A DNA stretch of 64,000 nucleotides from the NCBI RefSeq assembly GCF_041821065.1, contig NZ_JBGUAX010000003.1:62001-126000 (forward strand). The letters run 5' to 3'. The stretch comes from Egicoccus sp. AB-alg2. GTDB lineage: Bacteria; Actinomycetota; Nitriliruptoria; Nitriliruptorales; Nitriliruptoraceae. Positions 1-64,000 of the stretch are shown here, piece after piece. Below the pieces are notes generated by a model that searched no databases, was not told the DNA's origin, and saw only the letters and a program-made list of their open reading frames with translations. Position 1 is the first letter of the stretch; each line of letters starts with the position of its first letter. Position numbers and translations under genes: made by a program.

Positions 1-1
1 G

Positions 2-532
2 GCGCCGGTCGTCGGCGGTCGGGCACTGCTGGCGGTCGCGGCGACCGGCGCCGTGACGACGCTGTCCGCGGCGTTGCTCACCGCCCTCAGCCGCGAGGTG
101 CAGCAGCGGGCACTCGACGGCTGGCCGCTCGGCCACGGCTGGCGCGAGTCCAACCTGCTGCTCGCGGGCGTGGCCATGGTGTTGGTCGCCGGGCTGCTCG
201 CCCTGGCCGGCCGGGATCGCGGGCCTCGCCGCCGCGCTGTCGTCGCCGCCGGCACGGCCGTGCTTACGGTGGTCTGTCTCGTCACGGTGTCTGCCAACCA
301 GACCTTCGCCCGTGCCGAGCGCACGTCCGCGGAGCCGCCGTTGCACGACCGCATCGCGCTGGAGATGCTCGCCTTCGTGCCCACGCCCGAGGGTGACGCG
401 CGTCGGTGCGCCCTGCTCGAGGAGTTCTTCGAGGTCAACGGCAACGAACGCCACCACCAGCGGCTTCGTCATGCCGTCCGCAACGGTGCCCAGGCACAGT
501 GGGGCCGTCCCTTCTGCGAGGCGGACGCATGA
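2..532 (+). CDS. C-terminal part of a membrane protein, 5' truncated
   Basis: The reading frame is open from the left edge, so the gene starts outside the window; about 177 residues are visible. At least two hydrophobic membrane segments can be seen (around the LLLAGVAMVLVAGLLAL stretch and the AVLTVVCLVTVSA stretch). They are followed by a soluble charged tail of about 70 residues ending GRPFCEADA. The stop codon overlaps the ATG of the next gene (ATGA), so the two are probably co-translated. Its place upstream of a GtrB-like transferase suggests a role in membrane glycan or lipid-linked sugar metabolism, perhaps a GT-C transferase, but no catalytic motif is visible in this fragment. Confidence 0.6.
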   Translation, partial: APVVGGRALLAVAATGAVTTLSAALLTALSREVQQRALDGWPLGHGWRESNLLLAGVAMVLVAGLLALAGRDRGPRRRAVVAAGTAVLTVVCLVTVSANQTFARAERTSAEPPLHDRIALEMLAFVPTPEGDARRCALLEEFFEVNGNERHHQRLRHAVRNGAQAQWGRPFCEADA

Positions 533-1509
533 GCCCGGATCCTCGTCAGCGACCGACGCTCAGCGTCGTCAGCCCCGTCCACGACGAGGGCGACGGCGTC
601 GCGGCCTTCGCCAAGCAGGTCGCCGCCGTCCTCGACGAGCACGGCATCGACTTCGAGGTACTGCTGGTCGACGACGGCTCGCGGGACGACTCCTGGCAGC
701 ACATCACCGACCTCGCCGCACAGGACCCACGGGTCCACGGCCTGCGGCTGTCGCGGAACTTCGGCAAGGAAGCCGCGATGATCGCCGGCCTCGAGTCGGC
801 GACCGGGCAAGCCGTCGTCGTCATGGACGCCGACCTGCAGCACCCACCCGACCTGCTGCCGCAGATGGTCGCCCAGTGGCGTGCGGGCGCCGACGTCGTC
901 GAGGCCGTCAAGCGCACCCGCACCGGCCAATCAGTGCTGCACCAGGTGACGGCCCGCGGCTTCAACCGGCTGTTCTCGCGCGCCACGGGCGTGGACCTGC
1001 AGAACGCCTCCGACTTCCGGTTGCTGTCCCGGCCGGCGGTCGACGCGCTTTGCTCCCTGCCGGAGCGGGTGTTGTTCTTCCGCGGCACCAGCACCTGGAT
1101 CGGGTTCCGGCGGACACGCCTGGAATTCGACGTCGGTGACGTCGGCGAGCGCACGTCGCGGTGGAGCACCCGGTCGCTGCTGCGCCTCGCGCTGGACGGG
1201 TTGACCTCCTTCACGGCCGCGCCGCTGCACCTCGTGACCGTGGCGGCCGTCGTCTTCGCGGTCTTCGCCCTCCTGCTCGGCATCCAGACGCTCGTGCGCT
1301 GGGCGATGGGTGACACCGTGCCCGGCTTCACGACCCTGCTGCTGGTCCTGCTCGTGCAGGGCACGTTCGTGCTGATGGGGCTCGGCATCATCGGCAGCTA
1401 CCTGGCCCGCATCCACGACGAGGTGAAGGGGCGGCCGCGCTACCTCGTCGCCGAGCGCGTGCACGCGGACGACGCTCCGTCGCCCGGCCCGCACGACGGC
1501 ACGTCGTGA
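529..1509 (+). CDS. GT2 polyprenyl-phosphate glycosyltransferase (GtrB/DPM1-like)
   Basis: This 326-residue protein has an N-terminal GT-A domain followed by two membrane helices (about 233-253 and 268-293), the layout of GtrB-type enzymes. These move a sugar from a nucleotide donor to undecaprenyl phosphate on the cytoplasmic face. Visible motifs are VDDGS at 47-51 and the metal-binding MDADLQHPP at 99-107, plus the QNASDFRLLSR segment typical of the family. The ATG at 529 overlaps the preceding stop and removes an implausible N-terminal extension. The next gene is a GtrA-family protein overlapping by GTGA, the classic GtrA-GtrB pairing. The sugar transferred cannot be read from sequence. 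Confidence 0.9.
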   Translation: MSPDPRQRPTLSVVSPVHDEGDGVAAFAKQVAAVLDEHGIDFEVLLVDDGSRDDSWQHITDLAAQDPRVHGLRLSRNFGKEAAMIAGLESATGQAVVVMDADLQHPPDLLPQMVAQWRAGADVVEAVKRTRTGQSVLHQVTARGFNRLFSRATGVDLQNASDFRLLSRPAVDALCSLPERVLFFRGTSTWIGFRRTRLEFDVGDVGERTSRWSTRSLLRLALDGLTSFTAAPLHLVTVAAVVFAVFALLLGIQTLVRWAMGDTVPGFTTLLLVLLVQGTFVLMGLGIIGSYLARIHDEVKGRPRYLVAERVHADDAPSPGPHDGTS

Positions 1510-1913
1510 GCGCCGGTCCACGAGGGGTCGTCCACCGGCTGGGCGAGCTTCGGCGTCTGGTGCGCTACGGCGTGGCCGGCGCCGCGAGTGCCGCCACCCA
1601 CCTCGGCGTGCTGTTCGTCCTCGTCGAGGTGGTCGGGGTGGTACCCGTGGCCGCCTCCACCGTCGGCTTCCTGTGCAGCGTGGCCGTGTCCTACACGCTG
1701 CAGAAGCGCTGGGTCTTCGCGTCGACGACCGCGACGCGGGTCGCGTTGCCCCGCTTCCTCGCGGTCACCGGCGTCGGGTTGCTCCTCAACGCCGGCATCA
1801 TGGCGGCCGGGACGGCCTGGGCGCAGGGCCATTACGCGCTCGTGCAGCTGGTCGCGTTGGTCGCCATCCCGATCAGCAACTACCTGCTGAACAGCCTTTG
1901 GACGTTCCGCTGA
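1506..1913 (+). CDS. GtrA-family membrane protein
   Basis: A 135-residue protein with four hydrophobic segments, beginning RLVRYGVAGAASAATHLGV and ending NYLLNSLWTFR, both signatures of the GtrA/DPMS family. GtrA proteins are thought to help flip polyprenyl-phosphate sugars or to anchor the partner transferase. The GTG start overlaps the stop of the upstream GtrB-like gene, which supports a working pair. A second GtrA paralogue lies 0.9 kb downstream on the opposite strand with a nearly identical 3' end. Confidence 0.9.
   Translation: MSAGPRGVVHRLGELRRLVRYGVAGAASAATHLGVLFVLVEVVGVVPVAASTVGFLCSVAVSYTLQKRWVFASTTATRVALPRFLAVTGVGLLLNAGIMAAGTAWAQGHYALVQLVALVAIPISNYLLNSLWTFR
1878..1913 (+). repeat. 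Inverted repeat arm, 3' end of first GtrA gene
   Basis: These 36 bases match the reverse complement of 2828-2863 at 34 of 36 positions; both mismatches are third codon positions. The repeat is the coding sequence for NYLLNSLWTFR plus stop in two GtrA paralogues facing each other around the gene at 1966-2853. Confidence 0.8.
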
Positions 1914-1953
1914 CACGCACCGGCCGCGCGGTCCGACGACGCGCGTCGGCACG

Positions 1954-1959
1954 TACGCT
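1954..1959 (+). promoter_or_regulatory. -10 box TACGCT of a probably leaderless transcript
   Basis: TACGCT ends six bases before the GTG at 1966, so transcription would begin at or next to the start codon. No Shine-Dalgarno sequence is visible. The same TAnnnT arrangement recurs before several genes in the window. Confidence 0.4.
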
Positions 1960-1965
1960 TCGCCC

Positions 1966-2853
1966 GTGACGCCTCCCATCCCTCCGGACGACGCGCTCGC
2001 CGCGCTCCTGCCGCCGGACGTCGACCTCGATCCGGCCGCGCCCGTCGGGCTACGGCACGAGGCGGCGCTGCCCGTCTGGCACGGGCTGGTCTGGTCGCGG
2101 CTCGGCCGCGGGGATCTCGCCTGGGAGCAGTGGGGCCGGGTCCACCTGCCCGAGTTGCAGCCCTGGATCGCGGCCGAACGCGGCCGGGTCCTGCGCGAGC
2201 TGGGGTTGCACGCGGCCGCCGAGGCCGTGGAGTGGCCGGCGTTGCTGCAGGCCGAGGACGCCGTCGACGCGGCCATGCTGCGTGTGTCCCTGGCCGCCGA
2301 CGCGGTCGGCCACGGTGACCTCGCTGGCGCCCGGCGTCGCCTGGCCGCCGCCGAGCAGGCCGTGGGTGCGCTGGCCGCCGACGGGCGTGACGGTCACGAC
2401 GGACCGCGGGCCGCACGGCAGCGGCTGCGCCTGGCCTGGGTCCGCGTCGAGGTCGCCGCGCTGGGCGGCGACCCGCTGCCGACCGGCGGCCTGCCGGTCT
2501 GGGACGAGCGAACGGGCGGTCCCGTGCAGCCGGCCGACGCGCGTCACGGCAGCCGCTTCCACGCCGCCAAGGGCCTGTTGTTCGGCGGCGTCGCTCGCGG
2601 GGACGCACGCCTCCTCGAGGCGGCGGCCGCGCTCGCGCCGCCCGTGATCGCGTGGGCCGTCCAGCTGGCCCGGGCGGACCTCGGCGGCGACCCGGACGCC
2701 GAGGCAGCCGCGCGCGAGGCGTGGCGACGGATCGTGCCGCCGCCCGCCGTCGCGGCCGAGGTCGCGGCGACGGCGATCGCACACCGGCTCGGGCGGCCGG
2801 AGGCCGCCGCGACGCTCGACCACGACGTCAGCGGAACGTCCAGAGGCTGTTGA
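1966..2853 (+). CDS. Hypothetical helical protein
   Basis: A 295-residue, alanine-rich soluble protein with no signal peptide or membrane segment. The middle (about 60-150) reads as repeated amphipathic helices such as LGLHAAAEAVEWPALLQAE and GDLAGARRRLAAAEQAV, resembling a TPR-like or alpha-solenoid fold. I do not recognise a family. The start GTG sits right behind a -10-like TACGCT, suggesting a leaderless mRNA. The last 26 bases overlap the 3' end of the convergent GtrA gene, so the two transcripts are complementary at their ends. Confidence 0.7.
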   Translation: MTPPIPPDDALAALLPPDVDLDPAAPVGLRHEAALPVWHGLVWSRLGRGDLAWEQWGRVHLPELQPWIAAERGRVLRELGLHAAAEAVEWPALLQAEDAVDAAMLRVSLAADAVGHGDLAGARRRLAAAEQAVGALAADGRDGHDGPRAARQRLRLAWVRVEVAALGGDPLPTGGLPVWDERTGGPVQPADARHGSRFHAAKGLLFGGVARGDARLLEAAAALAPPVIAWAVQLARADLGGDPDAEAAAREAWRRIVPPPAVAAEVAATAIAHRLGRPEAAATLDHDVSGTSRGC

Positions 2854-2863
2854 GCAGGTAGTT
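2828..2863 (-). repeat. Inverted repeat arm, 3' end of second GtrA gene
   Basis: Partner of the arm at 1878-1913 (34 of 36 identical in opposite orientation). It contains the stop codon of the convergent hypothetical gene as well as the stop of the GtrA gene. Confidence 0.8.
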
Positions 2864-3241
2864 GTTGAGCGGCACCAACGCGAACGCGGCCGGTTGCACC
2901 CAGGCGTAGTGCAGCTCGAGCACCCCGGTGCCCACGAACAGGACGAGCGTGTTGAGCAGCAGACCGAGCCCCACCACGGTCAGGAACCGCGGCAGCGTGT
3001 GACCGTGCGCGTGGCCGGTCGCGAACACGAACCGTCGCTGCAGCAGGTAGGACACCACCAGCCCGCCCAGGAATCCGACCGCGGACGCCGTCACCGGTTG
3101 CCGCCCCGCCACCTCGACGAGCAGCGCGAGCAGGCCGAAGTGGGTGGCGGCCGCCGTCCCGCCCGCGAGCCCGTAGCGCACGAGCCGGCGCAGGTCGCGC
3201 AGACCCGTGGGCCGTGCGGCGCGGAGCTGGGCGCTGGACAT
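2828..3241 (-). CDS. GtrA-family membrane protein (second copy)
   Basis: A 137-residue paralogue of the protein at 1506-1913. It has the same RRLVRYGLAGGTAAATHFG opening, four membrane segments and NYLLNSLWTFR ending. A GAGGTG ribosome-binding site lies just upstream of the ATG at 3241. No GtrB-like transferase is next to it, so it may serve another polyprenyl-phosphate sugar transferase of this region. The 3' end overlaps the convergent gene by 26 bases. Confidence 0.9.
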   Translation of the reverse strand: MSSAQLRAARPTGLRDLRRLVRYGLAGGTAAATHFGLLALLVEVAGRQPVTASAVGFLGGLVVSYLLQRRFVFATGHAHGHTLPRFLTVVGLGLLLNTLVLFVGTGVLELHYAWVQPAAFALVPLNNYLLNSLWTFR

Positions 3242-3324
3242 GACACCTCGACGATCACGACGGGCCCGGACAGCGCGGCCGGCCGTGCGCCACCCGTGCC
3301 GTCGACGGCGGCGGCAGCGTACGA

Positions 3325-3353
3325 CGAGCGGCCGCCCATCGGGCGGCCGCTCG
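3325..3353 (-). terminator. Hairpin terminator after the CAP/SLH gene
   Basis: A perfect 13-bp stem (3325-3337 with 3341-3353) and an ATC loop, 46 bases beyond the stop of the minus-strand gene at 3399. There is no T-run, which is common for hairpin terminators in high-GC Actinomycetota. Confidence 0.7.
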
Positions 3354-3398
3354 ACGAGACCGCGCGCTCGGGGGTGGGCGCGGGCCTGGGAGGGTCGT

Positions 3399-4499
3399 TC
3401 AGAGCTCGAAGGCGCGCACGAGGAAGCTCGCCATCTGTTGGCGGCTCACGGCGTCGTCGGGGCAGTAGCGGCCCTTGGCGCAGCCCTCGGTGACCCCGAT
3501 GTCGGCCAGGGCCTGGATGTAGCCGGCGTGCGGGTCGTTGCGATCGACGTCGGAGAAGTCGCGCAGTGGCTTGGGCGAGAGGCCCAGCGCGCGGCCGAGG
3601 AAGGCCGCCATCTCCGTCCGGGTCAGGGCCTGCTCCGGGCAGTAGCGCGTCTTCGCGCAGCCGAACGTGATCTTCGCCGCGCTCGTGCCGTTGACGTTGC
3701 CGGCGTGTGGGTGCCCGGACGTGGGCACGTCGGTGTAGGGCCCGCCCTCCGTCGGCAGGGTGCCGGTCGCCCGGCCGATGAAGGTCGCCATCTGACCGCG
3801 GTTGACCGAGGTCGTGGGGCAGTAGCGGTCCGAGGAGCAGCCGATGGTCACGCCCGCCCGTGTCAGGCGGTCGATGTTGCGGCGGTGCGGGTTGCCGCTC
3901 TTCACGTCGCGGAACCCGCCGACGCTGGCGGTCGACGCGGAGTTGGTCGGCCGGCGGAACACCTTGGTGACCCACACGGTGCCGTCGCGGACCTCGACGC
4001 CGACGCCGACCTGCGTCACGTTGGCGTCGAGGATGTTGCGACGGTGCCCGTCGGACTCCATGAACAGGCGGTGCAGCGAGGAGACGCTCCGGCCGCGGCC
4101 GACGTTCTCCGAGACGCGCTGCCAGTTCTTCACGTCCGTGGTGAGCTTGGGGTTGTGGTGCAGGTGCTGGGCGTCGGCCATCCGCACGCTGTGGCGACGC
4201 GCGACCGCGGCGAGGTCGTCCGCGAGGTGCAGTCGGGGCAGGCCACGCTGGACCCGCTCGGCGTTCACGGAGTCGACGAACTGGCCGGCGAGGTCGGGCC
4301 GGTCGACGGCGTGTGCGGCTGGCGCGGCGAGCAGGCTGCCCACGAGCGCCGCGAGCAGGACGACGGTGAGGCGGTCGAGGCGGCTTCGACGCGGCACGGA
4401 GCCTCGCGCACGCGGCGCTGGACGGACGGCAGGCACGGGTGTCGACGGCAACAGAACGACCTCGGCAGCGTTTCGTGGCTTCCTGGGTCGATCGGTCAC
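3399..4499 (-). CDS. Secreted CAP/SCP-domain protein with three SLH modules
   Basis: 366 residues. After a basic N-terminus comes a hydrophobic signal segment (about 45-64, ending AHA). A CAP domain follows (about 66-183) with FVDSVNAERVQRGLPRL, HSVRMADAQHLHH and SDGHRRNILDANVTQVGVG; bacterial CAP proteins are extracellular and their activity is mostly unknown. Three SLH-like modules follow (about 195-250, 258-307 and 316-366), each with GCxxxxYCP then RxQMA or RTEMA. The paired cysteines may form a disulfide outside the cell. The GTG start gives a cytoplasmic extension of about 44 residues, so a later start is possible. Expected role: envelope protein held to the wall by its SLH modules. Confidence 0.88.
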   Translation of the reverse strand: MTDRPRKPRNAAEVVLLPSTPVPAVRPAPRARGSVPRRSRLDRLTVVLLAALVGSLLAAPAAHAVDRPDLAGQFVDSVNAERVQRGLPRLHLADDLAAVARRHSVRMADAQHLHHNPKLTTDVKNWQRVSENVGRGRSVSSLHRLFMESDGHRRNILDANVTQVGVGVEVRDGTVWVTKVFRRPTNSASTASVGGFRDVKSGNPHRRNIDRLTRAGVTIGCSSDRYCPTTSVNRGQMATFIGRATGTLPTEGGPYTDVPTSGHPHAGNVNGTSAAKITFGCAKTRYCPEQALTRTEMAAFLGRALGLSPKPLRDFSDVDRNDPHAGYIQALADIGVTEGCAKGRYCPDDAVSRQQMASFLVRAFEL

Positions 4500-4581
4500 C
4501 GCCCGTGACTACTTCACCCCACAGCGTGAGGTGAGCGTTCAGCGCTCACTCCTGCTTCCCTGTCGTCGAGCAGCGCGCGTT

Positions 4582-5583
4582 TCAGGCCGTGGGCGGCCGG
4601 TTCGGCACCCGGAGCAGGGCCGCACCCTTCTCCAGGTCGTCGCGGCGCTCGGCCGTCAGGCCGGTCAGTCGCTCCCAGTCCTCGACGGCCCGACGTTCCT
4701 CGGGGCGCTTGGCGTCGTCGAGGATCACGGTGGCGCCTCCGCGCAGACGGTCGTGGAACGCATAGAGCGCCGGCACCCGTGCCATCGGCGCGACCCGCCG
4801 CGGAGGCCCGTCGACCAGCAGCAGGTCGACGTCCGTGAGGTCCGCCCAGGCCGACGGGTCGTACCACGGCTGCGTGTGCGGTCCGAAGGCCTGCTCGACG
4901 AGCGGCGCGTGACGCACCTCGACGACGTCGTCCAGGCCGTGGCGCCGCACGTGTTCGCGGGTCTGTGCCGCGAACCGCTCGTCGTGGTCGAGGGCGACCA
5001 TGGTGCCCGTGCCCGCCCGCCGCAATGCGTAGCCGAGCCACAGGCTGGAGGTCCCGCTGCCGCACTCGACGATCCGCGCCGGCCGTGTCGCCAGCACGAG
5101 GCCGACCACCAGCGCCGCCGCGTCGGCCGACAACGCCCAGCCGCCGGTCGCGGGGATCGGCAACGACGGCCGCAACAGCAGCGCCAACTGCGTGGCCGCC
5201 TCGGTCTGGCGGCGGGCGACGTCGGTGTCCTTGCGCGCCTGCTTGCGGGCGGCCTCGAGGTCCGCCCGGGACGCCGGCGGCTCCGACGCCTCCGGCGCCG
5301 TGGCGGGCTGCGGCAACGCGGCCGCCAGCGACGCGTCGATGCGCTCCGCCGTGGCCTGCAGCGCTCCGCGCAACTCCGCACGCGTGCGGTGCTGTCCGCG
5401 CCCGAGCGCCGCCAGCCGCAGCCGGGTCTCCACCGCGAGGGCGAGGTTGCCCCCCAGCAGCCCGCCGAGCGCCGCCTGCGCGGGATCGCGACCCAGCGCG
5501 CCGACCAGGCCGGCGCCGACCACGGCGGCGCCGGCGGACACGGCGAGGCTGCGCGTCAGGGCACGGCGGTCGGGTGCGGTCAC
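4582..5583 (-). CDS. Class I SAM-dependent methyltransferase with N-terminal membrane helix
   Basis: 333 residues. A hydrophobic stretch near the N-terminus (about 12-30) is followed by a charged, probably coiled-coil region (about 60-130) and a Rossmann methyltransferase domain (about 135-330). SAM-binding motif I reads IVECGSGTSSLWLG; the acidic motif II is ALDHDE and the strand VDLLLVDGPP follows. It looks like a membrane-tethered O-methyltransferase relative; the substrate is unknown. The GTG start has a GAGGAG site upstream and a TAGCGT -10 box at 5617-5622. Neighbours suggest an envelope or glycan substrate, by context only. Confidence 0.8.
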   Translation of the reverse strand: MTAPDRRALTRSLAVSAGAAVVGAGLVGALGRDPAQAALGGLLGGNLALAVETRLRLAALGRGQHRTRAELRGALQATAERIDASLAAALPQPATAPEASEPPASRADLEAARKQARKDTDVARRQTEAATQLALLLRPSLPIPATGGWALSADAAALVVGLVLATRPARIVECGSGTSSLWLGYALRRAGTGTMVALDHDERFAAQTREHVRRHGLDDVVEVRHAPLVEQAFGPHTQPWYDPSAWADLTDVDLLLVDGPPRRVAPMARVPALYAFHDRLRGGATVILDDAKRPEERRAVEDWERLTGLTAERRDDLEKGAALLRVPNRPPTA

Positions 5584-5616
5584 CGGGTCTCCTCGAGCGT
5601 CGGCGGCGGACGCCTG

Positions 5617-5622
5617 ACGCTA
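5617..5622 (-). promoter_or_regulatory. -10 box TAGCGT for the methyltransferase gene
   Basis: TAGCGT on the minus strand, about 34 bases upstream of the GTG at 5583, with a GAGGAG ribosome-binding site in between. Confidence 0.35.
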
Positions 5623-5656
5623 GCGCCGCCTCCCGGGCTCGGCCGTGCGCCGGCGC

Positions 5657-5662
5657 TACGCT
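5657..5662 (+). promoter_or_regulatory. -10 box TACGCT of a probably leaderless transcript
   Basis: TACGCT ends nine bases before the ATG at 5672; no ribosome-binding site is seen. It lies 35 bases from the minus-strand -10 box of the divergent methyltransferase gene. Confidence 0.4.
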
Positions 5663-5671
5663 CGGCCCACG

Positions 5672-7381
5672 ATGACCAGCCGTGCGACCCTCGTTCCCGA
5701 CCGCCGTAGGTCGATGCCCCTGTGGCTCATGGAGGGCCTCGACATCCTGGAACGCCGGGGCGGCAGCGTCCGCCTCACCGTGCTGGTGGTGTGCCTCCTC
5801 GGCATCCTCGCCGCCTGGCTGTTCCCCGGTCTGGTGCCGCCCACCCCGATCGTCGGCGCCGCGGTGGCGCTGGCCGCGCTGCTGCTGGGCCTCGCGGTGG
5901 GGATCGCGGTCGACACCGCCGACCTCACGCTCCGAGGTCCCCGGCACGTACGCGCGGCCGGTGGGGAACTGGTGGCGGTGGTGCCCACCGAACTGAACGT
6001 CGCCGCGGCCCGCCCCCTGGCCGCGGCCGTGCTGGACGCCCGCGAAGACGACGGCAAGCTGATCCTCGGGATCGCCGCCGTCGGGCGCGACGGCCGCCGT
6101 GCGTCGGCGCTGACGGACGCACTGGCGATCGCACTGGCCGACTTCGGCGTGAGCGTGCTGCGCCTGGACCTCGCGGCCGGCCGCGAGGACCGGCCCGGTC
6201 TCCACGAGGTCCTCCGCGGCGAGCACCGCCTGGTCCAGGTCGTCGACTTCGAGGCGGACGGCGTGCCGCTGGCCCGGCTCGGTCCGGGCCGCGACCTGGC
6301 GGGTGCGCTGGCCGCCCTGCCCGAGTTGCCGGCCCGGTTGCCGCGCGACCTCGACGTTCTGCTGGTCGCGCTGCCCACCGCCGCGTCGCGTGCCTCCGTG
6401 GCCGCGGCGACCGCGCTCGACCACGTCCTGCTGCTCGGCGAACGCAACGTCACCTCGCGGGTGGACCTGCTCGCCGGCCTCGACGCGCTCGAGAGCGTCG
6501 GTCTGGATGCCCAGGTGGTGCTGCTCGACGACCGGTTCCAGCCGCCGACGGCGACCGAGCCGCTGCCGATTCCCGACCCCGCCGAGCCCGTGATCCCGGA
6601 CCCCGACACCGAACCGGTCCACCCCGATCCCGAGCGCCCACTCGAGCCCGAGCCGCGGCCCGTCGTGCCGGAGCCCGAGCCGCCGCTGCCGGTGCCGCAA
6701 CCCGAGGGTGCGACGCCGTCCGAGGACGCCGGACCGGACGTGGCGGGCCCACCGGCACGGCCGGAACCCGAGGCGACCGGGGAGCCCGCCGTGTCCCCCG
6801 AACCCGAGGCGATCCCGGTGTCGGCGGCCGAGCCAGTCTCGGACGCGTCCCCAGAACCGGAGACGGTCCCGGTGGCTGCGGCCGAGCCGGAGCCGGAGGG
6901 GGTCCCGACGCCCGCAGCGTCCCGGGTGTCCCCGGCGCAGCCGGCGCCCGAGCCCTTTCGCATGCCCGCGTCACAGCCGGAGCCCGAGACGGCGTCGCCG
7001 GAGCCCGACACGGCCCTGGGGCGCCGTCCGGCCGACGAACCGACCGCGGAGACCCCGGCGCGCCGGCCTCCCGCCGAGCTGCCACCCAGCGGGGTCACTC
7101 TGCTCGACGGGGCGGTCCCGGTGGACCATCCCATCCGCGACTTCCGCGACCCGGCCGTGACCATCCCCGCGCCCGAGCCGGTCGCCCCCGCGCCCGACCC
7201 GGATCCCGAACCCGCCCCGGAGCCCGAGCCGGCACCCACGCCCACCGAGGCACCGGACGTCACCACGCGTCTGCGGCCGGTCGCGCCTGCGGCGGACGAC
7301 GACGAGGACGACCCGCTTCGGACCACGGCGCAGCTGGCCGTGCTCATCGACGATCTCCAGGCCCGCGACGACGAGTCGTAA
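5672..7381 (+). CDS. Membrane protein with degenerate BY-kinase/MinD-like domain and PEP-rich tail
   Basis: 569 residues. Two membrane helices (about 34-52 and 58-80) are followed by a domain (about 95-290) that follows the order of bacterial tyrosine kinases of the CpsD/Wzc type. There is a nucleotide-loop position (IAAVGRDGRRASALTDALA, 134-151), a strand with aspartate (VSVLRLDLAAGR), a PGLHEVLRG segment like the PxLHxxF motif, and DVLLVALP in the Walker B position. The loop lacks the GK[ST] of a working Walker A, so ATP hydrolysis is doubtful. Residues about 290-569 are a low-complexity Pro/Glu/Ala tail full of PEP and EPE, probably disordered. A role in polysaccharide chain-length control or scaffolding is an inference from this resemblance and the neighbourhood. 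Confidence 0.7.
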   Translation: MTSRATLVPDRRRSMPLWLMEGLDILERRGGSVRLTVLVVCLLGILAAWLFPGLVPPTPIVGAAVALAALLLGLAVGIAVDTADLTLRGPRHVRAAGGELVAVVPTELNVAAARPLAAAVLDAREDDGKLILGIAAVGRDGRRASALTDALAIALADFGVSVLRLDLAAGREDRPGLHEVLRGEHRLVQVVDFEADGVPLARLGPGRDLAGALAALPELPARLPRDLDVLLVALPTAASRASVAAATALDHVLLLGERNVTSRVDLLAGLDALESVGLDAQVVLLDDRFQPPTATEPLPIPDPAEPVIPDPDTEPVHPDPERPLEPEPRPVVPEPEPPLPVPQPEGATPSEDAGPDVAGPPARPEPEATGEPAVSPEPEAIPVSAAEPVSDASPEPETVPVAAAEPEPEGVPTPAASRVSPAQPAPEPFRMPASQPEPETASPEPDTALGRRPADEPTAETPARRPPAELPPSGVTLLDGAVPVDHPIRDFRDPAVTIPAPEPVAPAPDPDPEPAPEPEPAPTPTEAPDVTTRLRPVAPAADDDEDDPLRTTAQLAVLIDDLQARDDES

Positions 7382-7418
7382 GCTCGCCTCCCGCCGCTCG
7401 TCTGCCGCTGGAGCCCGT

Positions 7419-7982
7419 GTGTCCCGACTGCGCCGTCGTCGGATCGTTCCCGCCCTCGTCGCCGCGCTCGCCTTCGTGGTGGTCGGTTGCGGCGGTGAGG
7501 ACCTGCAACCGTCGTCGGTGGAGTGGCGCAACGTGAGCCTGGACGTGCCCGACGGCTGGTACGTCTACGAACGCGCGGACACGCACCTGTCGATGGCCAA
7601 CGCGAACCTGCGGCCCGGCGAGGACGAGGAGTTCGTCGCCCCGGAGGAGGGCGTCGTGTCCATGGCCTTCACCTATGACCCGGGTCAGAGCCCCGACGAC
7701 TGGCGACGGTTCGTCGAGGAGCAGGATGCGACGCTGGAGTCGGACACCCGTGTGACGCTCGACGACGAGGTGCCCGCGACCCAGATCGTGTTCAGCTACG
7801 TGACCAACGGCGTGCCGACGCGCGAGATGGTGACGCTGATCCCCTCGCGCGCCATCGTGGTGCTCAGTCAGCCGGTGCCTGGCCCGGGCGACGACGACGC
7901 GCCCGAGGTCTTCCTCGACAACGTCGACACGTTCCGCTCCGTGCTCGAATCGGCCGAGTTCGGCCAGCCGCAGCTGGACTGA
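7419..7982 (+). CDS. Putative lipoprotein
   Basis: 187 residues with a basic N-terminus (MSRLRRRRIVPAL), a hydrophobic core and a lipobox-like VVGC with the candidate lipidated cysteine near residue 24. The mature part (VEWRNVSLDVPDGWYVYE...) resembles the small PsbP/LpqN-like lipoproteins of Actinomycetota, an impression rather than a family assignment. The GTG at 7419 is preceded by CTGGAG at 7408-7413. It follows the PEP-tail protein by 37 bases and may be co-transcribed with it. Function unknown. Confidence 0.75.
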   Translation: MSRLRRRRIVPALVAALAFVVVGCGGEDLQPSSVEWRNVSLDVPDGWYVYERADTHLSMANANLRPGEDEEFVAPEEGVVSMAFTYDPGQSPDDWRRFVEEQDATLESDTRVTLDDEVPATQIVFSYVTNGVPTREMVTLIPSRAIVVLSQPVPGPGDDDAPEVFLDNVDTFRSVLESAEFGQPQLD

Positions 7983-8345
7983 TCGCGCCCGAGTTCCCCG
8001 GTGGGCTGCAGGATGCGTTCCCCGTCGTGGGGTGTGCTCGCCGTGCGCTTCGACGGCGCGATTCTGGCGCGCCGCGGTCGGCCAACCACGAGCCGCTCCG
8101 TGTGTGCGCAGGACGCGCAGTCAATTCTGGGCGTTTTCGGCGGTTTTCGGCGGATTTGCCGGTGAAGCCGGCCCTTCGGAACCCCTGATGTCTGGCCACC
8201 GTTCTTGAGGCCACGGCCAGAGGTACAGGCCGGCCGGGACGTGCCGATCACCAGGGGAGGGTCGTGCAGCGTCGCGGTTTCTTCCCGTCGCCGATCAGCA
8301 CCCCGCCGGAAGCACCCGAACCGCCGGCTCCTGGGGCCGGCACGT
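7983..8345 (+). other. Long leader region before the amidase gene
   Basis: About 370 bases separate the lipoprotein stop from the preferred amidase start. A patch around 8119-8165 is clearly less GC-rich than its surroundings and has the direct repeat GTTTTCGGCG twice in a row. Short inverted repeats occur (GCCGG-TGAAG-CCGGC near 8158), but no complete riboswitch or terminator can be supported by eye. A weak alternative GTG start for the amidase lies at 8264. Confidence 0.4.
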
Positions 8346-8353
8346 GGAGGAAA
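8346..8353 (+). promoter_or_regulatory. Ribosome-binding site that decides the amidase start
   Basis: GGAGGAAA with six bases between GGAGG and the GTG at 8357. This beats the upstream GTG at 8264, whose GGAGGG is only two bases away and which would add a proline-rich 31-residue extension before the signal peptide. Confidence 0.6.
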
Positions 8354-8356
8354 CCC

Positions 8357-10033
8357 GTGCGATCTCTGTTCGTCCGTGCGCTCCTGGTCGCCCTCGTCCT
8401 GGCGATCGCGCCGCCGGCCTCGCAGCTCGAGTTCGTCTCGATCCCCGAGGTGGTGCGCGAGGACATCGCCGTCCGTGTCAGCGCCGATGCACTGGTACTC
8501 AGCAGCGGCGGCGCCGAGGAGCCCGAGGCCCACACCTCCGAGCCGATCGCCGCCCCGATCCCGTTCACCATGGTGGGCTTCCGCCTGCCCGACGGTGTCG
8601 ACACGGTGCGCGTCCGCACCGCGGGTGACGACGGCACGTGGAGCGAGTGGTACGACCTCGAGCGCGTGGAGCCCGACGAGGGCCCCGACCCCGACAGCGA
8701 GGAAGCCGCCAACGACCAGTCGCGCCAGTGGACCGAGCCGGCTTTCGTGGGTGAGTCGACCCGCTTCCAGGTCGAGGTGCCGGCCGACGAACTGCAGGCC
8801 GCCGGCGGTGACGTCGAGGTCGGCGCGTCGGTCATGGACACCGAGGGCCTCTCTGGCGGTCCGGTCAGTCGCAAGGCCGTCACGGTGGAAGGCCCGGTCG
8901 CCGAGGCGTCGAACGCGCCGCGGGTGATCACGCGTTCGCAGTGGGGCGCGCGTCCCTACAGCGGCTCACCGTCGGTCAGCAGCAACGTCGACCTCGTCGT
9001 CGTCCACCACACCGCCGGCAGCAACAACTACACGCAGGCGCAGGCGGCCGGCATCGTCCGTGGCATCCAGAACTGGCACATGGACAACAACCGGTGGTCG
9101 GACATCGGTTACAACATGCTGGTCGACCGGTTCGGCAACCTCTACGAGGGTCGGCAGGGGGGCGTGGAGCGCGGGGTCGTCGGCGCGCACGCCTCCGGGT
9201 ACAACACGGGCTCCTTCGGGATCTCCGTGATGGGCAACTACGTCAGCGTCGACGCACCGCAGGCCGCCTACGAGACGATGGTCAACGCCATCGCCTGGAA
9301 GGCGAAGATCCACGGCTTCAACCCGAACGGCAGCACGACCCGGACCCGCAACGGTGTCGCGGTGCGCACCGTCACGGGGCACCGCGACGTCGGCAACACC
9401 TCCTGCCCCGGGCTGATCAGCAACCGGATGGGCTGGATCCGCCAGCAGGCGGCGGCGCGCGCCCCGGGGATGCCGGGAGCGAGCTCGTCGTCGGCGCCGG
9501 CACCCAGTCGCTTCCCGGACGTCACGAGCGACAACGTCCACCGCGCCAACGTCCTGAAGGTGCACGACGCGAACGTGCTGCTCGGCTACCAGGACAACAC
9601 CTTCCAGCCCGACGCGGCGCTGAACCGCGGCGACATGGCACGCGCCGTCGCCGTCAGCATGGGGCTCCGGCCGGCCCAGAACTGGCAGGGGCGCTTCTCC
9701 GACCTCGACGACGTGCCGTGGCTCGCGCCGTGGATCGTGGCGCTGGCCGACCGCGGCGTCGTCGATGGGTTCCCCGACGGGACGTTCCGGCCGCGTCACA
9801 CGCTCAAGCGCGACCAGATGGCGACCTTCATCGCGAACGCGAAGGGCCTGGCGCCGCGTGCGCCGATGAACTTCACCGACGTACCGAAGAGCAACCCGCA
9901 CTACCACAACATCGGCGCGATCGAGCGTGCCGGCATCACCGAGGGGCGCACCCCGACGCGGTACGCGCCTCGCGGGACGATGCGCCGCGACCAGTCGGCG
10001 ACGTTGTTGGTGCGAGCCTTCGACATCAAATGA
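8357..10033 (+). CDS. PGRP/Amidase_2-type N-acetylmuramoyl-L-alanine amidase with three SLH modules
   Basis: 558 residues: signal peptide (about 1-22), an accessory beta-rich region (about 30-180), a PGRP/Amidase_2 domain (about 190-365) and three C-terminal SLH modules (about 385-558). The amidase domain has the zinc ligands expected for the family: the His of VVHHTAG (about 217), the His of TGHRDVG (about 342) and the Cys of TSCPG (about 350). ITRSQWGARP and NNRWSDIGYNMLVDRFGNLYEGR are typical of peptidoglycan recognition proteins. It should cut the bond between MurNAc and L-Ala of peptidoglycan outside the cell. The SLH modules (RDQMATFIA, RRDQSATLL) would tether it to a wall polymer. Here the modules lack the cysteine pair seen in other proteins of the set. 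Confidence 0.9.
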   Translation: MRSLFVRALLVALVLAIAPPASQLEFVSIPEVVREDIAVRVSADALVLSSGGAEEPEAHTSEPIAAPIPFTMVGFRLPDGVDTVRVRTAGDDGTWSEWYDLERVEPDEGPDPDSEEAANDQSRQWTEPAFVGESTRFQVEVPADELQAAGGDVEVGASVMDTEGLSGGPVSRKAVTVEGPVAEASNAPRVITRSQWGARPYSGSPSVSSNVDLVVVHHTAGSNNYTQAQAAGIVRGIQNWHMDNNRWSDIGYNMLVDRFGNLYEGRQGGVERGVVGAHASGYNTGSFGISVMGNYVSVDAPQAAYETMVNAIAWKAKIHGFNPNGSTTRTRNGVAVRTVTGHRDVGNTSCPGLISNRMGWIRQQAAARAPGMPGASSSSAPAPSRFPDVTSDNVHRANVLKVHDANVLLGYQDNTFQPDAALNRGDMARAVAVSMGLRPAQNWQGRFSDLDDVPWLAPWIVALADRGVVDGFPDGTFRPRHTLKRDQMATFIANAKGLAPRAPMNFTDVPKSNPHYHNIGAIERAGITEGRTPTRYAPRGTMRRDQSATLLVRAFDIK

Positions 10034-10227
10034 GCCGTCGTACGGATGTGGCGTGACACAGTCGCGGCCGACTTCGGCCGGTCGCCACTGCCGTCGTCGG
10101 GCTCGGCACCTCGCGGTGTCGGCTCGCCGCGTCCGTGGTGACCGGCCACCGTGCGTCGACCTCGCCGATCCGCCGGCCGCGTCGAAGTCTCGTCCCTGTT
10201 CGCCCGCGACGGGAGGGCCGCCTCGCC

Positions 10228-12534
10228 ATGCAACGTCTCGTAGCGCTTCTCACCGCCGTGCTCGTCGTGGCACCGATGGCCACGCCGGCGGCCCTCGCCG
10301 ACGATCCCGCAGCCAACGCTGAGGACGGCGCCCGCACCACGGACGCGACGTCGGTGGAACCCGCCGACGCCACGGACGAACCCGGGGCCCGCGGCAGCGA
10401 GGCTGCCGACGACGCGTCCACGACCGCGCCGAGGGACGACGAGGCGGGCGTTTCCGACTCCGCGGGTGGGGCGCACGGCGACGATGCCACCGAGGTGCCC
10501 CAGGAGACCGACGACGGTGCCGAGGGCACGGAGACCGAAGACGGCACCGGCAGCGAGGAAGCCTCGAGCGAGGCGGACGAGGCGCATGCGACGATCGCGG
10601 CGACCTCGGCAGGCTTCCCGATCCGTTCGTCGGTCCGCGCCGCAGGCGAACCGAATCCGGCGGTCCGGGTGGCCGGGTCCGGTTGGGGGCACGGGGTCGG
10701 CATGAGCCAGTACGGCTCCGCTGCCATGGCCCGCGCGGGCCACGGCGTGAACGACATCATCGCGCACTACTACCCGGGCCTCGAGCCGGGGAGCCGGGAG
10801 GAGTCGAGCACGCGCCCGATCCGGGTCGGTCTGCGCCAGAACCAGGCGAGCACCTGGGTTCGCGCGGTGACCGGACCGATCCGCTGGGACGCCTGCCCAC
10901 CCACGCTCGGCGGTCCCACCCCCGACGCCCAGTGTGAGCGGCTGCAGTTCCACGCCGACTCCGGGCAGACCGGCAACGTCTCCCAGCCGGCGGGTGCGAC
11001 CTGGCACGTGTGCCCGATCTCCAACGGCAACCAGCGGGTGCAGGACCGGGCGTGTGGGCAGTCCGGCTTCCGGACGATCGCCTCCACCGCGCAGCCGGTG
11101 CTGCGCGTCCAGCTCGGCAACGGCGCCGACGCTGCCGGGAACCGCGAGATCGTCGCCCCCGGCTACCGCCCGGAGACGCGTCTGCGACGGGGCGCGCACG
11201 ACATCATCCGGCCGGGAACTGGCCAGTCGCTGACGACCGTGCAGAACGTGCCCAGCGTCGAGCAGTACCTGTACGGCCTGGCGGAATCGATCCTGTCGTG
11301 GCCGGCGGCGGCCCTGCAGGCGCAGGCCGTCACGGGCCGGACGTACGCGCTGCGGACCCTCATCGATCGCCCCACCTGTCGCTGCGACATCCTGGCGTCG
11401 CCGTCACACCAGGCCTACGAGGGCTTTGGCCCCGAGTCCGTCGGCGCCTGGCGGCAGGCCGTCGACGAGACCCGCCACCGGGTGCTGATCAACCGTTACC
11501 AGTGGCAGGGACAGCAGCGCTCGGAACTGGCGGAGACCTACTACTCCTCGTCCCACGGCGGGCGCAGCGAGTCGCTGTTCGACTCCTGGGCCTACAACAT
11601 GCCCGACACGGAGCAGAACCGGGCCCGCTACGCCTACCTGGAGTCGGTCGACGACCCGTGGTCCGTGGACGAAGCGCCCTGTGCCAGCACGCCGAGGCAC
11701 GCCAGCTGCAACCCCAACCGCTCCTGGCAGGTCGACGTCCGCAACCGCGACGTCGCGAACCTGCTGTCCGCCGGCTGGCCGGGCGGTGCCATCACCACCG
11801 TCGAGCACCTGGAGATCCGCGACCGCACCACCGGCGGCACGCCGGCGACGCTTCGGGTCCGGGGGCGGACGAGCGCCGGGGAGACGGTCTCGTTCGACTA
11901 CGCGGGCACGTCGACGTACGTGGCGGGTGCGATGTTCCGCCGGCAGCTGCAGACCACGGGCGGTGCGTCGCTGCGCAGTTCGCAGATCCGCTCGCTGTCG
12001 TTCGGGCCGTTCGACGACGACGACGGCCACGTGCACGAGTACGCGATCGTGTGGGCGAACCACGCCGGCGTGGCGAACGGGCTGGACGCCACGCGCTTCG
12101 GCCCCCAGCAGTCGCTGCGGCGTGACCAGATGGCGACGCTGCTGGTCAACACGTTCGCGATCCCTCCCTCGAGCCAGGACCGGTTCGACGACGTCGACGA
12201 GAGCAACCCGCACTACGCCGCGATCAACGCGCTGGCCGCCGCCGGGGTGACCACCGGCGTGCGCAACGGTCGCGACTTCGACCCGCGCGGGTACGTGACC
12301 CGCGCCCAGATGGCGTCGTTCCTCGCGCGAGCAGCCGGTTGGGACACCAGTGACACCAGCACCGCCTTCACGGACGTGCCCCGCGGCGACGTGCACCGCG
12401 GCGCGATCACGGCGATCGAGCGGCGTGGGGTGACCGCCGGCTGCGACACGGCCGGAACGCGCTACTGCCCGACCCGTAGCGTCACCCGCGGGCAGATGGC
12501 CTCGTTCCTGCACCGCGTCGTTCGGGCCGGCTGA
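10228..12534 (+). CDS. Secreted SpoIID/LytB-domain protein with three SLH modules
   Basis: 768 residues. A signal peptide (about 1-24) is followed by an acidic Asp/Glu/Thr-rich linker (about 25-120), a SpoIID/LytB domain (about 140-560) and three SLH modules (about 580-768). The SpoIID part shows GSGWGHGVGMSQYGSAAMA, the catalytic-region VPSVEQYLYGLAES, AVTGRTYAL and the late ETYYSSSHGGRSES segment. SpoIID of Bacillus is a lytic transglycosylase acting on denuded glycan; LytB relatives modify amidases. No sporulation genes are near, so a vegetative wall-remodelling role is likely. The ATG at 10228 has GGGAGG 11 bases upstream and begins directly with the signal peptide. Confidence 0.9.
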   Translation: MQRLVALLTAVLVVAPMATPAALADDPAANAEDGARTTDATSVEPADATDEPGARGSEAADDASTTAPRDDEAGVSDSAGGAHGDDATEVPQETDDGAEGTETEDGTGSEEASSEADEAHATIAATSAGFPIRSSVRAAGEPNPAVRVAGSGWGHGVGMSQYGSAAMARAGHGVNDIIAHYYPGLEPGSREESSTRPIRVGLRQNQASTWVRAVTGPIRWDACPPTLGGPTPDAQCERLQFHADSGQTGNVSQPAGATWHVCPISNGNQRVQDRACGQSGFRTIASTAQPVLRVQLGNGADAAGNREIVAPGYRPETRLRRGAHDIIRPGTGQSLTTVQNVPSVEQYLYGLAESILSWPAAALQAQAVTGRTYALRTLIDRPTCRCDILASPSHQAYEGFGPESVGAWRQAVDETRHRVLINRYQWQGQQRSELAETYYSSSHGGRSESLFDSWAYNMPDTEQNRARYAYLESVDDPWSVDEAPCASTPRHASCNPNRSWQVDVRNRDVANLLSAGWPGGAITTVEHLEIRDRTTGGTPATLRVRGRTSAGETVSFDYAGTSTYVAGAMFRRQLQTTGGASLRSSQIRSLSFGPFDDDDGHVHEYAIVWANHAGVANGLDATRFGPQQSLRRDQMATLLVNTFAIPPSSQDRFDDVDESNPHYAAINALAAAGVTTGVRNGRDFDPRGYVTRAQMASFLARAAGWDTSDTSTAFTDVPRGDVHRGAITAIERRGVTAGCDTAGTRYCPTRSVTRGQMASFLHRVVRAG

Positions 12535-12556
12535 CGCCGCCGCGCGGCACGCCACC

Positions 12557-12672
12557 CGTCGCGCCTCGGTGCAACGATCGCGCGTCGAAGCAACCGTCGC
12601 GCCTCGAGGCAACCGTCGCGTCTGCGTGCCACGACGAGGCAGGCAGGCGCGACCGGTGCGCGCTGGCGCGAC
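12557..12672 (+). repeat. Tandem array of degenerate 19-bp repeats (CGTCGCGCCTCGAGGCAAC type)
   Basis: Four consecutive 19-bp units begin at 12557, 12576, 12595 and 12614, all ending CAAC or CCAC. A 21-bp and a further 19-bp unit (12654-12672, ending GCGAC) follow. The gap 12535-12954 between two convergent genes contains no credible gene; it is filled by this array and the related element at 12781-12899. Confidence 0.75.
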
Positions 12673-12780
12673 AGGATCATCTCGTCGCGTGGGCCGGCCT
12701 CCGTCGCGGGTCCCGGCAACCGTCGCCTCCGCCCGCCAGGCGCGGGCGGCCGAACGCGACCGTTGCGCCGCCACGTCTCC

Positions 12781-12899
12781 CGGCCGACGCTCCGTCGACC
12801 CGCGGCTGCACGGTCGGCCGGTCGTTGCATGGTCGGGCTGTTGACGCACTGGTGCGGCCTCGGCTCGACCGTGCGTCGCTGCCTCGACTTCGAGGTGGG
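12781..12899 (+). repeat. 19-bp-period repeat element, copy 1, with palindromic tail
   Basis: GCACGGTCGG at 12808 and GCATGGTCGG at 12827 are exactly 19 bases apart. They are followed by a tail (GACCGTGCGTCGCTGCCTCGA...) that ends with the palindrome CCTCGA-CT-TCGAGG at 12882-12895. The tail is nearly identical to the three copies at 58.9-59.2 kb. Confidence 0.8.
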
Positions 12900-12954
12900 C
12901 CAGCGGCGACCCGCCGGCGCGACCCGCTGTGCGTCCGCGGGGCGCCCTGTGGAT

Positions 12955-13926
12955 CTACGGTCGGGTGTCGCCGGGTGGCACGGGTGCGGTGGCCCCCCGC
13001 TGGAGCAGGTCGCGGGCCCCGAAGGCCAGCGCCAGGGGGAGGGCCACGGCCAGGCCGAGGATGCGCCCCAGCCCGGTGGCGGCGAACCCGGCCGCGGCCG
13101 GCACGTCCACGACCGGTGCGATCAGCGCGGTCAGCAGCTCGGCGAGCCCCAGCCCCGACGGGAACACGCCGGCCGACGCGGCCAGCGGCCCGGCCGCGCC
13201 GAGCACCAGCCCGTCCCGCACGGTGGCGGTCACGCCGAGGACCTGCAGGACGGCGAAGAGGCGCACGCCGTGCACCAGCGTGGTGGCCACCTCGACGCCG
13301 ATCAGAGCCAACAGCGGACGTAGCCCCTGCTCGGCGACGAGCGGGCGCGACAGCGCCAACGACACCCCGGCGCCCGCCAGCGCGGCGACGACCGCGCCGG
13401 CACCGAGCAGCGGTGCCTGCGGCAACGCGGCCAGGCCCGCCACCAGCAGACCCGCGGCGACCCACAGCATTGCGCCGACGACGTTGATCCCGGTGGCGCG
13501 GCGGGCCGACACGCCCAGGCCCGTGAGGGCGTGGATGCGCACCAGCGCCCCACCCGGCAGCGGCAACACGTTCGCGGCGGTGGCCAGCACGGTCGTACGG
13601 GTCGCCGAGCGCCACCCGAGCCGGCCGTCGCGGCTCACGCAGCGCGCCATCACCTGCAGCTCCAGCACGTTGACGAGCAGGTTCAGCGGTGTCAGCGCCA
13701 CCACGACCAGGGCCAGCCACGCCAGGTTGAGCTCGCCCGGGCGCAGGTCCAGCTCACGGAACGACACGACGATGCCGACGGCGAAGACGCTGACGGCGAC
13801 GAGCAGCAGCACACCCCGCACCCGCGGCGGCGGCTGGCGCAGGGCCCCCATCCGCGCCACGACCCGGGCCAGCCGCGACGTCCCGGACGGGCCGGGTTCA
13901 TCGGTGGATGACGAGGCGGACGGCAT
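12955..13926 (-). CDS. Flippase-like / LPG-synthase-type integral membrane protein
   Basis: 323 residues with about eight hydrophobic segments and little soluble sequence. It matches the lysylphosphatidylglycerol synthase transmembrane family in layout: a basic N-terminus, the conserved early NLAWLALVVVALTPLNLLVNVLELQ region, PLPGGALVRIHAL, and the late SAGVFPSGLGLAELLTAL segment. Members without a synthetase domain are often found in glycan gene clusters and are suspected flippases. The ATG at 13926 has a TAGCGT -10 box upstream and shares a divergent promoter region with the UDP-glucose dehydrogenase gene. Confidence 0.75.
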   Translation of the reverse strand: MPSASSSTDEPGPSGTSRLARVVARMGALRQPPPRVRGVLLLVAVSVFAVGIVVSFRELDLRPGELNLAWLALVVVALTPLNLLVNVLELQVMARCVSRDGRLGWRSATRTTVLATAANVLPLPGGALVRIHALTGLGVSARRATGINVVGAMLWVAAGLLVAGLAALPQAPLLGAGAVVAALAGAGVSLALSRPLVAEQGLRPLLALIGVEVATTLVHGVRLFAVLQVLGVTATVRDGLVLGAAGPLAASAGVFPSGLGLAELLTALIAPVVDVPAAAGFAATGLGRILGLAVALPLALAFGARDLLQRGATAPVPPGDTRP

Positions 13927-13973
13927 GGGCGGCCCTCGCGGTGCGACGGTCGTCGGGAGGCGGTTGCTGCGCG

Positions 13974-13979
13974 ACGCTA
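13974..13979 (-). promoter_or_regulatory. -10 box TAGCGT for the flippase-like gene
   Basis: TAGCGT on the minus strand, 47 bases upstream of the ATG at 13926, in the 146-base divergent intergenic region. Confidence 0.35.
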
Positions 13980-14011
13980 TCGGTCCGCCCGGCGGCGACG
14001 ATGCCCGTCGT

Positions 14012-14017
14012 TACACT
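14012..14017 (+). promoter_or_regulatory. -10 box TACACT for the UDP-glucose dehydrogenase gene
   Basis: TACACT 55 bases upstream of the GTG at 14073; divergent from the TAGCGT box at 13974-13979. Confidence 0.35.
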
Positions 14018-14072
14018 CCGGTCGTCCGCCACCGCCCGGTGGAGGTCACGTCATGCGTCCGGGGGGTACCTG

Positions 14073-15401
14073 GTGGATCTTGCAGTCATCGGCGTGGGAC
14101 ACGTCGGCCTCGTGACGGCGGCGTGCCTCGCGGACCTCGGCCACCGGGTCGTCGGGCTCGACGACGACGCCGCCAAGATCGAGACCCTCCTCGCCGGCGG
14201 CGTGCCGTTCCACGAGCCGGACCTGCCGCAGCTGCTGGAGAAGGTGACCGCCTCCGGCGCGCTGCGCTTCAGCACGGAACTCGCCGACGCGATCGCGGAC
14301 GCCGAGGTGGTCTTCGTCTGCGTCGGCACCCCGCCGCTGCCTGGCGGCGGGCCCGACCTGCGTTTCGTCGAGCGCGTCGCGGTCGAGGTGGCCTCCAGCG
14401 TGGACCACGAACTCGTCCTCGTGGAGAAGTCCACCGTCCCGGCCAACACCGGCCAGCGCCTGACCCAGGTCATCCGCCGCGAGCAGGAGGCCCGCGGCAC
14501 CGACCTGACCAACGTGCACGTCGCCTCCAACCCGGAGTTCCTCCGCGAGGGCGTGGCCGTGCACGACACGCTCAACCCCGACCGGATCGTCTACGGCACC
14601 AGCTCCGACTTCGCCCGCGACGCCCTGCGCCGGGTCTACGCCCCGCTGGTCGAGCGCACCGGCGCGCCGGTCGTGGAGACCGACGTCAACACCGCCGAGC
14701 TCATCAAGCACGCGTCCAACGCCTTCCTCGCCACCCGCATCTCCTTCATCAACGCGGTCGCCAACGTCTGCGACCTCGTCGGCGCGGACGTCGAGGTGGT
14801 CGCGCAGGGCATGGGCATGGACGCGCGCATCGGGCCCGCGTTCCTGTCGGCCGGGCTCGGCTACGGCGGCTCGTGCTTCCCCAAGGACGTCGACGCGTTC
14901 CTGCACCTGGCCCGCAACGTCGGCTACGACTTCCGGCTCCTGGAGGAGGTCGGCCGGATCAACGCCGGTCAGCGCGACGTCGTGCTGCGCAAGTTGCGCG
15001 ACGAGTTGTGGCACCTGTCCGGCAAGACGATCACGATCCTCGGCGCCGCCTTCAAGCCCGGTACCGACGACCTGCGCGAGTCGCCCGGACTGCACCTGGT
15101 CCGCACACTGATGGACGAGGGCGCCACGGTGCGCGTCTACGACCCCGTCGCGATCCCCGGCGTGCAGGCCCAACTGCCCGACGTCGCGACCTTCACCGAC
15201 CCCATCGAGGCCGTGACTGGGGCGCATGCGGCAGTCGTGGCCACCGACTGGCCGGAGATCGTCAAGCTGGACCTCGCCGAAGTCGTGGCCGCACTCGACT
15301 ACCCCATCCTCGTCGACGGCCGCAACTGCCTCGACGCGGCTGCTGCGGCGGCCGCCGGGCTGCGCTACCACGGCATCGGCCGTGGCCACCTGCGCACCTA
15401 G
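14073..15401 (+). CDS. UDP-glucose 6-dehydrogenase family protein
   Basis: 442 residues. It has an N-terminal NAD-binding domain (VIGVGHVG, 5-12), a central domain with the catalytic cysteine in GYGGSCFPKD (C268), and a C-terminal UDP-binding domain with GAAFKPGTDDLRESP. GTPP at 85-88, ASNPEFLREG and NAFLATRISFINAVAN are standard for the family. It oxidises UDP-glucose (or a close relative) to the uronic acid with two NAD+, supplying UDP-glucuronate for polysaccharide. The GTG start at 14073 gives the usual N-terminus directly before the Rossmann motif. A DPM1-like transferase follows after 14 bases. Confidence 0.93.
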   Translation: MDLAVIGVGHVGLVTAACLADLGHRVVGLDDDAAKIETLLAGGVPFHEPDLPQLLEKVTASGALRFSTELADAIADAEVVFVCVGTPPLPGGGPDLRFVERVAVEVASSVDHELVLVEKSTVPANTGQRLTQVIRREQEARGTDLTNVHVASNPEFLREGVAVHDTLNPDRIVYGTSSDFARDALRRVYAPLVERTGAPVVETDVNTAELIKHASNAFLATRISFINAVANVCDLVGADVEVVAQGMGMDARIGPAFLSAGLGYGGSCFPKDVDAFLHLARNVGYDFRLLEEVGRINAGQRDVVLRKLRDELWHLSGKTITILGAAFKPGTDDLRESPGLHLVRTLMDEGATVRVYDPVAIPGVQAQLPDVATFTDPIEAVTGAHAAVVATDWPEIVKLDLAEVVAALDYPILVDGRNCLDAAAAAAAGLRYHGIGRGHLRT

Positions 15402-15415
15402 TCAGGAAACGCGTC

Positions 15416-16420
15416 ATGTCCACCGCCCCCGGCTCCCGCCCGCCCTCCGACGCGGACGGCGACACGCGACCGGACGTCTCCATCGTGCTGCCCACCTTCA
15501 ACGAGGTCGGCCACGTCCGTGAGGAGCTCGCGCGCATCTGCGAGGCCATGGAGGCGTCCGACTACACGTGGGAGGTCGTCGCCGTCGACGACGGCTCGTC
15601 GGACGGCACCCGCGAGATCCTGCGCAGCGCCTCGGCGCTGGACGCCCGCGTCCGGCTGATCGAGCACCGCCGCAACCTCGGCTCGGGCGGGGCGCGACGC
15701 ACCGGGACCCGCGCCGCACGCGGCCACGTGGTCGTGTGGACGGACGTCGACATGACGTATCCGAACAACGAGATCCCCCAACTGGTCAAGGCCCTCGACG
15801 GCTACGACCAGGTCGTGGGCGCCCGCACCAGCGAGGAGGGCACCCACAAGGCGCTGCGGGTGCCGGCCAAGTGGGCCATCCGCCGGCTGGCGCAGTACCT
15901 GACCCAGGAGGAGATCCCGGACCTCAACTCCGGGTTCCGCGCCTTCCGCCGCGACAAGGCGATCCGCTACCTCAACCGGCTGCCCAACGGCTTCTCGTGC
16001 GTCACCACCATGACGATGTCGTTCCTCGCCGACGGGCTGGCGGTCGGCTACGTGGAGATCCCGTACGCCGCCCGCGAGGGCGAGTCCAAGTTCCACTGGT
16101 ACCGCGACACCCGCAAGTACCTGTTGCAGGTCGTGCGGATGATCCTCGGCTACGAGCCGCTGCGGGTGTTCATGCCGGTCGGGCTGTCGTTGCTGCTGTT
16201 CGGGATCGGCAAGCTCTTCTACGACTTCGCGACCAAGGATCTACGGCTCGCCACGAACACGCTGCTCATCCTGTTCGCCGCCTTCCAGGTGATCAGCATC
16301 GGGCTGCTCGCGGACCTGGTGGTGCGGGTCACCAAACCCCCGGTCGACGATCCGCTGGACGCACCGGGGACCGGAGGCAGGGTGGCCGGCGGAGAGGAAG
16401 CGGCGGCCGCGCGCGAGTAG
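15416..16420 (+). CDS. GT2 glycosyltransferase (DPM1-like, two C-terminal membrane helices)
   Basis: 334 residues. The GT-A domain carries VDDGSSDG and WTDVDMTYP (the DxD-type metal site), RRNLGSGGARRTG and DLNSGFRAFRRD. Two hydrophobic segments follow near residues 245-265 and 280-305, as in polyprenyl-phosphate sugar transferases. It probably loads a sugar onto undecaprenyl phosphate. The start is the ATG at 15416, 14 bases after the dehydrogenase stop and preceded by AGGAAAC, so the two form an operon. The donor could be the uronic acid made by the neighbour, but that is inferred from position only. Confidence 0.88.
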   Translation: MSTAPGSRPPSDADGDTRPDVSIVLPTFNEVGHVREELARICEAMEASDYTWEVVAVDDGSSDGTREILRSASALDARVRLIEHRRNLGSGGARRTGTRAARGHVVVWTDVDMTYPNNEIPQLVKALDGYDQVVGARTSEEGTHKALRVPAKWAIRRLAQYLTQEEIPDLNSGFRAFRRDKAIRYLNRLPNGFSCVTTMTMSFLADGLAVGYVEIPYAAREGESKFHWYRDTRKYLLQVVRMILGYEPLRVFMPVGLSLLLFGIGKLFYDFATKDLRLATNTLLILFAAFQVISIGLLADLVVRVTKPPVDDPLDAPGTGGRVAGGEEAAAARE

Positions 16421-16564
16421 CACCGGCGGCGCCGAGCGCCCCACGCCCGATACGTCGAGCTTCCATCAGATCCGCGGCCGGCTGGCCGATGATGCGCGCG
16501 GTGGCACGACGCGCCGAGGGGGCTCGGGCCGGTCCTTGCCGCCGGCTACGTGGAAGTGACCCGC

Positions 16565-18505
16565 ATGGCCGACACGCACCGCCTCGCGCCGCACCTGGCC
16601 GCCCTCCTGACGTGTCTCGCGGTCGTGGCCGGCCTCCTCGCCGGCCCCGCGCCAGCCAACGCCGCCGAGCCGGATGCCGGGGTACGGCTGCTGGTCACCT
16701 ACGCCGCGCCCGTCGAGGCCGAGGCGGCCGCCGCCGCGCTGGCGACGGTCGACGCCGCCGCGGCGACCGACGAATCCTCGCGCGTACAGGTGCTCACGTT
16801 CGCCGACGAACCGTCGGCGCGAGCCGCGGCGGCCGAACTGCGTGCCCGGCCGGACGTCGTGGCCGTGGAACGCGACGGCGTCCTGCGCCTGGCAGCGGCC
16901 GACGACCACGCGGCGCCGGCCGTCCGCACCGCGGCGAACACGTCCGAGGTCGGCTGGGCACTGCGCAACACGGGCCAGATCATCGCGGGCACGCCGGGGA
17001 CGCCCGGGGTGGACATCGGCGCGCGGCTGGCCTGGCCCCACGCCCGCGGACGGCAGGTCGTCGTCGCCGTGGTCGACACGGGTGTCGACGTAACGCATCC
17101 GCTGCTGCAGCCGCGTCTGTGGCGCAACCCGGACGAGCGCGCCGACGGCCGGGACACCGACGGCAACGGCTACGTCGACGACGTGCACGGGTGGAATTTC
17201 ACCGCCTCCGGCCCCGGGACGCAGCTGTTCCGTAGCGCCACCGCCGATGCCCACGGCACCCACGTCGCCGGGATCATCGCGGCCGCAGCGGACCCGACGA
17301 CCGGGTTCTCCGGCGCCGCTCCGCGCGCGTCCGTCATGGTGCTGAAGTTCATGGAGGGTGGCAGCGGGCTGGTCTCCGACGCCGTCCGTGCGATCCAGTA
17401 CGCGTCCGCAAACGGCGCCGACGTCATCAACGCCAGCTTCACGATCGAGGCGCCGGCCCCCGAGGCGCTGCGGACGGCACTGGTCGAGTCCGGCCTGCCC
17501 GTGGTCGCCGCGGCCGGCAACACCTCGACCAGCCTCGAGGAGCTGCCCACCTACCCGGCGGCATGGCGGCTGCCCAACGTGGTCAGCGTGGCCGCCGTGA
17601 CCCACACCGGGCAGCTCGCGCGGTTCAGCGCCCGCAGCCGCGAGCGCGTCGACGTGGCGGCCCCGGGGGCGAACATCGTCTCGACCGCCCCGGGCGGCGG
17701 CCTGGCGGCGATGTCCGGCACGTCCCAGGCGACCGCGTACGCCACCGGCGTGCTGGCGCTGGCGCTGGAGCATCACGGTGACCGGTCCGCGGACGAACTC
17801 GCTCGCGCGCTGCGCGACAGCGTCCGGCCACTCCGTGGCGCGGCCGAGACCCGGGCCGGCGGGATCGTGCGGGCGCCGGTGCTGCTCGACCGGCTCGGGA
17901 CGCCGGTGTCCGCGTGCCCGCCGCTGCCACGTCTGCGCTTCCGCGACGTGCCCCGCGGCAGCGCCCACCACGACGCCGTCGCGTGCCTGGTCGCCCGCGA
18001 CGTCGTGCTCGGCCGCACCTCGACCCACTATGCGGCCTCGGCCGGGCTGAGCCGGGCGCAGACCGCGACGCTGTTCGCGCGGCTGCTGCGTGAGGGCAGC
18101 CAGCCGCTGCCGGTCCCGGACGACCAGCGGTTCCGCGACGTCGCTGCGGACGACCCCCACCGTCTCAACATCGAGGCGATGGCCGCGGCCGGTCTGCTGC
18201 CGGGCCGCAGCAGCACCCGGTTCGACCCCAAGGCGACGGTCACCCGGGCGGAGTTCGCCGCGGTCGCCGCACGCACCGCCGAGCGGCTGGCACAGGCGCC
18301 GGTGCGCTCGACGGTGCCGGCCTTCCCGGACACGGCCGGCCACCGTGACGAGTCGCTGCTGCGCAAGGCCGCCACGCTGGGTGTGGTCGCGGGACGTCCC
18401 GACGGCAGCTTCCAGCCCAACCGACCCGTGCGGCGCGACCAGGCCGCGAGCATGTTGGTGCGTCTGGTCGACCGCACCGTGCAGCAGGGGACCCTTGCGC
18501 GCTGA
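16565..18505 (+). CDS. Secreted subtilisin-family (S8) serine protease with three SLH modules
   Basis: 646 residues: signal peptide (about 1-33, ANA cut), an inhibitor-like propeptide region (about 40-110), an S8 peptidase domain (about 145-410) and three SLH modules (about 440-640). The catalytic triad is visible as D171 (VVDTGVD), H230 (AHGTHVAG) and S387 (MSGTSQATAYATG), with the oxyanion Asn at 319 (AAAGNTS). The Ser motif is unusual: the common GTSMAxPHVAG is replaced by GTSQATAYATG. The enzyme should process or degrade proteins at the cell surface; anchoring would be through the SLH modules. The ATG at 16565 has GGAAG upstream; a GTG five codons earlier is possible. Confidence 0.92.
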   Translation: MADTHRLAPHLAALLTCLAVVAGLLAGPAPANAAEPDAGVRLLVTYAAPVEAEAAAAALATVDAAAATDESSRVQVLTFADEPSARAAAAELRARPDVVAVERDGVLRLAAADDHAAPAVRTAANTSEVGWALRNTGQIIAGTPGTPGVDIGARLAWPHARGRQVVVAVVDTGVDVTHPLLQPRLWRNPDERADGRDTDGNGYVDDVHGWNFTASGPGTQLFRSATADAHGTHVAGIIAAAADPTTGFSGAAPRASVMVLKFMEGGSGLVSDAVRAIQYASANGADVINASFTIEAPAPEALRTALVESGLPVVAAAGNTSTSLEELPTYPAAWRLPNVVSVAAVTHTGQLARFSARSRERVDVAAPGANIVSTAPGGGLAAMSGTSQATAYATGVLALALEHHGDRSADELARALRDSVRPLRGAAETRAGGIVRAPVLLDRLGTPVSACPPLPRLRFRDVPRGSAHHDAVACLVARDVVLGRTSTHYAASAGLSRAQTATLFARLLREGSQPLPVPDDQRFRDVAADDPHRLNIEAMAAAGLLPGRSSTRFDPKATVTRAEFAAVAARTAERLAQAPVRSTVPAFPDTAGHRDESLLRKAATLGVVAGRPDGSFQPNRPVRRDQAASMLVRLVDRTVQQGTLAR

Positions 18506-18528
18506 GGTGGTGGCCGGCGGGGTGGTCG

Positions 18529-18534
18529 TAGAGT
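18529..18534 (+). promoter_or_regulatory. -10 box TAGAGT before the first epimerase gene
   Basis: TAGAGT 34 bases upstream of the GTG at 18569, just after the protease stop codon at 18505. Confidence 0.3.
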
Positions 18535-18568
18535 GCGGCGCCCACCGTCGCCCGAAGGTCTCCGGCCC

Positions 18569-19645
18569 GTGATCCACGTCTTCCTCGGCACCAAGGCGCA
18601 GTACATCAAGACCGCGCCGCTGCTGCGCCTCCTCGACGCCCGCGGCGTGCCGTACCGGCTCATCGACTCCGGCCAGCACGCCGCCCTGTCCGTGGGGCTG
18701 CGCGAGGAGTTGGGCGTGCGCGCGCCCGATCACCTGCTGGCGGCGGGGCGCGACATCACCTCGATCCCGCAGGCGGCGGCGTGGGCGGCACGTCTGGCGT
18801 GGCGGTTGCTCGACCGCCGACGCCTGCGCGCCGAGGTGTTCGGGGGCCGTGGCGGCGTGTGCGTCGTCCACGGCGACACCCCGTCGACGTTGCTGTCCGC
18901 GCTGATGGCGCGCCGGGCGGGCCTGCGGGTGGCGCACCTGGAGGCGGGCCTGCGTTCCGGGCACCTGCTGCACCCGTTTCCCGAGGAGCTGATCCGGGTG
19001 TTGGTCATGCGGGTGTCCGGCCTGCTGTTCGCGCCCGACGAGGAGGCCGTGGCCAACCTGCGGCGGATGCGCCTGCGCGGCGAGATCGTGCCGCTGCCCG
19101 GCAACACCGTCGCGGAGTCGCTCGCGCACGACCTCGGCGACACCGCCGGCGCGCCGGGGACGGGACCGGTCGTGGTGACGATGCACCGGGTGGAGAACCT
19201 CAACCGGCGCGAGCGGGTGCAGCAGTTCGTCGACGTCGTGTGCCGCGTCGCCGCGACGCGGCCGGTCCGCTTCGTGGTGCACGGGCCGACGGCCGAGACA
19301 CTGCGTCGGCGTGGCCACGTCGGCCGCCTGCGCGACGCGGGCGTGGAACTGGTCCCGTTGGTGCGCCACGGCGAGTTCGTCACCATGCTCCGCGCCGCCC
19401 CGTTCGTGATCACCGACGGTGGCTCGATCCAGGAGGAGTGCGCCCTGCTCGGTGTCCCGACCTTGCTGTGGCGTGCGGCCACCGAGCGCGCCGACGGCAT
19501 CGGAACCAACGTCGTCCTCGGCTCGTACGACGACCGGGTGATCGAGTCGTTCCTCGCGGACCCGGAGCGACGACGTGTCCCGCCGGCCTCCGGGCAGCAC
19601 AGACCGTCGGAGATCGTGCTCGAACGGTTGCTGCAGGAACCGTGA
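18569..19645 (+). CDS. WecB-like UDP-GlcNAc 2-epimerase (divergent)
   Basis: 358 residues of the non-hydrolysing UDP-N-acetylglucosamine 2-epimerase family, which interconverts UDP-GlcNAc and UDP-ManNAc. Family motifs seen are FLGTKAQYIKTAPLL at the N-terminus, VVHGDTPSTLLSA, VAHLEAGLRSG and the UDP-binding TDGGSIQEECALLGVP. The usual TDSGGxQEE is changed to TDGGSIQEE, and the segment after EAGLRSG differs from the second epimerase at 25650, so the substrate may differ. The GTG at 18569 begins exactly at the first strand (MIHVFLGTKAQ). Confidence 0.85.
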   Translation: MIHVFLGTKAQYIKTAPLLRLLDARGVPYRLIDSGQHAALSVGLREELGVRAPDHLLAAGRDITSIPQAAAWAARLAWRLLDRRRLRAEVFGGRGGVCVVHGDTPSTLLSALMARRAGLRVAHLEAGLRSGHLLHPFPEELIRVLVMRVSGLLFAPDEEAVANLRRMRLRGEIVPLPGNTVAESLAHDLGDTAGAPGTGPVVVTMHRVENLNRRERVQQFVDVVCRVAATRPVRFVVHGPTAETLRRRGHVGRLRDAGVELVPLVRHGEFVTMLRAAPFVITDGGSIQEECALLGVPTLLWRAATERADGIGTNVVLGSYDDRVIESFLADPERRRVPPASGQHRPSEIVLERLLQEP

Positions 19646-19708
19646 GCGTCGGCCCGGACGTCCCCGGGGCCGCGTCGTCGCTTCGTCAACCGGCGTTTTC
19701 ACCGGCGA

Positions 19709-19732
19709 CATGGTGGTGCTACCCCCACCATG
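19709..19732 (+). terminator. Hairpin downstream of the first epimerase gene
   Basis: CATGGTGG pairs with CCACCATG across an eight-base loop, 64 bases after the stop at 19645. There is no T-run. It could end the epimerase transcript or belong to the long leader of the next gene. Confidence 0.4.
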
Positions 19733-19942
19733 GCTCGTACGGATGTTCTTGGCCCGTCGGGCAACGGCCCGAAGGAGTCCCTTGCTGGTGGTCCCGCAGG
19801 GGCCTCTTGGTCGCATCCGTGGCTCGGGCTGTCTAGGGTCCCGCGCCGAGTGCCCCGGGGGGAGTGCGCGGCCGACGTCGCGATCAGCACTCGTACCTCA
19901 GAGGACTCCGGATGGGTCCGCCCGCGTGGGAGACGGGCACTC

Positions 19943-19965
19943 GGACGTGGAGGGGCTCCACGTCC
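19943..19965 (+). other. Leader hairpin upstream of the ribosome-binding site
   Basis: GGACGTGGAG (19943-19952) pairs perfectly with CTCCACGTCC (19956-19965) across a GGG loop. It leaves the AGGAGG at 19981 single-stranded, so it looks like a leader stabiliser rather than a translation block. Confidence 0.5.
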
Positions 19966-19980
19966 TCCAGGACGAAACTG

Positions 19981-19987
19981 AGGAGGC
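19981..19987 (+). promoter_or_regulatory. Strong ribosome-binding site for a TTG start
   Basis: AGGAGGC with six bases between AGGAGG and a TTG at 19993. It fixes the start at TTG, giving MKSTRSKLGIRRTISLS, a classic signal-peptide N-terminus. Upstream GTG or ATG starts would add an implausible basic extension. Confidence 0.65.
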
Positions 19988-19992
19988 AAGGC

Positions 19993-21246
19993 TTGAAGAG
20001 CACCCGCTCCAAGCTCGGCATCCGGCGGACCATCAGCCTGTCCGCAGCAGGTGCCATGGTCATGGCGTTGCTGCCCGCTGGCGCGTCGTTCGCCCAGGAC
20101 GCCCCGAATCAACCTCGATCGATCGACAACGTCTGTGCCGACGTCTTCGACGACTACACGTACGAATTCGACGACGTCGACGCCGACAACGTCCACGAGG
20201 AAGCCATCCTCTGCGCCGCCGAGTGGGGCATCGCGCTCGGGAAGGCACAGAGTGACGACTACGACATCAGCGCCCGCACGCGCCGCGACCAGATGGCATC
20301 GTTCATCGGTCGGGCGATCGAAGTCGTCATCGACGACGAGATCCCGATCGACCCGGACATCGACCAGTTCCCCGACGTGGCAGCACAGGGAGACCGTCAG
20401 GTCCACGCGGACTACATCCTGAAGCTGCGTTCGATCGGCGTGGTCGAAGGCCGCACCGATGGCAACTACTACCCGCGTTCCGCCGTCCGGCGTGACGCGA
20501 TGGCGACCTTCATCGGGCGTGCCATCGCCTACATGGTCACCGGTGACGCGCAAGGCGATGTTCCCCCGGGTGTCGAGGGCGACGCCTTCCCCGACCTCGG
20601 GAACATCGACGGCGACCACCGCAACATGATCAACGCACTCGCCGCGGAGGACGTGCGCGTCGTCGCGGGCCGTGCGAACGGCACATACGGACCGCGCGCC
20701 TTCGTGCGTCGCGACCAGATGGCGTCGTTCATCATGCGCGGCGTGTCGTACGCCGTCGACCAGTTCCCGGACGGCCCGATCTTCCTCGACGCCTTCGTGG
20801 CGGTGGACTGGAACGACGCGGACGGTGACACGGGCACCGTGTCGCTGCTCGACGAGTGGGACATCGAGGTGAGCGACGAGGTCGCCAGCGTCTTCGTCGA
20901 CGAGGACGAGGAGACGGGTGCCGCCTTCACGCTCGGTGCCGGTGACGACGCCTTCACCGTGCAGTGCGTGGGCGTGGAGCTCGGCGACGATGGCGACATC
21001 ACCGTCATCGGCGAGGTGGACGAGGGCAACCTCGCCGCCTACTGCGAGCTCGACGACGACGGCCTCTTGCTGACGATCGTGCTGCTCGACGAGCCCGACG
21101 ACGTCGTCGACTACCCGGTGACCGTGACGGCCACCACGCTCGTCGACGCCGAGGGCTTCGGGTTCGACCTCGACTACCCCTACGGCGACAACGTCATCGA
21201 CGTGGACGAGGACACGGAGACGCCCGGCCCGCTTCCGGCCGCCTGA
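19993..21246 (+). CDS. Very acidic secreted protein with three N-terminal SLH modules (candidate S-layer or major envelope protein)
   Basis: 417 residues. The signal peptide (about 1-34, ending ASFA) is followed by three SLH modules (about 45-255), each with RRDQMASFI or RRDAMATFI. The C-terminal domain (about 256-417) is extremely rich in Asp and Glu and has only two cysteines (TVQCVGVEL and AAYCELDDD), which could pair. I do not recognise that domain. SLH modules bind cell-wall polymers, and N-terminal placement is usual for true S-layer proteins. The long leader, leader hairpin, ideal ribosome-binding site and strong terminator all suggest high expression. The acidity could bind divalent cations. 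Assignment as the S-layer subunit is inference. Confidence 0.75.
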   Translation: MKSTRSKLGIRRTISLSAAGAMVMALLPAGASFAQDAPNQPRSIDNVCADVFDDYTYEFDDVDADNVHEEAILCAAEWGIALGKAQSDDYDISARTRRDQMASFIGRAIEVVIDDEIPIDPDIDQFPDVAAQGDRQVHADYILKLRSIGVVEGRTDGNYYPRSAVRRDAMATFIGRAIAYMVTGDAQGDVPPGVEGDAFPDLGNIDGDHRNMINALAAEDVRVVAGRANGTYGPRAFVRRDQMASFIMRGVSYAVDQFPDGPIFLDAFVAVDWNDADGDTGTVSLLDEWDIEVSDEVASVFVDEDEETGAAFTLGAGDDAFTVQCVGVELGDDGDITVIGEVDEGNLAAYCELDDDGLLLTIVLLDEPDDVVDYPVTVTATTLVDAEGFGFDLDYPYGDNVIDVDEDTETPGPLPAA

Positions 21247-21280
21247 ACCTCGGTGGCCGGGGCGACCCGGCACCACACCC

Positions 21281-21313
21281 GTCCGGGCCCCGCGAACTGC
21301 GCGGGGCCCGGAC
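21281..21313 (+). terminator. Strong hairpin terminator between convergent genes
   Basis: A perfect 14-bp stem (21281-21294 with 21300-21313) around an AACTG loop, 35 bases after the stop of the acidic SLH protein. It can serve both the plus-strand gene and the minus-strand gene ending at 21366. Confidence 0.8.
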
Positions 21314-21365
21314 CCGTTCGCGGTCCCGAGGTCCGGGGCCGGCCGTAGCTCGGGGACTGCTGGCG

Positions 21366-23588
21366 CTACGCCGCGCCCAGATGTCGGTACAGGTCGAGGT
21401 AGCGCTCCGCCATGTGGTCCCAGGTCCGGTTCTCGACCACCCAGCGCCGGCCGGCCAGGCCCATCTCCCGACGTTCCTCGGGTTGCTCCACGAGGCTCCC
21501 CAGCACCTTCGCGAGATCGGTGGGGTTCTCCGCCTCGAAGTGGCGACCGATCTCCGCCGGGACGGTCTCGCGGAGCGCCGGCAGGTCCGACACCACGACG
21601 GCCTTCTGCATCGCCATCGCCTCGAACGGCTTGAGCGGGGTCACGAGCCGGCACACGCGGTCGTCCCGGCGCGGCACCACGAAGACGTCGATGAGGTCGT
21701 AGTAACCGCGGACGGCCTCGTGCGGTACCCGACCGGTCATGACGACGTCCGTCTCGGCCCCGGCGGCGGCGATCCGGTTCGCCAACTCGCCGCGCTCCTG
21801 GCCATCGCCGACGATCAGACCGCGGACCGGCACGCCCTGGTGGCGGAGTTCGATCAGCGCGTCGATGAGGGTGTCGACGCCCTCGTAGCCGACGAGGCTG
21901 GAGACGTAGCCGACCACGACCGCGTCGGGCGGCAGCCCCAGGCCCGCGCGGAGGGCGGGTGAGGGCGGCTCGGGCGTGAACTCGTCCGGGTCCACGGCGT
22001 TCGGTACGACACGGATCCGGTCGCGCGGCACCACGCCGCGTAGATGCTCGGCCATCACCTCGGCGAGGGTGACGACGGCGTGTGCCTGCTGCAGGCAGCG
22101 TCGTTCGGCACGCTGGCGTTCGAGGTAGCGCTCAGCCCCCTGGGCCTGGTCGGGGAACGGCTGCTTCGAGAGCCAGGTCTCCTCCCAGAAGCCACGCGCC
22201 TCGTACACCACGGGAAGGTCGAAGAGCTCGCCGAGCTGCAGGGCGACGGTCGCGTTGAGGTAGTCGGACGCCGCGTGGAGCACCGATGGTCGCAGCGACT
22301 CCACCAGGGGGACGATGGACTCCAGGGTGCGGGTGAGACGTTCGGCAGGATGCAGCGGCTGCGTGCCGTCACCGGTGAGCCGGTGGTAGGCGATGCCGTC
22401 GATCGTGTCGACGTCGCCCGATGCGCCCTCGACGGGGAAACCGAACTGCGTGACCGCGACCGGATCCAGACCCGCACGCCGCTGGGCCCGAACGATGTTG
22501 TGGGTGCGGACGCTGTAGCCGGCGAGGGCGTACGGCAGGGACTTCCCGACGATGTGGAGGACCCGTCCCTTCACGCCGCCGGTCGCGGCCGTGCGTCGCT
22601 CGAGCCTCGGTCGCGCGAACGAACCCGCCAACGCGGCCAGCTCACCGGCCGTCCGCTCGCGGGCGCGTGCGCAGGCGGCGTTGCCCGGATCCACCACCAG
22701 CGCGCGGTCGAGCACGTCGACCGCGTCACGCAGCCACCCCTGGCGGGACAGGGCCAGGCCCACGAACAGCAGCAACGCAGGATCGGCGCAGCCGGCCGGG
22801 ACCAGGCTCCCCGCATGCTTGGCCCGTCCGGTCGTGCAGTAGAAGCGGATCCTGGTGTCCAGGCCGGTGCCGGCCTGTTCGATGCAGGCGTCGGCGCCCT
22901 CGACGTCGCCGGCCGCGAAGAGGACGCGGGCTTCGAGCTCTGCCAGCTCGGCCATGGCGTGACCGCGGGTGCGGAGCTCGGCCAGCGTGCGAGCGATCAA
23001 CTCGTCGTGGTCCAACGCCGCCGCGGCGTTCGCCACGCTGCGCAGCAGTTCGGTGTCGCAGCTGGGCAGATCCAGACCCTCGAGGAGTGCCAGGAGTTCG
23101 TCGCGGCGCTGCGACTGCAGCATGACCAGACACAGCAGGTCCAGCGTGACCGCGTCCTGCTGGAGCCCCCACGACCGGAGCGCGGCGGTCGCGGCGTCGT
23201 CCTTCCGTCCGCAGCGGTTGTGGGCGCGGGCAAGGGACAGCCACCCGCCAGCGTCCCCGGGCCAGAGCGCGGTCACCCGCGAGAACGCGGACACGGCGTC
23301 CTCGTAGCGTTTGGCCCGATACGCGGCGTAGCCGGCCCGACGGTGCGTGGCAGCCTGGACGAAGGCGGGGTCCCGTGAACGGCGCTCGTCGCTGGTCGAA
23401 GGCTGATGTCCAGGCACCGTCGAGGCGACGCCGGGACGCTGCGCGCGAGCCCGTCGTTTCCGAAAAAGGCTCGCTGCCCGCCGAGCACGTCGGAGTCGTG
23501 TCACGACGTAGCGGACGACGAGGCGGGGGTCGCGAAGGGCGCGGCGCACGCGTGAGCGGAACGCCGATATACGTGCGGCGTGCGGCAT
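21366..23588 (-). CDS. GT4 glycosyltransferase with N-terminal TPR region
   Basis: 740 residues. A basic N-terminus leads into a helical TPR-like region (about 75-330; repeats such as AGYAAYRAKRYEDAVSAFSRVTALWPGDAGGWLSLARAHNRCG). A GT-B fold glycosyltransferase (about 345-740) follows, beginning GRVLHIVGKSLPYALAGYSVRTHNIV. The GT4 C-terminal half has RIRVVPNAVDPDEF, VVGYVSSLVGYEGVDTLIDAL and PLKPFEAMAMQKAVVVSD, the donor-binding E-x7-E region. A retaining transferase for a nucleotide sugar is expected. The TPR part could bind partner proteins in a synthesis complex. The ATG at 23588 was chosen because the longer frame adds about 39 residues across the promoter. It is divergent from the heparinase-like gene. 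Confidence 0.85.
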   Translation of the reverse strand: MPHAARISAFRSRVRRALRDPRLVVRYVVTRLRRARRAASLFRKRRARAQRPGVASTVPGHQPSTSDERRSRDPAFVQAATHRRAGYAAYRAKRYEDAVSAFSRVTALWPGDAGGWLSLARAHNRCGRKDDAATAALRSWGLQQDAVTLDLLCLVMLQSQRRDELLALLEGLDLPSCDTELLRSVANAAAALDHDELIARTLAELRTRGHAMAELAELEARVLFAAGDVEGADACIEQAGTGLDTRIRFYCTTGRAKHAGSLVPAGCADPALLLFVGLALSRQGWLRDAVDVLDRALVVDPGNAACARARERTAGELAALAGSFARPRLERRTAATGGVKGRVLHIVGKSLPYALAGYSVRTHNIVRAQRRAGLDPVAVTQFGFPVEGASGDVDTIDGIAYHRLTGDGTQPLHPAERLTRTLESIVPLVESLRPSVLHAASDYLNATVALQLGELFDLPVVYEARGFWEETWLSKQPFPDQAQGAERYLERQRAERRCLQQAHAVVTLAEVMAEHLRGVVPRDRIRVVPNAVDPDEFTPEPPSPALRAGLGLPPDAVVVGYVSSLVGYEGVDTLIDALIELRHQGVPVRGLIVGDGQERGELANRIAAAGAETDVVMTGRVPHEAVRGYYDLIDVFVVPRRDDRVCRLVTPLKPFEAMAMQKAVVVSDLPALRETVPAEIGRHFEAENPTDLAKVLGSLVEQPEERREMGLAGRRWVVENRTWDHMAERYLDLYRHLGAA

Positions 23589-23617
23589 GACGAAGCTCGT
23601 TTCCGTAACAGCGGCGG

Positions 23618-23627
23618 AGGCTACACT
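23618..23627. promoter_or_regulatory. Overlapping divergent -10 boxes
   Basis: TAGCCT on the minus strand (23623 to 23618, for the GT4 gene) overlaps TACACT on the plus strand (23622-23627, for the heparinase-like gene). Only one polymerase could sit there at a time, so the two genes may be expressed in competition. Confidence 0.35.
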
Positions 23628-23653
23628 CCGGCCCGAGTGCGTGGGAGTACGCG

Positions 23654-25531
23654 GTGCAGGTAGGCGCCTTTCGGATCCAGCAGCGCAAGCTCGATCTCCT
23701 CGCATACGAGGGCTTCACCGCGTCGGATCGTGGTGATGGTGCGGCCGTCGAGGCCGCGCTCGAGGTGATGACCCGCGGTTGGCAACGGTCCGGTCACGCG
23801 CGAGTGCCGGTGACGGCGCCCATCGACTGGCGCCAGTGCGACGGGCATCGCAGCTGGGCATTCCATCTCCACAACTGGGAGTTCCTCGGCCCGGTGCTCG
23901 GCTCCTACCAGGAAACGGGCGAAAAGCGTTTCCTGGACTTCGCCGTTCATGTGGCCTGCGATTGGGCGCAGCGGCATGCCGGTCGCGACGACGTCTCCGA
24001 CTTCGCCTGGTACGACATGGCGGCGGGACTGCGGGCGTATCGGCTGGGCTATCTACTGGACGTGATCGCCCGCGACGAGGCCTATGGCGACGACGTCGTG
24101 CAGTGCCTTTTGCAGGCCGTGCACGCGCATCTGTCGTACCTCGCGGACGACCGTCATTTCGCCGCCCATTCGAACCACGGTTTCTATCAGGCGACCGGTC
24201 AACTCGCGCTCTCGCGACGGTTTCCGCACCTCGAGGCCGCTCGAGCAGGCGAGCGGCAGGCACGCGAACGACTCACCGCGCTCCTGCGTGCGCAGTTCAC
24301 CGAGGAGGGTGTCCACCGGGAACACTCGCCCGACTATCACCGGATGGTGTTGGAGACCGTGGCCGGGCTGATGGAGGCCGGCCTGCTGGAAGGCGACGAC
24401 GCTCGGGCGCTGCGGGCCAGGGCCGAGGCCGCGCTGGCGTGGATGATCGCCCCGGACCGACGCCTGGTGCCGATCGGTGATTCCGATCGTCGCCTGATGG
24501 GCTCGAGTCACCTCCGGCGGCTCGGCGCCACGGATCCCTTCCTCGGCTTCGTGCTCTCGTCGGGCACCGAGGGCCAACCGGCAGCCGAGCGCGCCAAGGC
24601 GTTCCCCGGGTCCGGTTACGTCTTCTTCCGCAGCACCGGCGGAGCGTCGCGCGACGAGGCCTACCTCGCGCAGAACGCCGCCTTCCACTCACGTACGCAC
24701 AAGCACGCCGACCACCTCGCCTTCGTCTGGCACGATCGGGGCACGGAGATCCTCGCGGACGCGGGCCGCTACGACTACGTCGGACGCACCACGCCCGGCA
24801 CGCCCCTGCACGACGACGGCTTCTGGTACGACGACCCGAAGCGGGTGTACGTGGAGTCGACGCGGGCCCACAACACCATCCAGATCGACGGCAGGAACCA
24901 CGCCCGCAAGGGTGTGAAACCGTTCGGGTCCGCCATCGAGTCCGTGGGCGAGTGTGGTGACCTGCTCTTCACGTCCAGCCACGTCCGCCACGGCTCCATC
25001 CGTCACGCACGAACCCTCGTGCTCGACCCGGGCCGATGGCTGCTCGTCCACGACTGGCTGTGGGACAACGAGAAACGCGCGCACGACTTCCTCCAGCGTT
25101 TCCTCGTCGCACCCGAGACCCTGGTCCAGGACGTCGGCGACGGCTTCGGGATGAAACTGGCGACCGGCGACGTGGTGCTCGTGACGCCACTGCTCGTGTG
25201 CGGCAGGACCGACGTGGTGTCGGGCGTCGAGTCCCCCGAACTCCTGGGCTGGGTCTCGAGGGAGGAACGCGAACTGCACGCGGCCGCGACGTTCGCCTTC
25301 GAACAGGCGGGCGTCACCCACGCGCAGTTCGCCACGTTGTTCCACTTCGACGCTGCGCCGGAGGTGGACCGGGTCTTCGGGCGGGCCGATCCCTCGGGAC
25401 GACGGGCGCGCTTCCGCTGGGTGGCACAGGGTCGACGCACGACCGTCTCCCTGGAACGGCCCGCGGACCGGCCCCTGTCGGTCACCGCCGAGTCCGAGGC
25501 GACGGGTTCGGAGACCTCCCCGGGCCGGTGA
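23654..25531 (+). CDS. Heparinase II/III-family protein (polysaccharide lyase-like)
   Basis: 625 residues without a signal peptide. The N-terminal half is a helical toroid with IDWRQCDGHRSWAFHLHNWEFLGPVLGSY and HSNHGFYQATGQLAL. The C-terminal half is the beta-sandwich typical of heparinase II/III proteins, with FHSRTHKHADHLAFVWHDRGTEIL and AHNTIQIDG. The family cleaves uronic-acid polymers by beta-elimination. In biosynthesis clusters, members may edit or clear the polymer; the lack of a signal peptide would place it in the cytoplasm. The GTG at 23654 has GGGAG upstream. The first 600 bases use more AT-ending codons than neighbouring genes. UDP-glucuronate made by the enzyme at 14073 could supply the uronic acid of its substrate, which is inference. 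Confidence 0.82.
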   Translation: MQVGAFRIQQRKLDLLAYEGFTASDRGDGAAVEAALEVMTRGWQRSGHARVPVTAPIDWRQCDGHRSWAFHLHNWEFLGPVLGSYQETGEKRFLDFAVHVACDWAQRHAGRDDVSDFAWYDMAAGLRAYRLGYLLDVIARDEAYGDDVVQCLLQAVHAHLSYLADDRHFAAHSNHGFYQATGQLALSRRFPHLEAARAGERQARERLTALLRAQFTEEGVHREHSPDYHRMVLETVAGLMEAGLLEGDDARALRARAEAALAWMIAPDRRLVPIGDSDRRLMGSSHLRRLGATDPFLGFVLSSGTEGQPAAERAKAFPGSGYVFFRSTGGASRDEAYLAQNAAFHSRTHKHADHLAFVWHDRGTEILADAGRYDYVGRTTPGTPLHDDGFWYDDPKRVYVESTRAHNTIQIDGRNHARKGVKPFGSAIESVGECGDLLFTSSHVRHGSIRHARTLVLDPGRWLLVHDWLWDNEKRAHDFLQRFLVAPETLVQDVGDGFGMKLATGDVVLVTPLLVCGRTDVVSGVESPELLGWVSREERELHAAATFAFEQAGVTHAQFATLFHFDAAPEVDRVFGRADPSGRRARFRWVAQGRRTTVSLERPADRPLSVTAESEATGSETSPGR

Positions 25532-25610
25532 CCTGACGCGACCAGGTCTCGCGGCGAAGCTCGTCCGCGGCGCGCAGCGGCGCCTGGACGCCCCGTCGTC
25601 GACGGTCGCC

Positions 25611-25616
25611 TAGCCT
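25611..25616 (+). promoter_or_regulatory. -10 box TAGCCT for the second epimerase gene
   Basis: TAGCCT 33 bases upstream of the GTG at 25650, in the 118-base gap after the heparinase-like gene. Confidence 0.35.
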
Positions 25617-25649
25617 GCGCCCGCGTTCCACGACCAGGGGCTGTTCCTC

Positions 25650-26747
25650 GTGTTCTCCAATCCTGCGCCGGCGGGCCTTCCTCGCATCAGCGTCGTGGCC
25701 GCTGCCCGACCCAACTTCATGAAGGTCGGGCCCGTGATCGATGCGCTGGTCGGGCGCGCCGACGTGGAGCTCGTGCACACGGGCCAGCACTACGACCGCG
25801 CGATGTCCGAGTCCTTCTTCGTCGAACTCGGCCTGCCCGAGCCGGACGTGAACCTGCACGTCGGTTCCGGCTCGCACGGCGAGCAGACGGCCGCCGTGAT
25901 GGTCGCCTACGAGAACCACCTCCAGGAGCGCCGTCCCGACGCCGTCGTGGTCGTCGGGGACGTCAACTCGACGCTGGCCGCCACGATCGCGGCCACGAAG
26001 CTGCGCATCCCGGTGGCCCACGTGGAGGCCGGCCTGCGCTCGCGCGACTGGGACATGCCCGAGGAGGTCAACCGCGTCCTGACCGACCGCGTGTCCCGCT
26101 GGCTGCTGGCTCCCTCCGAGGACGCCTGCCGCAACCTCGAGGCCGAGGGGGCGCCGCAGGAGTGGATCCACCTCGTCGGCAACGTCATGGTCGACACGCT
26201 GTTGCGGAACCTGGATCGTGCGCGCGCCCGTCGCGACCAGTTGCTGTCCGGTCTCGGCGTGGAGACCCATGCCCTGGTCACCATGCACCGGCCCTCCAAC
26301 GTCGACGACGTCCAGCAGCTCGGCGACACGCTCGGCACCATCGCGACGGCGGCCGAGCGGATGACCGTCCTCTTCCCCGTGCATCCCCGGACCCGCAAGA
26401 TGCTGCTCGGCGTCGGCGCGCTGCCCGAGAACGTCGTCCTGACCGAGCCGCTCGGCTACCTCGACTTCGTCGCCGCCATGGACAGCGCGCAGATCGTGTT
26501 CACCGACTCCGGTGGGGTCCAGGAGGAGACGTCGGTCCTCGGCGTGCCGTGCATCACCGTGCGCGACAACACCGAGCGCCCGGTGACCTGTGAGCTGGGG
26601 ACGAACCAGCTCACGGGCACCGACCCGGCGGCCATCCGTGCGGCGGCCGCGACGGCACTGGCCGGCCAACGCGAGCCCGCCGCGATCCCGTACTGGGACG
26701 GGAAGGCCGGCGCGCGGATCGCGGACGTGCTGCTGGCCGATCTCTGA
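25650..26747 (+). CDS. wecB: UDP-N-acetylglucosamine 2-epimerase (non-hydrolysing)
   Basis: 365 residues with the full set of WecB motifs: [70 protein letters not shown] and the UDP-binding [16 protein letters not shown] followed by RDNTERPVT. It interconverts UDP-GlcNAc and UDP-ManNAc in the cytoplasm. UDP-ManNAc can be oxidised to UDP-ManNAcA by a dehydrogenase such as the one at 47873. It has its own -10 box and is followed by a terminator hairpin, so it is probably a single-gene unit. Confidence 0.93.
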
Positions 26748-26785
26748 CCATCTCCGCCGCGCCGGCCCGGAGGTTTGCGCAGTTC

Positions 26786-26810
26786 GCCCGGCCGGGTTCG
26801 CGGGCCGGGC
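26786..26810 (+). terminator. Hairpin terminator after the second epimerase gene
   Basis: GCCCGGCC (26786-26793) pairs perfectly with GGCCGGGC (26803-26810) across nine bases, 39 bases after the stop. It separates the epimerase from the sulfate operon. Confidence 0.6.
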
Positions 26811-26864
26811 CGCGGCCTCGTACGGTCGGTGCGCTCCGCAGTGGGGCGGTCCGCCGGGCTGCCC

Positions 26865-26870
26865 TATCGT
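26865..26870 (+). promoter_or_regulatory. -10 box TATCGT for the cysD operon
   Basis: TATCGT 31 bases upstream of the GTG at 26902, after the terminator hairpin. Confidence 0.35.
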
Positions 26871-26901
26871 TCTCCGTGCCCGACACCCTCTGGAGCCCGC
26901 C

Positions 26902-27837
26902 GTGACCGCTGCCGTCGCCGACCGGCACCTGCCCGGTGCCCCGATGACGCACCTGCGTCAGCTCGAGGCCGAGTCGATCCACATCATGCGCGAGGTGGTC
27001 GCCCAGTGCGAGCGGCCCGTGATGCTCTACAGCATCGGCAAGGACTCGTCGGTGATGCTGCACCTGGCGAGGAAGGCGTTCCACCCGGGGCGGCTGCCCT
27101 TCCCGCTGCTGCACGTGGACACCACCTGGAAGTTCCGCGACATGATCGCCTTCCGGGACCGGACGGCCCGGGAGCTCGGCGTCGAGCTGATCGTCCACAC
27201 CAACCAGGAGGGCGTGGCCCAGGGCATCAACCCGTTCGACCACGGGTCCAGGAACTACACCGACATCATGAAGACCCAGGCGCTCAAGCAGGCCCTGACC
27301 ACCGGACGCTTCGACGGCATCTTCGGCGGCGCCCGCCGTGACGAGGAGAAGTCGCGGGCCAAGGAGCGGGTGTTCTCCTTCCGCGACCGGCACCACCGGT
27401 GGGACCCGAAGAACCAGCGTCCGGAGCTGTGGAACCTCTACAACGGCCGCGTGAACCCGGGCGAGTCGATCCGCGTCTTCCCGCTGTCGAACTGGACCGA
27501 GCTCGACATCTGGCAGTACATCTACCTGGAGAACATCCCGATCGTGCCGCTGTACTACTCGGCGCCGCGGCCGGTCGTGGAGCGCGACGGCGTGGTCATC
27601 ATGGTCGACGACGACCGCTTCCGGTTCGAGCCGGGGGAGGAGCCGGAGGAGCGCTGGATCCGGTTCCGCACGCTGGGCTGCTACCCGTTGTCCGGCGCCG
27701 TGGAGTCCCGGGCGACCACGCTGCCCGACATCATCCAGGAGATGCTGCTGGCGACGCGCTCGGAGCGTGAAGGCCGCGTGATCGACTACGACCAGGCCGG
27801 CTCCATGGAGGAGAAGAAGCGCGAGGGGTACTTCTGA
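26902..27837 (+). CDS. cysD: Sulfate adenylyltransferase subunit 2
   Basis: 311 residues of the PAPS-reductase-like CysD family. The PP-loop [14 protein letters not shown] (about 43-56), [16 protein letters not shown] and [22 protein letters not shown] are diagnostic, and the C-terminus ends [11 protein letters not shown] as in other CysD proteins. With CysN it makes adenylyl sulfate (APS) from ATP and sulfate, driven by GTP hydrolysis. The GTG at 26902 is preceded by TGGAG. The stop overlaps the ATG of cysNC (ATGA), so the two subunits are translationally coupled. Confidence 0.97.
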
Positions 27838-29759
27838 TGGCACACCAGTCCGATCTCATCGCGACCGACATCGAGGCCTACCTCGCCGAGCACGAGCGCA
27901 AGGACCTGCTGCGGCTGCTGACCTGCGGCAGCGTGGACGACGGCAAGTCGACGCTGATCGGCCGGTTGCTGCACGACTCCAACATGATCTACCAGGACCA
28001 GCTCGCCGCGTTGGAGTCCGACTCGCTGACGTCGGGCACCACCGGTGACCAGGTCGACCTCGCCCTGTTGATGGACGGCCTGAAGGCCGAGCGCGAGCAG
28101 GGCATCACCATCGACGTCGCCTACCGCTACTTCTCCACCGCCCGCCGCAAGTTCATCATCGCCGACACGCCCGGCCACGTGCAGTACACCCGCAACATGG
28201 TGACCGGCGCGTCGACCGCCCAGCTCGCCATCATCCTCGTCGACGCCCGCCATGGCGTGCTCGACCAGACCCGCCGGCACAGCTACATCGCCGCGCTGCT
28301 GGGCATCAGCCACGTCGTCGTCGCGGTCAACAAGATGGACCTCGTCGACTACGACCAGCAGCGCTTCGAGGAGATCAAGGCGGACTACCAGGCGTTCGCG
28401 ACCCAGCTCCGGCTGGCCGATCCCTACTTCCTGCCCATGTCGGCACTGAAGGGCGACAACGTCGTCAAGCCCTCCGAGGCGATGGCCTGGTTCGACGGCG
28501 TGCCGCTGATGGAGCACCTGGAGACCGTCGACGTCGCGGCCGACGAGGACTACACGCGCCTGCGGCTGCCCGTCCAGCTGGTGCAGCGCCCCAACCTCGA
28601 CTTCCGTGGCTTCGCCGGCACGATCGCGTCGGGGACGCTGCGACCGGGCCAGGAGGTCCTCGCGCTGCCCTCGGGGATGCGTTCACGGGTCGACCGGATC
28701 GTCACCTTCGACGGCGACCTCGACGAAGCCGGGCCGGGCCAGGCCGTCACCGTCACGCTCACCGACGAGATCGACGTGTCCCGCGGCGACGTGCTCGTCG
28801 ACCCGGCCCACCCGCTCGACCGTGCCCACGACCTCGACGCCATGCTCGTGTGGATGGCCGAGGAGGAGGCGCTGCCGGGCCGCCAGTACGTGCTGCTCTC
28901 CATCAACGGCACCTCCAACGCGTCGCTGCGGACCATCCACCACCGGGTCGACGTCAATTCGATGGCCCGCGAGCCGGCCGACCGGCTGGGTCTGAACGAC
29001 GTCGCTCGCTGCACGCTGTCCGCCGACCGCGAGTTGCTGTTCGATCCCTACCAGACCAACCGGACCACCGGTTCGTTCATCCTCGTCGACCGGCTGACCA
29101 ACATCACCGTCGCTGCCGGCATGATCGAGTCGGCCGCCTCCGGCTGGGAGAAGCCGCCGCCCTCGGGCCTGGCCCGCCACCGCTCCGGCGTCAGCTCCGA
29201 CGAGCGGGCAGCGCGTTTGGGGCAGCGCCCGGTCACGGTGCTGCTCACCGGCATGACGGGTTCGGGCAAGTCCACGATCGCGGCGGCCCTGGAACGGCGG
29301 CTGTTCGACCGCGGCAAGTCGGTGCTGCGCCTGGACGGCGAGAACCTGCGGCTGGGCATCAGCCGCGACCTCGGTTTCACCAACGAGGACCGGTCGGAGA
29401 ACCTGCGGCGGGCCGCGGAGATCGCCGCGATCGCCAGCCGTCACGGGCTCATCACGCTGGTCGCCGTCCAGGCGCCGCAGGCGTCGGTGCGCCAGCGCGT
29501 CCGCGACCTGCTGGGCGCCGACCGGTTCGTCGAGGTGTTCCTCGACGCGCCCGAGCAGACGCGGCGCGCCCGCGACCCCAACGGCCTGTACGCCAAGGCC
29601 GATCGCGGCGAGGTCGCCCACGTCCCGGGCGTGACCAGCGGCTTCGACCACCCGGCCGACCCGGACGTGCACCTCGACACGTCCGAGCGGACCGTCGAGG
29701 ACTGCGTCGAGGCGATCGTCAGCGTGCTCACCGAGCGCGGGTTCCTCGACGTCCGGTGA
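27837..29759 (+). CDS. cysNC: Bifunctional sulfate adenylyltransferase subunit 1 / adenylylsulfate kinase (CysNC)
   Basis: 640 residues. The N-terminal CysN GTPase has GSVDDGKST (31-39), DTPGH (about 111-115) and NKMD (about 164-167), followed by EF-Tu-like beta domains. The C-terminal APS kinase (about 460-640) begins with the P-loop GMTGSGKST and has [29 protein letters not shown]. The fused enzyme produces PAPS, the donor for sulfotransferases and the substrate of PAPS reductase. It lies between cysD and a SLC13-type permease with overlaps at both junctions. No sulfite-reduction genes are in the window, so use of PAPS for polymer sulfation is possible. Confidence 0.97.
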
Positions 29760-31534
29760 TCGGCCTCCAGGCCGCGGCCGCGGCGACGATCCTGGTCGTG
29801 CTGATGGTCGTGCTCGCCCGGGAGCTAATCTCGCCGGCCGCTGCGATGGTCGGTGCGCTGATCGCCTGCGTGCTGGTCGGGATCCTTCCCGCGGAGGAGG
29901 CGTTCCTCGGTTTCGCCAACGCCGCCACGCTGAGCATCGCCGGCCTGTTCGTCCTGACCCGCGCGGTCCGGGACCACGCCGGCATCGACGGCGTGATCGG
30001 CCGGTTCCTCGGCGACGGCGCCGGCGGGGCGTCGGGTGCGCTGCGCCGTTTCGTCCCGCCGGTGATCGCCCTGTCGGGGTTCATGAACAACACCCCGCTG
30101 GTCGCGGCCGGTGCGCCGGTGATCCGTGGCTGGGCCGAACGGCACGGCATCGCGGCCACGAAGCTGCTGATGCCGCTGTCGTTCGCCGCCATCCTCGGCG
30201 GCGTCCTGACGTTGATCGGCACCGGACCGAACCTGGTCATCTCCGGGATGCTGGTCGCGGCGGGCGAGTCGGGTCTGAGCTTCTTCGAGCTGACTCCCGC
30301 CGGACTGCCCATGGCCATCGTCGGCGGCACCGCGCTGGTGCTGCTGGCGCCGAGGTTGCTGCCCGACCGGCGCACCCCGCACGAGCAGATCGCCGCCCGC
30401 GACCGCGACTACACGTTGCGCCTGCAGGTCCTCCCGGGCGGCCCCCTGGACGGCAGCACGGTCGCCGACGGCGGCCTCCGCGACCTGCCGGGGACGTTCC
30501 TCGCCGGGGTCGCGCGGACCCCGCAGGGCCGCCGCCCCGCCGCGCCCGAGACGGTGCTGGCCGGCGGTGACGAGCTGATCTTCGTCGGCACGATCGACGC
30601 CGTCCGCGACCTGCTGGCCCGGCCCGGGCTGGTCGAGGCGGAGCGGGCGCAGACCGCCGTGCTCGACGGGAACGGCCACGGGCTCACCGAGGTGATCATC
30701 GGCTCCACCTCCGGCCTGATCGGCAGCACGCTCAAGCAGGTGTCGTTCCGCGGCCGCTACGGCGGCGCCGTCATCGCCCTGCACCGTGCCAGCGAGCGCA
30801 TCGACGGCAAGCTCGGCACGGTGGAGTTGCGCGCGGGTGACGCGTTGCTGCTGCTGACCGACCCCGGATTCGCCGAACGCTGGAACGGCCATCGCGACTT
30901 CGCGCTCGTGATCCCGCACGACGCGCCCACGGAGAGCCCGTCGTCCCGCCGTTACCGGTGGCTGACGCTGGGGACGTTCGCGGGCATGGTGCTGCTGGCC
31001 GCGACGGGGGCCCTGCCGATCCTCACCGCCATCCTGCTGGCCTGCGCCGTGCTGGGGGTCACGCGCGCGATCAGCTTCAGCCGGGCGGTCGACGCCCTGG
31101 ACCTCGACGTGCTGCTGATCGTGGCCTCCGCCATCGGCCTGGGCAACGCCATGAGTGCGTCCGGCCTGGCCGGCGTGCTTGCCGACGGGATCGAGGTCGC
31201 CGCGGCCGGCACCACCATCGTGCTCGCACTGGCGCTGGTGGCCCTGGGCACCATGGTGCTTACCGAACTGCTCACCAACGTCGCGGCGGCCGCGCTGATG
31301 CTGCCGATCGCCATCGACGTCGCCCACCGGGTCGACGCCGACCCGACGGGGTTCGCCGTCGGCGTCGCGCTGGCGGCCTCCTCGTCGTTCCTCACGCCGA
31401 TCGGCTACCAGACCAACACGATCGTGTACGGCCTGGGTGGCTACCGCTTCGGCGACTACTGGCGGCTGGGTCTGCCGATGGCGGCGATCAGCCTGACGAC
31501 CATCCTCGTCGTCGTCCCGCTGGTCTGGGTCTGA
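29756..31534 (+). CDS. SLC13/DASS-type anion permease with TrkA-C domains (probable sulfate uptake)
   Basis: 592 residues. There are two sets of membrane helices (about 5-200 and 395-592) around a soluble centre (about 205-380) with two TrkA-C-like domains ([12 protein letters not shown]... and [24 protein letters not shown]). The conserved substrate motifs are [11 protein letters not shown] in the first half and [22 protein letters not shown] in the second, as in SAC1/YfbS-type transporters, some of which carry sulfate. The GTG at 29756 overlaps the cysNC stop. This operon position makes sulfate the most likely substrate; the family also moves dicarboxylates. Confidence 0.88.
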
Positions 31535-31541
31535 CGCCTCG

Positions 31542-32630
31542 TCAGCCGGCCGCCAGGGCCTGGGCGACGCGCTGGTTCACCGCACGGATGCCCGCCTCGC
31601 GCAGGTGGTAGTAGTCGGCGAAGAGTGCCTCGTCGTCGTTGAGGTCGGACAGGTCGACGTAGGCGGCGCCGGTGTCCGCGGTCACCGCCCGCAGGGCGCG
31701 GTCGAACCCGTCGACGGCCGTCTCCGGCAGCAGTCCGCGTGTCACCATGCGCTCCTCCATGGCGGGCATCCGCACCACGGTCACCTCGATCCCCCGCTCC
31801 TGCGCGGCACGGACGAGTCCGGTCAGTTCGGTGACGTTGACCGGGCCCGGCGCGTAGTCCACGAAGACGTCCTCGCGCAGGCTGCGGTCGAGACGTTCGG
31901 TCTCGTTGTAGCGGTTGTCGTCGAAGCCGTCGTACCGGCCGTCGGCGAGCAGTTCCGGCCGCGTCCAGCCCTGGACCTCCTCGCCGCGGGACCAGGCGAG
32001 CACCTTGGCCGGTTCGCGCAGGGCGGAGCGCTTGCGAACGAAGTCCGATCGCTGGGCGAACCACGCCTCGACCCGACGCTCGGTCGACGCGCTCCCGGTC
32101 GCGAGCTGGTAGCCGGGGGACTCGGTCAACCGGGCGTAGCCGCCGTCCGTCTGGTGGTCGTTGAAGTCGCGGACGGACACGCCGATCACCGCTCGTCGAG
32201 GTTCCAGGAGCGGCAGGACCACCTGCTCGGACCAGAGCCGCCAGGTGGTCACCCCGCTGCCCGGGATGGCCGCGTTGTAGGTCGGCCCGGTGTCACCGTC
32301 GCGCTGCAGGGCCTCCGGCGCCAGGCCGCCGTTGGCGATCGACGAGCCGAGCACGACCGTCTCGACGCCGCCCAGTGCCTGCATCTGTCGGACCTTGGCG
32401 TCCGTGAAGGTCGTCCCCCAGGTCGGCGGGGTCGGGACGGCGTCACCGGCCTGCCGGACCGCCGACTCGGCCAGGCACGCCGCGAGGAGCAGGGCCAGCA
32501 GGAGCACGGCCAGTCGGCGCGGCCCCGGCCGATGGGTGCGCGGCAGGTCGTCGCGCACGTCCAGGGTGTCTCCCGGCCCGGTCCGATCCAGGTCCCGCTG
32601 GCCGTCATCGACCTTCGGCAGTTGTGTCAC
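31542..32630 (-). CDS. SGNH-hydrolase-like, membrane-anchored protein (AlgX/AlgJ-type acetylation partner)
   Basis: 362 residues with one N-terminal membrane segment (about 39-56) and an extracytoplasmic SGNH-like domain. The block I serine lies in VVLGSSIANGG and a late DYYHLREAG gives the Asp and His of block V. The protein is next to an MBOAT acyltransferase (24 bases, same strand), the pairing used for alginate-type O-acetylation: the MBOAT brings acetyl groups across the membrane and the SGNH protein attaches them to the polymer. The acceptor polymer is unknown. It is convergent with the permease gene at a distance of seven bases. Confidence 0.75.
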   Translation of the reverse strand: MTQLPKVDDGQRDLDRTGPGDTLDVRDDLPRTHRPGPRRLAVLLLALLLAACLAESAVRQAGDAVPTPPTWGTTFTDAKVRQMQALGGVETVVLGSSIANGGLAPEALQRDGDTGPTYNAAIPGSGVTTWRLWSEQVVLPLLEPRRAVIGVSVRDFNDHQTDGGYARLTESPGYQLATGSASTERRVEAWFAQRSDFVRKRSALREPAKVLAWSRGEEVQGWTRPELLADGRYDGFDDNRYNETERLDRSLREDVFVDYAPGPVNVTELTGLVRAAQERGIEVTVVRMPAMEERMVTRGLLPETAVDGFDRALRAVTADTGAAYVDLSDLNDDEALFADYYHLREAGIRAVNQRVAQALAAG

Positions 32631-32654
32631 GAGCGCATCACGGTGCCACCATCG

Positions 32655-34058
32655 TCAGAACTGGAAGTAGATGAAGGGCTGGACGGCCTGGCCGGAGAAC
32701 ACGACGAACAGCACCGCAGCTGCGGCATAGGTGAGGCCGGCCGTCGGCGCCCGCCACGTCCGAAACGGTGCCTGCAGCCGGGTGAGGCGCTGCGCGACGT
32801 CGACGAGGAGGACGAGCGCAGCGGCCATGGCGAGGACGAACCACAGATCGGCCGGCACCTCGCCCGCACGCCAGGTGACGATGGCCGCGAGCACCTGATG
32901 GGCGTCCGCCAAGGTCTCCGCGCGGAAGAAGATCCAGGCGAGGGCGACGGCGTGGAAGGTCACCACGATCGCCGGCAGGTCCCGCACGTGCAGGCGGCGT
33001 CGCACGGTGCGGCTGCGCATCCGACGGTGGGCGGCCAGGAAGGCGCCGTGCAGGCCGCCCCAGATGACGAAGTTCCACGAGGCGCCGTGCCACAGCCCGC
33101 CGAGCAGCATCGTGACCATGAGGTTGCGTGCGGTGCGCAGGCTGCCGCCGCGGTTGCCGCCCAGCGGGATGTAGAGGTAGTCGCGCAGCCAGCTCGAGAG
33201 CGAGATGTGCCAGTTCCGCCAGAAGTCGGTGATGTTGCGGGACAGGTACGGCTGCTCGAAGTTGCGCATGAGCTCGATCCCGAGCAGCCGCGACGAGCCG
33301 CGCGCGATCGCCGTGTAGCCGGCGAAGTCGGCGTAGATCTGCAGGGCGAAGCCGTACGTGGCCAGCAGCAGGTGGAGGCCGCCGGCTTCCTCGGCGGATC
33401 CGTAGGCGCCGTCGACGTACGGTGCGAGGGCGTCGGCGACCACGACCTTCAACACCAGCCCGAGGCCGATGAGTCCCAGTGCCGAGCGCAGTCGCTCCGC
33501 ATCCGGGAAGCGGCGACGGGCGGCGAACTGCGGCAGCAGGTTGCCGGCCCGCTCGATGGGCCCGGCGACCAGCTGGGGGAAGAACGCGACGTAGGTCGCG
33601 AAGTCGAGGAACGAGGTGGTCGGCCGTAAGCGGCGCCGGTAGACGTCGATCGTGTAGGACATCGTCTGGAAGGTGTAGAACGAGATGCCGACCGGCAACA
33701 CGATGTCCAGCGTCGTGGTCGGCACGTCCAGCCCCACCCGCGCCAGCAGGGCCGCGAACGAGGCGGTGAAGAAGTCGGCGTACTTGAAGTAGCCGAGGAT
33801 GCCGAGGTTGGTGCCGACGCTGGCGATCAGCAACGCGCGCCGAAGGCGCGGGGCGTCCGTCGCGTCCAGGCCGCGCCCCACGGCGAAGTCCACGACCGTG
33901 GACAGGGCGATCAGCAGCAGGAATCGCGCGTCCCAGGCGCCATAGAACACGTAGGAGGCGACCAGGAGCAGCAGGTTCTGTCGCCGGCGCCCGAGGGTCC
34001 AGTACCACCCGACGACGACGGCGAGGAAGCCGAGGTACTGCAGGCTGTTGAAGACCAC
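32655..34058 (-). CDS. MBOAT-family O-acyltransferase (AlgI-like)
   Basis: 467 residues with about ten membrane segments. It starts VFNSLQYLGFL, as AlgI-type proteins do, and contains LPVGISFYTFQTMSYTIDVYR, FFPQLVAGPIERAGNLLPQF, RNITDFWRNWHISLSSWLRDYLYIPLGGN and GGLWHGASWNFVIWGGLHG, where the His of LWHGASW is the family's catalytic residue. It should transfer acyl groups, usually acetyl, across the membrane for polysaccharide modification together with the SGNH protein downstream. The GTG at 34058 gives the usual N-terminus. Confidence 0.93.
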   Translation of the reverse strand: MVFNSLQYLGFLAVVVGWYWTLGRRRQNLLLLVASYVFYGAWDARFLLLIALSTVVDFAVGRGLDATDAPRLRRALLIASVGTNLGILGYFKYADFFTASFAALLARVGLDVPTTTLDIVLPVGISFYTFQTMSYTIDVYRRRLRPTTSFLDFATYVAFFPQLVAGPIERAGNLLPQFAARRRFPDAERLRSALGLIGLGLVLKVVVADALAPYVDGAYGSAEEAGGLHLLLATYGFALQIYADFAGYTAIARGSSRLLGIELMRNFEQPYLSRNITDFWRNWHISLSSWLRDYLYIPLGGNRGGSLRTARNLMVTMLLGGLWHGASWNFVIWGGLHGAFLAAHRRMRSRTVRRRLHVRDLPAIVVTFHAVALAWIFFRAETLADAHQVLAAIVTWRAGEVPADLWFVLAMAAALVLLVDVAQRLTRLQAPFRTWRAPTAGLTYAAAAVLFVVFSGQAVQPFIYFQF

Positions 34059-34091
34059 GACGCGGCCTACGGGCGAGGGGGCGGCAGGCGG

Positions 34092-34108
34092 CGCGCCCTT
34101 CGGGCGTG
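34092..34108 (-). terminator. Short hairpin after the SLH beta-propeller gene
   Basis: A seven-pair stem (one G-T pair) with a TTC loop, 57 bases beyond the stop of the gene at 34165 and before the MBOAT start. Confidence 0.35.
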
Positions 34109-34164
34109 GCGCCGGATGCTAGCCCGGCTGGTCGGTCGCTCCCGGGTACCGGGCACGGCCGCGT

Positions 34165-36936
34165 CTACGAACCGTGCAGGCGGGTCTTCGGATCGTAGGG
34201 GAGCGTCTGGAGGAACCGACCGACGGCGAAGTGCATCCGGCAGTTGGCGTCCGCGACGATCTCCGTGTCCGCCGTGAACGTGCGCCCGACCTGGTGGGTG
34301 CGCACCGAGGCAACGGTGTCCGCGGCACGGTCCAGCCCCACCAGGCCGCGCGGACGCTTGGCCACCGTCACCGGCCCGAAGCTGACCGAGTCCCACACCA
34401 GTTCGGTGCCCGACAGGCTGCTGTGACGGCTCTGGGCAACGGTCCGGCCGGTCCTCGGGTCGAGTTCGGCCCAGCGTCCCTGCTCGTTGATGGCGACGAC
34501 GACGCCGTCGACGACGTCCAGCGTGCGGATCGGCAGGTTGCCGATGGGCCGCACGGCGCCGCGCGGGTCCGGCCACACCTCGTCGCCGGTGTCGGGGTCG
34601 AGGGCGCGGACCTCGCCGCGCGCCTCGCCGACCACGGCGAGACCGTTCACGGCCGCCACCGACAGGCCTTCGACCTCCAGGCCGGAGCCGTGGCTCGGTC
34701 GGCGGGACTGGAGCTCGTACTCGCCGACGAGGCGCTGGTCCTCCGGGGCGTTCGGATCGATCACGACCAGCTGGCTGCGGTGCCGCCCCTCGGGGCTGTC
34801 CTCGCGCGCGACGACGTAGACGCGCCCGTCACCGGCGTCCGACATCGTGACCGCACGCGGGCGGTTGAAGTTGCCGTCCCAGGCAGCGACCTTCTGCGGC
34901 GGCGCGCCGCTGCCCGGCGTCCAGGTCCACAGCTCGGCGGACGGGTAGATCGCCAGATAGGCACGCTGCCCGTCGGTCGTGATCGCCTTCACCTCACCAG
35001 CGACGTCCCCCTCGCGTGGCGCCGGGGGGGTCGTGCCGTTCGTGTGACGGTGCGCGAACACGCGGTTGGACGTGCCGACGTAGACGTGACCGTCGTCGAT
35101 GCCGAGGCTGTGCACCGCACCCGCCCCGACGATCGGCGCCGCCCCCTCGAGACGGGACACCTCGGCCCGGGCGGGTACCGCGCCCGGCAACGGCATGCGC
35201 CACCAGTCACCGCGCCCCGACATGCCCTCCACGTCCCCGTCGACGATCCGCAGCGCGCGAGTGGTGGTGTTCGCCTCGGGCGCCCGCGTCGGCGTCACCA
35301 GGCCCGTCGCCGGCTCCGCCCGGTACACCATGCCCGACGGGAAGCCGACGGCGACGATCGTGTCGCCCGACACGGCGACGGCGTCCACGCGGCTCTCGCC
35401 ACTCTGGTCGTCGGCGAGGTCGCGGCGCAGCGGCCGGTCGATCACCGGCGGCCCGGTCGGGTCGTCGCGGTCGAGCACGACCAGACGTGCCTCGGGGTGC
35501 TCCTCGCCACCGGCCATCGTGCCGATGACGATCCAGTCGTCGGTCACCTCCAGCGCGAACACGTCACGCGCGCCCTGGACCGACGCGGGCGTGAGGTCCT
35601 CGGCGACGGGCAACTGGTCGACGCTGCTGGGCTGGCCGACCAGCTGCTCGGCCTGCAGGCGCACCACGCGGGCGGCATCGGTGCCCGGGCCGAACGCGAC
35701 GAACACCTCACCGTCGTGCCAGGCCACCTGCTTGGCGTCGGCCTTGCGGAAGTCGAACGCGGACGGCGGCAGGCGGAAGAGCAGCTTCTGCGGTGTGCCG
35801 ATCGAGTTCGCCTCGGTCTGTACGCGGTGCAGCACGTGCCGGTCGCTGACGTCGGTCTCGGCCGACTCGCCCGGCAGGTGCAGGGCGCCGTTCACATTCC
35901 AGGCTCGCCCGGCCGCGTAGAGGCGCTGCTGGTCGTCGGTGGCCAGGTCCCAGAACTCGGTACCGATGTCGATGCGGGTGCCGACGGCAGGCGTACCGGC
36001 GCGGTGCAGGTTGTTGCCACCGGCGCCCCACACGCCGTACCACAGCTGGCCGCTGGCCTCGGCGGTCGCCCACGTGCGGCGGCCCGACGGCTGCTCGAAC
36101 CAGGACGCCACCGCCGGCGAAGCGCCGGGCTGGCCCGACAGGCGCGCGACGCGGGGCGTGTCCAGGTCGTTGGGGAACACGACCAGGTGCCCGTCGTGCC
36201 AGTGCCCGGCGGTCACGGGGTATCCCAGCGGGGCCGCGACCCGCTCGGTGTTCGTGAACTGCGCCGTGCCGTCGACCATGGGGCAAGGTACGGGTCCCTC
36301 GAGGTCCAGTGCCGCGATCAGGAACGTCGCCATCTGGTCGCGACGTACGGGATCCTCGGGGCAGAAGCCGCCCTGGACCTGCGTGCACCCGGTCGTGATG
36401 CCGGCGGCCGCGACGCTGGCGATGCCGTCGTAGTGGGCGTGGTCGCTCGGCACGTCCGTGAAGCGCGGGTTGCGGCCCTCGGGAAGGTCCAACGCCCGCG
36501 TCAGCATGGTGGCGAACTGCCCGCGGGTGATGCTGCGGCCCGGACAGAACCGCGACGGGTCGCGTACGTCGCAGCCCTGGGTGACGTCGTTGTACACCAG
36601 CGCGCCGACCGCGCCGCCGTGCGGGTAGTCCGCGTCACGGTGGCTCGGTACGTCGCTGAACGGATGCGCGGTCGGCTGGTAGCGCAGCGCGTTCGTCAGG
36701 AACGTCGCCATCTGGTCGCGCCGGACGGCGACACGGGACCCGTAGGAACCGTCCTGCCGGCCGGACGTGACGCCGATCTGTGCCAGCGCGATGATCGCCT
36801 GCTCGTGGACGTTGCCCTCGGTGTCCGGGAACGGCGACGGCACGGTGGCGTCCGCGGACTGGGCCACGGCGGCCGGTGCCAGCGGCACGGACAGCATCGA
36901 GACGGACAGCAACAGGAGGAAGGCGCGGCGGATCAC
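34165..36936 (-). CDS. Secreted protein with three N-terminal SLH modules and a beta-propeller-like region
   Basis: 923 residues. After a signal peptide (about 1-25, ending AVAQ) come three SLH modules (about 35-225) with RRDQMATFL, TRGQFATML and RRDQMATFL, two of them holding the GC...CP cysteine pair. The remaining 690 residues are beta-rich with repeated DG/VDGD/VAVSGDTIVAVG-like strands, such as AALDPDTG-type turns (RALDPDTGDEVWPDP, AELDPRTGRTVAQ), typical of PQQ-like or other beta-propellers. No catalytic site is visible. It may bind glycan or protein partners at the surface. The GTG at 36936 was chosen because it starts directly at the signal peptide; a longer frame reaches 37155. Confidence 0.8.
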   Translation of the reverse strand: MIRRAFLLLLSVSMLSVPLAPAAVAQSADATVPSPFPDTEGNVHEQAIIALAQIGVTSGRQDGSYGSRVAVRRDQMATFLTNALRYQPTAHPFSDVPSHRDADYPHGGAVGALVYNDVTQGCDVRDPSRFCPGRSITRGQFATMLTRALDLPEGRNPRFTDVPSDHAHYDGIASVAAAGITTGCTQVQGGFCPEDPVRRDQMATFLIAALDLEGPVPCPMVDGTAQFTNTERVAAPLGYPVTAGHWHDGHLVVFPNDLDTPRVARLSGQPGASPAVASWFEQPSGRRTWATAEASGQLWYGVWGAGGNNLHRAGTPAVGTRIDIGTEFWDLATDDQQRLYAAGRAWNVNGALHLPGESAETDVSDRHVLHRVQTEANSIGTPQKLLFRLPPSAFDFRKADAKQVAWHDGEVFVAFGPGTDAARVVRLQAEQLVGQPSSVDQLPVAEDLTPASVQGARDVFALEVTDDWIVIGTMAGGEEHPEARLVVLDRDDPTGPPVIDRPLRRDLADDQSGESRVDAVAVSGDTIVAVGFPSGMVYRAEPATGLVTPTRAPEANTTTRALRIVDGDVEGMSGRGDWWRMPLPGAVPARAEVSRLEGAAPIVGAGAVHSLGIDDGHVYVGTSNRVFAHRHTNGTTPPAPREGDVAGEVKAITTDGQRAYLAIYPSAELWTWTPGSGAPPQKVAAWDGNFNRPRAVTMSDAGDGRVYVVAREDSPEGRHRSQLVVIDPNAPEDQRLVGEYELQSRRPSHGSGLEVEGLSVAAVNGLAVVGEARGEVRALDPDTGDEVWPDPRGAVRPIGNLPIRTLDVVDGVVVAINEQGRWAELDPRTGRTVAQSRHSSLSGTELVWDSVSFGPVTVAKRPRGLVGLDRAADTVASVRTHQVGRTFTADTEIVADANCRMHFAVGRFLQTLPYDPKTRLHGS

Positions 36937-37158
36937 GGGGTGCTTTCGACGAGCCGGCGACGACGGCGCCGGGTATCTGGTGGCGACGGCACGAGCCGGC
37001 CCGGCGCTCTGTCGCCCCCGAACCGGCGCGCGAGCAGCGCCGCCGAAGCTGATCAACGAATGCGGTCGGCCACCGGCTCCCGGGGCCCAGTGCGAGTTCG
37101 CTCTCCGCACTTGCCGCGTGCGCCGCGAAGGTCTTGGCGCACGCCGGCGCGGCACCCA

Positions 37159-38592
37159 TCAGGGAGCGGTCGCGTCGGTCAGCACCCAGACCTCGAGGTG
37201 ACCCGGCGGCCGCAGGTGCTCGAAAGCGCGTCGCGCGCCGTCGTCCACGCAGGTCGGGACCGTCAACGGACCCATGTCGGGGTCGGGCAGGAAGGCCACG
37301 GGGGCGGACTTCTCGCACAGCCGGGCATCCAGGCGCTCCTGTTGCCGGATCACCTCGACGTCGCGGTCCGCGAGGTACCACCGCCAGCCCGGGTGCAGAC
37401 GGTCGGTGACGACGTCGATGCCGGGGGCCTCGCGATCGAGGTGGTGGACCGCGTCGGCGAAGGCCTGAACGGGCACGGTCGTGGCGCGCCACAGCCCCGG
37501 CAGGGCCGCGGTCACCAGCAACACGGCCAGGCCCCCGGCGAGCCATCCGGGCCAGTGGCCGGGGCGGGCCCGCAGTCCACCGACCACGGCCACGACACCG
37601 ACGCCGACCGCGGTCACCGCGTGCGGGAGCAGGAAGCCGACGTAGCGGTCGGCGAGGTGGAAGCCCACCAGCCCCAGCAGCGCGACCGAGCCGCCAAGGG
37701 CCGCCAGCAGGTGCCAGCCGAGCCCCCGATCGACGCCGATGAGCAGGGCCGCGAGCCCGGCGACACCCACCGCCACCGTCACGACGACAGCGACCCCGCG
37801 GAGCCCGATGGCCGTCTCCAGGGCGGGGGTGGCCGTCAACCGCAGCGGGTCGACGACGGGTGACCACCAGCGCACCGGGTCGGCGAACCGGCTCCCGACC
37901 CGGTCGGCACGACCGAGCATCACGGAGAGCAGCGGCGCGTAGACGGCCAGGGTGACCCCGCCGGCCAGCGCGGTCAGTACGACGAGGCGGAGACGGTCGA
38001 CCGGGCGTCGAACCAGCGACGTGCCGGCGTGGGCGAGGTACAGTGCCACCGTCGGCGGGAAGGTCAGCATCGCCACGACGCCGGACAGGCTCAGCAGCAG
38101 GTCGTCGCGCCACCGCGGGGCGCGGTCGCGGGCGACCCCGATGACCAACATCGTCGTCGAGGCCAGGAGCACCAGGCCGTAGCCGCGCGCCTCGGTCGAC
38201 AGCGTCAAGTGCAGCGGCGAGGCGGTCACCAGCGCGGCGACGACGACCGCGGTCCACGGTCCGAGCCGGCGCCACAACAGCCCGAGCAGCAATCCGACCG
38301 CCACGAGCGCCGGGACGACCGCCCACAGGCGCAGCATCGGCTCCGAGGTGCCCGTGACGCGCGTCGTCGCCCAGGTCACGGCGGAGAACAGCACGTGGTT
38401 GTTGGCGACGTAGGCCTCGGGGTCGAGGAACGTCGCGGGACCGCCGGCGACGTAGCGGCTCGCCGTGAACGCCTCGTCCCACCACAGCGAGCGCCCGAGG
38501 GCGGTGACCCTCGTCAGCACCAGCACCGCCAGCAGCAGCCCGAGCACGAGGGGTGCCGGTGCGCTGACACGGCGGGATGCGGGGGCGTGCAC
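37159..38592 (-). CDS. GT39-like (PMT/ArnT-type) integral membrane glycosyltransferase
   Basis: 477 residues with about ten membrane segments and a small C-terminal soluble domain. The first outer loop has SLWWDEAFTASRYVAGG, whose Asp-Glu matches the conserved acidic motif of GT-C enzymes. LSTEARGYGLVLLAS is the second family motif. Such enzymes take a sugar from polyprenyl phosphate and place it on lipid, polymer or protein outside the membrane, fitting the several GtrB/DPM1-like proteins nearby. The GTG at 38592 follows a TAGCCT -10 box. A longer frame to 38688 would run past that promoter. Confidence 0.8.
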   Translation of the reverse strand: MHAPASRRVSAPAPLVLGLLLAVLVLTRVTALGRSLWWDEAFTASRYVAGGPATFLDPEAYVANNHVLFSAVTWATTRVTGTSEPMLRLWAVVPALVAVGLLLGLLWRRLGPWTAVVVAALVTASPLHLTLSTEARGYGLVLLASTTMLVIGVARDRAPRWRDDLLLSLSGVVAMLTFPPTVALYLAHAGTSLVRRPVDRLRLVVLTALAGGVTLAVYAPLLSVMLGRADRVGSRFADPVRWWSPVVDPLRLTATPALETAIGLRGVAVVVTVAVGVAGLAALLIGVDRGLGWHLLAALGGSVALLGLVGFHLADRYVGFLLPHAVTAVGVGVVAVVGGLRARPGHWPGWLAGGLAVLLVTAALPGLWRATTVPVQAFADAVHHLDREAPGIDVVTDRLHPGWRWYLADRDVEVIRQQERLDARLCEKSAPVAFLPDPDMGPLTVPTCVDDGARRAFEHLRPPGHLEVWVLTDATAP

Positions 38593-38636
38593 GGAGGGAT
38601 CCCGGGAGGCGAGGACGCGCGCTGGCTGGGCGCGGA

Positions 38637-38642
38637 AGGCTA
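38637..38642 (-). promoter_or_regulatory. -10 box TAGCCT for the GT39-like gene
   Basis: Minus-strand TAGCCT 44 bases upstream of the GTG at 38592. Confidence 0.35.
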
Positions 38643-38716
38643 GCGCCTCGCGGCGGAGGACCGTTGGTGCACGACAAACCCTCGGCACGGCCGTGCTCCG
38701 GCTCGGCTGCGGCGGC

Positions 38717-38722
38717 TAGCGT
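38717..38722 (+). promoter_or_regulatory. -10 box TAGCGT for the GT2 gene at 38753
   Basis: TAGCGT 30 bases upstream of the GTG, with GGGGGAG at 38741-38747 as ribosome-binding site. Confidence 0.4.
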
Positions 38723-38752
38723 GCCCGGTCGACCACCGACGGGGGAGCCGCC

Positions 38753-40696
38753 GTGACCGACGCGCGCGAGCGTGCCAGCGCCTGGCCGTTGCTGGACGGA
38801 CTGGCGAGCCCTGAGGAACCACACGACGAGCGTCGGGAGCGGCTCGTCGACGCCGCTCGCGCAGCCGACCAGCGGATCGCCGACCTGGAACGACGCCTGG
38901 CGGAGGCCGGCTACCGCGCCGACGTGGCCCGTTTCGAACGCGACCGCCTGCGCCGCCGCCGTGCGGTCCGGCTGGCGACCGAGCTGGCGTCGGCCGGTCG
39001 GCGGCCACCGCGCGAGCTCGCCTCGAGGTTGCGGGCCGCCGCCACGCCACGGGCCGCGCCGCCCGAGCCGACGCCACCGGCACCGGTCGACCCCGCCGAC
39101 GAGGTCGAGCGTCGGGTCACCGAGGCCGCCGACCTTCCCGACCCCGACGTGCACGTGCCGCCACCGGTGCGGTTCCCTCACCTGCACGTGCTGCACGTCG
39201 GCGCCGTCGCACGCTTCGCCAGCCTGGTGTCGCTGACGCCGCTCGACACCGACGGCTGGCGCGAACAGCTCGCACAGCGGCCCGTCGACCTGCTGCTGGT
39301 GGAGTCGACGGGCGACGACGGGAAGCTGCTGCCCCCGGACGGGCTGGGCCCGGTGTTCGCCGCGGCCCGTGACGCCGGTGTCCCCACCGTGCGCATCCAC
39401 CTGCCCGGCGGCGGGCCGGAGCCCGACGTTGCCCGCGCCGACCACGAACTCGTCGAGGCGCTGCCGGGCCACGACGGGCTGCCGGTCACGGTCGACACCA
39501 GCCGCCTCAACCCCATGGGCTGGCGCCGTCAACCACCCAATCCGGTGGCAGCGTTGGCCACGCGGGCCCTCGACGCGCAGGCGTTGGACCGGCTCGCCGC
39601 CATCGACCCGCCGGTCCTGCTGCTGCACCCGCCGGGACTACGCCCCGACGGATGGGCCGGACGCCGCCGGGTCGTGCGCTCCAGCGAGCACCTGCACCAG
39701 CTGCTGCAGCGGGTCAGTGTCCTGGTGGACCTGCCCGAGCTGCATGCGGAGCCGGCCGAGCGGCTGCGGACCTGGCAGGCGGCCCGCGCATGCGGCGTCG
39801 GTGTCGTGGCCACCGACCCGGAGCTGCAGCTTCCGGGGCTCACGGCGGTCGCGCAGGGCGAGGAGGCCGCGGCGGCGCACCGCTTCCTGATCGACGACGA
39901 CCACCGCGAGCGGCACTCGATCGTCGGTCGCCGCGACGCGCTGCTGCACGCCGACCGCGAGGTGGCACTGCGCGAGGTCTGCGCCGCGGTCGGGATCCCC
40001 CTGCCACGGGCGCCGCGGACGACGGTGCTGGTCGCCACGCACCGTCCGGAGTTCCTGTCGCGCGTCGCCGACAGCATCCAGCGGCAGGCCCAGCCGGACG
40101 TGGACGTGGTGCTCGCGCTCCACGGCGAGGGGTTCGACACGGAGATCTGCGACCGGTTCCCGCGCTGCAGCGCCGTGATCCGGATCCCGGAGGTGCAGCA
40201 GCTCGGCGACGTGCTGAACGCGGGGCTCGACGAGGCGTGCGGCGACCTGATCGCCAAGATGGACGACGACGACCACTACGGCCCGCATCACCTCACGGAC
40301 CTGGTGCTGGCGCAGCGCTACAGCGGCGCGGACGTCGTCGGCAAGCGCATCGAGTTCGTGTACCTCGCCGCCCGCGACGTCACGATCCGCCGCGCGACCA
40401 GCGGGGTCGAGGCGGAGCGCGACCACGTCGGCGGGCCGACGATCCTCGCCACCGCCGAGCGGCTGCGTCGGACGCGATTCCTGCGACTGCCCAGCCGCGT
40501 GGACAGCACGTTCTACGAGCGCGTCCTGGCCGACGGCGGGCGGATCTACCGCACCCACGGCCGCGACGTCATCCTCGAGCGGCACGGCCAGGAGCACGCC
40601 TGGACGCTGGACGACCGCGCCTTCCTCGACGAAGCGATCGACCAGCGACCCGGCCTCGACGTCGGCTTCGCCGCCAGCGACCCCGACGCGACCTGA
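38753..40696 (+). CDS. GT2-type glycosyltransferase with long N-terminal extension
   Basis: 647 residues. The first 85 residues are charged and probably coiled coil (RIADLERRLAEAGYRADVARFERDRLRRRRA). A Rossmann-like middle region (about 140-400) resembles a degenerate GT-B or CgeB-like fold (SLVSLTPLDTDGW, ARACGVGVVATDPELQLPG). The C-terminal GT-A domain (about 415-640) has TTVLVATHRPEFLSRVADSI and the metal site KMDDDDHYGPHHL. The protein shares the last domain and the same order with the protein at 44276-45904 (KIDDDDRYGRHHL), so the two are paralogues. The substrate is unknown. It is convergent with the multidomain transferase at 40745. Confidence 0.82.
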   Translation: MTDARERASAWPLLDGLASPEEPHDERRERLVDAARAADQRIADLERRLAEAGYRADVARFERDRLRRRRAVRLATELASAGRRPPRELASRLRAAATPRAAPPEPTPPAPVDPADEVERRVTEAADLPDPDVHVPPPVRFPHLHVLHVGAVARFASLVSLTPLDTDGWREQLAQRPVDLLLVESTGDDGKLLPPDGLGPVFAAARDAGVPTVRIHLPGGGPEPDVARADHELVEALPGHDGLPVTVDTSRLNPMGWRRQPPNPVAALATRALDAQALDRLAAIDPPVLLLHPPGLRPDGWAGRRRVVRSSEHLHQLLQRVSVLVDLPELHAEPAERLRTWQAARACGVGVVATDPELQLPGLTAVAQGEEAAAAHRFLIDDDHRERHSIVGRRDALLHADREVALREVCAAVGIPLPRAPRTTVLVATHRPEFLSRVADSIQRQAQPDVDVVLALHGEGFDTEICDRFPRCSAVIRIPEVQQLGDVLNAGLDEACGDLIAKMDDDDHYGPHHLTDLVLAQRYSGADVVGKRIEFVYLAARDVTIRRATSGVEAERDHVGGPTILATAERLRRTRFLRLPSRVDSTFYERVLADGGRIYRTHGRDVILERHGQEHAWTLDDRAFLDEAIDQRPGLDVGFAASDPDAT

Positions 40697-40744
40697 CCGG
40701 CCTGACCGGCTGCTGACGTCCCGTGCGGCCCGCCGGTGGCGCGG

Positions 40745-43700
40745 TCAGGCCTGCAGCGCGCCGAGGGCCAGTCGCAGGTCGGCAGCCAACGGCTCGACGT
40801 CCTCGACGGTGCCGCCGGCCGGTCGAGGCAGCGTCACCACGGACGTGATCCGGTAGCGGTGCATGATGTCGTGCAGCCGCTGGCGGCGGGCTTCCTCCCA
40901 CGTCTGGTCGACGTGCACGCGGGCGTAGCGGTCCGCGTCCGGCTGGTACTCGAAGAGGTAGTCGAGGTTGCGCAGCGGTCGGAAGTCGATGCACGACGTC
41001 ACCAGCAGCGGCGTGAACGTCCGCAGCGACAGCTGCATCTGGCCGACGACGTCGACGAGGCGCGCTTGTTGCTCCGGCGTCAGACCCGTCGGCAGCACGA
41101 TCGCGATCGGCAGCAGCCCGCGGTGCTCGTGTTCGGGCAGCAGGTTGCCGGGCTGGACGGGCAGGCGCACCGAGCGGGGACGGCCGGCTCCCTTGGCGGT
41201 CTTGCCCGCCGCCACCTCCCATCGCGTCAGGCGCCTGCGGACCTTCTTCCGGGCGGCGGCCGGCAGGGCGTGGAACGCCTTGCCCCCGAGCGAGCGCACC
41301 CGCTGGTCGTTGGCGACCCTCACGGCGAAGCGCTTGGGATCGGCCCGCAGTTCGGCCAGCAGCTTCTTCGCCCCGCCGGGGCGCTTGCGCGAGGTCACCG
41401 GGGCCAGTGCGCGCGGCGAGGTGGGGACGACCTGCGTCGACGGGCTGCTCGCCGGCGCCGTCGCGGGCGCGGTGGATGCGCCCGGCGCGCTTGATCCGGC
41501 CGACGCGGCGGGCGCGGCCGTGGCCGGTGTGGCCGGTGCGTCCGGTGCGTCCGGTGCGGCCGACGCGTCCGCGGTGGCGGGCGCGGCGTCGCGAGGCGCC
41601 TCGGGGTGTGTGTGACCGGTCTCGGGCGGCGCGGGAACCGGACCGGTGGCCGGTGCGCCGGCCACCGTCTCGTCGTCGGCCTCCTCGGTGGCGGGCGTCG
41701 CGGTGGCCGTCTGCGGGCTCACCACCGACGTGGCGCGTGGCGCGCCCGCCGGCGGGGTCGCGTCGGTCTGCTCGAACGCTTCGCGGCGCTCCGCCAGCTG
41801 CCTCGGCGTCGGCCGTCGTCCGGGGACCTCGTCCAGCGCGCGGGCGAGCACCTCGGCCGCCTCGGCCGCGCCGTCACCGGGGCGGCGGGCCAGCGCACGC
41901 TCGTGCATCCGCTGGCGCAGGTCGGCGTCCAACAGCCTGCGCACCGCGACGTCGACCGTCTCCGCCGTCACCTCGCGCAGGTCCAGGCCGACGCCGATGC
42001 GCTCGGCGAACTCGCTGCGGGCGCCCTGGTCGTCGACCGAGGTCTCCAGGTTGGGAACGAACGCGGTCGGCACGCCCGCCAGCACCAACTCGTGGTAGCT
42101 GTTGTAGCCGGACGCCGCGAACGCGAAGTCGAACGCCGCCAGGTACCGGGCCAGCGGGTAGACGGAGATGCTCTGGACGTTGTCCGGCAGGTGGCGCTCC
42201 TGCGACGCGATGATCGAGCGCGTCACGCAGACCTGCAGCTCCGGTTCGCGTCCCAGCCGCTCGATGACCATGCCCAGCTGGGACGCCGTGTCGTTGATGT
42301 TGCCGGCACCGAGGTTGACCAGCACGCTCGGGCGGTCCGGGTCGAGACCCAACTCCTTGCGGGCGGTGTCACGGTCCAGCAGCTCGTCTGCTCCGAGGAA
42401 CGTGATGGGGGCGACCACGGTCGCCTCGTCGCGGCGTTGGCGGGTGATGCCACGGTCGTTGTCCGCGAACTCGCCCGGTTCCAGGATGAGGTCGAAGCGG
42501 TCGGAGAAGTGGTCGATGACGACGTTGGTCGTGCCTTCCTTCCACATCGCCCGGCGCGACCACCACAGCCGCACGCCCGGCCGGTCGTCGCCGGCGTCGA
42601 AGAAACCCCAGTAGGGCATCGTGCCGTCGAAGATCATGGCCTCGACGTCGTAGCGGTCGATCAACTCCACCAGGCGCGAACGGAACTTCTCGTGCCAGGC
42701 GCCGTAGGGCGCGCGCGTGTAGCCGCGCGAGGGCAGGTACTCCACCAGCAGGCCGAGGTCGTCGACGACCTGGGCCGCCTGGGAGAGGGTCAGGAAGATC
42801 GGCTCGACGTCGTCGGGCATGCGCCGTGCGATCGCCATCAGCCGCATCAGGTGGCCGACACCGGCGCCGTTGGACGACACGAACAGCACGCGCCGCCGCG
42901 ACGAGGTGGTCGCGGCCTGGGCGGCGGAGCGGTCCGCGTCGGTGTCGGTGTCGGCATCGCCGTCGGTGGTGGCGTCGGTCGCCGCGGGTGCCGCGTGTGC
43001 GGCGCGTGTCGCGGGTGCCGTGCCACCGCTGGGCTGGACGAGCCGGCCGAGGCGCTGCTGGTGTACCTCGTGCCCGCTGTGATCGCGGACCCACGCGGTG
43101 GCGGCGGCCGAGCGCTCGCGGTAGCGGTCGGCATCGGCGGTGAGCTCGCGCACGGCCGTGACCGCCCCCGACACCGGCGCATAGGTGCACGCGTCGCCGA
43201 ACAGGTCACGGAAGTGCTCGGGCAGCACCGGCGGCAGGCCGCTGGCCATCGCCTCCAGGATGGTGCGCCCGAACGCCTCCACCAGCGCGGGGTGGTGGTA
43301 GTAGACGTAGACGTCCAGGCCGCCGAGGAACCGCTGTGGGCTGATGGCCCCGAACTCGTGCACGACCCAGTTCTGGGGCAGTCGCCCGCCGAGCAGCGCC
43401 CGCGGTGTGTCGGCGCCGCCGAGCACGTGCACCTCGAGGTCGTCGGTGTCCGGGTACACGGCCAGGAGCGTCTCGGCGGTGGCCGGCCACTTGCCCGCGG
43501 CGTTGCGGCTGTGGCGGCCGATGACGGGGATGCGGTGCAGCGGCCCGGGCCGGGCGATGTGCCAACGGTCGACGTCGATGACGTTGACCCAGTCGTCCTC
43601 GGTCAGCGCCACCTCCGGGGCCAGGCGCTGCAGGTTCTGCCGCACCAGCGGCCCGATCGGCGTCCACGTCGGGCGCACGCCGAGCCACTCCGCCACCCGC

Positions 43701-44080
43701 GTGTCGACCACGCCCGGGTCGTAGTGCACGACCGGCCCGTCGACGTCACCGGGCGCCTGGTTGGCGACCAACAGGGCCTGTTGGGTCTGGACGGTCGGCT
43801 GCTGCTCGCCGACCTCCGCGGCGACGGTCGGATGGCGCAGCACCACCAGGTCGGCCTGCACGGGCTGGGTGCCCAGGACGAGCTCGGCGCGCCCGTCCTC
43901 CAGGCAACGCTGGATCCGGGGCTCGAACGACGTCGGCAGGGCGACCAGCGACGAGTCGACGTGCACCAGGCCGGTCCGGTACCCGCCGGCGGCCTGCGCG
44001 GTGATCTCCTCCGCGACGCTGGCGGACGTCCCGCCGGGCAGTCGGCAGTCGGTGACCATGAGCACGTCGTAGTGGCGCAT
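40745..44080 (-). CDS. Three-part glycosyltransferase: GT4-like, MurG/GT1-like and a C-terminal unknown domain
   Basis: 1111 residues. Domain 1 (about 1-350) is a GT-B transferase with YHHPALVEAFGRTILEAMASGLPPVLPEHF, the GT4 E-x7-E site. A Thr/Asp-rich linker (about 355-393) leads to domain 2 (about 395-735), which begins RRVLFVSSNGAGVGHLMRLMAIARRM and has FAASGYNSYHELVLAGVPTAFVPN, as in MurG or GT1-like enzymes. A long Ala/Pro/Thr linker (about 745-880) leads to a C-terminal domain (about 885-1111) with a basic region and a beta-alpha part (LLVTSCIDFRPLRNLDYLFEYQPDADRYA) that I cannot assign. The protein could add two sugars in succession. Upstream is TAGCAT at 44127-44132. Confidence 0.85.
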   Translation of the reverse strand: MRHYDVLMVTDCRLPGGTSASVAEEITAQAAGGYRTGLVHVDSSLVALPTSFEPRIQRCLEDGRAELVLGTQPVQADLVVLRHPTVAAEVGEQQPTVQTQQALLVANQAPGDVDGPVVHYDPGVVDTRVAEWLGVRPTWTPIGPLVRQNLQRLAPEVALTEDDWVNVIDVDRWHIARPGPLHRIPVIGRHSRNAAGKWPATAETLLAVYPDTDDLEVHVLGGADTPRALLGGRLPQNWVVHEFGAISPQRFLGGLDVYVYYHHPALVEAFGRTILEAMASGLPPVLPEHFRDLFGDACTYAPVSGAVTAVRELTADADRYRERSAAATAWVRDHSGHEVHQQRLGRLVQPSGGTAPATRAAHAAPAATDATTDGDADTDTDADRSAAQAATTSSRRRVLFVSSNGAGVGHLMRLMAIARRMPDDVEPIFLTLSQAAQVVDDLGLLVEYLPSRGYTRAPYGAWHEKFRSRLVELIDRYDVEAMIFDGTMPYWGFFDAGDDRPGVRLWWSRRAMWKEGTTNVVIDHFSDRFDLILEPGEFADNDRGITRQRRDEATVVAPITFLGADELLDRDTARKELGLDPDRPSVLVNLGAGNINDTASQLGMVIERLGREPELQVCVTRSIIASQERHLPDNVQSISVYPLARYLAAFDFAFAASGYNSYHELVLAGVPTAFVPNLETSVDDQGARSEFAERIGVGLDLREVTAETVDVAVRRLLDADLRQRMHERALARRPGDGAAEAAEVLARALDEVPGRRPTPRQLAERREAFEQTDATPPAGAPRATSVVSPQTATATPATEEADDETVAGAPATGPVPAPPETGHTHPEAPRDAAPATADASAAPDAPDAPATPATAAPAASAGSSAPGASTAPATAPASSPSTQVVPTSPRALAPVTSRKRPGGAKKLLAELRADPKRFAVRVANDQRVRSLGGKAFHALPAAARKKVRRRLTRWEVAAGKTAKGAGRPRSVRLPVQPGNLLPEHEHRGLLPIAIVLPTGLTPEQQARLVDVVGQMQLSLRTFTPLLVTSCIDFRPLRNLDYLFEYQPDADRYARVHVDQTWEEARRQRLHDIMHRYRITSVVTLPRPAGGTVEDVEPLAADLRLALGALQA

Positions 44081-44126
44081 GCAGGCGGCTTTCGCGGCGA
44101 GGGGTGGCGGCGGTTCCGGGCGGCGA

Positions 44127-44132
44127 TGCTAA
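44127..44132 (-). promoter_or_regulatory. -10 box TAGCAT for the three-part glycosyltransferase gene
   Basis: Minus-strand TAGCAT 46 bases upstream of the ATG at 44080, in the 195-base gap between the two minus-strand transferase genes. Confidence 0.35.
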
Positions 44133-44275
44133 ACGAAGCCGCCCCGTCCGAATGGCGCGACACGCCCGTTCCGCGGCCCGCCCACGGCAGCTCCGTGGGC
44201 GTGCGTCCCGGCGCGCTTCGAGGCCCGACCGGCACACGGTCACGCGGTCACGTGACCACCAGCCGGAGGGCCCGT

Positions 44276-45904
44276 TCAGACGTCGAGGTAGGCCGCGAGG
44301 TCGGCCGGCGAGAGCGCCGCGCCACCCAGGGACGCGTCGCCGGCGAAGGTGTGGTCGCCGTGGCGGGTGCGCACGAACCCGAACCGGTGGGTCGAGTAGC
44401 ACGCGCCACCGGCGAGGTGGACGGCACGGACGAGTTCCGTGTCGACCGCGTTGGGCACGAGTCGCCACCGCAGCGCGCGCAGCACCTCGCCGCGCACCAG
44501 CATCGTCGCGCCCGGCAGGTGGTCCTCCCAGCGCTCCTCGTGCTGGCCGCTCTGCACGCGCAGCGTCCCGGCGGCGACGTCGTGGACCGCGTGCCGGCGT
44601 TTGCCGACCACCTCGGCGCCGCTGTAGTCGAGTGCGAGCACGAGGTCGTCGAGGTGGTGGCGGCCGTAGCGGTCGTCGTCGTCGATCTTGGCGACCAGCC
44701 CGCCCGTCGAGGCGTCCAGCGCCGCATTGAGCACGGCGCCCAGCGGACGTTCGGCACCGACCTGCACGACCGCGGCAGGTGTCAGCGCCAGGCGGTCGGG
44801 GACCGGCTCGTCGCCGTGGACGGCCAGCACCAGCTCGAGGTCCTCCTGCGTCTGACGGGCCAGGTCGGCGGTGACCTGGTGCAACAGCTCGGGCCGGCGG
44901 GTAGCCAACAGGAGGGACACGCGCCGTCGCGGCGGCACGTCGAGGCCCAGCGCCTCCACCACCTCGTCGAGGCGGGCGGCCCGGCCGTGGGTACGCAGCA
45001 CGTGACGCCGCAGCCGGACCGACAGCGCCGCCAGGGCGTCACCGTCCTCACGCAGCGCCGCCACTCGGGCGTCGACCGCCGCGGCGGTGTCACCGGTTGC
45101 GCTCTCGACCAGGACGTCGTCGGCCACCGGACCCAGCGCCTCGCGCAGGACCGCGTCGGCGGGCAGGATCGGCACCTCGCCCCGGGCGGCATGGCGCAGG
45201 ACCGCCGCCAGGTGGAGGCCGCGTCCGTCGACGACACGCGGGTCGCACCCGACCGGTGCGTCGACGCGCGGGTCGACCGCCGGCAGCCACCGCAGGGCCG
45301 CCCGCTCGGCGACTCCGCTCTCGGCCTCGATGTGGGGAGCGACCCGGGGTGGTTCTTCCCCCGGGTCGCCCCCCAGGTCCGGCCCGGCGAGCGCGACGCG
45401 CAGCGTCGGCCGCACGCCCGCCGCGGCCAGCGCCGCCGCGGCCGGACCGCCGACGGCCACCACGGCCGCGCCGACGTCGCGAGCCGCGGCCACCGCCTCG
45501 GCCAGGGCGCCGGCCTCCCAGCCGGCGTCGTCGACGAGCAGCAGGTCGACCCGGTCGCGCCGCACGGCCCGCACGTCGCCGGGGCGGATCCGCAGCGAGG
45601 GCGCGACGCCGGCCGAGACCGGGTCCGGCGACAGGTGCGCCACCCGCAGGTGCGGATAGCGGGGCCGGGCCGGAACGTCGTCCGGGCCGGCCGCGTCCCA
45701 GCGCGGCGGGCGGCCCCGCAGCGTCTGCCAGGCCGCGGCCGCGCCGTCGCGCCGCCACGAGGTTAGGGCCAGGGCGGCACGGACCGGGCGCCGGTCGCGC
45801 AGCCGGGACAGCTCGTAGCGCAGCCGCGCCGCCTCGAGCTCGGCGGCGCTTCGGTCGGCACGCGGGCTGCCGTCCGGGGTGTCCGCGGGCTCGTTCACGG
45901 CCAT
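44276..45904 (-). CDS. GT2-type glycosyltransferase, paralogue of the protein at 38753
   Basis: 542 residues. A short charged helix (ELEAARLRYELSRLRDRRP) is followed by a Rossmann-like middle part and a C-terminal GT-A domain (about 325-540). That domain has RVSLLLATRRPELLHQVTADL, the DxD-like site KIDDDDRYGRHHLDDL and a hydrophilic acceptor region. Sequence and order match the protein at 38753-40696, but the N-terminal helix is shorter. It lies 195 bases upstream of the three-part transferase on the same strand and is divergent from the ABC exporter. It probably adds a sugar to the exported glycan. Confidence 0.82.
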   Translation of the reverse strand: MAVNEPADTPDGSPRADRSAAELEAARLRYELSRLRDRRPVRAALALTSWRRDGAAAAWQTLRGRPPRWDAAGPDDVPARPRYPHLRVAHLSPDPVSAGVAPSLRIRPGDVRAVRRDRVDLLLVDDAGWEAGALAEAVAAARDVGAAVVAVGGPAAAALAAAGVRPTLRVALAGPDLGGDPGEEPPRVAPHIEAESGVAERAALRWLPAVDPRVDAPVGCDPRVVDGRGLHLAAVLRHAARGEVPILPADAVLREALGPVADDVLVESATGDTAAAVDARVAALREDGDALAALSVRLRRHVLRTHGRAARLDEVVEALGLDVPPRRRVSLLLATRRPELLHQVTADLARQTQEDLELVLAVHGDEPVPDRLALTPAAVVQVGAERPLGAVLNAALDASTGGLVAKIDDDDRYGRHHLDDLVLALDYSGAEVVGKRRHAVHDVAAGTLRVQSGQHEERWEDHLPGATMLVRGEVLRALRWRLVPNAVDTELVRAVHLAGGACYSTHRFGFVRTRHGDHTFAGDASLGGAALSPADLAAYLDV

Positions 45905-45968
45905 GTCGACGGCGGCGGCACCGACGCGGGGCCGGGCATGGTCCGGTTCGGCCCGGAGGACGTACCGT

Positions 45969-45974
45969 TAGACT
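45969..45974 (+). promoter_or_regulatory. -10 box TAGACT for the ABC exporter operon
   Basis: TAGACT 109 bases upstream of the GTG at 46084, giving a leader of about 100 bases; GAGGA lies close before the start. Confidence 0.35.
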
Positions 45975-46083
45975 CGCTCCGCTCGCGCGCCGGCCGGGTC
46001 TCGCGCCGCCGACCCGCCGACGCCGCCGCGCAGCACCTGGGGGACCGGCCAGCCGGTTCCGCCCGTCCGAGGACCCTGCTCAC

Positions 46084-46947
46084 GTGTCGATCACCTCTCC
46101 CTCGCCGCCGCCCGGCCTCACCCGGCTCGGGGGCACGCCGCCACTGCGCGAGTACCTCGCACAGGTGTGGGCCCGGCGCGAGTTCGCCCGCGAGACCGCG
46201 GTCGGCGAGTTGCGCGCGCAGCATATGGACACGACGCTGGGCGCCCTGTGGCACCTGCTGAACCCGATCCTGCAGATCTCCATCTACTACCTGATCTTCG
46301 GGCTCATCCTGCAGGTCGACCGCGGGGTGGAGAACTTCGTCGGCTACCTCGCCGTGGGCGTGTTCGTCTTCCACTGGTCGAGCAAGGCCATCACCGGCGG
46401 CGCCACGGCCATCACCGGCAACGAGGGGCTGATCCGCTCGCTGCAGTTCCCGCGGGCCCTGCTGCCGATCTCCACGGTGATCAAGGAGACCCTGGCGTTC
46501 CTGCCGGGCGTGCTGGTGATGATCGCGGTGATGTTGCTGACCGGCGAGGGTCTGTCGGTGAGCTGGCTGCTCGCGCCGGCCGCCTTCGTGCTCGGCTGCC
46601 TGTTCTGCCTCGGCGGCGCGTTCGTGACCGCGCGGGCCACGCACGTCTTCCGCGACACCCAGAACCTGCTGCCCTTCGTGTTCCGGCTCGTGTTCTACAT
46701 GTCCGGCGTCCTGTACGTGGTCGACAGCCGTTTCCACGGCGCCTTCGAACGCGCCTGGGTGCAGTGGGCGTTCATCGCCAACCCGTTCTACGCACTGCTG
46801 AGCATCTGGCGCGACGCCTTCATGAGCAGCCAGCCGATCAGCAACCTGCCGCTGCTGTGGGCCTCGGCGGGGATCTGGGCGGTCGGACTGCTGGTGGTCG
46901 GGCTGCTGCTGTTCCGGGCCGGGGAGAAGGACTACGGCCGTGGCTGA
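46084..46947 (+). CDS. ABC-2 type polysaccharide exporter, permease subunit (Wzm-like)
   Basis: 287 residues with six membrane segments. It has the ABC-2 exporter pattern: a soluble start with ELRAQHMDTTLGALWHLLNPILQISIYYLIFG, an amphipathic first half, and a last part ending FRAGEKDYGRG. Together with the ATPase overlapping by eight bases (start 46940) it forms a polysaccharide exporter of the TagG/Wzm class, moving a lipid-linked polymer across the membrane. The GTG at 46084 is chosen since the long upstream frame is a shadow of the divergent transferase gene. Confidence 0.9.
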   Translation: MSITSPSPPPGLTRLGGTPPLREYLAQVWARREFARETAVGELRAQHMDTTLGALWHLLNPILQISIYYLIFGLILQVDRGVENFVGYLAVGVFVFHWSSKAITGGATAITGNEGLIRSLQFPRALLPISTVIKETLAFLPGVLVMIAVMLLTGEGLSVSWLLAPAAFVLGCLFCLGGAFVTARATHVFRDTQNLLPFVFRLVFYMSGVLYVVDSRFHGAFERAWVQWAFIANPFYALLSIWRDAFMSSQPISNLPLLWASAGIWAVGLLVVGLLLFRAGEKDYGRG

Positions 46948-47767
46948 CACCGAGGTCTCCGCACCGCCACCGGTGACCGCGCAGGAGGAGGAGGGCCACC
47001 TCACGGTCCTCACCCGCGACCTGCACGTGACCTACCGCGTCTACGAGGACCGCCGCCCGCGGATGAAGGACTTCCTCGCCGGCGGCCTCAAGCGCCCCTC
47101 GTACCGGGAGATCCACGCCGTGCGGGGTGTGGACCTCGAGGCCCGCTCCGGCGAGGCGATCGGCGTGCTCGGCCACAACGGGTCGGGCAAGTCGACGTTG
47201 ATGCAGGCGATCGCCGGTCTGCTGCCGGCGTCCAAGGGGGAGGTGTACGCCAGCTCGCAGCCCAACCTGCTCGGCGTGTCGGCCGCGCTCAGCAAGAACT
47301 CCTCCGGCCGGCGCAACATCGTGCTGGGTGGGCTGGCCCTCGGGCTGAGCCGCGAGGAGATCGCGGCCCGGGTCGACGACACCATCGAGTTCACGGGCCT
47401 GGACGACTTCATCGACCTGCCGATCCGGACCTACTCCTCCGGCATGCGGGCGCGCCTGCACTTCGCGATCGCCACGATGGTGGAGCCGGAGATCCTGCTC
47501 GTCGACGAGGCCCTGTCGGTCGGTGACGAGGAGTTCAAGGAGCGCTCCAAGAAGCGCATCGACCGGTTGCGCGACCAGGCCGGCACCGTCTTCATCGTCA
47601 GCCACAGCCTCGGCAGCATCCGCGATCTGTGCACTCGGGCCATCTGGTTGCACAAGGGGCTCGTCCGCGAGGACGGCACGCCCGTCGAGGTCGTCAAGTC
47701 CTACAAGAAATACCTCAAGGCCATCAAGGAGGGCGGCAAGAGCGAGGGACCCGGCGCCGCTTCCTGA
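46940..47767 (+). CDS. ABC polysaccharide exporter, ATP-binding subunit (Wzt/TagH-like)
   Basis: 275 residues. It has the Walker A GHNGSGKST, the signature YSSGMRARL, Walker B EILLVDEAL and the switch His in IVSHSLGSI. The early YREIHAVRGVDLEARSGEAIGVLG and the short YEDRRPRMKDFL insert are typical for the polymer-exporting subfamily. The C-terminal carbohydrate-binding domain found in some Wzt proteins is absent (the protein ends at 275), so export is unlikely to depend on end-cap recognition by this subunit. The start overlaps the permease stop by eight bases. Confidence 0.92.
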   Translation: MADTEVSAPPPVTAQEEEGHLTVLTRDLHVTYRVYEDRRPRMKDFLAGGLKRPSYREIHAVRGVDLEARSGEAIGVLGHNGSGKSTLMQAIAGLLPASKGEVYASSQPNLLGVSAALSKNSSGRRNIVLGGLALGLSREEIAARVDDTIEFTGLDDFIDLPIRTYSSGMRARLHFAIATMVEPEILLVDEALSVGDEEFKERSKKRIDRLRDQAGTVFIVSHSLGSIRDLCTRAIWLHKGLVREDGTPVEVVKSYKKYLKAIKEGGKSEGPGAAS

Positions 47768-47781
47768 ACCGGGGTGCGCGA

Positions 47782-47787
47782 TAGCAT
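47782..47787 (+). promoter_or_regulatory. -10 box TAGCAT before the nucleotide-sugar dehydrogenase gene
   Basis: TAGCAT 85 bases upstream of the ATG at 47873, directly after the ATPase gene. Confidence 0.35.
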
Positions 47788-47872
47788 CCCCCGACGGTCA
47801 CCGGTTCGGCGCCGTGCACTCGCGCGAGCCGGCCCCTGAACACCGCCCTTTCGCGATCACAAAGACGTGCTG

Positions 47873-49168
47873 ATGTCCGACCGTGCCACCTTCTTCCGTG
47901 ACGAGCGCTGGACCGCCGGCGTCATCGGCCTGGGTTACGTCGGCCTGCCCCTGGCCGTGACCGCCGCCAGCCGTGGACTCGACGTCGTCGGCTTCGACGT
48001 GTCCGAGGCGAAGGTCGACGCCCTCAACGGCGGCACCAGCCACGTCGAGGACGTCAGCGACCAGGAGCTTCGCGACGCGCTGGCCGGTGGTGCCCGCTTC
48101 ACCGCCACCGAGGCCGACCTGTCCGACGCCGACGCCATCTTCATCGCCGTGCCGTCCCCGCTGGGTCGCAACCGCCAGCCCGACATGTCGTTCATCGAGG
48201 CCGCGGCGGAGACGGTCGCCCGCGTAGCCCGGCCGGGCATGCTGGTGTCGCTCGAGTCCACCACCTACCCGGGCACGACCGAGGACTACCTGCTGCCGGC
48301 GATCGAGAAGGCCGGCCTGACGCTGGACGAGGACGGCTTCGTCGCGTTCTCGCCGGAGCGCGTCGACCCGGGCAACGTCCTGCACACCCACCAGATCCCG
48401 AAGGTGGTCGGCGGGGTCACCCCGGCCTCGGGCGAGGTCGCCGCGGCCGCCTACCGGCGACTCGTGGAGAACGTCCACGTCGTCACGTCGGCCCGGGCCG
48501 CCGAGCTGACGAAGCTGCTGGAGAACACCTACCGGGCCGTCAACATCGCCATGATCAACGAGTTGGCGCAGGTCGCCGACGTGTTCGACATCGACATCTG
48601 GGAGGTCGTCGACGCCGCGGCGACCAAGCCGTTCGGCTTCCAGGCGTTCTACCCCGGTCCGGGCGTCGGCGGGCACTGCATCCCGCTCGACCCGCAGTTC
48701 CTGGCCTGGCGGGCCCGTGAACTGCGCGTCGCGACGCGGTTCATCGACCTCGCCGAGGACGTCAACCTCCACATGCCCGACTACGTGGTGCGGCGCATCA
48801 CCGAGCTGCTCAACGCCCGCGGCAAGGCGATCTCGTCCAGCCGCATCGTGGGGCTCGGCGCCGCCTACAAGAAGAACATCGGCGACGACCGCGAATCCCC
48901 GTCGATGGACGTACTCAAGCTGCTGGAACGCCACGGCGCGACCGTCGGCGTCCTGGACGTCCACGTGCCGACCGACCGGCTCGCGCGCCACGGCTTCGAA
49001 GCGCTGGAGAACGATGCCGACCTCACCGGCTGGGACCTCGCCGTGGTGCTGACCGACCACGACGACGTCGACTACGAGCGCGTCGCCAAGCAGGTGGACC
49101 TCGTGTTCGACACCCGTGGCATCTACCGCCGCCGCGGCATCGACGCGGACAACGTCGTCGCCCTCTAG
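47873..49168 (+). CDS. Nucleotide-sugar dehydrogenase (WbpA/WecC-like, UDP-HexNAc 6-dehydrogenase)
   Basis: 431 residues. The Rossmann motif VIGLGYVGLPLA is at 17-28. STTYPGTTEDYL, FSPERVDPGN and the catalytic cysteine C269 in PGVGGHCIPLDP belong to the branch that oxidises UDP-N-acetylhexosamines rather than UDP-glucose. The C-terminal domain has GAAYKKNIGDDRESPS. The most likely product here is UDP-ManNAcA or UDP-GlcNAcA; the presence of two WecB-type epimerases favours UDP-ManNAcA. A GTG two codons upstream is an alternative start. It is followed by a GT4 gene after 27 bases. Confidence 0.9.
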   Translation: MSDRATFFRDERWTAGVIGLGYVGLPLAVTAASRGLDVVGFDVSEAKVDALNGGTSHVEDVSDQELRDALAGGARFTATEADLSDADAIFIAVPSPLGRNRQPDMSFIEAAAETVARVARPGMLVSLESTTYPGTTEDYLLPAIEKAGLTLDEDGFVAFSPERVDPGNVLHTHQIPKVVGGVTPASGEVAAAAYRRLVENVHVVTSARAAELTKLLENTYRAVNIAMINELAQVADVFDIDIWEVVDAAATKPFGFQAFYPGPGVGGHCIPLDPQFLAWRARELRVATRFIDLAEDVNLHMPDYVVRRITELLNARGKAISSSRIVGLGAAYKKNIGDDRESPSMDVLKLLERHGATVGVLDVHVPTDRLARHGFEALENDADLTGWDLAVVLTDHDDVDYERVAKQVDLVFDTRGIYRRRGIDADNVVAL

Positions 49169-49195
49169 GGCCACGACGTCCTGCGACTCCTTCGC

Positions 49196-50314
49196 GTGCG
49201 CGTCCTGGTCGTCACCACCGTCCACACCCCGCTGGATGCCCGCATCCACCATCGGCAGATCCGTTCGCTGGTGGGCGCGGGCGCGGAGGTGACCTACGCC
49301 GCGCCGTGGTCGGCCACCGGCACCGACCCGGCCGCGGTCCTGCCGGGCGTGCGGACGATCGACCTGCCGCGCTCGGTGGGCCGCCGGCGGCTGGCGTCGC
49401 TCCTGGCGGCCCGGCGGCTGGTGAGGGCGGCCGGTCGGGGATGCTTCGACGTGGTCGTGCTGCACGACCCGGAGCTCGTGCTGGGGGTCGTGGGGCGGCT
49501 GCGGCGGCTGCCGCCGGTCGTGCTGGACGTGCACGAGGACCTCGTCGGCAGTCTCCCGGACCGGCCCTGGGTGCCCGCCCCCGCGCGTCCGGCCGTCGCG
49601 CGCCTCGGACACCTGCTGGAACGGTGGGCGGAGCGCCGGCTGCACCTGCTGCTGGCCGAGCACGCCTACCGGCAGCGCTTCTCCCGTCCCCATCCGGTGG
49701 TGCCCAACGTGCCGTGGCTGCCCCAGGCCGAGCCGCCGCCGGCCGGCAGCGCCGACCGGGTGGTCTATGTCGGCCGGGTGTCCCGCTTCCGCGGCGCCCA
49801 CGAGTTGCTGGCACTGGGCGAGCGGCTGCGGGCCGAGGCCGGTCCGCGGCTCGAGGTCGTCGGACAGGCCGACCGGGACGTGGAACCGCTGCTGCGCAGC
49901 GCGACCGACCGCGGTGACCTCGTGTGGCACGGCTACCTGCCCAACGACCGGGCACTGGCCGTCGTGCGCGGGTCCGTCGCGGGTCTCAGCCTGCTGCACG
50001 ACGTCCCCAACTACCGCGGGTCGATGCCCACCAAGGTGGTCGAGTACCTGAGCGTCGGCGTGCCGGCGGTGACGACGCCGCTGCCGGCGGCGGCCGAGCT
50101 GGTGGAGGCGTCGGGGGGCGGGCTCGTGGTGCCGTTCGGGGACGTCGAGGCCGTGCTGGCCGCCGTGCGCGAACTGGCCGCCGACCGGGCCCGCTGCGCC
50201 GCGCTCGGTGCGGCCGGGCGCGCCTACGTGGCGGCCCACCACAGCTGGAACGCGGTCGGCCCGCGCTTCGTCGCCGAACTCCAGCGTTGGGCGGGCACGG
50301 GAGCGGCGGCATGA
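49196..50314 (+). CDS. GT4 glycosyltransferase
   Basis: 372 residues of GT-B fold. The N-terminus (RVLVVTTVHTPLDARIHHRQIRSLVGAGAEV) and DVVVLHDPELVL are typical of GT4 enzymes. The C-terminal half has VVYVGRVSRFRGAHELL, RGSMPTKVVEYLSVGVPAVTT and an EASGGGLVVPFGD segment. The first Glu of the common E-x7-E site is replaced by the PTKVVEYLSVG arrangement also seen in related enzymes. The GTG start at 49196 has a weak ribosome-binding site. The stop overlaps the ATG of the next transferase (ATGA). Confidence 0.88.
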   Translation: MRVLVVTTVHTPLDARIHHRQIRSLVGAGAEVTYAAPWSATGTDPAAVLPGVRTIDLPRSVGRRRLASLLAARRLVRAAGRGCFDVVVLHDPELVLGVVGRLRRLPPVVLDVHEDLVGSLPDRPWVPAPARPAVARLGHLLERWAERRLHLLLAEHAYRQRFSRPHPVVPNVPWLPQAEPPPAGSADRVVYVGRVSRFRGAHELLALGERLRAEAGPRLEVVGQADRDVEPLLRSATDRGDLVWHGYLPNDRALAVVRGSVAGLSLLHDVPNYRGSMPTKVVEYLSVGVPAVTTPLPAAAELVEASGGGLVVPFGDVEAVLAAVRELAADRARCAALGAAGRAYVAAHHSWNAVGPRFVAELQRWAGTGAAA

Positions 50315-51336
50315 GCGCGCCGGCGAACAGCAGCCTGCCGCCCCTGCCCGAGGGTGCCGGTGTCGCCGTGGTGATCCCGGCCCTGCACGCCGAGCAGGTG
50401 GTCGGCAAGGCCGTCAGATCGGCGCTGGCGCAGGACCTCGTCGACGAGGTGGTCGTGGCCGCCGGCGATCCCGGCACGGCCCGGGCGGTCGGGGAGGCCG
50501 CCGGCGGCGACCCACGTGTCCGCGTCGTCGACAACCCGTCCGGTCGCACGCCCGACGGGCTCAACGCCGCGATCGCGGCCAGCCACGGCGAGGTGGTGGT
50601 TCGGCTCGACGCGCACGCCGAGCTGCCGGTGGGCTACGTCGCCCGGGCCGTGGAGACGCTGCGCCGTACCGGCGCCGCCAACGTCGGCGGCAAGCAGGTG
50701 CCGGTGGCCGAGCGCGGCTTCGCCCGCGCCGTCGCGGTCGCGATGGCGTCGCCCGCCGGCGCCGGCGGTGCGACGTACCGCGTCGGTGGCCGCGAGGGCC
50801 CGGCCGACACCGTCTACCTCGGCGTCTTCCGGCGTGCGGCGCTGGACGAGGTCGGCGGGTTCGACCCGCGCTTCACCCGCAACCAGGACGCCGAGCTCAA
50901 CGTGCGGCTGCGGGCCGCTGGTCACACGGTCTGGTTCGACCCGAAGCTGGCGGTCGACTACCAGCCGCGTGGCACCGTCGGTGGGCTGGCCTCGCAGTAC
51001 CTGCAGTACGGACGCTGGCGCCGCCTGACCGGCCGCACCCATCAGGGCTCGCTCAGCGCGCGGCAGTTGGCGGCGCCGACGCTGGTGCTCGGGCTGGCCG
51101 GTGCGGCGCTGCTGTCGGCCGCCACGGGCCTGTGGATCGTGCTCGGCCTGGCGGTGGCGACCTACCTCGCCGCGCTGATCGTGGCCGCCGCCCCGGCCGT
51201 GCCGACGCTGCGCCTGCTGCCCGGCGTCGTGCTCGCACTCGGGACGATGCACCTGGCCTGGGGGATAGGCTTCCTGCTGGGGCCACCACGGATGACCCAT
51301 GTCGAACGTTCCAGAGCGGGGGACGCCGATCGCTGA
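50311..51336 (+). CDS. GT2 glycosyltransferase with C-terminal membrane helices
   Basis: 341 residues. The GT-A domain begins VAVVIPALHAEQVVGKAVRSAL. It contains VRLDAHAELP (metal site DxH instead of DxD), GGKQVPVAERGFARAVAVAM and the acceptor loop FTRNQDAELNVRLRAAGH. Two or three hydrophobic segments near the C-terminus anchor it in the membrane, as in ExoA-like succinoglycan transferases. The last 38 bases overlap the start of the glycosylphosphotransferase gene, so the three genes 49196-53014 form one operon. Confidence 0.87.
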   Translation: MSAPANSSLPPLPEGAGVAVVIPALHAEQVVGKAVRSALAQDLVDEVVVAAGDPGTARAVGEAAGGDPRVRVVDNPSGRTPDGLNAAIAASHGEVVVRLDAHAELPVGYVARAVETLRRTGAANVGGKQVPVAERGFARAVAVAMASPAGAGGATYRVGGREGPADTVYLGVFRRAALDEVGGFDPRFTRNQDAELNVRLRAAGHTVWFDPKLAVDYQPRGTVGGLASQYLQYGRWRRLTGRTHQGSLSARQLAAPTLVLGLAGAALLSAATGLWIVLGLAVATYLAALIVAAAPAVPTLRLLPGVVLALGTMHLAWGIGFLLGPPRMTHVERSRAGDADR

Positions 51337-53014
51337 GCCCGGCGAGCCCGCGAACCCGGATGCACCGGACCCGGACGCCGCCCGCACCGGGTCCGCGTCG
51401 CCGTCGCCGGGTTCCACCGACACCGCCACGGAGCCGCCGGCCGGGGGCGGCCATGCCGAGGTGCCGGTGCCCGCGCGCGGTCCCGTCGAGGTACCCCCGC
51501 CGCAGGACGCGGCGCCCTCACCCGTGACCGAGGCGTCCGAGCCCCTCACCCGTGGCTCGGCGGCCGCCCCGTCCCGCGACCCGCTGGACACGGGACCGAT
51601 CGAGTCGCGGTTCGGCCCGCTGGCGACCGACCTCGACGAGGACGCGCCGCTGCTGGCCCGCCTGAACGCGATGGGCTTCCGGCTGGTCATGCTGCTGGAC
51701 GCGCTGATGCTGTACGGGCTGGCCGTGCTCGCCATGCTCGTGCGGTTCACGTTCGAGGGCCGCCCGTGGCCGACCTACCCGATGTGGCTGTACCTGACGT
51801 CGTTCACGATCGTGACGATCATCTTCGTCGCCAGCCTGTACTTCGGCGGCCTCTACGAACGCGAGCCCCGGCTGGGTGCGCCACCCACGCTGCCGCGCGC
51901 GGCCCGTCAGACGCTGGCGGCCGGCGGGCTGGTCGCCCTGGCGGATCTGGTCCTGACCGGTTTCGCCCGCGAGCTCGAGTGGGTGACGACCGCCCGCGTG
52001 CTGCCGTTCCCGGTCCCCAACCTGATCTTCCTCATCGTCGCCGGTGCGGTCGGTGTGGCCGCCAACCGGTGGTGGGTGCAGGTCGTGCGCACGCGCCGCG
52101 AGGGCCCGCCGAAGGTGCTGCTCGCCGGCGACGACGCGGACCTGGAGATCGCCCGCCGCCACGTCGCCATCGACCCTCGCCGCAGCCAGATCGTCGTCGA
52201 GGTGTCCGAGCCCGGCCAGATCCTGCCGGCCGTGCGGCGCACCGACGTCACCGACGTGGTCGTCGTCACCAGCCGCTGGCTCGACGACCTGTACCCGCAC
52301 GCGGTCGAACGGCTCGACAATGCCGGCGTCACGATGCTGCTACGGGTGACCGGCCGCGAGACCATGTTCGGGCTCGAGCGCCTGCGGGAAATCGGGGGCC
52401 TGCCGTTCGTGCTGCTGCGACCGCAGACGATGCCGCGCTCGCGCGCCCACTTCAAGCGCCTGTTCGACCTCACGGTGCTCGCGGTCAGCGCGCCGGTCCT
52501 GCTGCTGCTGACCGGCGCGATCGCCCTCCATCAGCTGGTCGTCGCCGGCCGGCCGCTGCTGTTCTGGCAGGAACGCGTGGGCGCGGCCGGCCGGCGGTTC
52601 CGGATGGTGAAGTTCCGGACGATGTCCACCGACGCGGAGTCCGACGGCCGCGGGGCCCGCCTCGCCGAGCGTGACGACCCGCGGATCATCCCGGCGTGCC
52701 GGTGGGTGCGCGCGACCCGGATGGACGAGCTCCCACAGCTGTGGAACGTCCTGCGCGGCGAGATGTCGCTGGTCGGGCCGCGCCCGGAGCGCCCCGAGCT
52801 CACCGCGCAGTTCGAGACCGCCATCCCCGGCTACGCGCGCCGGCACGCGCTGCCGCCTGGCCTGACCGGGCTCGCGCAGATCCACGGGCGCTACCACACC
52901 GATCCGGAGTACAAGCTCGGCTACGACCTGCAGTACCTCGTGAACTGGTCGCCCGTCGCCGACGTCGAGATCCTGCTGCGCACCGTCTGGGTCGTCCTCG
53001 CCCGACGCCTCTGA
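51299..53014 (+). CDS. Polyprenyl-phosphate glycosylphosphotransferase (WbaP/WcaJ-type, initiates polymer synthesis)
   Basis: 571 residues. A Pro/Ala/Glu-rich, probably disordered N-terminus (about 1-115) is followed by four membrane helices, a CoA-binding-like Rossmann domain (about 275-360) and the catalytic PGT domain (about 380-571). Motifs are FKRLFDLTVLAVSAPVLL, FRMVKFRTMSTDAE, MDELPQLWNVLRGEMSLVGPRPERPE and PGLTGLAQIHGR. The enzyme moves a sugar-1-phosphate from a nucleotide sugar to undecaprenyl phosphate, the first step of polysaccharide synthesis. The disordered N-terminus is longer than in most relatives. The first 38 bases overlap the preceding gene. Confidence 0.94.
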   Translation: MSNVPERGTPIAEPGEPANPDAPDPDAARTGSASPSPGSTDTATEPPAGGGHAEVPVPARGPVEVPPPQDAAPSPVTEASEPLTRGSAAAPSRDPLDTGPIESRFGPLATDLDEDAPLLARLNAMGFRLVMLLDALMLYGLAVLAMLVRFTFEGRPWPTYPMWLYLTSFTIVTIIFVASLYFGGLYEREPRLGAPPTLPRAARQTLAAGGLVALADLVLTGFARELEWVTTARVLPFPVPNLIFLIVAGAVGVAANRWWVQVVRTRREGPPKVLLAGDDADLEIARRHVAIDPRRSQIVVEVSEPGQILPAVRRTDVTDVVVVTSRWLDDLYPHAVERLDNAGVTMLLRVTGRETMFGLERLREIGGLPFVLLRPQTMPRSRAHFKRLFDLTVLAVSAPVLLLLTGAIALHQLVVAGRPLLFWQERVGAAGRRFRMVKFRTMSTDAESDGRGARLAERDDPRIIPACRWVRATRMDELPQLWNVLRGEMSLVGPRPERPELTAQFETAIPGYARRHALPPGLTGLAQIHGRYHTDPEYKLGYDLQYLVNWSPVADVEILLRTVWVVLARRL

Positions 53015-53015
53015 G

Positions 53016-53056
53016 CCCTGCCGCTGAGCTCGGCCGCTGAACCCTGCCGCTGAGCT
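53016..53056 (+). repeat. Short direct repeat with 13-bp period
   Basis: A 15-base CCCTGCCGCTGAGCT occurs at 53016-53030 and 53042-53056; the segment between them is a degenerate copy, giving a 13-base period. It lies just after the glycosylphosphotransferase stop and before the pseudogenes. Confidence 0.6.
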
Positions 53057-53178
53057 GCCCCTGCGGCCCTGCCGAGTGGGCCGGGTAATCCGCGCACGTG
53101 CGGGGCGGCGGGATGTCGAGACGGCGCGGCACGCTCCGCTCTCCGGGTGACGGGCCTCGCGACGAGGTCCGCGACACG

Positions 53179-53184
53179 AGGAGG
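53179..53184 (+). promoter_or_regulatory. Intact ribosome-binding site of the decayed DGPF/YCII gene
   Basis: AGGAGG with five bases to the ATG at 53190; the signal has survived although the coding frame is broken. Confidence 0.6.
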
Positions 53185-53189
53185 CGACG

Positions 53190-53454
53190 ATGCCGAAGTA
53201 CCTGCTGCTCAAGCACTACCGCGGCGGCCCGGAGCCGCACCGCCCCGTGCCACCGATGGACCAGTGAGCGCCCGAGGACGTGGAGGCGCACATGGCGTTC
53301 CTCCGGCACGTCGGCGAGCTGCTGCGGGAGAACGGGGAGTTCGTCGACGCGCAGGCGCTCGCGCCGTCGCGGACCTGGGTGCGCTTCGGGGGTCCCGACG
53401 CGGCGCCCGTCACCACCGACGGCCGCTGCCCGAGACCAGCGACCTGGCCGCGGG
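53190..53454 (+). pseudogene. Decayed DGPF/YCII-domain gene
   Basis: From the ATG at 53190 the frame reads MPKYLLLKHYRGGPEP...PPMDQ and then TGA at 53265-53267, where the family has Trp (PMDQW). Reading on in the same frame gives APEDVEAHMAFLRHVGELLRENGEFVDAQALAP and TWVRFGGPDAAPVTTDG, which are strongly conserved family motifs. At about 53432 one base is missing, after which PETSDLAAG continues in another frame. The end of the domain is lost. DGPF/YCII proteins are small ferredoxin-fold proteins often encoded next to ECF42-type sigma factors. Stop codon plus frameshift make this non-functional unless the stop is read through. Confidence 0.8.
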
Positions 53455-53455
53455 G

Positions 53456-53871
53456 TGCGCTGACGGCGGCGCTCCGGGTCTGGCCCGAGCACCCGCCACG
53501 CGACCCGCACGGGTGGCTGACGCGGTCGCGACGCGGCGGCTCGTCGACGCCCGCCGGAGCGACGCCGCCCGCCACCGCCGCGAAGAGACGATGGTGCCGC
53601 GGCCGGCCTCCGCGAGACGGACCGACTGCGCGAGGTGATCGGCGAGCGGCACCGCTGGCACGCCGTACGGGGACACCTGCACGAACTCGACGGTGACCTG
53701 ACGGCCGCCGCGACGGCCTATGCCGAGGCCGCCCGGCGGGCCACCAACCTGGCCGAGCGCGACCACCTGGTCCGCCAGGCCGCCCGCGCGCGGGCCGGGT
53801 CGACGCGTCCCGCCGGCGAACCGGCCCGCGAGGTCCGAGGTCGACCGGGCGGCGGTTCGGGTGACCGGTGA
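53456..53871 (+). pseudogene. Decayed ECF sigma factor (DUF6596/ECF42-like) remnant
   Basis: Pieces of the family are visible in changing frames. LTAALRVWPEHPPRDPHGWLT matches the region 2 start of DGPF-linked sigma factors (ALRxWP...NPxxWL). After a frameshift near 53520, AVATRRLVDARRSDAARHRREE continues it. Finally, in the frame ending at 53871, HRWHAVRGHLHELDGDLTAAATAYAEAARRATNLAERDHL matches the C-terminal helical extension of these proteins. The central part, including most of regions 2-4, is deleted. With the broken DGPF gene this is a dead sigma-DGPF pair. Confidence 0.7.
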
Positions 53872-53880
53872 CCCGGTTGC

Positions 53881-54438
53881 TCAGCCCGGCAGCCCGATCC
53901 GGCGCAGCACCTGCAGCAGGTCGTCCCCGCCGAAGCCGGCCTCCTCGAGCGCCTTGGCCAGCCGGCCGGCCAGCAGCGCGTTGCCGCAGCGGGGGCAGAA
54001 GTTGCCCTGCGCCAGCGCGTCCGGCAGCCGGAAGCCGCACCGGTTGCAGACCGACAGGTCCATCCGCTCCTGCACGCCCGCGTCGCGCAGCGCGTCCACG
54101 TAGCCGCGCGCGTATTCCCACTGGATGTAGCGGTCCGGCTCGGGCGCGTAGGCGGGCTCGTGGACCGGCGTCTCACCGGTGTCGATCAGCAGCTGCAGGT
54201 TCTCGCGCAGCATGTCCCACGGGTAATAGTGCTCCTCGGCGCAGTCGTGACACCACACGGCCACGCCGCGGTAGCCCTCGGGGCGGAAGGTCGCCTCGAA
54301 GTCGGCCAGGTCGTGCAGGTCCTGCTGCACGAGTGCGGTCTCGTGCTCGTCGAGCGGTTCGTCGTCGAAGTCGTCGAGGTCGTCGTCGTCGAACCCTTCG
54401 TCGTCGAAGCGCTCGTCGTCGAAGTCGTCGTCCGCCAC
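53881..54438 (-). CDS. DUF5319-family protein with C-terminal zinc ribbon
   Basis: 185 residues, cytoplasmic. The N-terminus is a run of Asp (DDDFDDERFDDEGFDDDD) followed by the DUF5319 core: DLADFEATFRPEGYRGVAVWCHDCAEEHYYPWDMLRENLQLLIDTGETPVHEPAYAPEPDRYIQWEYARGY, split here only for description. A second part (about 140-185) carries two CxxC pairs (CNRCGF and CPRCGN), a zinc-ribbon pattern that looks like an addition to the usual domain. The start is the GTG at 54438 behind a TACGCT -10 box. In Actinomycetota this family is common next to guaB genes, as here. Function unknown. Confidence 0.85.
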   Translation of the reverse strand: MADDDFDDERFDDEGFDDDDLDDFDDEPLDEHETALVQQDLHDLADFEATFRPEGYRGVAVWCHDCAEEHYYPWDMLRENLQLLIDTGETPVHEPAYAPEPDRYIQWEYARGYVDALRDAGVQERMDLSVCNRCGFRLPDALAQGNFCPRCGNALLAGRLAKALEEAGFGGDDLLQVLRRIGLPG

Positions 54439-54478
54439 GGGGAGCCTTTCGGACGCAGCGATCCGGGCGTGGCCGTCC

Positions 54479-54484
54479 AGCGTA
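54479..54484 (-). promoter_or_regulatory. -10 box TACGCT for the DUF5319 gene
   Basis: Minus-strand TACGCT 40 bases upstream of the GTG at 54438. Confidence 0.35.
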
Positions 54485-54615
54485 CGCGTGCGGGCTGACG
54501 TCGGGGAGTGGTACCCACACCCGGCGCAGTCGGCCCGGAACGGTCGGTGCGGACCGGCGCGCCGACCTCCGGCACGCCGCCCGACCGCACGCACGAGGGA
54601 TCCGGGTCCGGCCAG

Positions 54616-54621
54616 TAGGCT
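54616..54621 (+). promoter_or_regulatory. -10 box TAGGCT for the guaB3 gene
   Basis: TAGGCT 38 bases upstream of the GTG at 54660, followed by AGGGGT at 54646-54651. It is divergent from the DUF5319 promoter in a 221-base gap. Confidence 0.35.
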
Positions 54622-54659
54622 CCGGGCCGCCCGCCTGAAGCGACCAGGGGTACCTCGCC

Positions 54660-55781
54660 GTGCAAACGACCACGATCGGTGGCGCCAAGCAGGCACGTGT
54701 CGGCTACGAGCTCGCCGACGTGTCGCTGGTGCCCAGCCGGCGGACCCGCGACGCCGAGCTGGTGGACGTCGGCTGGTCGCTGGACGCCTACCGCTTCGAC
54801 CTGCCGATCCTCGGCGCCCCGCTGGACGCGGTGATGTCGCCCACGACCGCCGGCCTGCTCGGCGAGCTCGGCGGCCTGGGCGTCCTCGCGCTCGAGGGGC
54901 TGTGGACCCGCTACGAGGACCCCGAGGAGGTGCTGGCGGAGATCGCCGGCCTCGCGCCCGGGCCCGACGCCACCGTCCGGTTGCAGCAGCTGTACCACGA
55001 GCCCGTGCGCGAGGAGCTGATCGGCCGTCGCGTCGAGCAGCTCAAGGCGTCCGGTCAGCTCGCGGCCGGCAGCGTGACCCCGCAGAAGGTCGAGCGCTAC
55101 CACCGCGCCGCGCTCGAGGCCGGCCTGGACCTGCTGCTGGTCAACGGCGTCACCGTCACGGCGCAGCACGTCGGACTGCCGGGCACCGACCCGCTCGACC
55201 TCAAGTCGTTCACGGCCCGCTACGACATCCCGGTCGTCGTCGGTGGTGTCGGCTCGGCCAAGTCGGCGCTGCACCTGATGCGCACCGGTGCCGTCGGCGT
55301 GCTCGTCGGCACCGGCTCGTCGTCGGTGGAGACCACCCGCGGCGCCCTGGGCATCCACGTGCCGCTGGCCACCGCGATCGCCGAGGTTGCTGCCGCCCGG
55401 ATGCGCTACCTCGAGGAGTCCGGCCGCTACGTCCACGTCATCGCCGCCGGCGGCATCCGCACGGGCGGTGACCTCGCCAAGGCCATCGCCTGCGGCGCGG
55501 ACGCGGTCATGCTCGGCCGCGCGCTCGCGTCGGCCGACGAGGCACCCGGCCGCGGCGCCTACTGGGGCTTGGCGGCCGCCCACCACGAGCTGCCGCGTGG
55601 CCGCTACGACCGCGTGGAACCGCTCGGGCCGATGCAGGTGATCCTGAACGGTCCGGGCCACCGCGCCGACGGGACGGTCAACCTCGTCGGCGGGCTGCGG
55701 CGGGTGATGGGGATCACCGGCTACGAGTCGCTCGCGCGACTGAAGGACGCCGAGCTCAGCGTCAGCGCCTGCCGCCACTGA
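54660..55781 (+). CDS. guaB3: GuaB3-type IMP dehydrogenase-related protein
   Basis: 373 residues, a (beta/alpha)8 barrel without the CBS domains of normal IMP dehydrogenase. It matches the actinobacterial GuaB3 group: LGAPLDAVMSP, NGVTVTAQHV, LGIHVPLATAIAEVAAARMRYL and AAGGIRTGGDLAKAIACGADAVMLG. In IMP dehydrogenase the catalytic Cys lies in GPGSICTTR; here the aligned segment reads GSSSVETTR, with Glu in its place. A covalent IMP intermediate therefore looks impossible, and the function of this group in Actinomycetota is not settled. guaA follows 1.4 kb downstream. The GTG start has AGGGGT upstream. Confidence 0.9.
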   Translation: MQTTTIGGAKQARVGYELADVSLVPSRRTRDAELVDVGWSLDAYRFDLPILGAPLDAVMSPTTAGLLGELGGLGVLALEGLWTRYEDPEEVLAEIAGLAPGPDATVRLQQLYHEPVREELIGRRVEQLKASGQLAAGSVTPQKVERYHRAALEAGLDLLLVNGVTVTAQHVGLPGTDPLDLKSFTARYDIPVVVGGVGSAKSALHLMRTGAVGVLVGTGSSSVETTRGALGIHVPLATAIAEVAAARMRYLEESGRYVHVIAAGGIRTGGDLAKAIACGADAVMLGRALASADEAPGRGAYWGLAAAHHELPRGRYDRVEPLGPMQVILNGPGHRADGTVNLVGGLRRVMGITGYESLARLKDAELSVSACRH

Positions 55782-55810
55782 CGGGCCCGGACCGGCCGGG
55801 GCGCGGGACC

Positions 55811-57148
55811 GTGGACGCCGAGGCAGGACACACCGGCCGCGCCGGTCGGACGGGCCGCGCCGGTCGGGCGGGCCGCGCCGGTCGGGCGGGCCGCGCCGGT
55901 CGGACGGGCCGCGCCGGTCGGGCGGGCCATCCGCGCCGTCCCCGCCACGCAGGTCGGCGACGCCGGCCTGACCCGGCGGTCGCGGCCTACGTGCTCGCCG
56001 CGGTGCTGGGGCTCGGCCAGGCGCTTCTGACCTGGACCACCGGCGGCGTGCCCGGGACGTCGGTTGCGGCCGAGGACGCGGCGGTGTCCGCGAGCCGGAT
56101 CCTCGTGGCCACCGTGCCGTACGCGACCGCGCTGGCGGTGGTCGTCGCCCTGCGCCGTCACGATCGACGCCTGGCCAGGTATTCCCTCGACGTCTGGGCC
56201 ACCGGTCTGGCTCTCGCCGGCGTCGCGCTGGCGGCCTGGCTGCTGGTCCGCTTCGCCGTGGCGCTGCCCGGCGCCAGTGGCGCCCCCTACGGCTTCTACC
56301 GGCTGAAGCTGCAGATCACGAGCCCGCTCGGCGACCACAACACCGCCGCCGGCCTGCTGCTGCCGCCGCTGGTGGCGGCCGCGGTGCTGGCCGCCCGTAA
56401 CCGTCGCTGGCTGATGGGCGTCGCCGTGCTCGCGCTGGGCACGACCGCCACGCTCTCGCGCGGAGTCGCCGTCGTGCTGGCGGGCACGGTCCTGCTGGCC
56501 GCGGTCACGGCTTCTCGCCGTCGCGTCGCCGGGGTGCTGGTGGCGGCGTTCGTGGTGGTGGTCGTCGGCCTCACGGCGGCCAGCGTGGGCCTGGACACCG
56601 CCGCGCCGCCCGGCACCGCCGCACCGGGTCCCGCGAGTCAGGCCGGAGCGGGGCCGTTCGGTACGTCGGTGCTCGGTCGCGTCGACCTCGCAGTCCGCGG
56701 GGTCGAGGTGGGCCGCGACCACCCGGTCGTCGGGATCGGGCTCGGGCGCTTCGCCGAGGTGGCCGACGACCTGCCGCAGCCCAACGACCACGCCCACCAG
56801 GCGTTCGCGCACGCGTTCGCCGAGGGCGGCGTGCTGCTGCTGGCAGCCGCACTGGTCGTGGTGGCGACGCTGGCGTGGCGCGCCCTGACCTCGCCGAGCG
56901 GTCCGCGACGTGACCTGGTGCTGCTCGGTGGAGCCGGCCTCGTCGCGCACGCCCAGGTGGAGATCCTCGCCGGCCGCCTCGGCTACGAGGTGCTGCTGGC
57001 GCTGCTGGTCGGACTGGCGGGCGCAGCGGCGGGCGACGCGGGTGGCGCGGCGGAGCGCGGGCCAGCCGGGCCCGCGGTGGACCCGCGGGGGTCCGACCCG
57101 GCCGGGCCCGCGCTGGACGCGCCGGGGTCCGGCCCGGCCGGCGGATAG
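55811..57148 (+). CDS. O-antigen-ligase/polymerase-like membrane protein with repetitive N-terminus
   Basis: 445 residues. The N-terminus holds five GRAGR[TA] hexapeptides encoded by an 18-bp tandem repeat, then a basic stretch and about nine to ten membrane segments. The large outer loop contains TSVLGRVDLAVRGVEVGRDHPVVGIGLGRFAEV and PNDHAHQAFAHAFAEGG, the Wzy_C pattern (R...GxGxxxF and HxHN-like DHAHQ) of ligases and polymerases that join lipid-linked glycans. It may polymerise or attach the polysaccharide made by the upstream clusters. The tail is Pro/Gly/Ala-rich. The start follows guaB3 by 29 bases; if the GTG at 55811 is right, the repeat is translated. Confidence 0.78.
   Translation: MDAEAGHTGRAGRTGRAGRAGRAGRAGRAGRTGRAGRAGHPRRPRHAGRRRRPDPAVAAYVLAAVLGLGQALLTWTTGGVPGTSVAAEDAAVSASRILVATVPYATALAVVVALRRHDRRLARYSLDVWATGLALAGVALAAWLLVRFAVALPGASGAPYGFYRLKLQITSPLGDHNTAAGLLLPPLVAAAVLAARNRRWLMGVAVLALGTTATLSRGVAVVLAGTVLLAAVTASRRRVAGVLVAAFVVVVVGLTAASVGLDTAAPPGTAAPGPASQAGAGPFGTSVLGRVDLAVRGVEVGRDHPVVGIGLGRFAEVADDLPQPNDHAHQAFAHAFAEGGVLLLAAALVVVATLAWRALTSPSGPRRDLVLLGGAGLVAHAQVEILAGRLGYEVLLALLVGLAGAAAGDAGGAAERGPAGPAVDPRGSDPAGPALDAPGSGPAGG
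55835..55924 (+). repeat. Coding tandem repeat, five 18-bp units
   Basis: Units GGCCGCGCCGGTCGG[AG]CG at 55835, 55853, 55871, 55889 and 55907 encode GRAGRT or GRAGRA. Being a multiple of three, copy-number changes would not disturb the frame. Confidence 0.9.
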
Positions 57149-57151
57149 CCT
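57146..57151 (+). promoter_or_regulatory. -10 box TAGCCT for guaA
   Basis: TAGCCT 64 bases upstream of the GTG at 57216; its first three bases are also the stop codon of the ligase-like gene. Confidence 0.35.
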
Positions 57152-57215
57152 GCCGGCACGGCCGCGCGACGTGGTGTCGGCACGGTCGTGAGCCAGCACC
57201 GGCAGGAGTCCGCCC

Positions 57216-58790
<1,575 letters not shown>

Positions 58791-58847
58791 CCCCCGCACG
58801 CCCCTAGACCTGCCCGGCGCCTCGCCACAGGTCGTCGGCCCTGCGCC

Positions 58848-59236
58848 GCATGGTCGGCTCAGCGCCGCATGGTCGGCGCAGCGCCCCACGGTCGGTCCAG
58901 TGCCGCATGGTCGGTCCAGTGCTGCGCCGGTGCGTCGTCTGTTCGACCGTGCGTCGCTGCCTCGACATCGAGGTGGCCGCCGGTCGAGCCGCCGGCGCGT
59001 GGTCGGCTCAGCGCCCCACGGTCGGTCCTGCGCCGCGCGGTCGGGCCAGCGTTGCGCCGGTGCGTCGTCTGTTCGACCGTGCGTCGCTGCCTCGACATCG
59101 AGGTGGCCGCCGGTCGAGCCGCCGGCGCGTGGTCGGCGCAGCGCCCCACGGTCGGCGCAGCGCCGCGCGGTCGGGCCAGCGTTGCGCCGGTGCGTCGTCT
59201 GTTCGACGGTGCGTCGCTGCCTCGACATCGAGGTGG
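58848..59236 (+). repeat. 19-bp-period repeat element, three tandem 130-bp copies
   Basis: GCATGGTCGG-type units start at 58848, 58867, 58886 and 58905, each 19 bases apart. They are followed by a 130-base unit repeated at 58923, 59053 and 59183; the third copy breaks off at about 59236. Each copy contains the palindrome CCTCGA-CA-TCGAGG (58960-58973, 59090-59103 and 59220-59233). The gap 58791-59330 holds no other feature; the apparent long frames through it are repeat translation. Confidence 0.9.
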
Positions 59237-59330
59237 CCGTGGCGCCGGCAGGCGGGATCCGCCGCGAGTCGTCCACAGGCCTCCGCGGATCCATCCGGGT
59301 GTCCATCGTCGCGTCCGGCAGGCTGCCGGC

Positions 59331-60245
59331 ATGGACACCGTGGATCTCCGCGCCGGAGTGGTGGCGCGCAAACAGTACGGCCGGGCTACTCGGCGGCAGT
59401 TGATCAAGGCCGCCGGCGTGTCACGGGCGACCATCACCCGTCGCCTCGAGGCCAAGGTGTGGTCGGAACCACTGCCCGGCGTGATCGACCTCGGCTCACA
59501 CCAGCCGTCGTGGCGGTCGCAGGTGGCCGAACTGGTCCTGGCAGGTGGTCAGGAAGCCTGGGCGTCACACCTCACCGCCGGACACCTGCACCGCTTCCTC
59601 GACCTGGGCCGCCCGGAAGAGCTCGACCTGCTCGTGCTGCGGCCGCGGCGGCGGTCCATCGGTGATCACCGTGTCCACACCACCCGGTCGCTGGGCGCCG
59701 ACGAGATCACCGAGCGCCACGACATCCGGTGCACGACCCCGGCACGGACGTTGCTCGACCTGGCCGCGACGACGTCGCCGGGCACGCTGGAACGCTGGAT
59801 CGTCGACCTCGCCCGCAAGGACGCGTCGATCCTGACGGATCTCCGCGATCTCCTCGACCGGCACCGTGCCGTCCCTGGGCGTCGCCGACTCTTGGAGGTC
59901 GTGCTCCGCCTGCCAGACGGCGTGGAGCTCGTCGGCTCCCCCCTGGAGGTCCTCGGGATCCTGGAGATCCAGGAGTTGGGCGCACCGGCGTTCGTGGTGC
60001 AGTACACGGTGCGGGACCCGTCGGGAGCACGGATCAAGCGTGTCGACGTCGCCTGGCCGGAGTTGCGGGTCCTCCTCGAGTTCGACGGAGCCGCCTACCA
60101 CGACCTCACCGACGCCCGCGCCGAGGACGAGCGCATCCGCGACCGCCTCCGCGCTCTCGGTTGGCGCGTCGTCGTGGTCCGGCGCGCCGACCTCGGCGGT
60201 CACGTGCTGCCGGAACTCGTCCGGGACCTCCGCCGCGGCGCCTGA
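59331..60245 (+). CDS. AbiEi-like / DUF559-domain protein
   Basis: 304 residues. The N-terminus (about 10-55) is a winged-helix AbiEi_4-like domain (ARKQYGRATRRQLIKAAGVSRATITRRL). The middle has the RCTTPARTLLDLAA segment seen in such antitoxin-like proteins. The C-terminus is a DUF559 domain of the Vsr endonuclease fold with RVDVAWPELRVLLEFDGAAYHD and DRLRALGWRVVVVRRADL. Proteins of this build are common orphans in Actinomycetota and no toxin gene is adjacent. The ATG at 59331 comes right after the repeat element; the longer frame would translate the repeats. Confidence 0.82.
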   Translation: MDTVDLRAGVVARKQYGRATRRQLIKAAGVSRATITRRLEAKVWSEPLPGVIDLGSHQPSWRSQVAELVLAGGQEAWASHLTAGHLHRFLDLGRPEELDLLVLRPRRRSIGDHRVHTTRSLGADEITERHDIRCTTPARTLLDLAATTSPGTLERWIVDLARKDASILTDLRDLLDRHRAVPGRRRLLEVVLRLPDGVELVGSPLEVLGILEIQELGAPAFVVQYTVRDPSGARIKRVDVAWPELRVLLEFDGAAYHDLTDARAEDERIRDRLRALGWRVVVVRRADLGGHVLPELVRDLRRGA

Positions 60246-60277
60246 GCCTGAGGAAGCGTCGCGCCGACGACCCCGCG

Positions 60278-60796
60278 TCAGGTCGGCTCGTCGTTCGTGA
60301 CGCGACGGGCCAACGGGACGACGTACCACACCACCAGGATCACGGCGGCGAGCCCTGCGGCGGTGACCGCTGCGATCACGCTGCCCTGGTAGATGAACCG
60401 CATGACGGTGAACACGGCCAACACCATGGAAACGGCCAGCAGAGACATGCCGACGACGACCAGACGGATGGCGGTGTGCAGCCGCTCTCGCCGCCGGCGT
60501 CGGTTGGCGATGCGGTGGTACGAGGCCGGTGCGAGGAACAGCGCGGTGGCGAGGCCGGTCCCGGCGATCACCCAGGCGTAGAGGTCGCGGCCGAAAGCGT
60601 CCAGGTCACCGAAGCGCTGGCTGAACGGGGCGATCAGCAGGAAGCCGAAGAGCACCTGCACGCCTGGCAGGATGGTGCGCAGCTCCTCGAGGAGTTCGCG
60701 ATACCGCTCGCGCTCCTCCTCGACTTCGTCGAGCGTGTCTTCGCGGATCTCTCGCTGGTCGGCGAGGCCACCGCCCGTCTCGTGCGTCTCGGTCAT
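60278..60796 (-). CDS. DUF6328-family membrane protein
   Basis: 172 residues. A charged helix (TLDEVEEERERYRELLEELRTILPGVQVLFGFLL) leads into four membrane segments; ELRTILPGVQVLFGFLLIAPFSQRF is the family signature. Function unknown. The ATG at 60796 lies six bases after a TATGCT -10 box, so the mRNA is probably leaderless. It is convergent with the DUF559 gene at a distance of 32 bases. Confidence 0.85.
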   Translation of the reverse strand: MTETHETGGGLADQREIREDTLDEVEEERERYRELLEELRTILPGVQVLFGFLLIAPFSQRFGDLDAFGRDLYAWVIAGTGLATALFLAPASYHRIANRRRRRERLHTAIRLVVVGMSLLAVSMVLAVFTVMRFIYQGSVIAAVTAAGLAAVILVVWYVVPLARRVTNDEPT

Positions 60797-60802
60797 CCGA
60801 GG

Positions 60803-60808
60803 AGCATA
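60803..60808 (-). promoter_or_regulatory. -10 box TATGCT of a probably leaderless transcript
   Basis: Minus-strand TATGCT with six bases to the ATG at 60796. Confidence 0.4.
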
Positions 60809-60910
60809 CGGACGTCACCCCACCGGCACGTCGACCTGCGCCGACCTCCGGTCCCTTCGGCACGGTGGTGAGGAGCGTCGACGGTGCGGAGGTGGGTCGA
60901 CTGCGGGAGG

Positions 60911-61054
60911 CCTCGATGTCGAGGTGGTGACGCGGGGTCGGGCAGATGGCGCGCCGGTGCGGCGGTGGCTCGACCGTGCAGCACTCCGCCGACCGTGCAA
61001 CGTCCCGCCGACGGTGCGCCGCTGGCTCGACCGTGCGGTGCCCTACCGACGGTG
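60911..61054 (-). repeat. 19-bp-period repeat element, inverted copy
   Basis: Read on the plus strand, CGACCGTGC or CGACGGTGC starts at 60970, 60989, 61008, 61027 and 61046, exactly 19 bases apart. The palindrome CCTCGA-TG-TCGAGG is at 60911-60924. On the minus strand the order (19-bp units, then tail, then palindrome) is the same as at 12.8 and 58.9 kb. The gap 60797-61095 contains only this element and the upstream promoter. Confidence 0.85.
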
Positions 61055-61095
61055 CGGCGCGGCCGCCGACCGGGGGCGCGCCGCCGGAGACTCGG

Positions 61096-62346
61096 TCAGC
61101 TCGTGGCGTTGTCGACCAGGGTCGCCACCTGCCCGCGGTTGACGACGTCGCGCGGGCGGAAGGTGTTGTCCGGGAAGCCGCTGGCGATGCCGGCCTTGGA
61201 CACCGCACCGATCGCGTCGCGGTGCACGGAGCGCTGCACGTCGCGGAACGGCGGGGTGGCGGCCGGCAGCTTCAGCCCCCGCTGCAGCATGGAAGCCAAC
61301 TGCTCGCGGGTCACCTTCTGGTCGGGGCAGAAGCGGTTCGGCGCGCAGCCCTTGGTGATGCCGGCAGCGGTCAGGGCGCCGACCCCGGCGGCGTGGGTGC
61401 CGGAGACGTCGCGGAACCGGTTGGCCGCCGGCGGCAGGTCCAGCGCCTTGCTCAGGATCGTGGCCAGCTGCGCGCGGGTCACGCCGGCGGTGGGGCAGTA
61501 GGCCGTGGTCGTGCAGCCGCGCACGACACCACGGTCGGCCAGCCGTTCGATGCCGGTGCGGTGCGCGTGGTGCAAGGGCACGTCGGTGAAGCGGGCGGCG
61601 GGCTTCGCGACGGCCTCACGCGGCGCGGCGACGCCGCCGTTGCGCTCGGCGTGCACGATCATGGACCGGTGGATCGAGAGGATCTTGGTCGCGTACTGCG
61701 GGTCGGTCGCCCAGTTGCCGTTGCCCATCTGTTCCCACAGCCGCGCCTTGCCCTTCGGGCTGACGAGGTGGAAGCGCGGGCTCTCCAACGGGTGGGCGAG
61801 CCTGGCCACGGTCACGTTCGGGTCCGCGTAGGCCCGCAGGTGCTGGATCTGGGCCCGCACACCGATGCGGGCGTTGCGGAACCGCGCGACCGTGCAGGTG
61901 CCGCCGTCGCAGGCGCCGATGCCGGAGAAGTTGTTGTAGGTGGCGTGGACCTGGCCGTGCGAGGGCCACCGGAACCAGCCGGTCTCCAGCACCGACTGGG
62001 CGAAGGCGATGTCGCCGGCCACGCCTTCGGCCCGCCCCTCCTCGATGAACAGCTGCGCCAGGGTCTCGGGCGACACGGTGGCGCGGTATGCCGAGCCGGT
62101 GGGCTGCGACGCGCGGAACCAGGCCGCGATCTGGGCCGCACTGACGCGGTCGCGCTGCATGACCGGCGTCTGCGTCGACGCGTCGGCAGCCGGTGGTGCC
62201 GTCACCGCGGCCGTCACCGACGACAGGATCACCAGCGTGGCCAGCACCGCGGCGCGTAGCCGCCGCGTCGGCAGCTGCCGCGAGTAGGTCACGGGCGCGG
62301 GGGCGGGGTCGGGCAGGCCGAGGTGCGGCGGGGTGGCGAACGTCAC
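61096..62346 (-). CDS. Secreted glucosaminidase-domain protein with three SLH modules
   Basis: 416 residues. A signal segment lies at about 30-55 (RRLRAAVLATLVILSSVTAAV). A glucosaminidase domain (about 75-240) follows, with AQLFIEEGRAEGVAGDIAFAQSVLETGWF holding the probable catalytic Glu, and YNNFSGIGACDGG and the RFRNARIGVRAQIQHL segment as in LytG/FlgJ-like enzymes. Three C-terminal SLH modules (about 250-416) carry GCxxxxYCP or GCxxxxFCP pairs and TRAQLATIL, TREQLASML and NRGQVATLV. It should cleave the glycan strand of peptidoglycan. Start GTG at 62346; a GTG just before the signal (VTYSRQLP) is an alternative. Confidence 0.88.
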   Translation of the reverse strand: MTFATPPHLGLPDPAPAPVTYSRQLPTRRLRAAVLATLVILSSVTAAVTAPPAADASTQTPVMQRDRVSAAQIAAWFRASQPTGSAYRATVSPETLAQLFIEEGRAEGVAGDIAFAQSVLETGWFRWPSHGQVHATYNNFSGIGACDGGTCTVARFRNARIGVRAQIQHLRAYADPNVTVARLAHPLESPRFHLVSPKGKARLWEQMGNGNWATDPQYATKILSIHRSMIVHAERNGGVAAPREAVAKPAARFTDVPLHHAHRTGIERLADRGVVRGCTTTAYCPTAGVTRAQLATILSKALDLPPAANRFRDVSGTHAAGVGALTAAGITKGCAPNRFCPDQKVTREQLASMLQRGLKLPAATPPFRDVQRSVHRDAIGAVSKAGIASGFPDNTFRPRDVVNRGQVATLVDNATS

Positions 62347-62498
62347 GAGGTACCTGACACTCGGGGCACGAGGGACAGGGGCAGGACGCACGCGTGAGCA
62401 GGCGGACGCCGGTGAGCGTCTGCACATGCAGGTGGTGCTTGCCCCTTGGAGGTCGGCCCATGAGGCGCCGACTCACTGATGGTCGACCGGTGCTGCGC

Positions 62499-62504
62499 TA
62501 CGTT
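62499..62504 (+). promoter_or_regulatory. -10 box TACGTT for the lemA operon
   Basis: TACGTT 67 bases upstream of the ATG at 62572. Confidence 0.3.
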
Positions 62505-62571
62505 GAGGTCGCGTGCGCAGAACGCGGCGCACACCCGTGAGGGGAACTCCTCGTCCGTCGAAGGGCACGCG

Positions 62572-63126
62572 ATGGAGTGGTTGATCGTTCTCGCCGTCGT
62601 CCTGGTACTCGGCATCGGGCTCGTGGCGATGTACAACCGGCTCGTGCGCGCCCGGGTGCGCGTGGACGAGGCCTGGGCCCAGATCGACACGCAGCTGCAG
62701 CGCCGGCACGACCTGATCCCCAACCTGGTGGAGACGATCAAGGGCTACGCGGCGCACGAGCGGCAGACGTTCGAGGAGGTGACGGCGGCCCGCGCGCGAG
62801 CGCTGCAGGTCGCCTCGCCGGGCGAGCTCGCCGACGCGGAGAACCAGCTGACCCAGGCGCTGGGTCGGCTGCTCGCGATCAGCGAGAACTACCCCCAGCT
62901 GCGCGCCGACGCGAACTTCCGCCAGCTGCAGGAGGAGCTCGCCCACACGGAGAATCTCGTCGCCGGCGCCCGCGGGCACTACAACGCCTCCGTGCGCAGC
63001 TACGACGAGACCCGCCAGGTGTTCCCGACATCGGTCATCGCCGGCGCGTTCAACTTCGAGCCCCGCGAGTACTTCGAGGTGGAGACCGTCGAGGTCCGCT
63101 CGGTGCCCGACGTCTCGTTCGAGTAG
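62572..63126 (+). CDS. lemA: LemA-family protein
   Basis: 184 residues. One N-terminal membrane helix (about 2-20) is followed by a long four-helix bundle: YNRLVRARVRVDEAWAQIDTQLQRRHDLIPNLVETIKGYA is the family signature, and YNASVRSYDETRQVFPTSVIAGAFNF the second one. LemA proteins are membrane-anchored and commonly sit next to HtpX-type proteases; their role is unknown. The stop overlaps the GTG of the M48 gene by one base, so the pair is coupled. Confidence 0.95.
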   Translation: MEWLIVLAVVLVLGIGLVAMYNRLVRARVRVDEAWAQIDTQLQRRHDLIPNLVETIKGYAAHERQTFEEVTAARARALQVASPGELADAENQLTQALGRLLAISENYPQLRADANFRQLQEELAHTENLVAGARGHYNASVRSYDETRQVFPTSVIAGAFNFEPREYFEVETVEVRSVPDVSFE

Positions 63127-64000
63127 TGAGTCACACGTCCGAACCCGCGGTCTACGACGAGCTGCAACGCGCCAACCGTCGGGCCACGCGCGTGCTGCTC
63201 GCCGGCAGCGTGTTCCTCGCGGTCGTGCTGGTATGGATCGTGGTCGGCTGGTTCGCGCCACAGGCCGCGCTCGACCCCCTGACGGCTGTCCCCGTCACGC
63301 TGGGTGCGGCGACGCTGGGCCTCGGCGGCACCTACCTCGCCTACCGCGGCGGTCCAGCATTGGCCCTGCGCGCGGCCAAGGCCAGACCGGCCAGCCGTGA
63401 GGCGTATCCGCAGCTGCACAACGTCTTCGACGAGGTGTGCGTCTCGGCCGGCATCTCCGGCACGAAGCCCAAGCTGTACATCGTCGACGACCCGGCGCCC
63501 AACGCCTTCGCGACGGGCCTGAAGCTCGAGGACAGCCACGTCGCCGTCACGACCGGCCTGGTCGAACAGCTGCCGCGCTACGAGCTGCGGGCCGTGCTCG
63601 CCCACGAGGTCGCCCACGTCCTCAACGACGACATCCGCGCGGTCACCGTCGCGGTCGCGACCGCCGGCCTGGTCGCCCTGCTCGCCGACGTGCTGGTGCG
63701 GGCGCTGTGGTTCGGCGGTGCCCGCGGCGGCAACCGCGGCGGAAACCGCGGGGGTGGCGGCAACGCCGGCGCAGCCCAGGTGATCTTCCTCGTGCTCGGC
63801 CTGCTGGCGGTGGTGCTGGCGCCGATCGCGGCCCAGCTGATCAGGTTCGCGGTGTCGCGCCAGCGGGAGTACCTCGCCGACGCGACCGCGGCCGACCTGC
63901 TGCGTGACCCGCAGTCGATGGTCAACGCGCTGCGGCGGCTGGAGGCCGACAAGACCGAGCTGCGCCAGTTCGAGGTGGCGACGGCGCACCTGTGGTTCGA
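63126..64000 (+). CDS. M48-family membrane metalloprotease (HtpX-like), 3' truncated by the window
   Basis: About 291 residues are visible and the frame runs off the right edge. Two N-terminal membrane segments (about 25-50 and 55-75) are followed by a protease domain with the zinc motif HEVAH (about 160-164) in LRAVLAHEVAHVLNDD, and the third ligand region REYLADATAADLL. A Gly/Arg/Asn-rich stretch (GGARGGNRGGNRGGGG) lies in the loop between later helices. HtpX-like proteases degrade damaged membrane proteins. The GTG overlaps the lemA stop. Confidence 0.93.
   Translation, partial: MSHTSEPAVYDELQRANRRATRVLLAGSVFLAVVLVWIVVGWFAPQAALDPLTAVPVTLGAATLGLGGTYLAYRGGPALALRAAKARPASREAYPQLHNVFDEVCVSAGISGTKPKLYIVDDPAPNAFATGLKLEDSHVAVTTGLVEQLPRYELRAVLAHEVAHVLNDDIRAVTVAVATAGLVALLADVLVRALWFGGARGGNRGGNRGGGGNAGAAQVIFLVLGLLAVVLAPIAAQLIRFAVSRQREYLADATAADLLRDPQSMVNALRRLEADKTELRQFEVATAHLWF

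Follow-up and report, generated by a model that had tools for sequence, protein, structure and literature searches.

Wzc is a PCP-2a co-polymerase with a fused BY-kinase. It is described as alternating between an octameric state and phosphorylated monomers by means of its Tyr tail (PMC8285477). Known BY pseudokinases include EcpK and HfsB, for which the account in PMC12004946 gives a BY-kinase fold that has lost the Walker motifs and the C-terminal Tyr residues, and proposes a scaffold role. In the same account, EcpK stands alone and partners a separate PCP, EpsV; the support that it lends this co-polymerase is proposed to come from binding and not from phosphorylation. SMc01795 is named there as a single-chain PCP-2 pseudokinase joined to a transmembrane/periplasmic part (PMC12004946). 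The BY pseudokinases presented there either serve as scaffolds for a co-polymerase on another chain or are attached to a complete one (PMC12004946). An inactive homologue of the CapB1/PtkB type is described as occurring alongside an active BY-kinase (PMC3795738).

The protein analysed here is encoded in a stretch of 64,000 nucleotides from Egicoccus sp. AB-alg2, hereafter the window, and all of its features given below lie on the forward strand. It shares with Wzc the order of pre-transmembrane helix, TM1, TM2, juxtamembrane segment and kinase fold. Compared to Wzc, it lacks the Wzz periplasmic domain, the Walker A Lys, the second Walker A′ Asp, the Walker B Asp and the Tyr cluster, and it adds a long acidic Pro-rich tail. 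The losses from the kinase domain are those of the EcpK/HfsB type; the protein differs from EcpK in having its own membrane hairpin, a long tail and a pairing with a lipoprotein gene. As in SMc01795, the membrane part and the pseudokinase are on one chain, although here only 8 residues separate TM1 from TM2, a distinction that is drawn by description. The CapB1/PtkB type is alike in that an inactive homologue accompanies an active kinase in one genome, but its members are separate cytosolic proteins with a membrane partner, and this likeness too is judged by description. Among the papers listed by literature searches on inactive BY-kinases, degenerate Walker A loops, co-polymerase pseudokinases and Nitriliruptor kinases, we found no membrane-anchored BY pseudokinase lacking a Wzz domain.

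Domain architecture and relationship to Wzc

The open reading frame (P0001; 5672–7381) encodes 569 residues from an ATG codon, and this start (MTSR) matches the orthologues G002 and G003 in the sequence alignment. An AlphaFold2 model was built for residues 1–289 only, from 20 aligned sequences, with a mean pLDDT of 84.8. The model begins with a helix at residues 17–28 (5720–5755), aligned by VIA-align with Wzc residues from 17 on, and continues with TM1 at residues 30–50 (5759–5821) and TM2 at residues 59–83 (5846–5920), the latter aligned by hhalign with TM2 and the juxtamembrane part of Wzc. These membrane helices are the hydrophobic helices of the model, with their insertion and inside/outside orientation taken from the Wzc match, and they agree with the two that an earlier note on this DNA had read from the sequence. 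Only 8 residues lie between the end of TM1 (residue 50) and the start of TM2 (residue 59), so the extracytoplasmic Wzz domain is missing. The juxtamembrane segment carries the peptide RGPRHV (residues 88–93; 5933–5950), a set of near-invariant alignment columns that serves as a family signature. The BY-kinase-like domain, delimited from the model, profile comparison, Foldseek and VIA-align, spans residues 84–289 (5921–6538), and the remaining 280 residues (290–569; 6539–7378) form a tail rich in Pro, Glu, Asp and Ala.

When the model was compared with the PDB using Foldseek, the best matches were to full-length Wzc (E 8e-11, probability 1.00, TM 0.61 by query length), and the kinase domains of Wzc, BceF, Etk and CapAB were also among the best 50 matches listed. 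VIA-align was used to re-examine Foldseek's own candidates, and aligned 269 residues of the model (17–289) with Wzc (17–712) at Z 21.9 and an rmsd of 7.3. We would expect such a high rmsd for full-length Wzc if the angle between the domain and the membrane part of the model differs. Seven entries of isolated kinase domains gave Z 20.0–21.5 at 2.4–2.8 Å over about 200 residues, VpsO gave Z 18.0, and the best MinD gave Z 14.1. The BY-kinase fold was in this way found by both methods, and a predicted fold unrelated to P-loop kinases, which the earlier note had named as the case against its reading of a CpsD/Wzc-type domain, was not seen.

Profile comparison agrees with the structural searches. 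The family profile matched that of 20 Wzc proteins of relatives with a probability of 95.5 (E 1.6e-8) over residues 43–279, as one colinear run through TM2, the juxtamembrane segment and the kinase; a control comparison with one unrelated family gave a probability of 0.2 (E 0.3). A search of PDB chains with hmmsearch gave BceF as the best match (E 5.7e-5), followed by FleN (0.012). Scans with Pfam and NCBIfam returned nothing usable for the window protein alone (Rhomboid, E 0.22; minD_arch, its sole NCBIfam match, E 0.021 and 14 bits against a cut-off of 202) or for 20 family members, among which pepcterm_TyrKin matched five (best E 0.0026) and the Wzz model of Pfam only one (E 0.17). MinD/ParA ATPases have a deviant Walker A containing GK[ST]. 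Membership of that group was considered, and was rejected on the lower fold scores and the absence of this motif. In short, TM1, TM2 and the kinase fold are on one chain as in PCP-2a proteins, with no Wzz domain between the helices, and on the evidence of the predicted model we place the protein in the Wzc (PCP-2a) lineage, as a BY pseudokinase. The description of the domain as BY-kinase/MinD-like holds for its first half; the likeness to MinD is weaker.

Lost catalytic residues in a maintained family

The sequence at the former Walker A position is GRDGRRASAL (residues 138–147; 6083–6112), as had been noted earlier, and the motif GK[TS] is found in none of the 29 family members, compared to all of 20 intact Wzc proteins of relatives, picked by length among 35 matches. 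The loss goes further than the Walker A loop to which it had been ascribed. With positions set by profile alignment to Wzc, the former Walker A′ reads VLRLDLA (residues 162–168; 6155–6175), with the first Asp kept (166) and the second replaced by Ala168, and the former Walker B reads LDVLLVALP (residues 227–235; 6350–6376), with Ala233 in place of Asp. Across the family, the first A′ Asp is present in 29/29, the second is absent in 29/29, and the Walker B Asp is likewise absent throughout, with Ala, Ser or Thr in its place. Orthologues with an intact loop, which the note had proposed to look for, were not seen among the 29: the nearest is the lone GDGK of G059, and G011 retains GDG. From their sequences, these two loops look like remnants of an intact GDGKTS.

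The C-terminal Tyr cluster is also missing, with 0–3 Tyr per tail across 29 tails, some of which end at contig ends, and no Tyr at all in the 569 residues of the window protein. With neither catalytic residues nor tyrosines, the octamer/monomer cycle of Wzc is unavailable to this protein alone. The combination of a BY-kinase fold with no Walker motifs and no Tyr-rich C-terminus is the one described for EcpK (PMC12004946), with one of the 29 members here retaining GDGK. The window protein and 19 of the 21 other matches (20 sequences) align over the non-tail part, with 27 invariant columns. Values of dN/dS (Nei-Gojobori) were 0.075–0.33 for the domain in 10 pairs, some of which share a genome and so are not all independent, and 0.30–0.49 for the tail in the six pairs having two complete tails; some dS values are near 1, and the values are compared between domain and tail only. 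The alignment and the domain dN/dS show that the window protein is no chance open reading frame. Judging from these substitution patterns, the domain is under purifying selection, as a maintained pseudokinase and not a decaying one, and together with the invariant columns this argues that it is maintained for something besides catalysis. An E..R..R pattern is associated with ring formation by BY-kinases. It occurs in none of the 29 pseudokinases but in only 4 of the 20 intact relatives, so the pattern is uninformative on oligomers.

Nitriliruptorales are an order of haloalkaliphilic habitat. When 66 genomes of the class were scanned with the profile, the domain turned up in 28 of the 36 Nitriliruptorales genomes and in none of the 30 others; within the order, it is present in 27/35 genomes of the family and in the single genome of a second family. 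Two of the positive genomes account for two more short matches (E 1.6e-4 and 8.7e-4), which are left out of the member count. The 28 positive genomes give 29 proteins, as one genome (G018) has two copies. Each of these copies is paired with a lipoprotein gene (L067 on C144 and L118 on C154), the second being less similar to the window protein (52 vs 61% identity). Scanning one genome per species (84,980 species) for three conserved peptides gave 21 loci, a search that relatives without any of the three peptides could escape; by record title, 16 of these are Nitriliruptoraceae, one is Nitriliruptorales, one is Salsipaludibacter albus and three are labelled Actinomycetota bacterium.

The tail, the lipoprotein gene and the neighbourhood

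The 280-residue tail contains 77 Pro, 35 Glu, 25 Asp and 40 Ala, with no Lys and no Tyr, and is presumably disordered, given this composition. Complete tails (n = 22) range from 130 to 458 residues. Near the C-terminus of the window protein is the conserved peptide LRTTAQLAVLIDDL (motif M3; residues 549–562; 7316–7357), whose consensus, LRTTAQLAxLxDDL, begins 20 to 63 residues before the tail end. The strict M3 pattern, which was written after the sequences were inspected, is found in 15 of 29 tails and 14 of the 22 complete ones, compared to a mean of 0.002 sites and a maximum of 1 in 500 composition-preserving shuffles. Eight complete tails do not fit the strict pattern: by eye, G004, G008, G017 and G025 have a divergent version, and no M3 is visible in G003, G015, G063 and G018b. 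Nor was M3 seen in G005, where the contig end truncates the tail. A second motif (D[VL][DE]V..GAA-like) occurs in 10/29 tails, with a shuffle mean of 0.008 sites. Motif M2 (T.[REMV][LIMV].P[VIA]), represented in the window protein by TTRLRPV (residues 531–537; 7262–7282), is weak, with 11 sites in 8/29 tails and a shuffle mean of 0.66 sites (maximum 5). The tail of G006 (L008) contains several near-identical ETTELRPV-like repeat copies, four of which fit the M2 pattern. M2 and M3 (Txx[LIM]) might conceivably be phospho-threonine/FHA docking sites. A search of the protein's own genome with the last 29 residues recovered, apart from the protein, a single match at chance level (E 1.24), and the open frames around that match hold nothing that can be linked to the tail peptide. 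That the tether changes fast while its terminal peptide is conserved suggests a putative docking site. The earlier description of a 280-residue PEP tail was right as to length, and the PEP repeats prove to be accompanied by conserved short motifs.

Downstream of the pseudokinase gene lies a partner gene (7419–7982, forward strand) for a lipoprotein of 187 residues, with Cys24 invariant in 10 sequences. Its model (pLDDT 87.3) resembles the EagT6/PsbP/DcrB/LpqN fold, with Foldseek E values from 2e-5 to 3e-3 and TM scores by query length of 0.35–0.48. LpqN of Mycobacterium (6e5d, E 3e-3, TM 0.39) has a similar fold and is also a lipoprotein, but is less alike in fold to the partner than EagT6, PsbP and DcrB, which have better scores. 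The partner has no convincing Pfam family; membership of Lpp-LpqN, for which one of 10 members gave a match (E 0.25), is unsupported.

The lipoprotein gene is found downstream, on the same contig and strand, in 22 of the 29 family members, and the gap to the start of the lipoprotein profile match is −18 to 463 bases, with an upper bound only for G064, where the frame is cut by the locus end. In six of the remaining seven (G005, G006, G009, G014, G020 and G021) the tail frames leave the contig end; in four of them, a different contig has a lipoprotein match close to its start. The seventh, G025, has the domain and a covered downstream region, and no lipoprotein match in its genome. Four genomes (G007, G023, G024 and G060) have the lipoprotein without a domain match, and just upstream an open frame containing an M3-like motif, picked by motif search; that of G007 remains open and tail-like over 669 residues, as far as the contig end, and contains no domain match. 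A lipoprotein profile scan gave matches in 29/36 genomes of the order and one weak match (E 4e-5) outside it. We see, then, a conserved gene pair and not the unrelated gene contexts that would have spoken against the earlier reading, and the conserved adjacency suggests a functional link, though not contact.

The lipoprotein gene is the nearest conserved neighbour, with the sugar genes farther away. Stretches from 14 relatives were compared with the proteins of the window, using genes called by a simple composition-based script; as contig ends cut many stretches and gene finding was simple, absences are weak evidence. Genes for an Amidase_2 protein with three SLH domains (8264–10033) and a SpoIID protein with SLH domains (10135–12534), both on the forward strand, follow the pair in the window, and homologues of both are close to the pair in 4 of the 14 relatives (G001, G002, G003 and G010). 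A chaperonin gene is near the pair in six (G003, G004, G014, G016, G017 and G025). A 295-residue protein encoded at 1966–2853, with no Pfam match (E up to 0.001), has homologues near the pseudokinase in G002, G010, G011, G013 and G018, and a weaker one in G004. The window also has glycosyltransferases, a UDP-GlcNAc epimerase and a sugar transferase, and an ABC ATPase that could be a candidate for polysaccharide export. Judged by its translated start, 27837–29759 may encode a CysN/NodQ-type sulfate-activation GTPase, which would fit a sulfated polysaccharide. Elsewhere in the window, two GtrA-like membrane proteins are encoded about 1 kb from each other on opposite strands (1506–1913 and 2828–3241), and 55811–57148 gives a predicted protein that begins with many GRAGRA-type repeats.

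Possible roles in envelope assembly

We infer, with moderate confidence, that this BY pseudokinase of the Wzc lineage serves envelope assembly as a membrane scaffold, without catalysis. The membrane hairpin would put the pseudokinase domain on the inner membrane face, where the domain and the conserved near-terminal tail peptide would hold cytosolic or membrane partners of envelope glycan or S-layer assembly, and the lipoprotein would act across that membrane, at its outer face. By analogy, such a role resembles the support of a co-polymerase that is proposed for EcpK in PMC12004946. A more specific version, which we put forward tentatively, is a two-sided adaptor: LRTTAQLAxLxDDL, near the end of a tether of between 130 and at least 669 residues, would capture a specific client from the cytosol at the site of envelope assembly, with the pseudokinase and the PsbP/LpqN-fold lipoprotein outside forming one unit.

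The earlier note had offered a non-catalytic chain-length regulator or a scaffold, and the scaffold-like build is what we find. Chain length could alternatively be regulated if the protein joined or modulated active Wzc/Wzz as a hetero-oligomer, negatively or positively, in the manner of inactive CapB1/PtkB-type partners, which we consider unlikely. The window's genome does have one intact Wzc, with GDGKTS and the Tyr cluster YYYSYYYRD (G000:C10:8920-11400; L021, L029), beside a gene on the opposite strand that is presumably a low-molecular-weight tyrosine phosphatase, but this Wzc is on a different contig (C10). A match to Wzz (PF02706) is found in 12 of the 28 pseudokinase genomes, but not in the other 16, six of which are more than 90% complete, although this model may overlook divergent Wzz; the negative genomes include G002 (98% complete) and G014, G056 and G058 (96–97%). 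Interference of inactive BY-kinases with active ones is proposed in PMC3795738, but the Wzz part needed for co-assembly outside the membrane is missing from the window protein. These sequence searches make control of chain length through a Wzz protein less likely.

Ugd is a known BY-kinase substrate, and in E. coli it is Wzc that phosphorylates it. The pseudokinase might modulate a Ugd by binding instead of phosphorylation, and so set the supply of UDP-glucuronate, an option that seems to us quite unlikely. A Ugd-like UDP-glucose/GDP-mannose dehydrogenase gene is present in the window (13908–15401, forward strand), homologues are near the pair in 5 of the 14 relatives (G004, G015, G018, G019 and G025), immediately following the lipoprotein gene in two of them, G015 and G019, and tyrosine phosphorylation of E. 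coli Ugd is the subject of PMC2516531. Against this, the stretches of 9/14 relatives, many on short contigs, have no Ugd match, and a lipoprotein partner across the membrane would be left unexplained.

It is distinctly improbable that the altered loop still binds nucleotide and that the protein is an unusual MinD/ParA-like ATPase switch instead of a dead enzyme. The remnant loops of G059 and G011, the first A′ Asp kept in every member and the minD_arch match would fit such a switch, but the absence of GK[TS], the Walker B Asp and the second A′ Asp from all 29 members argues against it, as does a fold that resembles BY-kinases more than MinD. The missing catalytic residues and the missing domain might suggest that the protein is a relic of Wzc, decaying or neutral, but the present data contradict this reading: there is purifying selection with 27 invariant columns in 20 sequences, retention in 28/36 genomes of the order and a conserved gene pair.

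The membrane scaffold reading offers a lead to the function of two protein families for which our scans gave no Pfam match above cut-off, in a little-studied actinobacterial order, and the gene pair with its one terminal peptide makes a clean system for asking what such scaffolds hold. If the two-sided adaptor is true, the Wzc scaffold would serve the assembly of the S-layer or wall glycan independently of both Wzz and phosphorylation. An order-wide version that is under selection and has no co-polymerase part would demonstrate that the kinase fold of Wzc is useful as a pure membrane scaffold.
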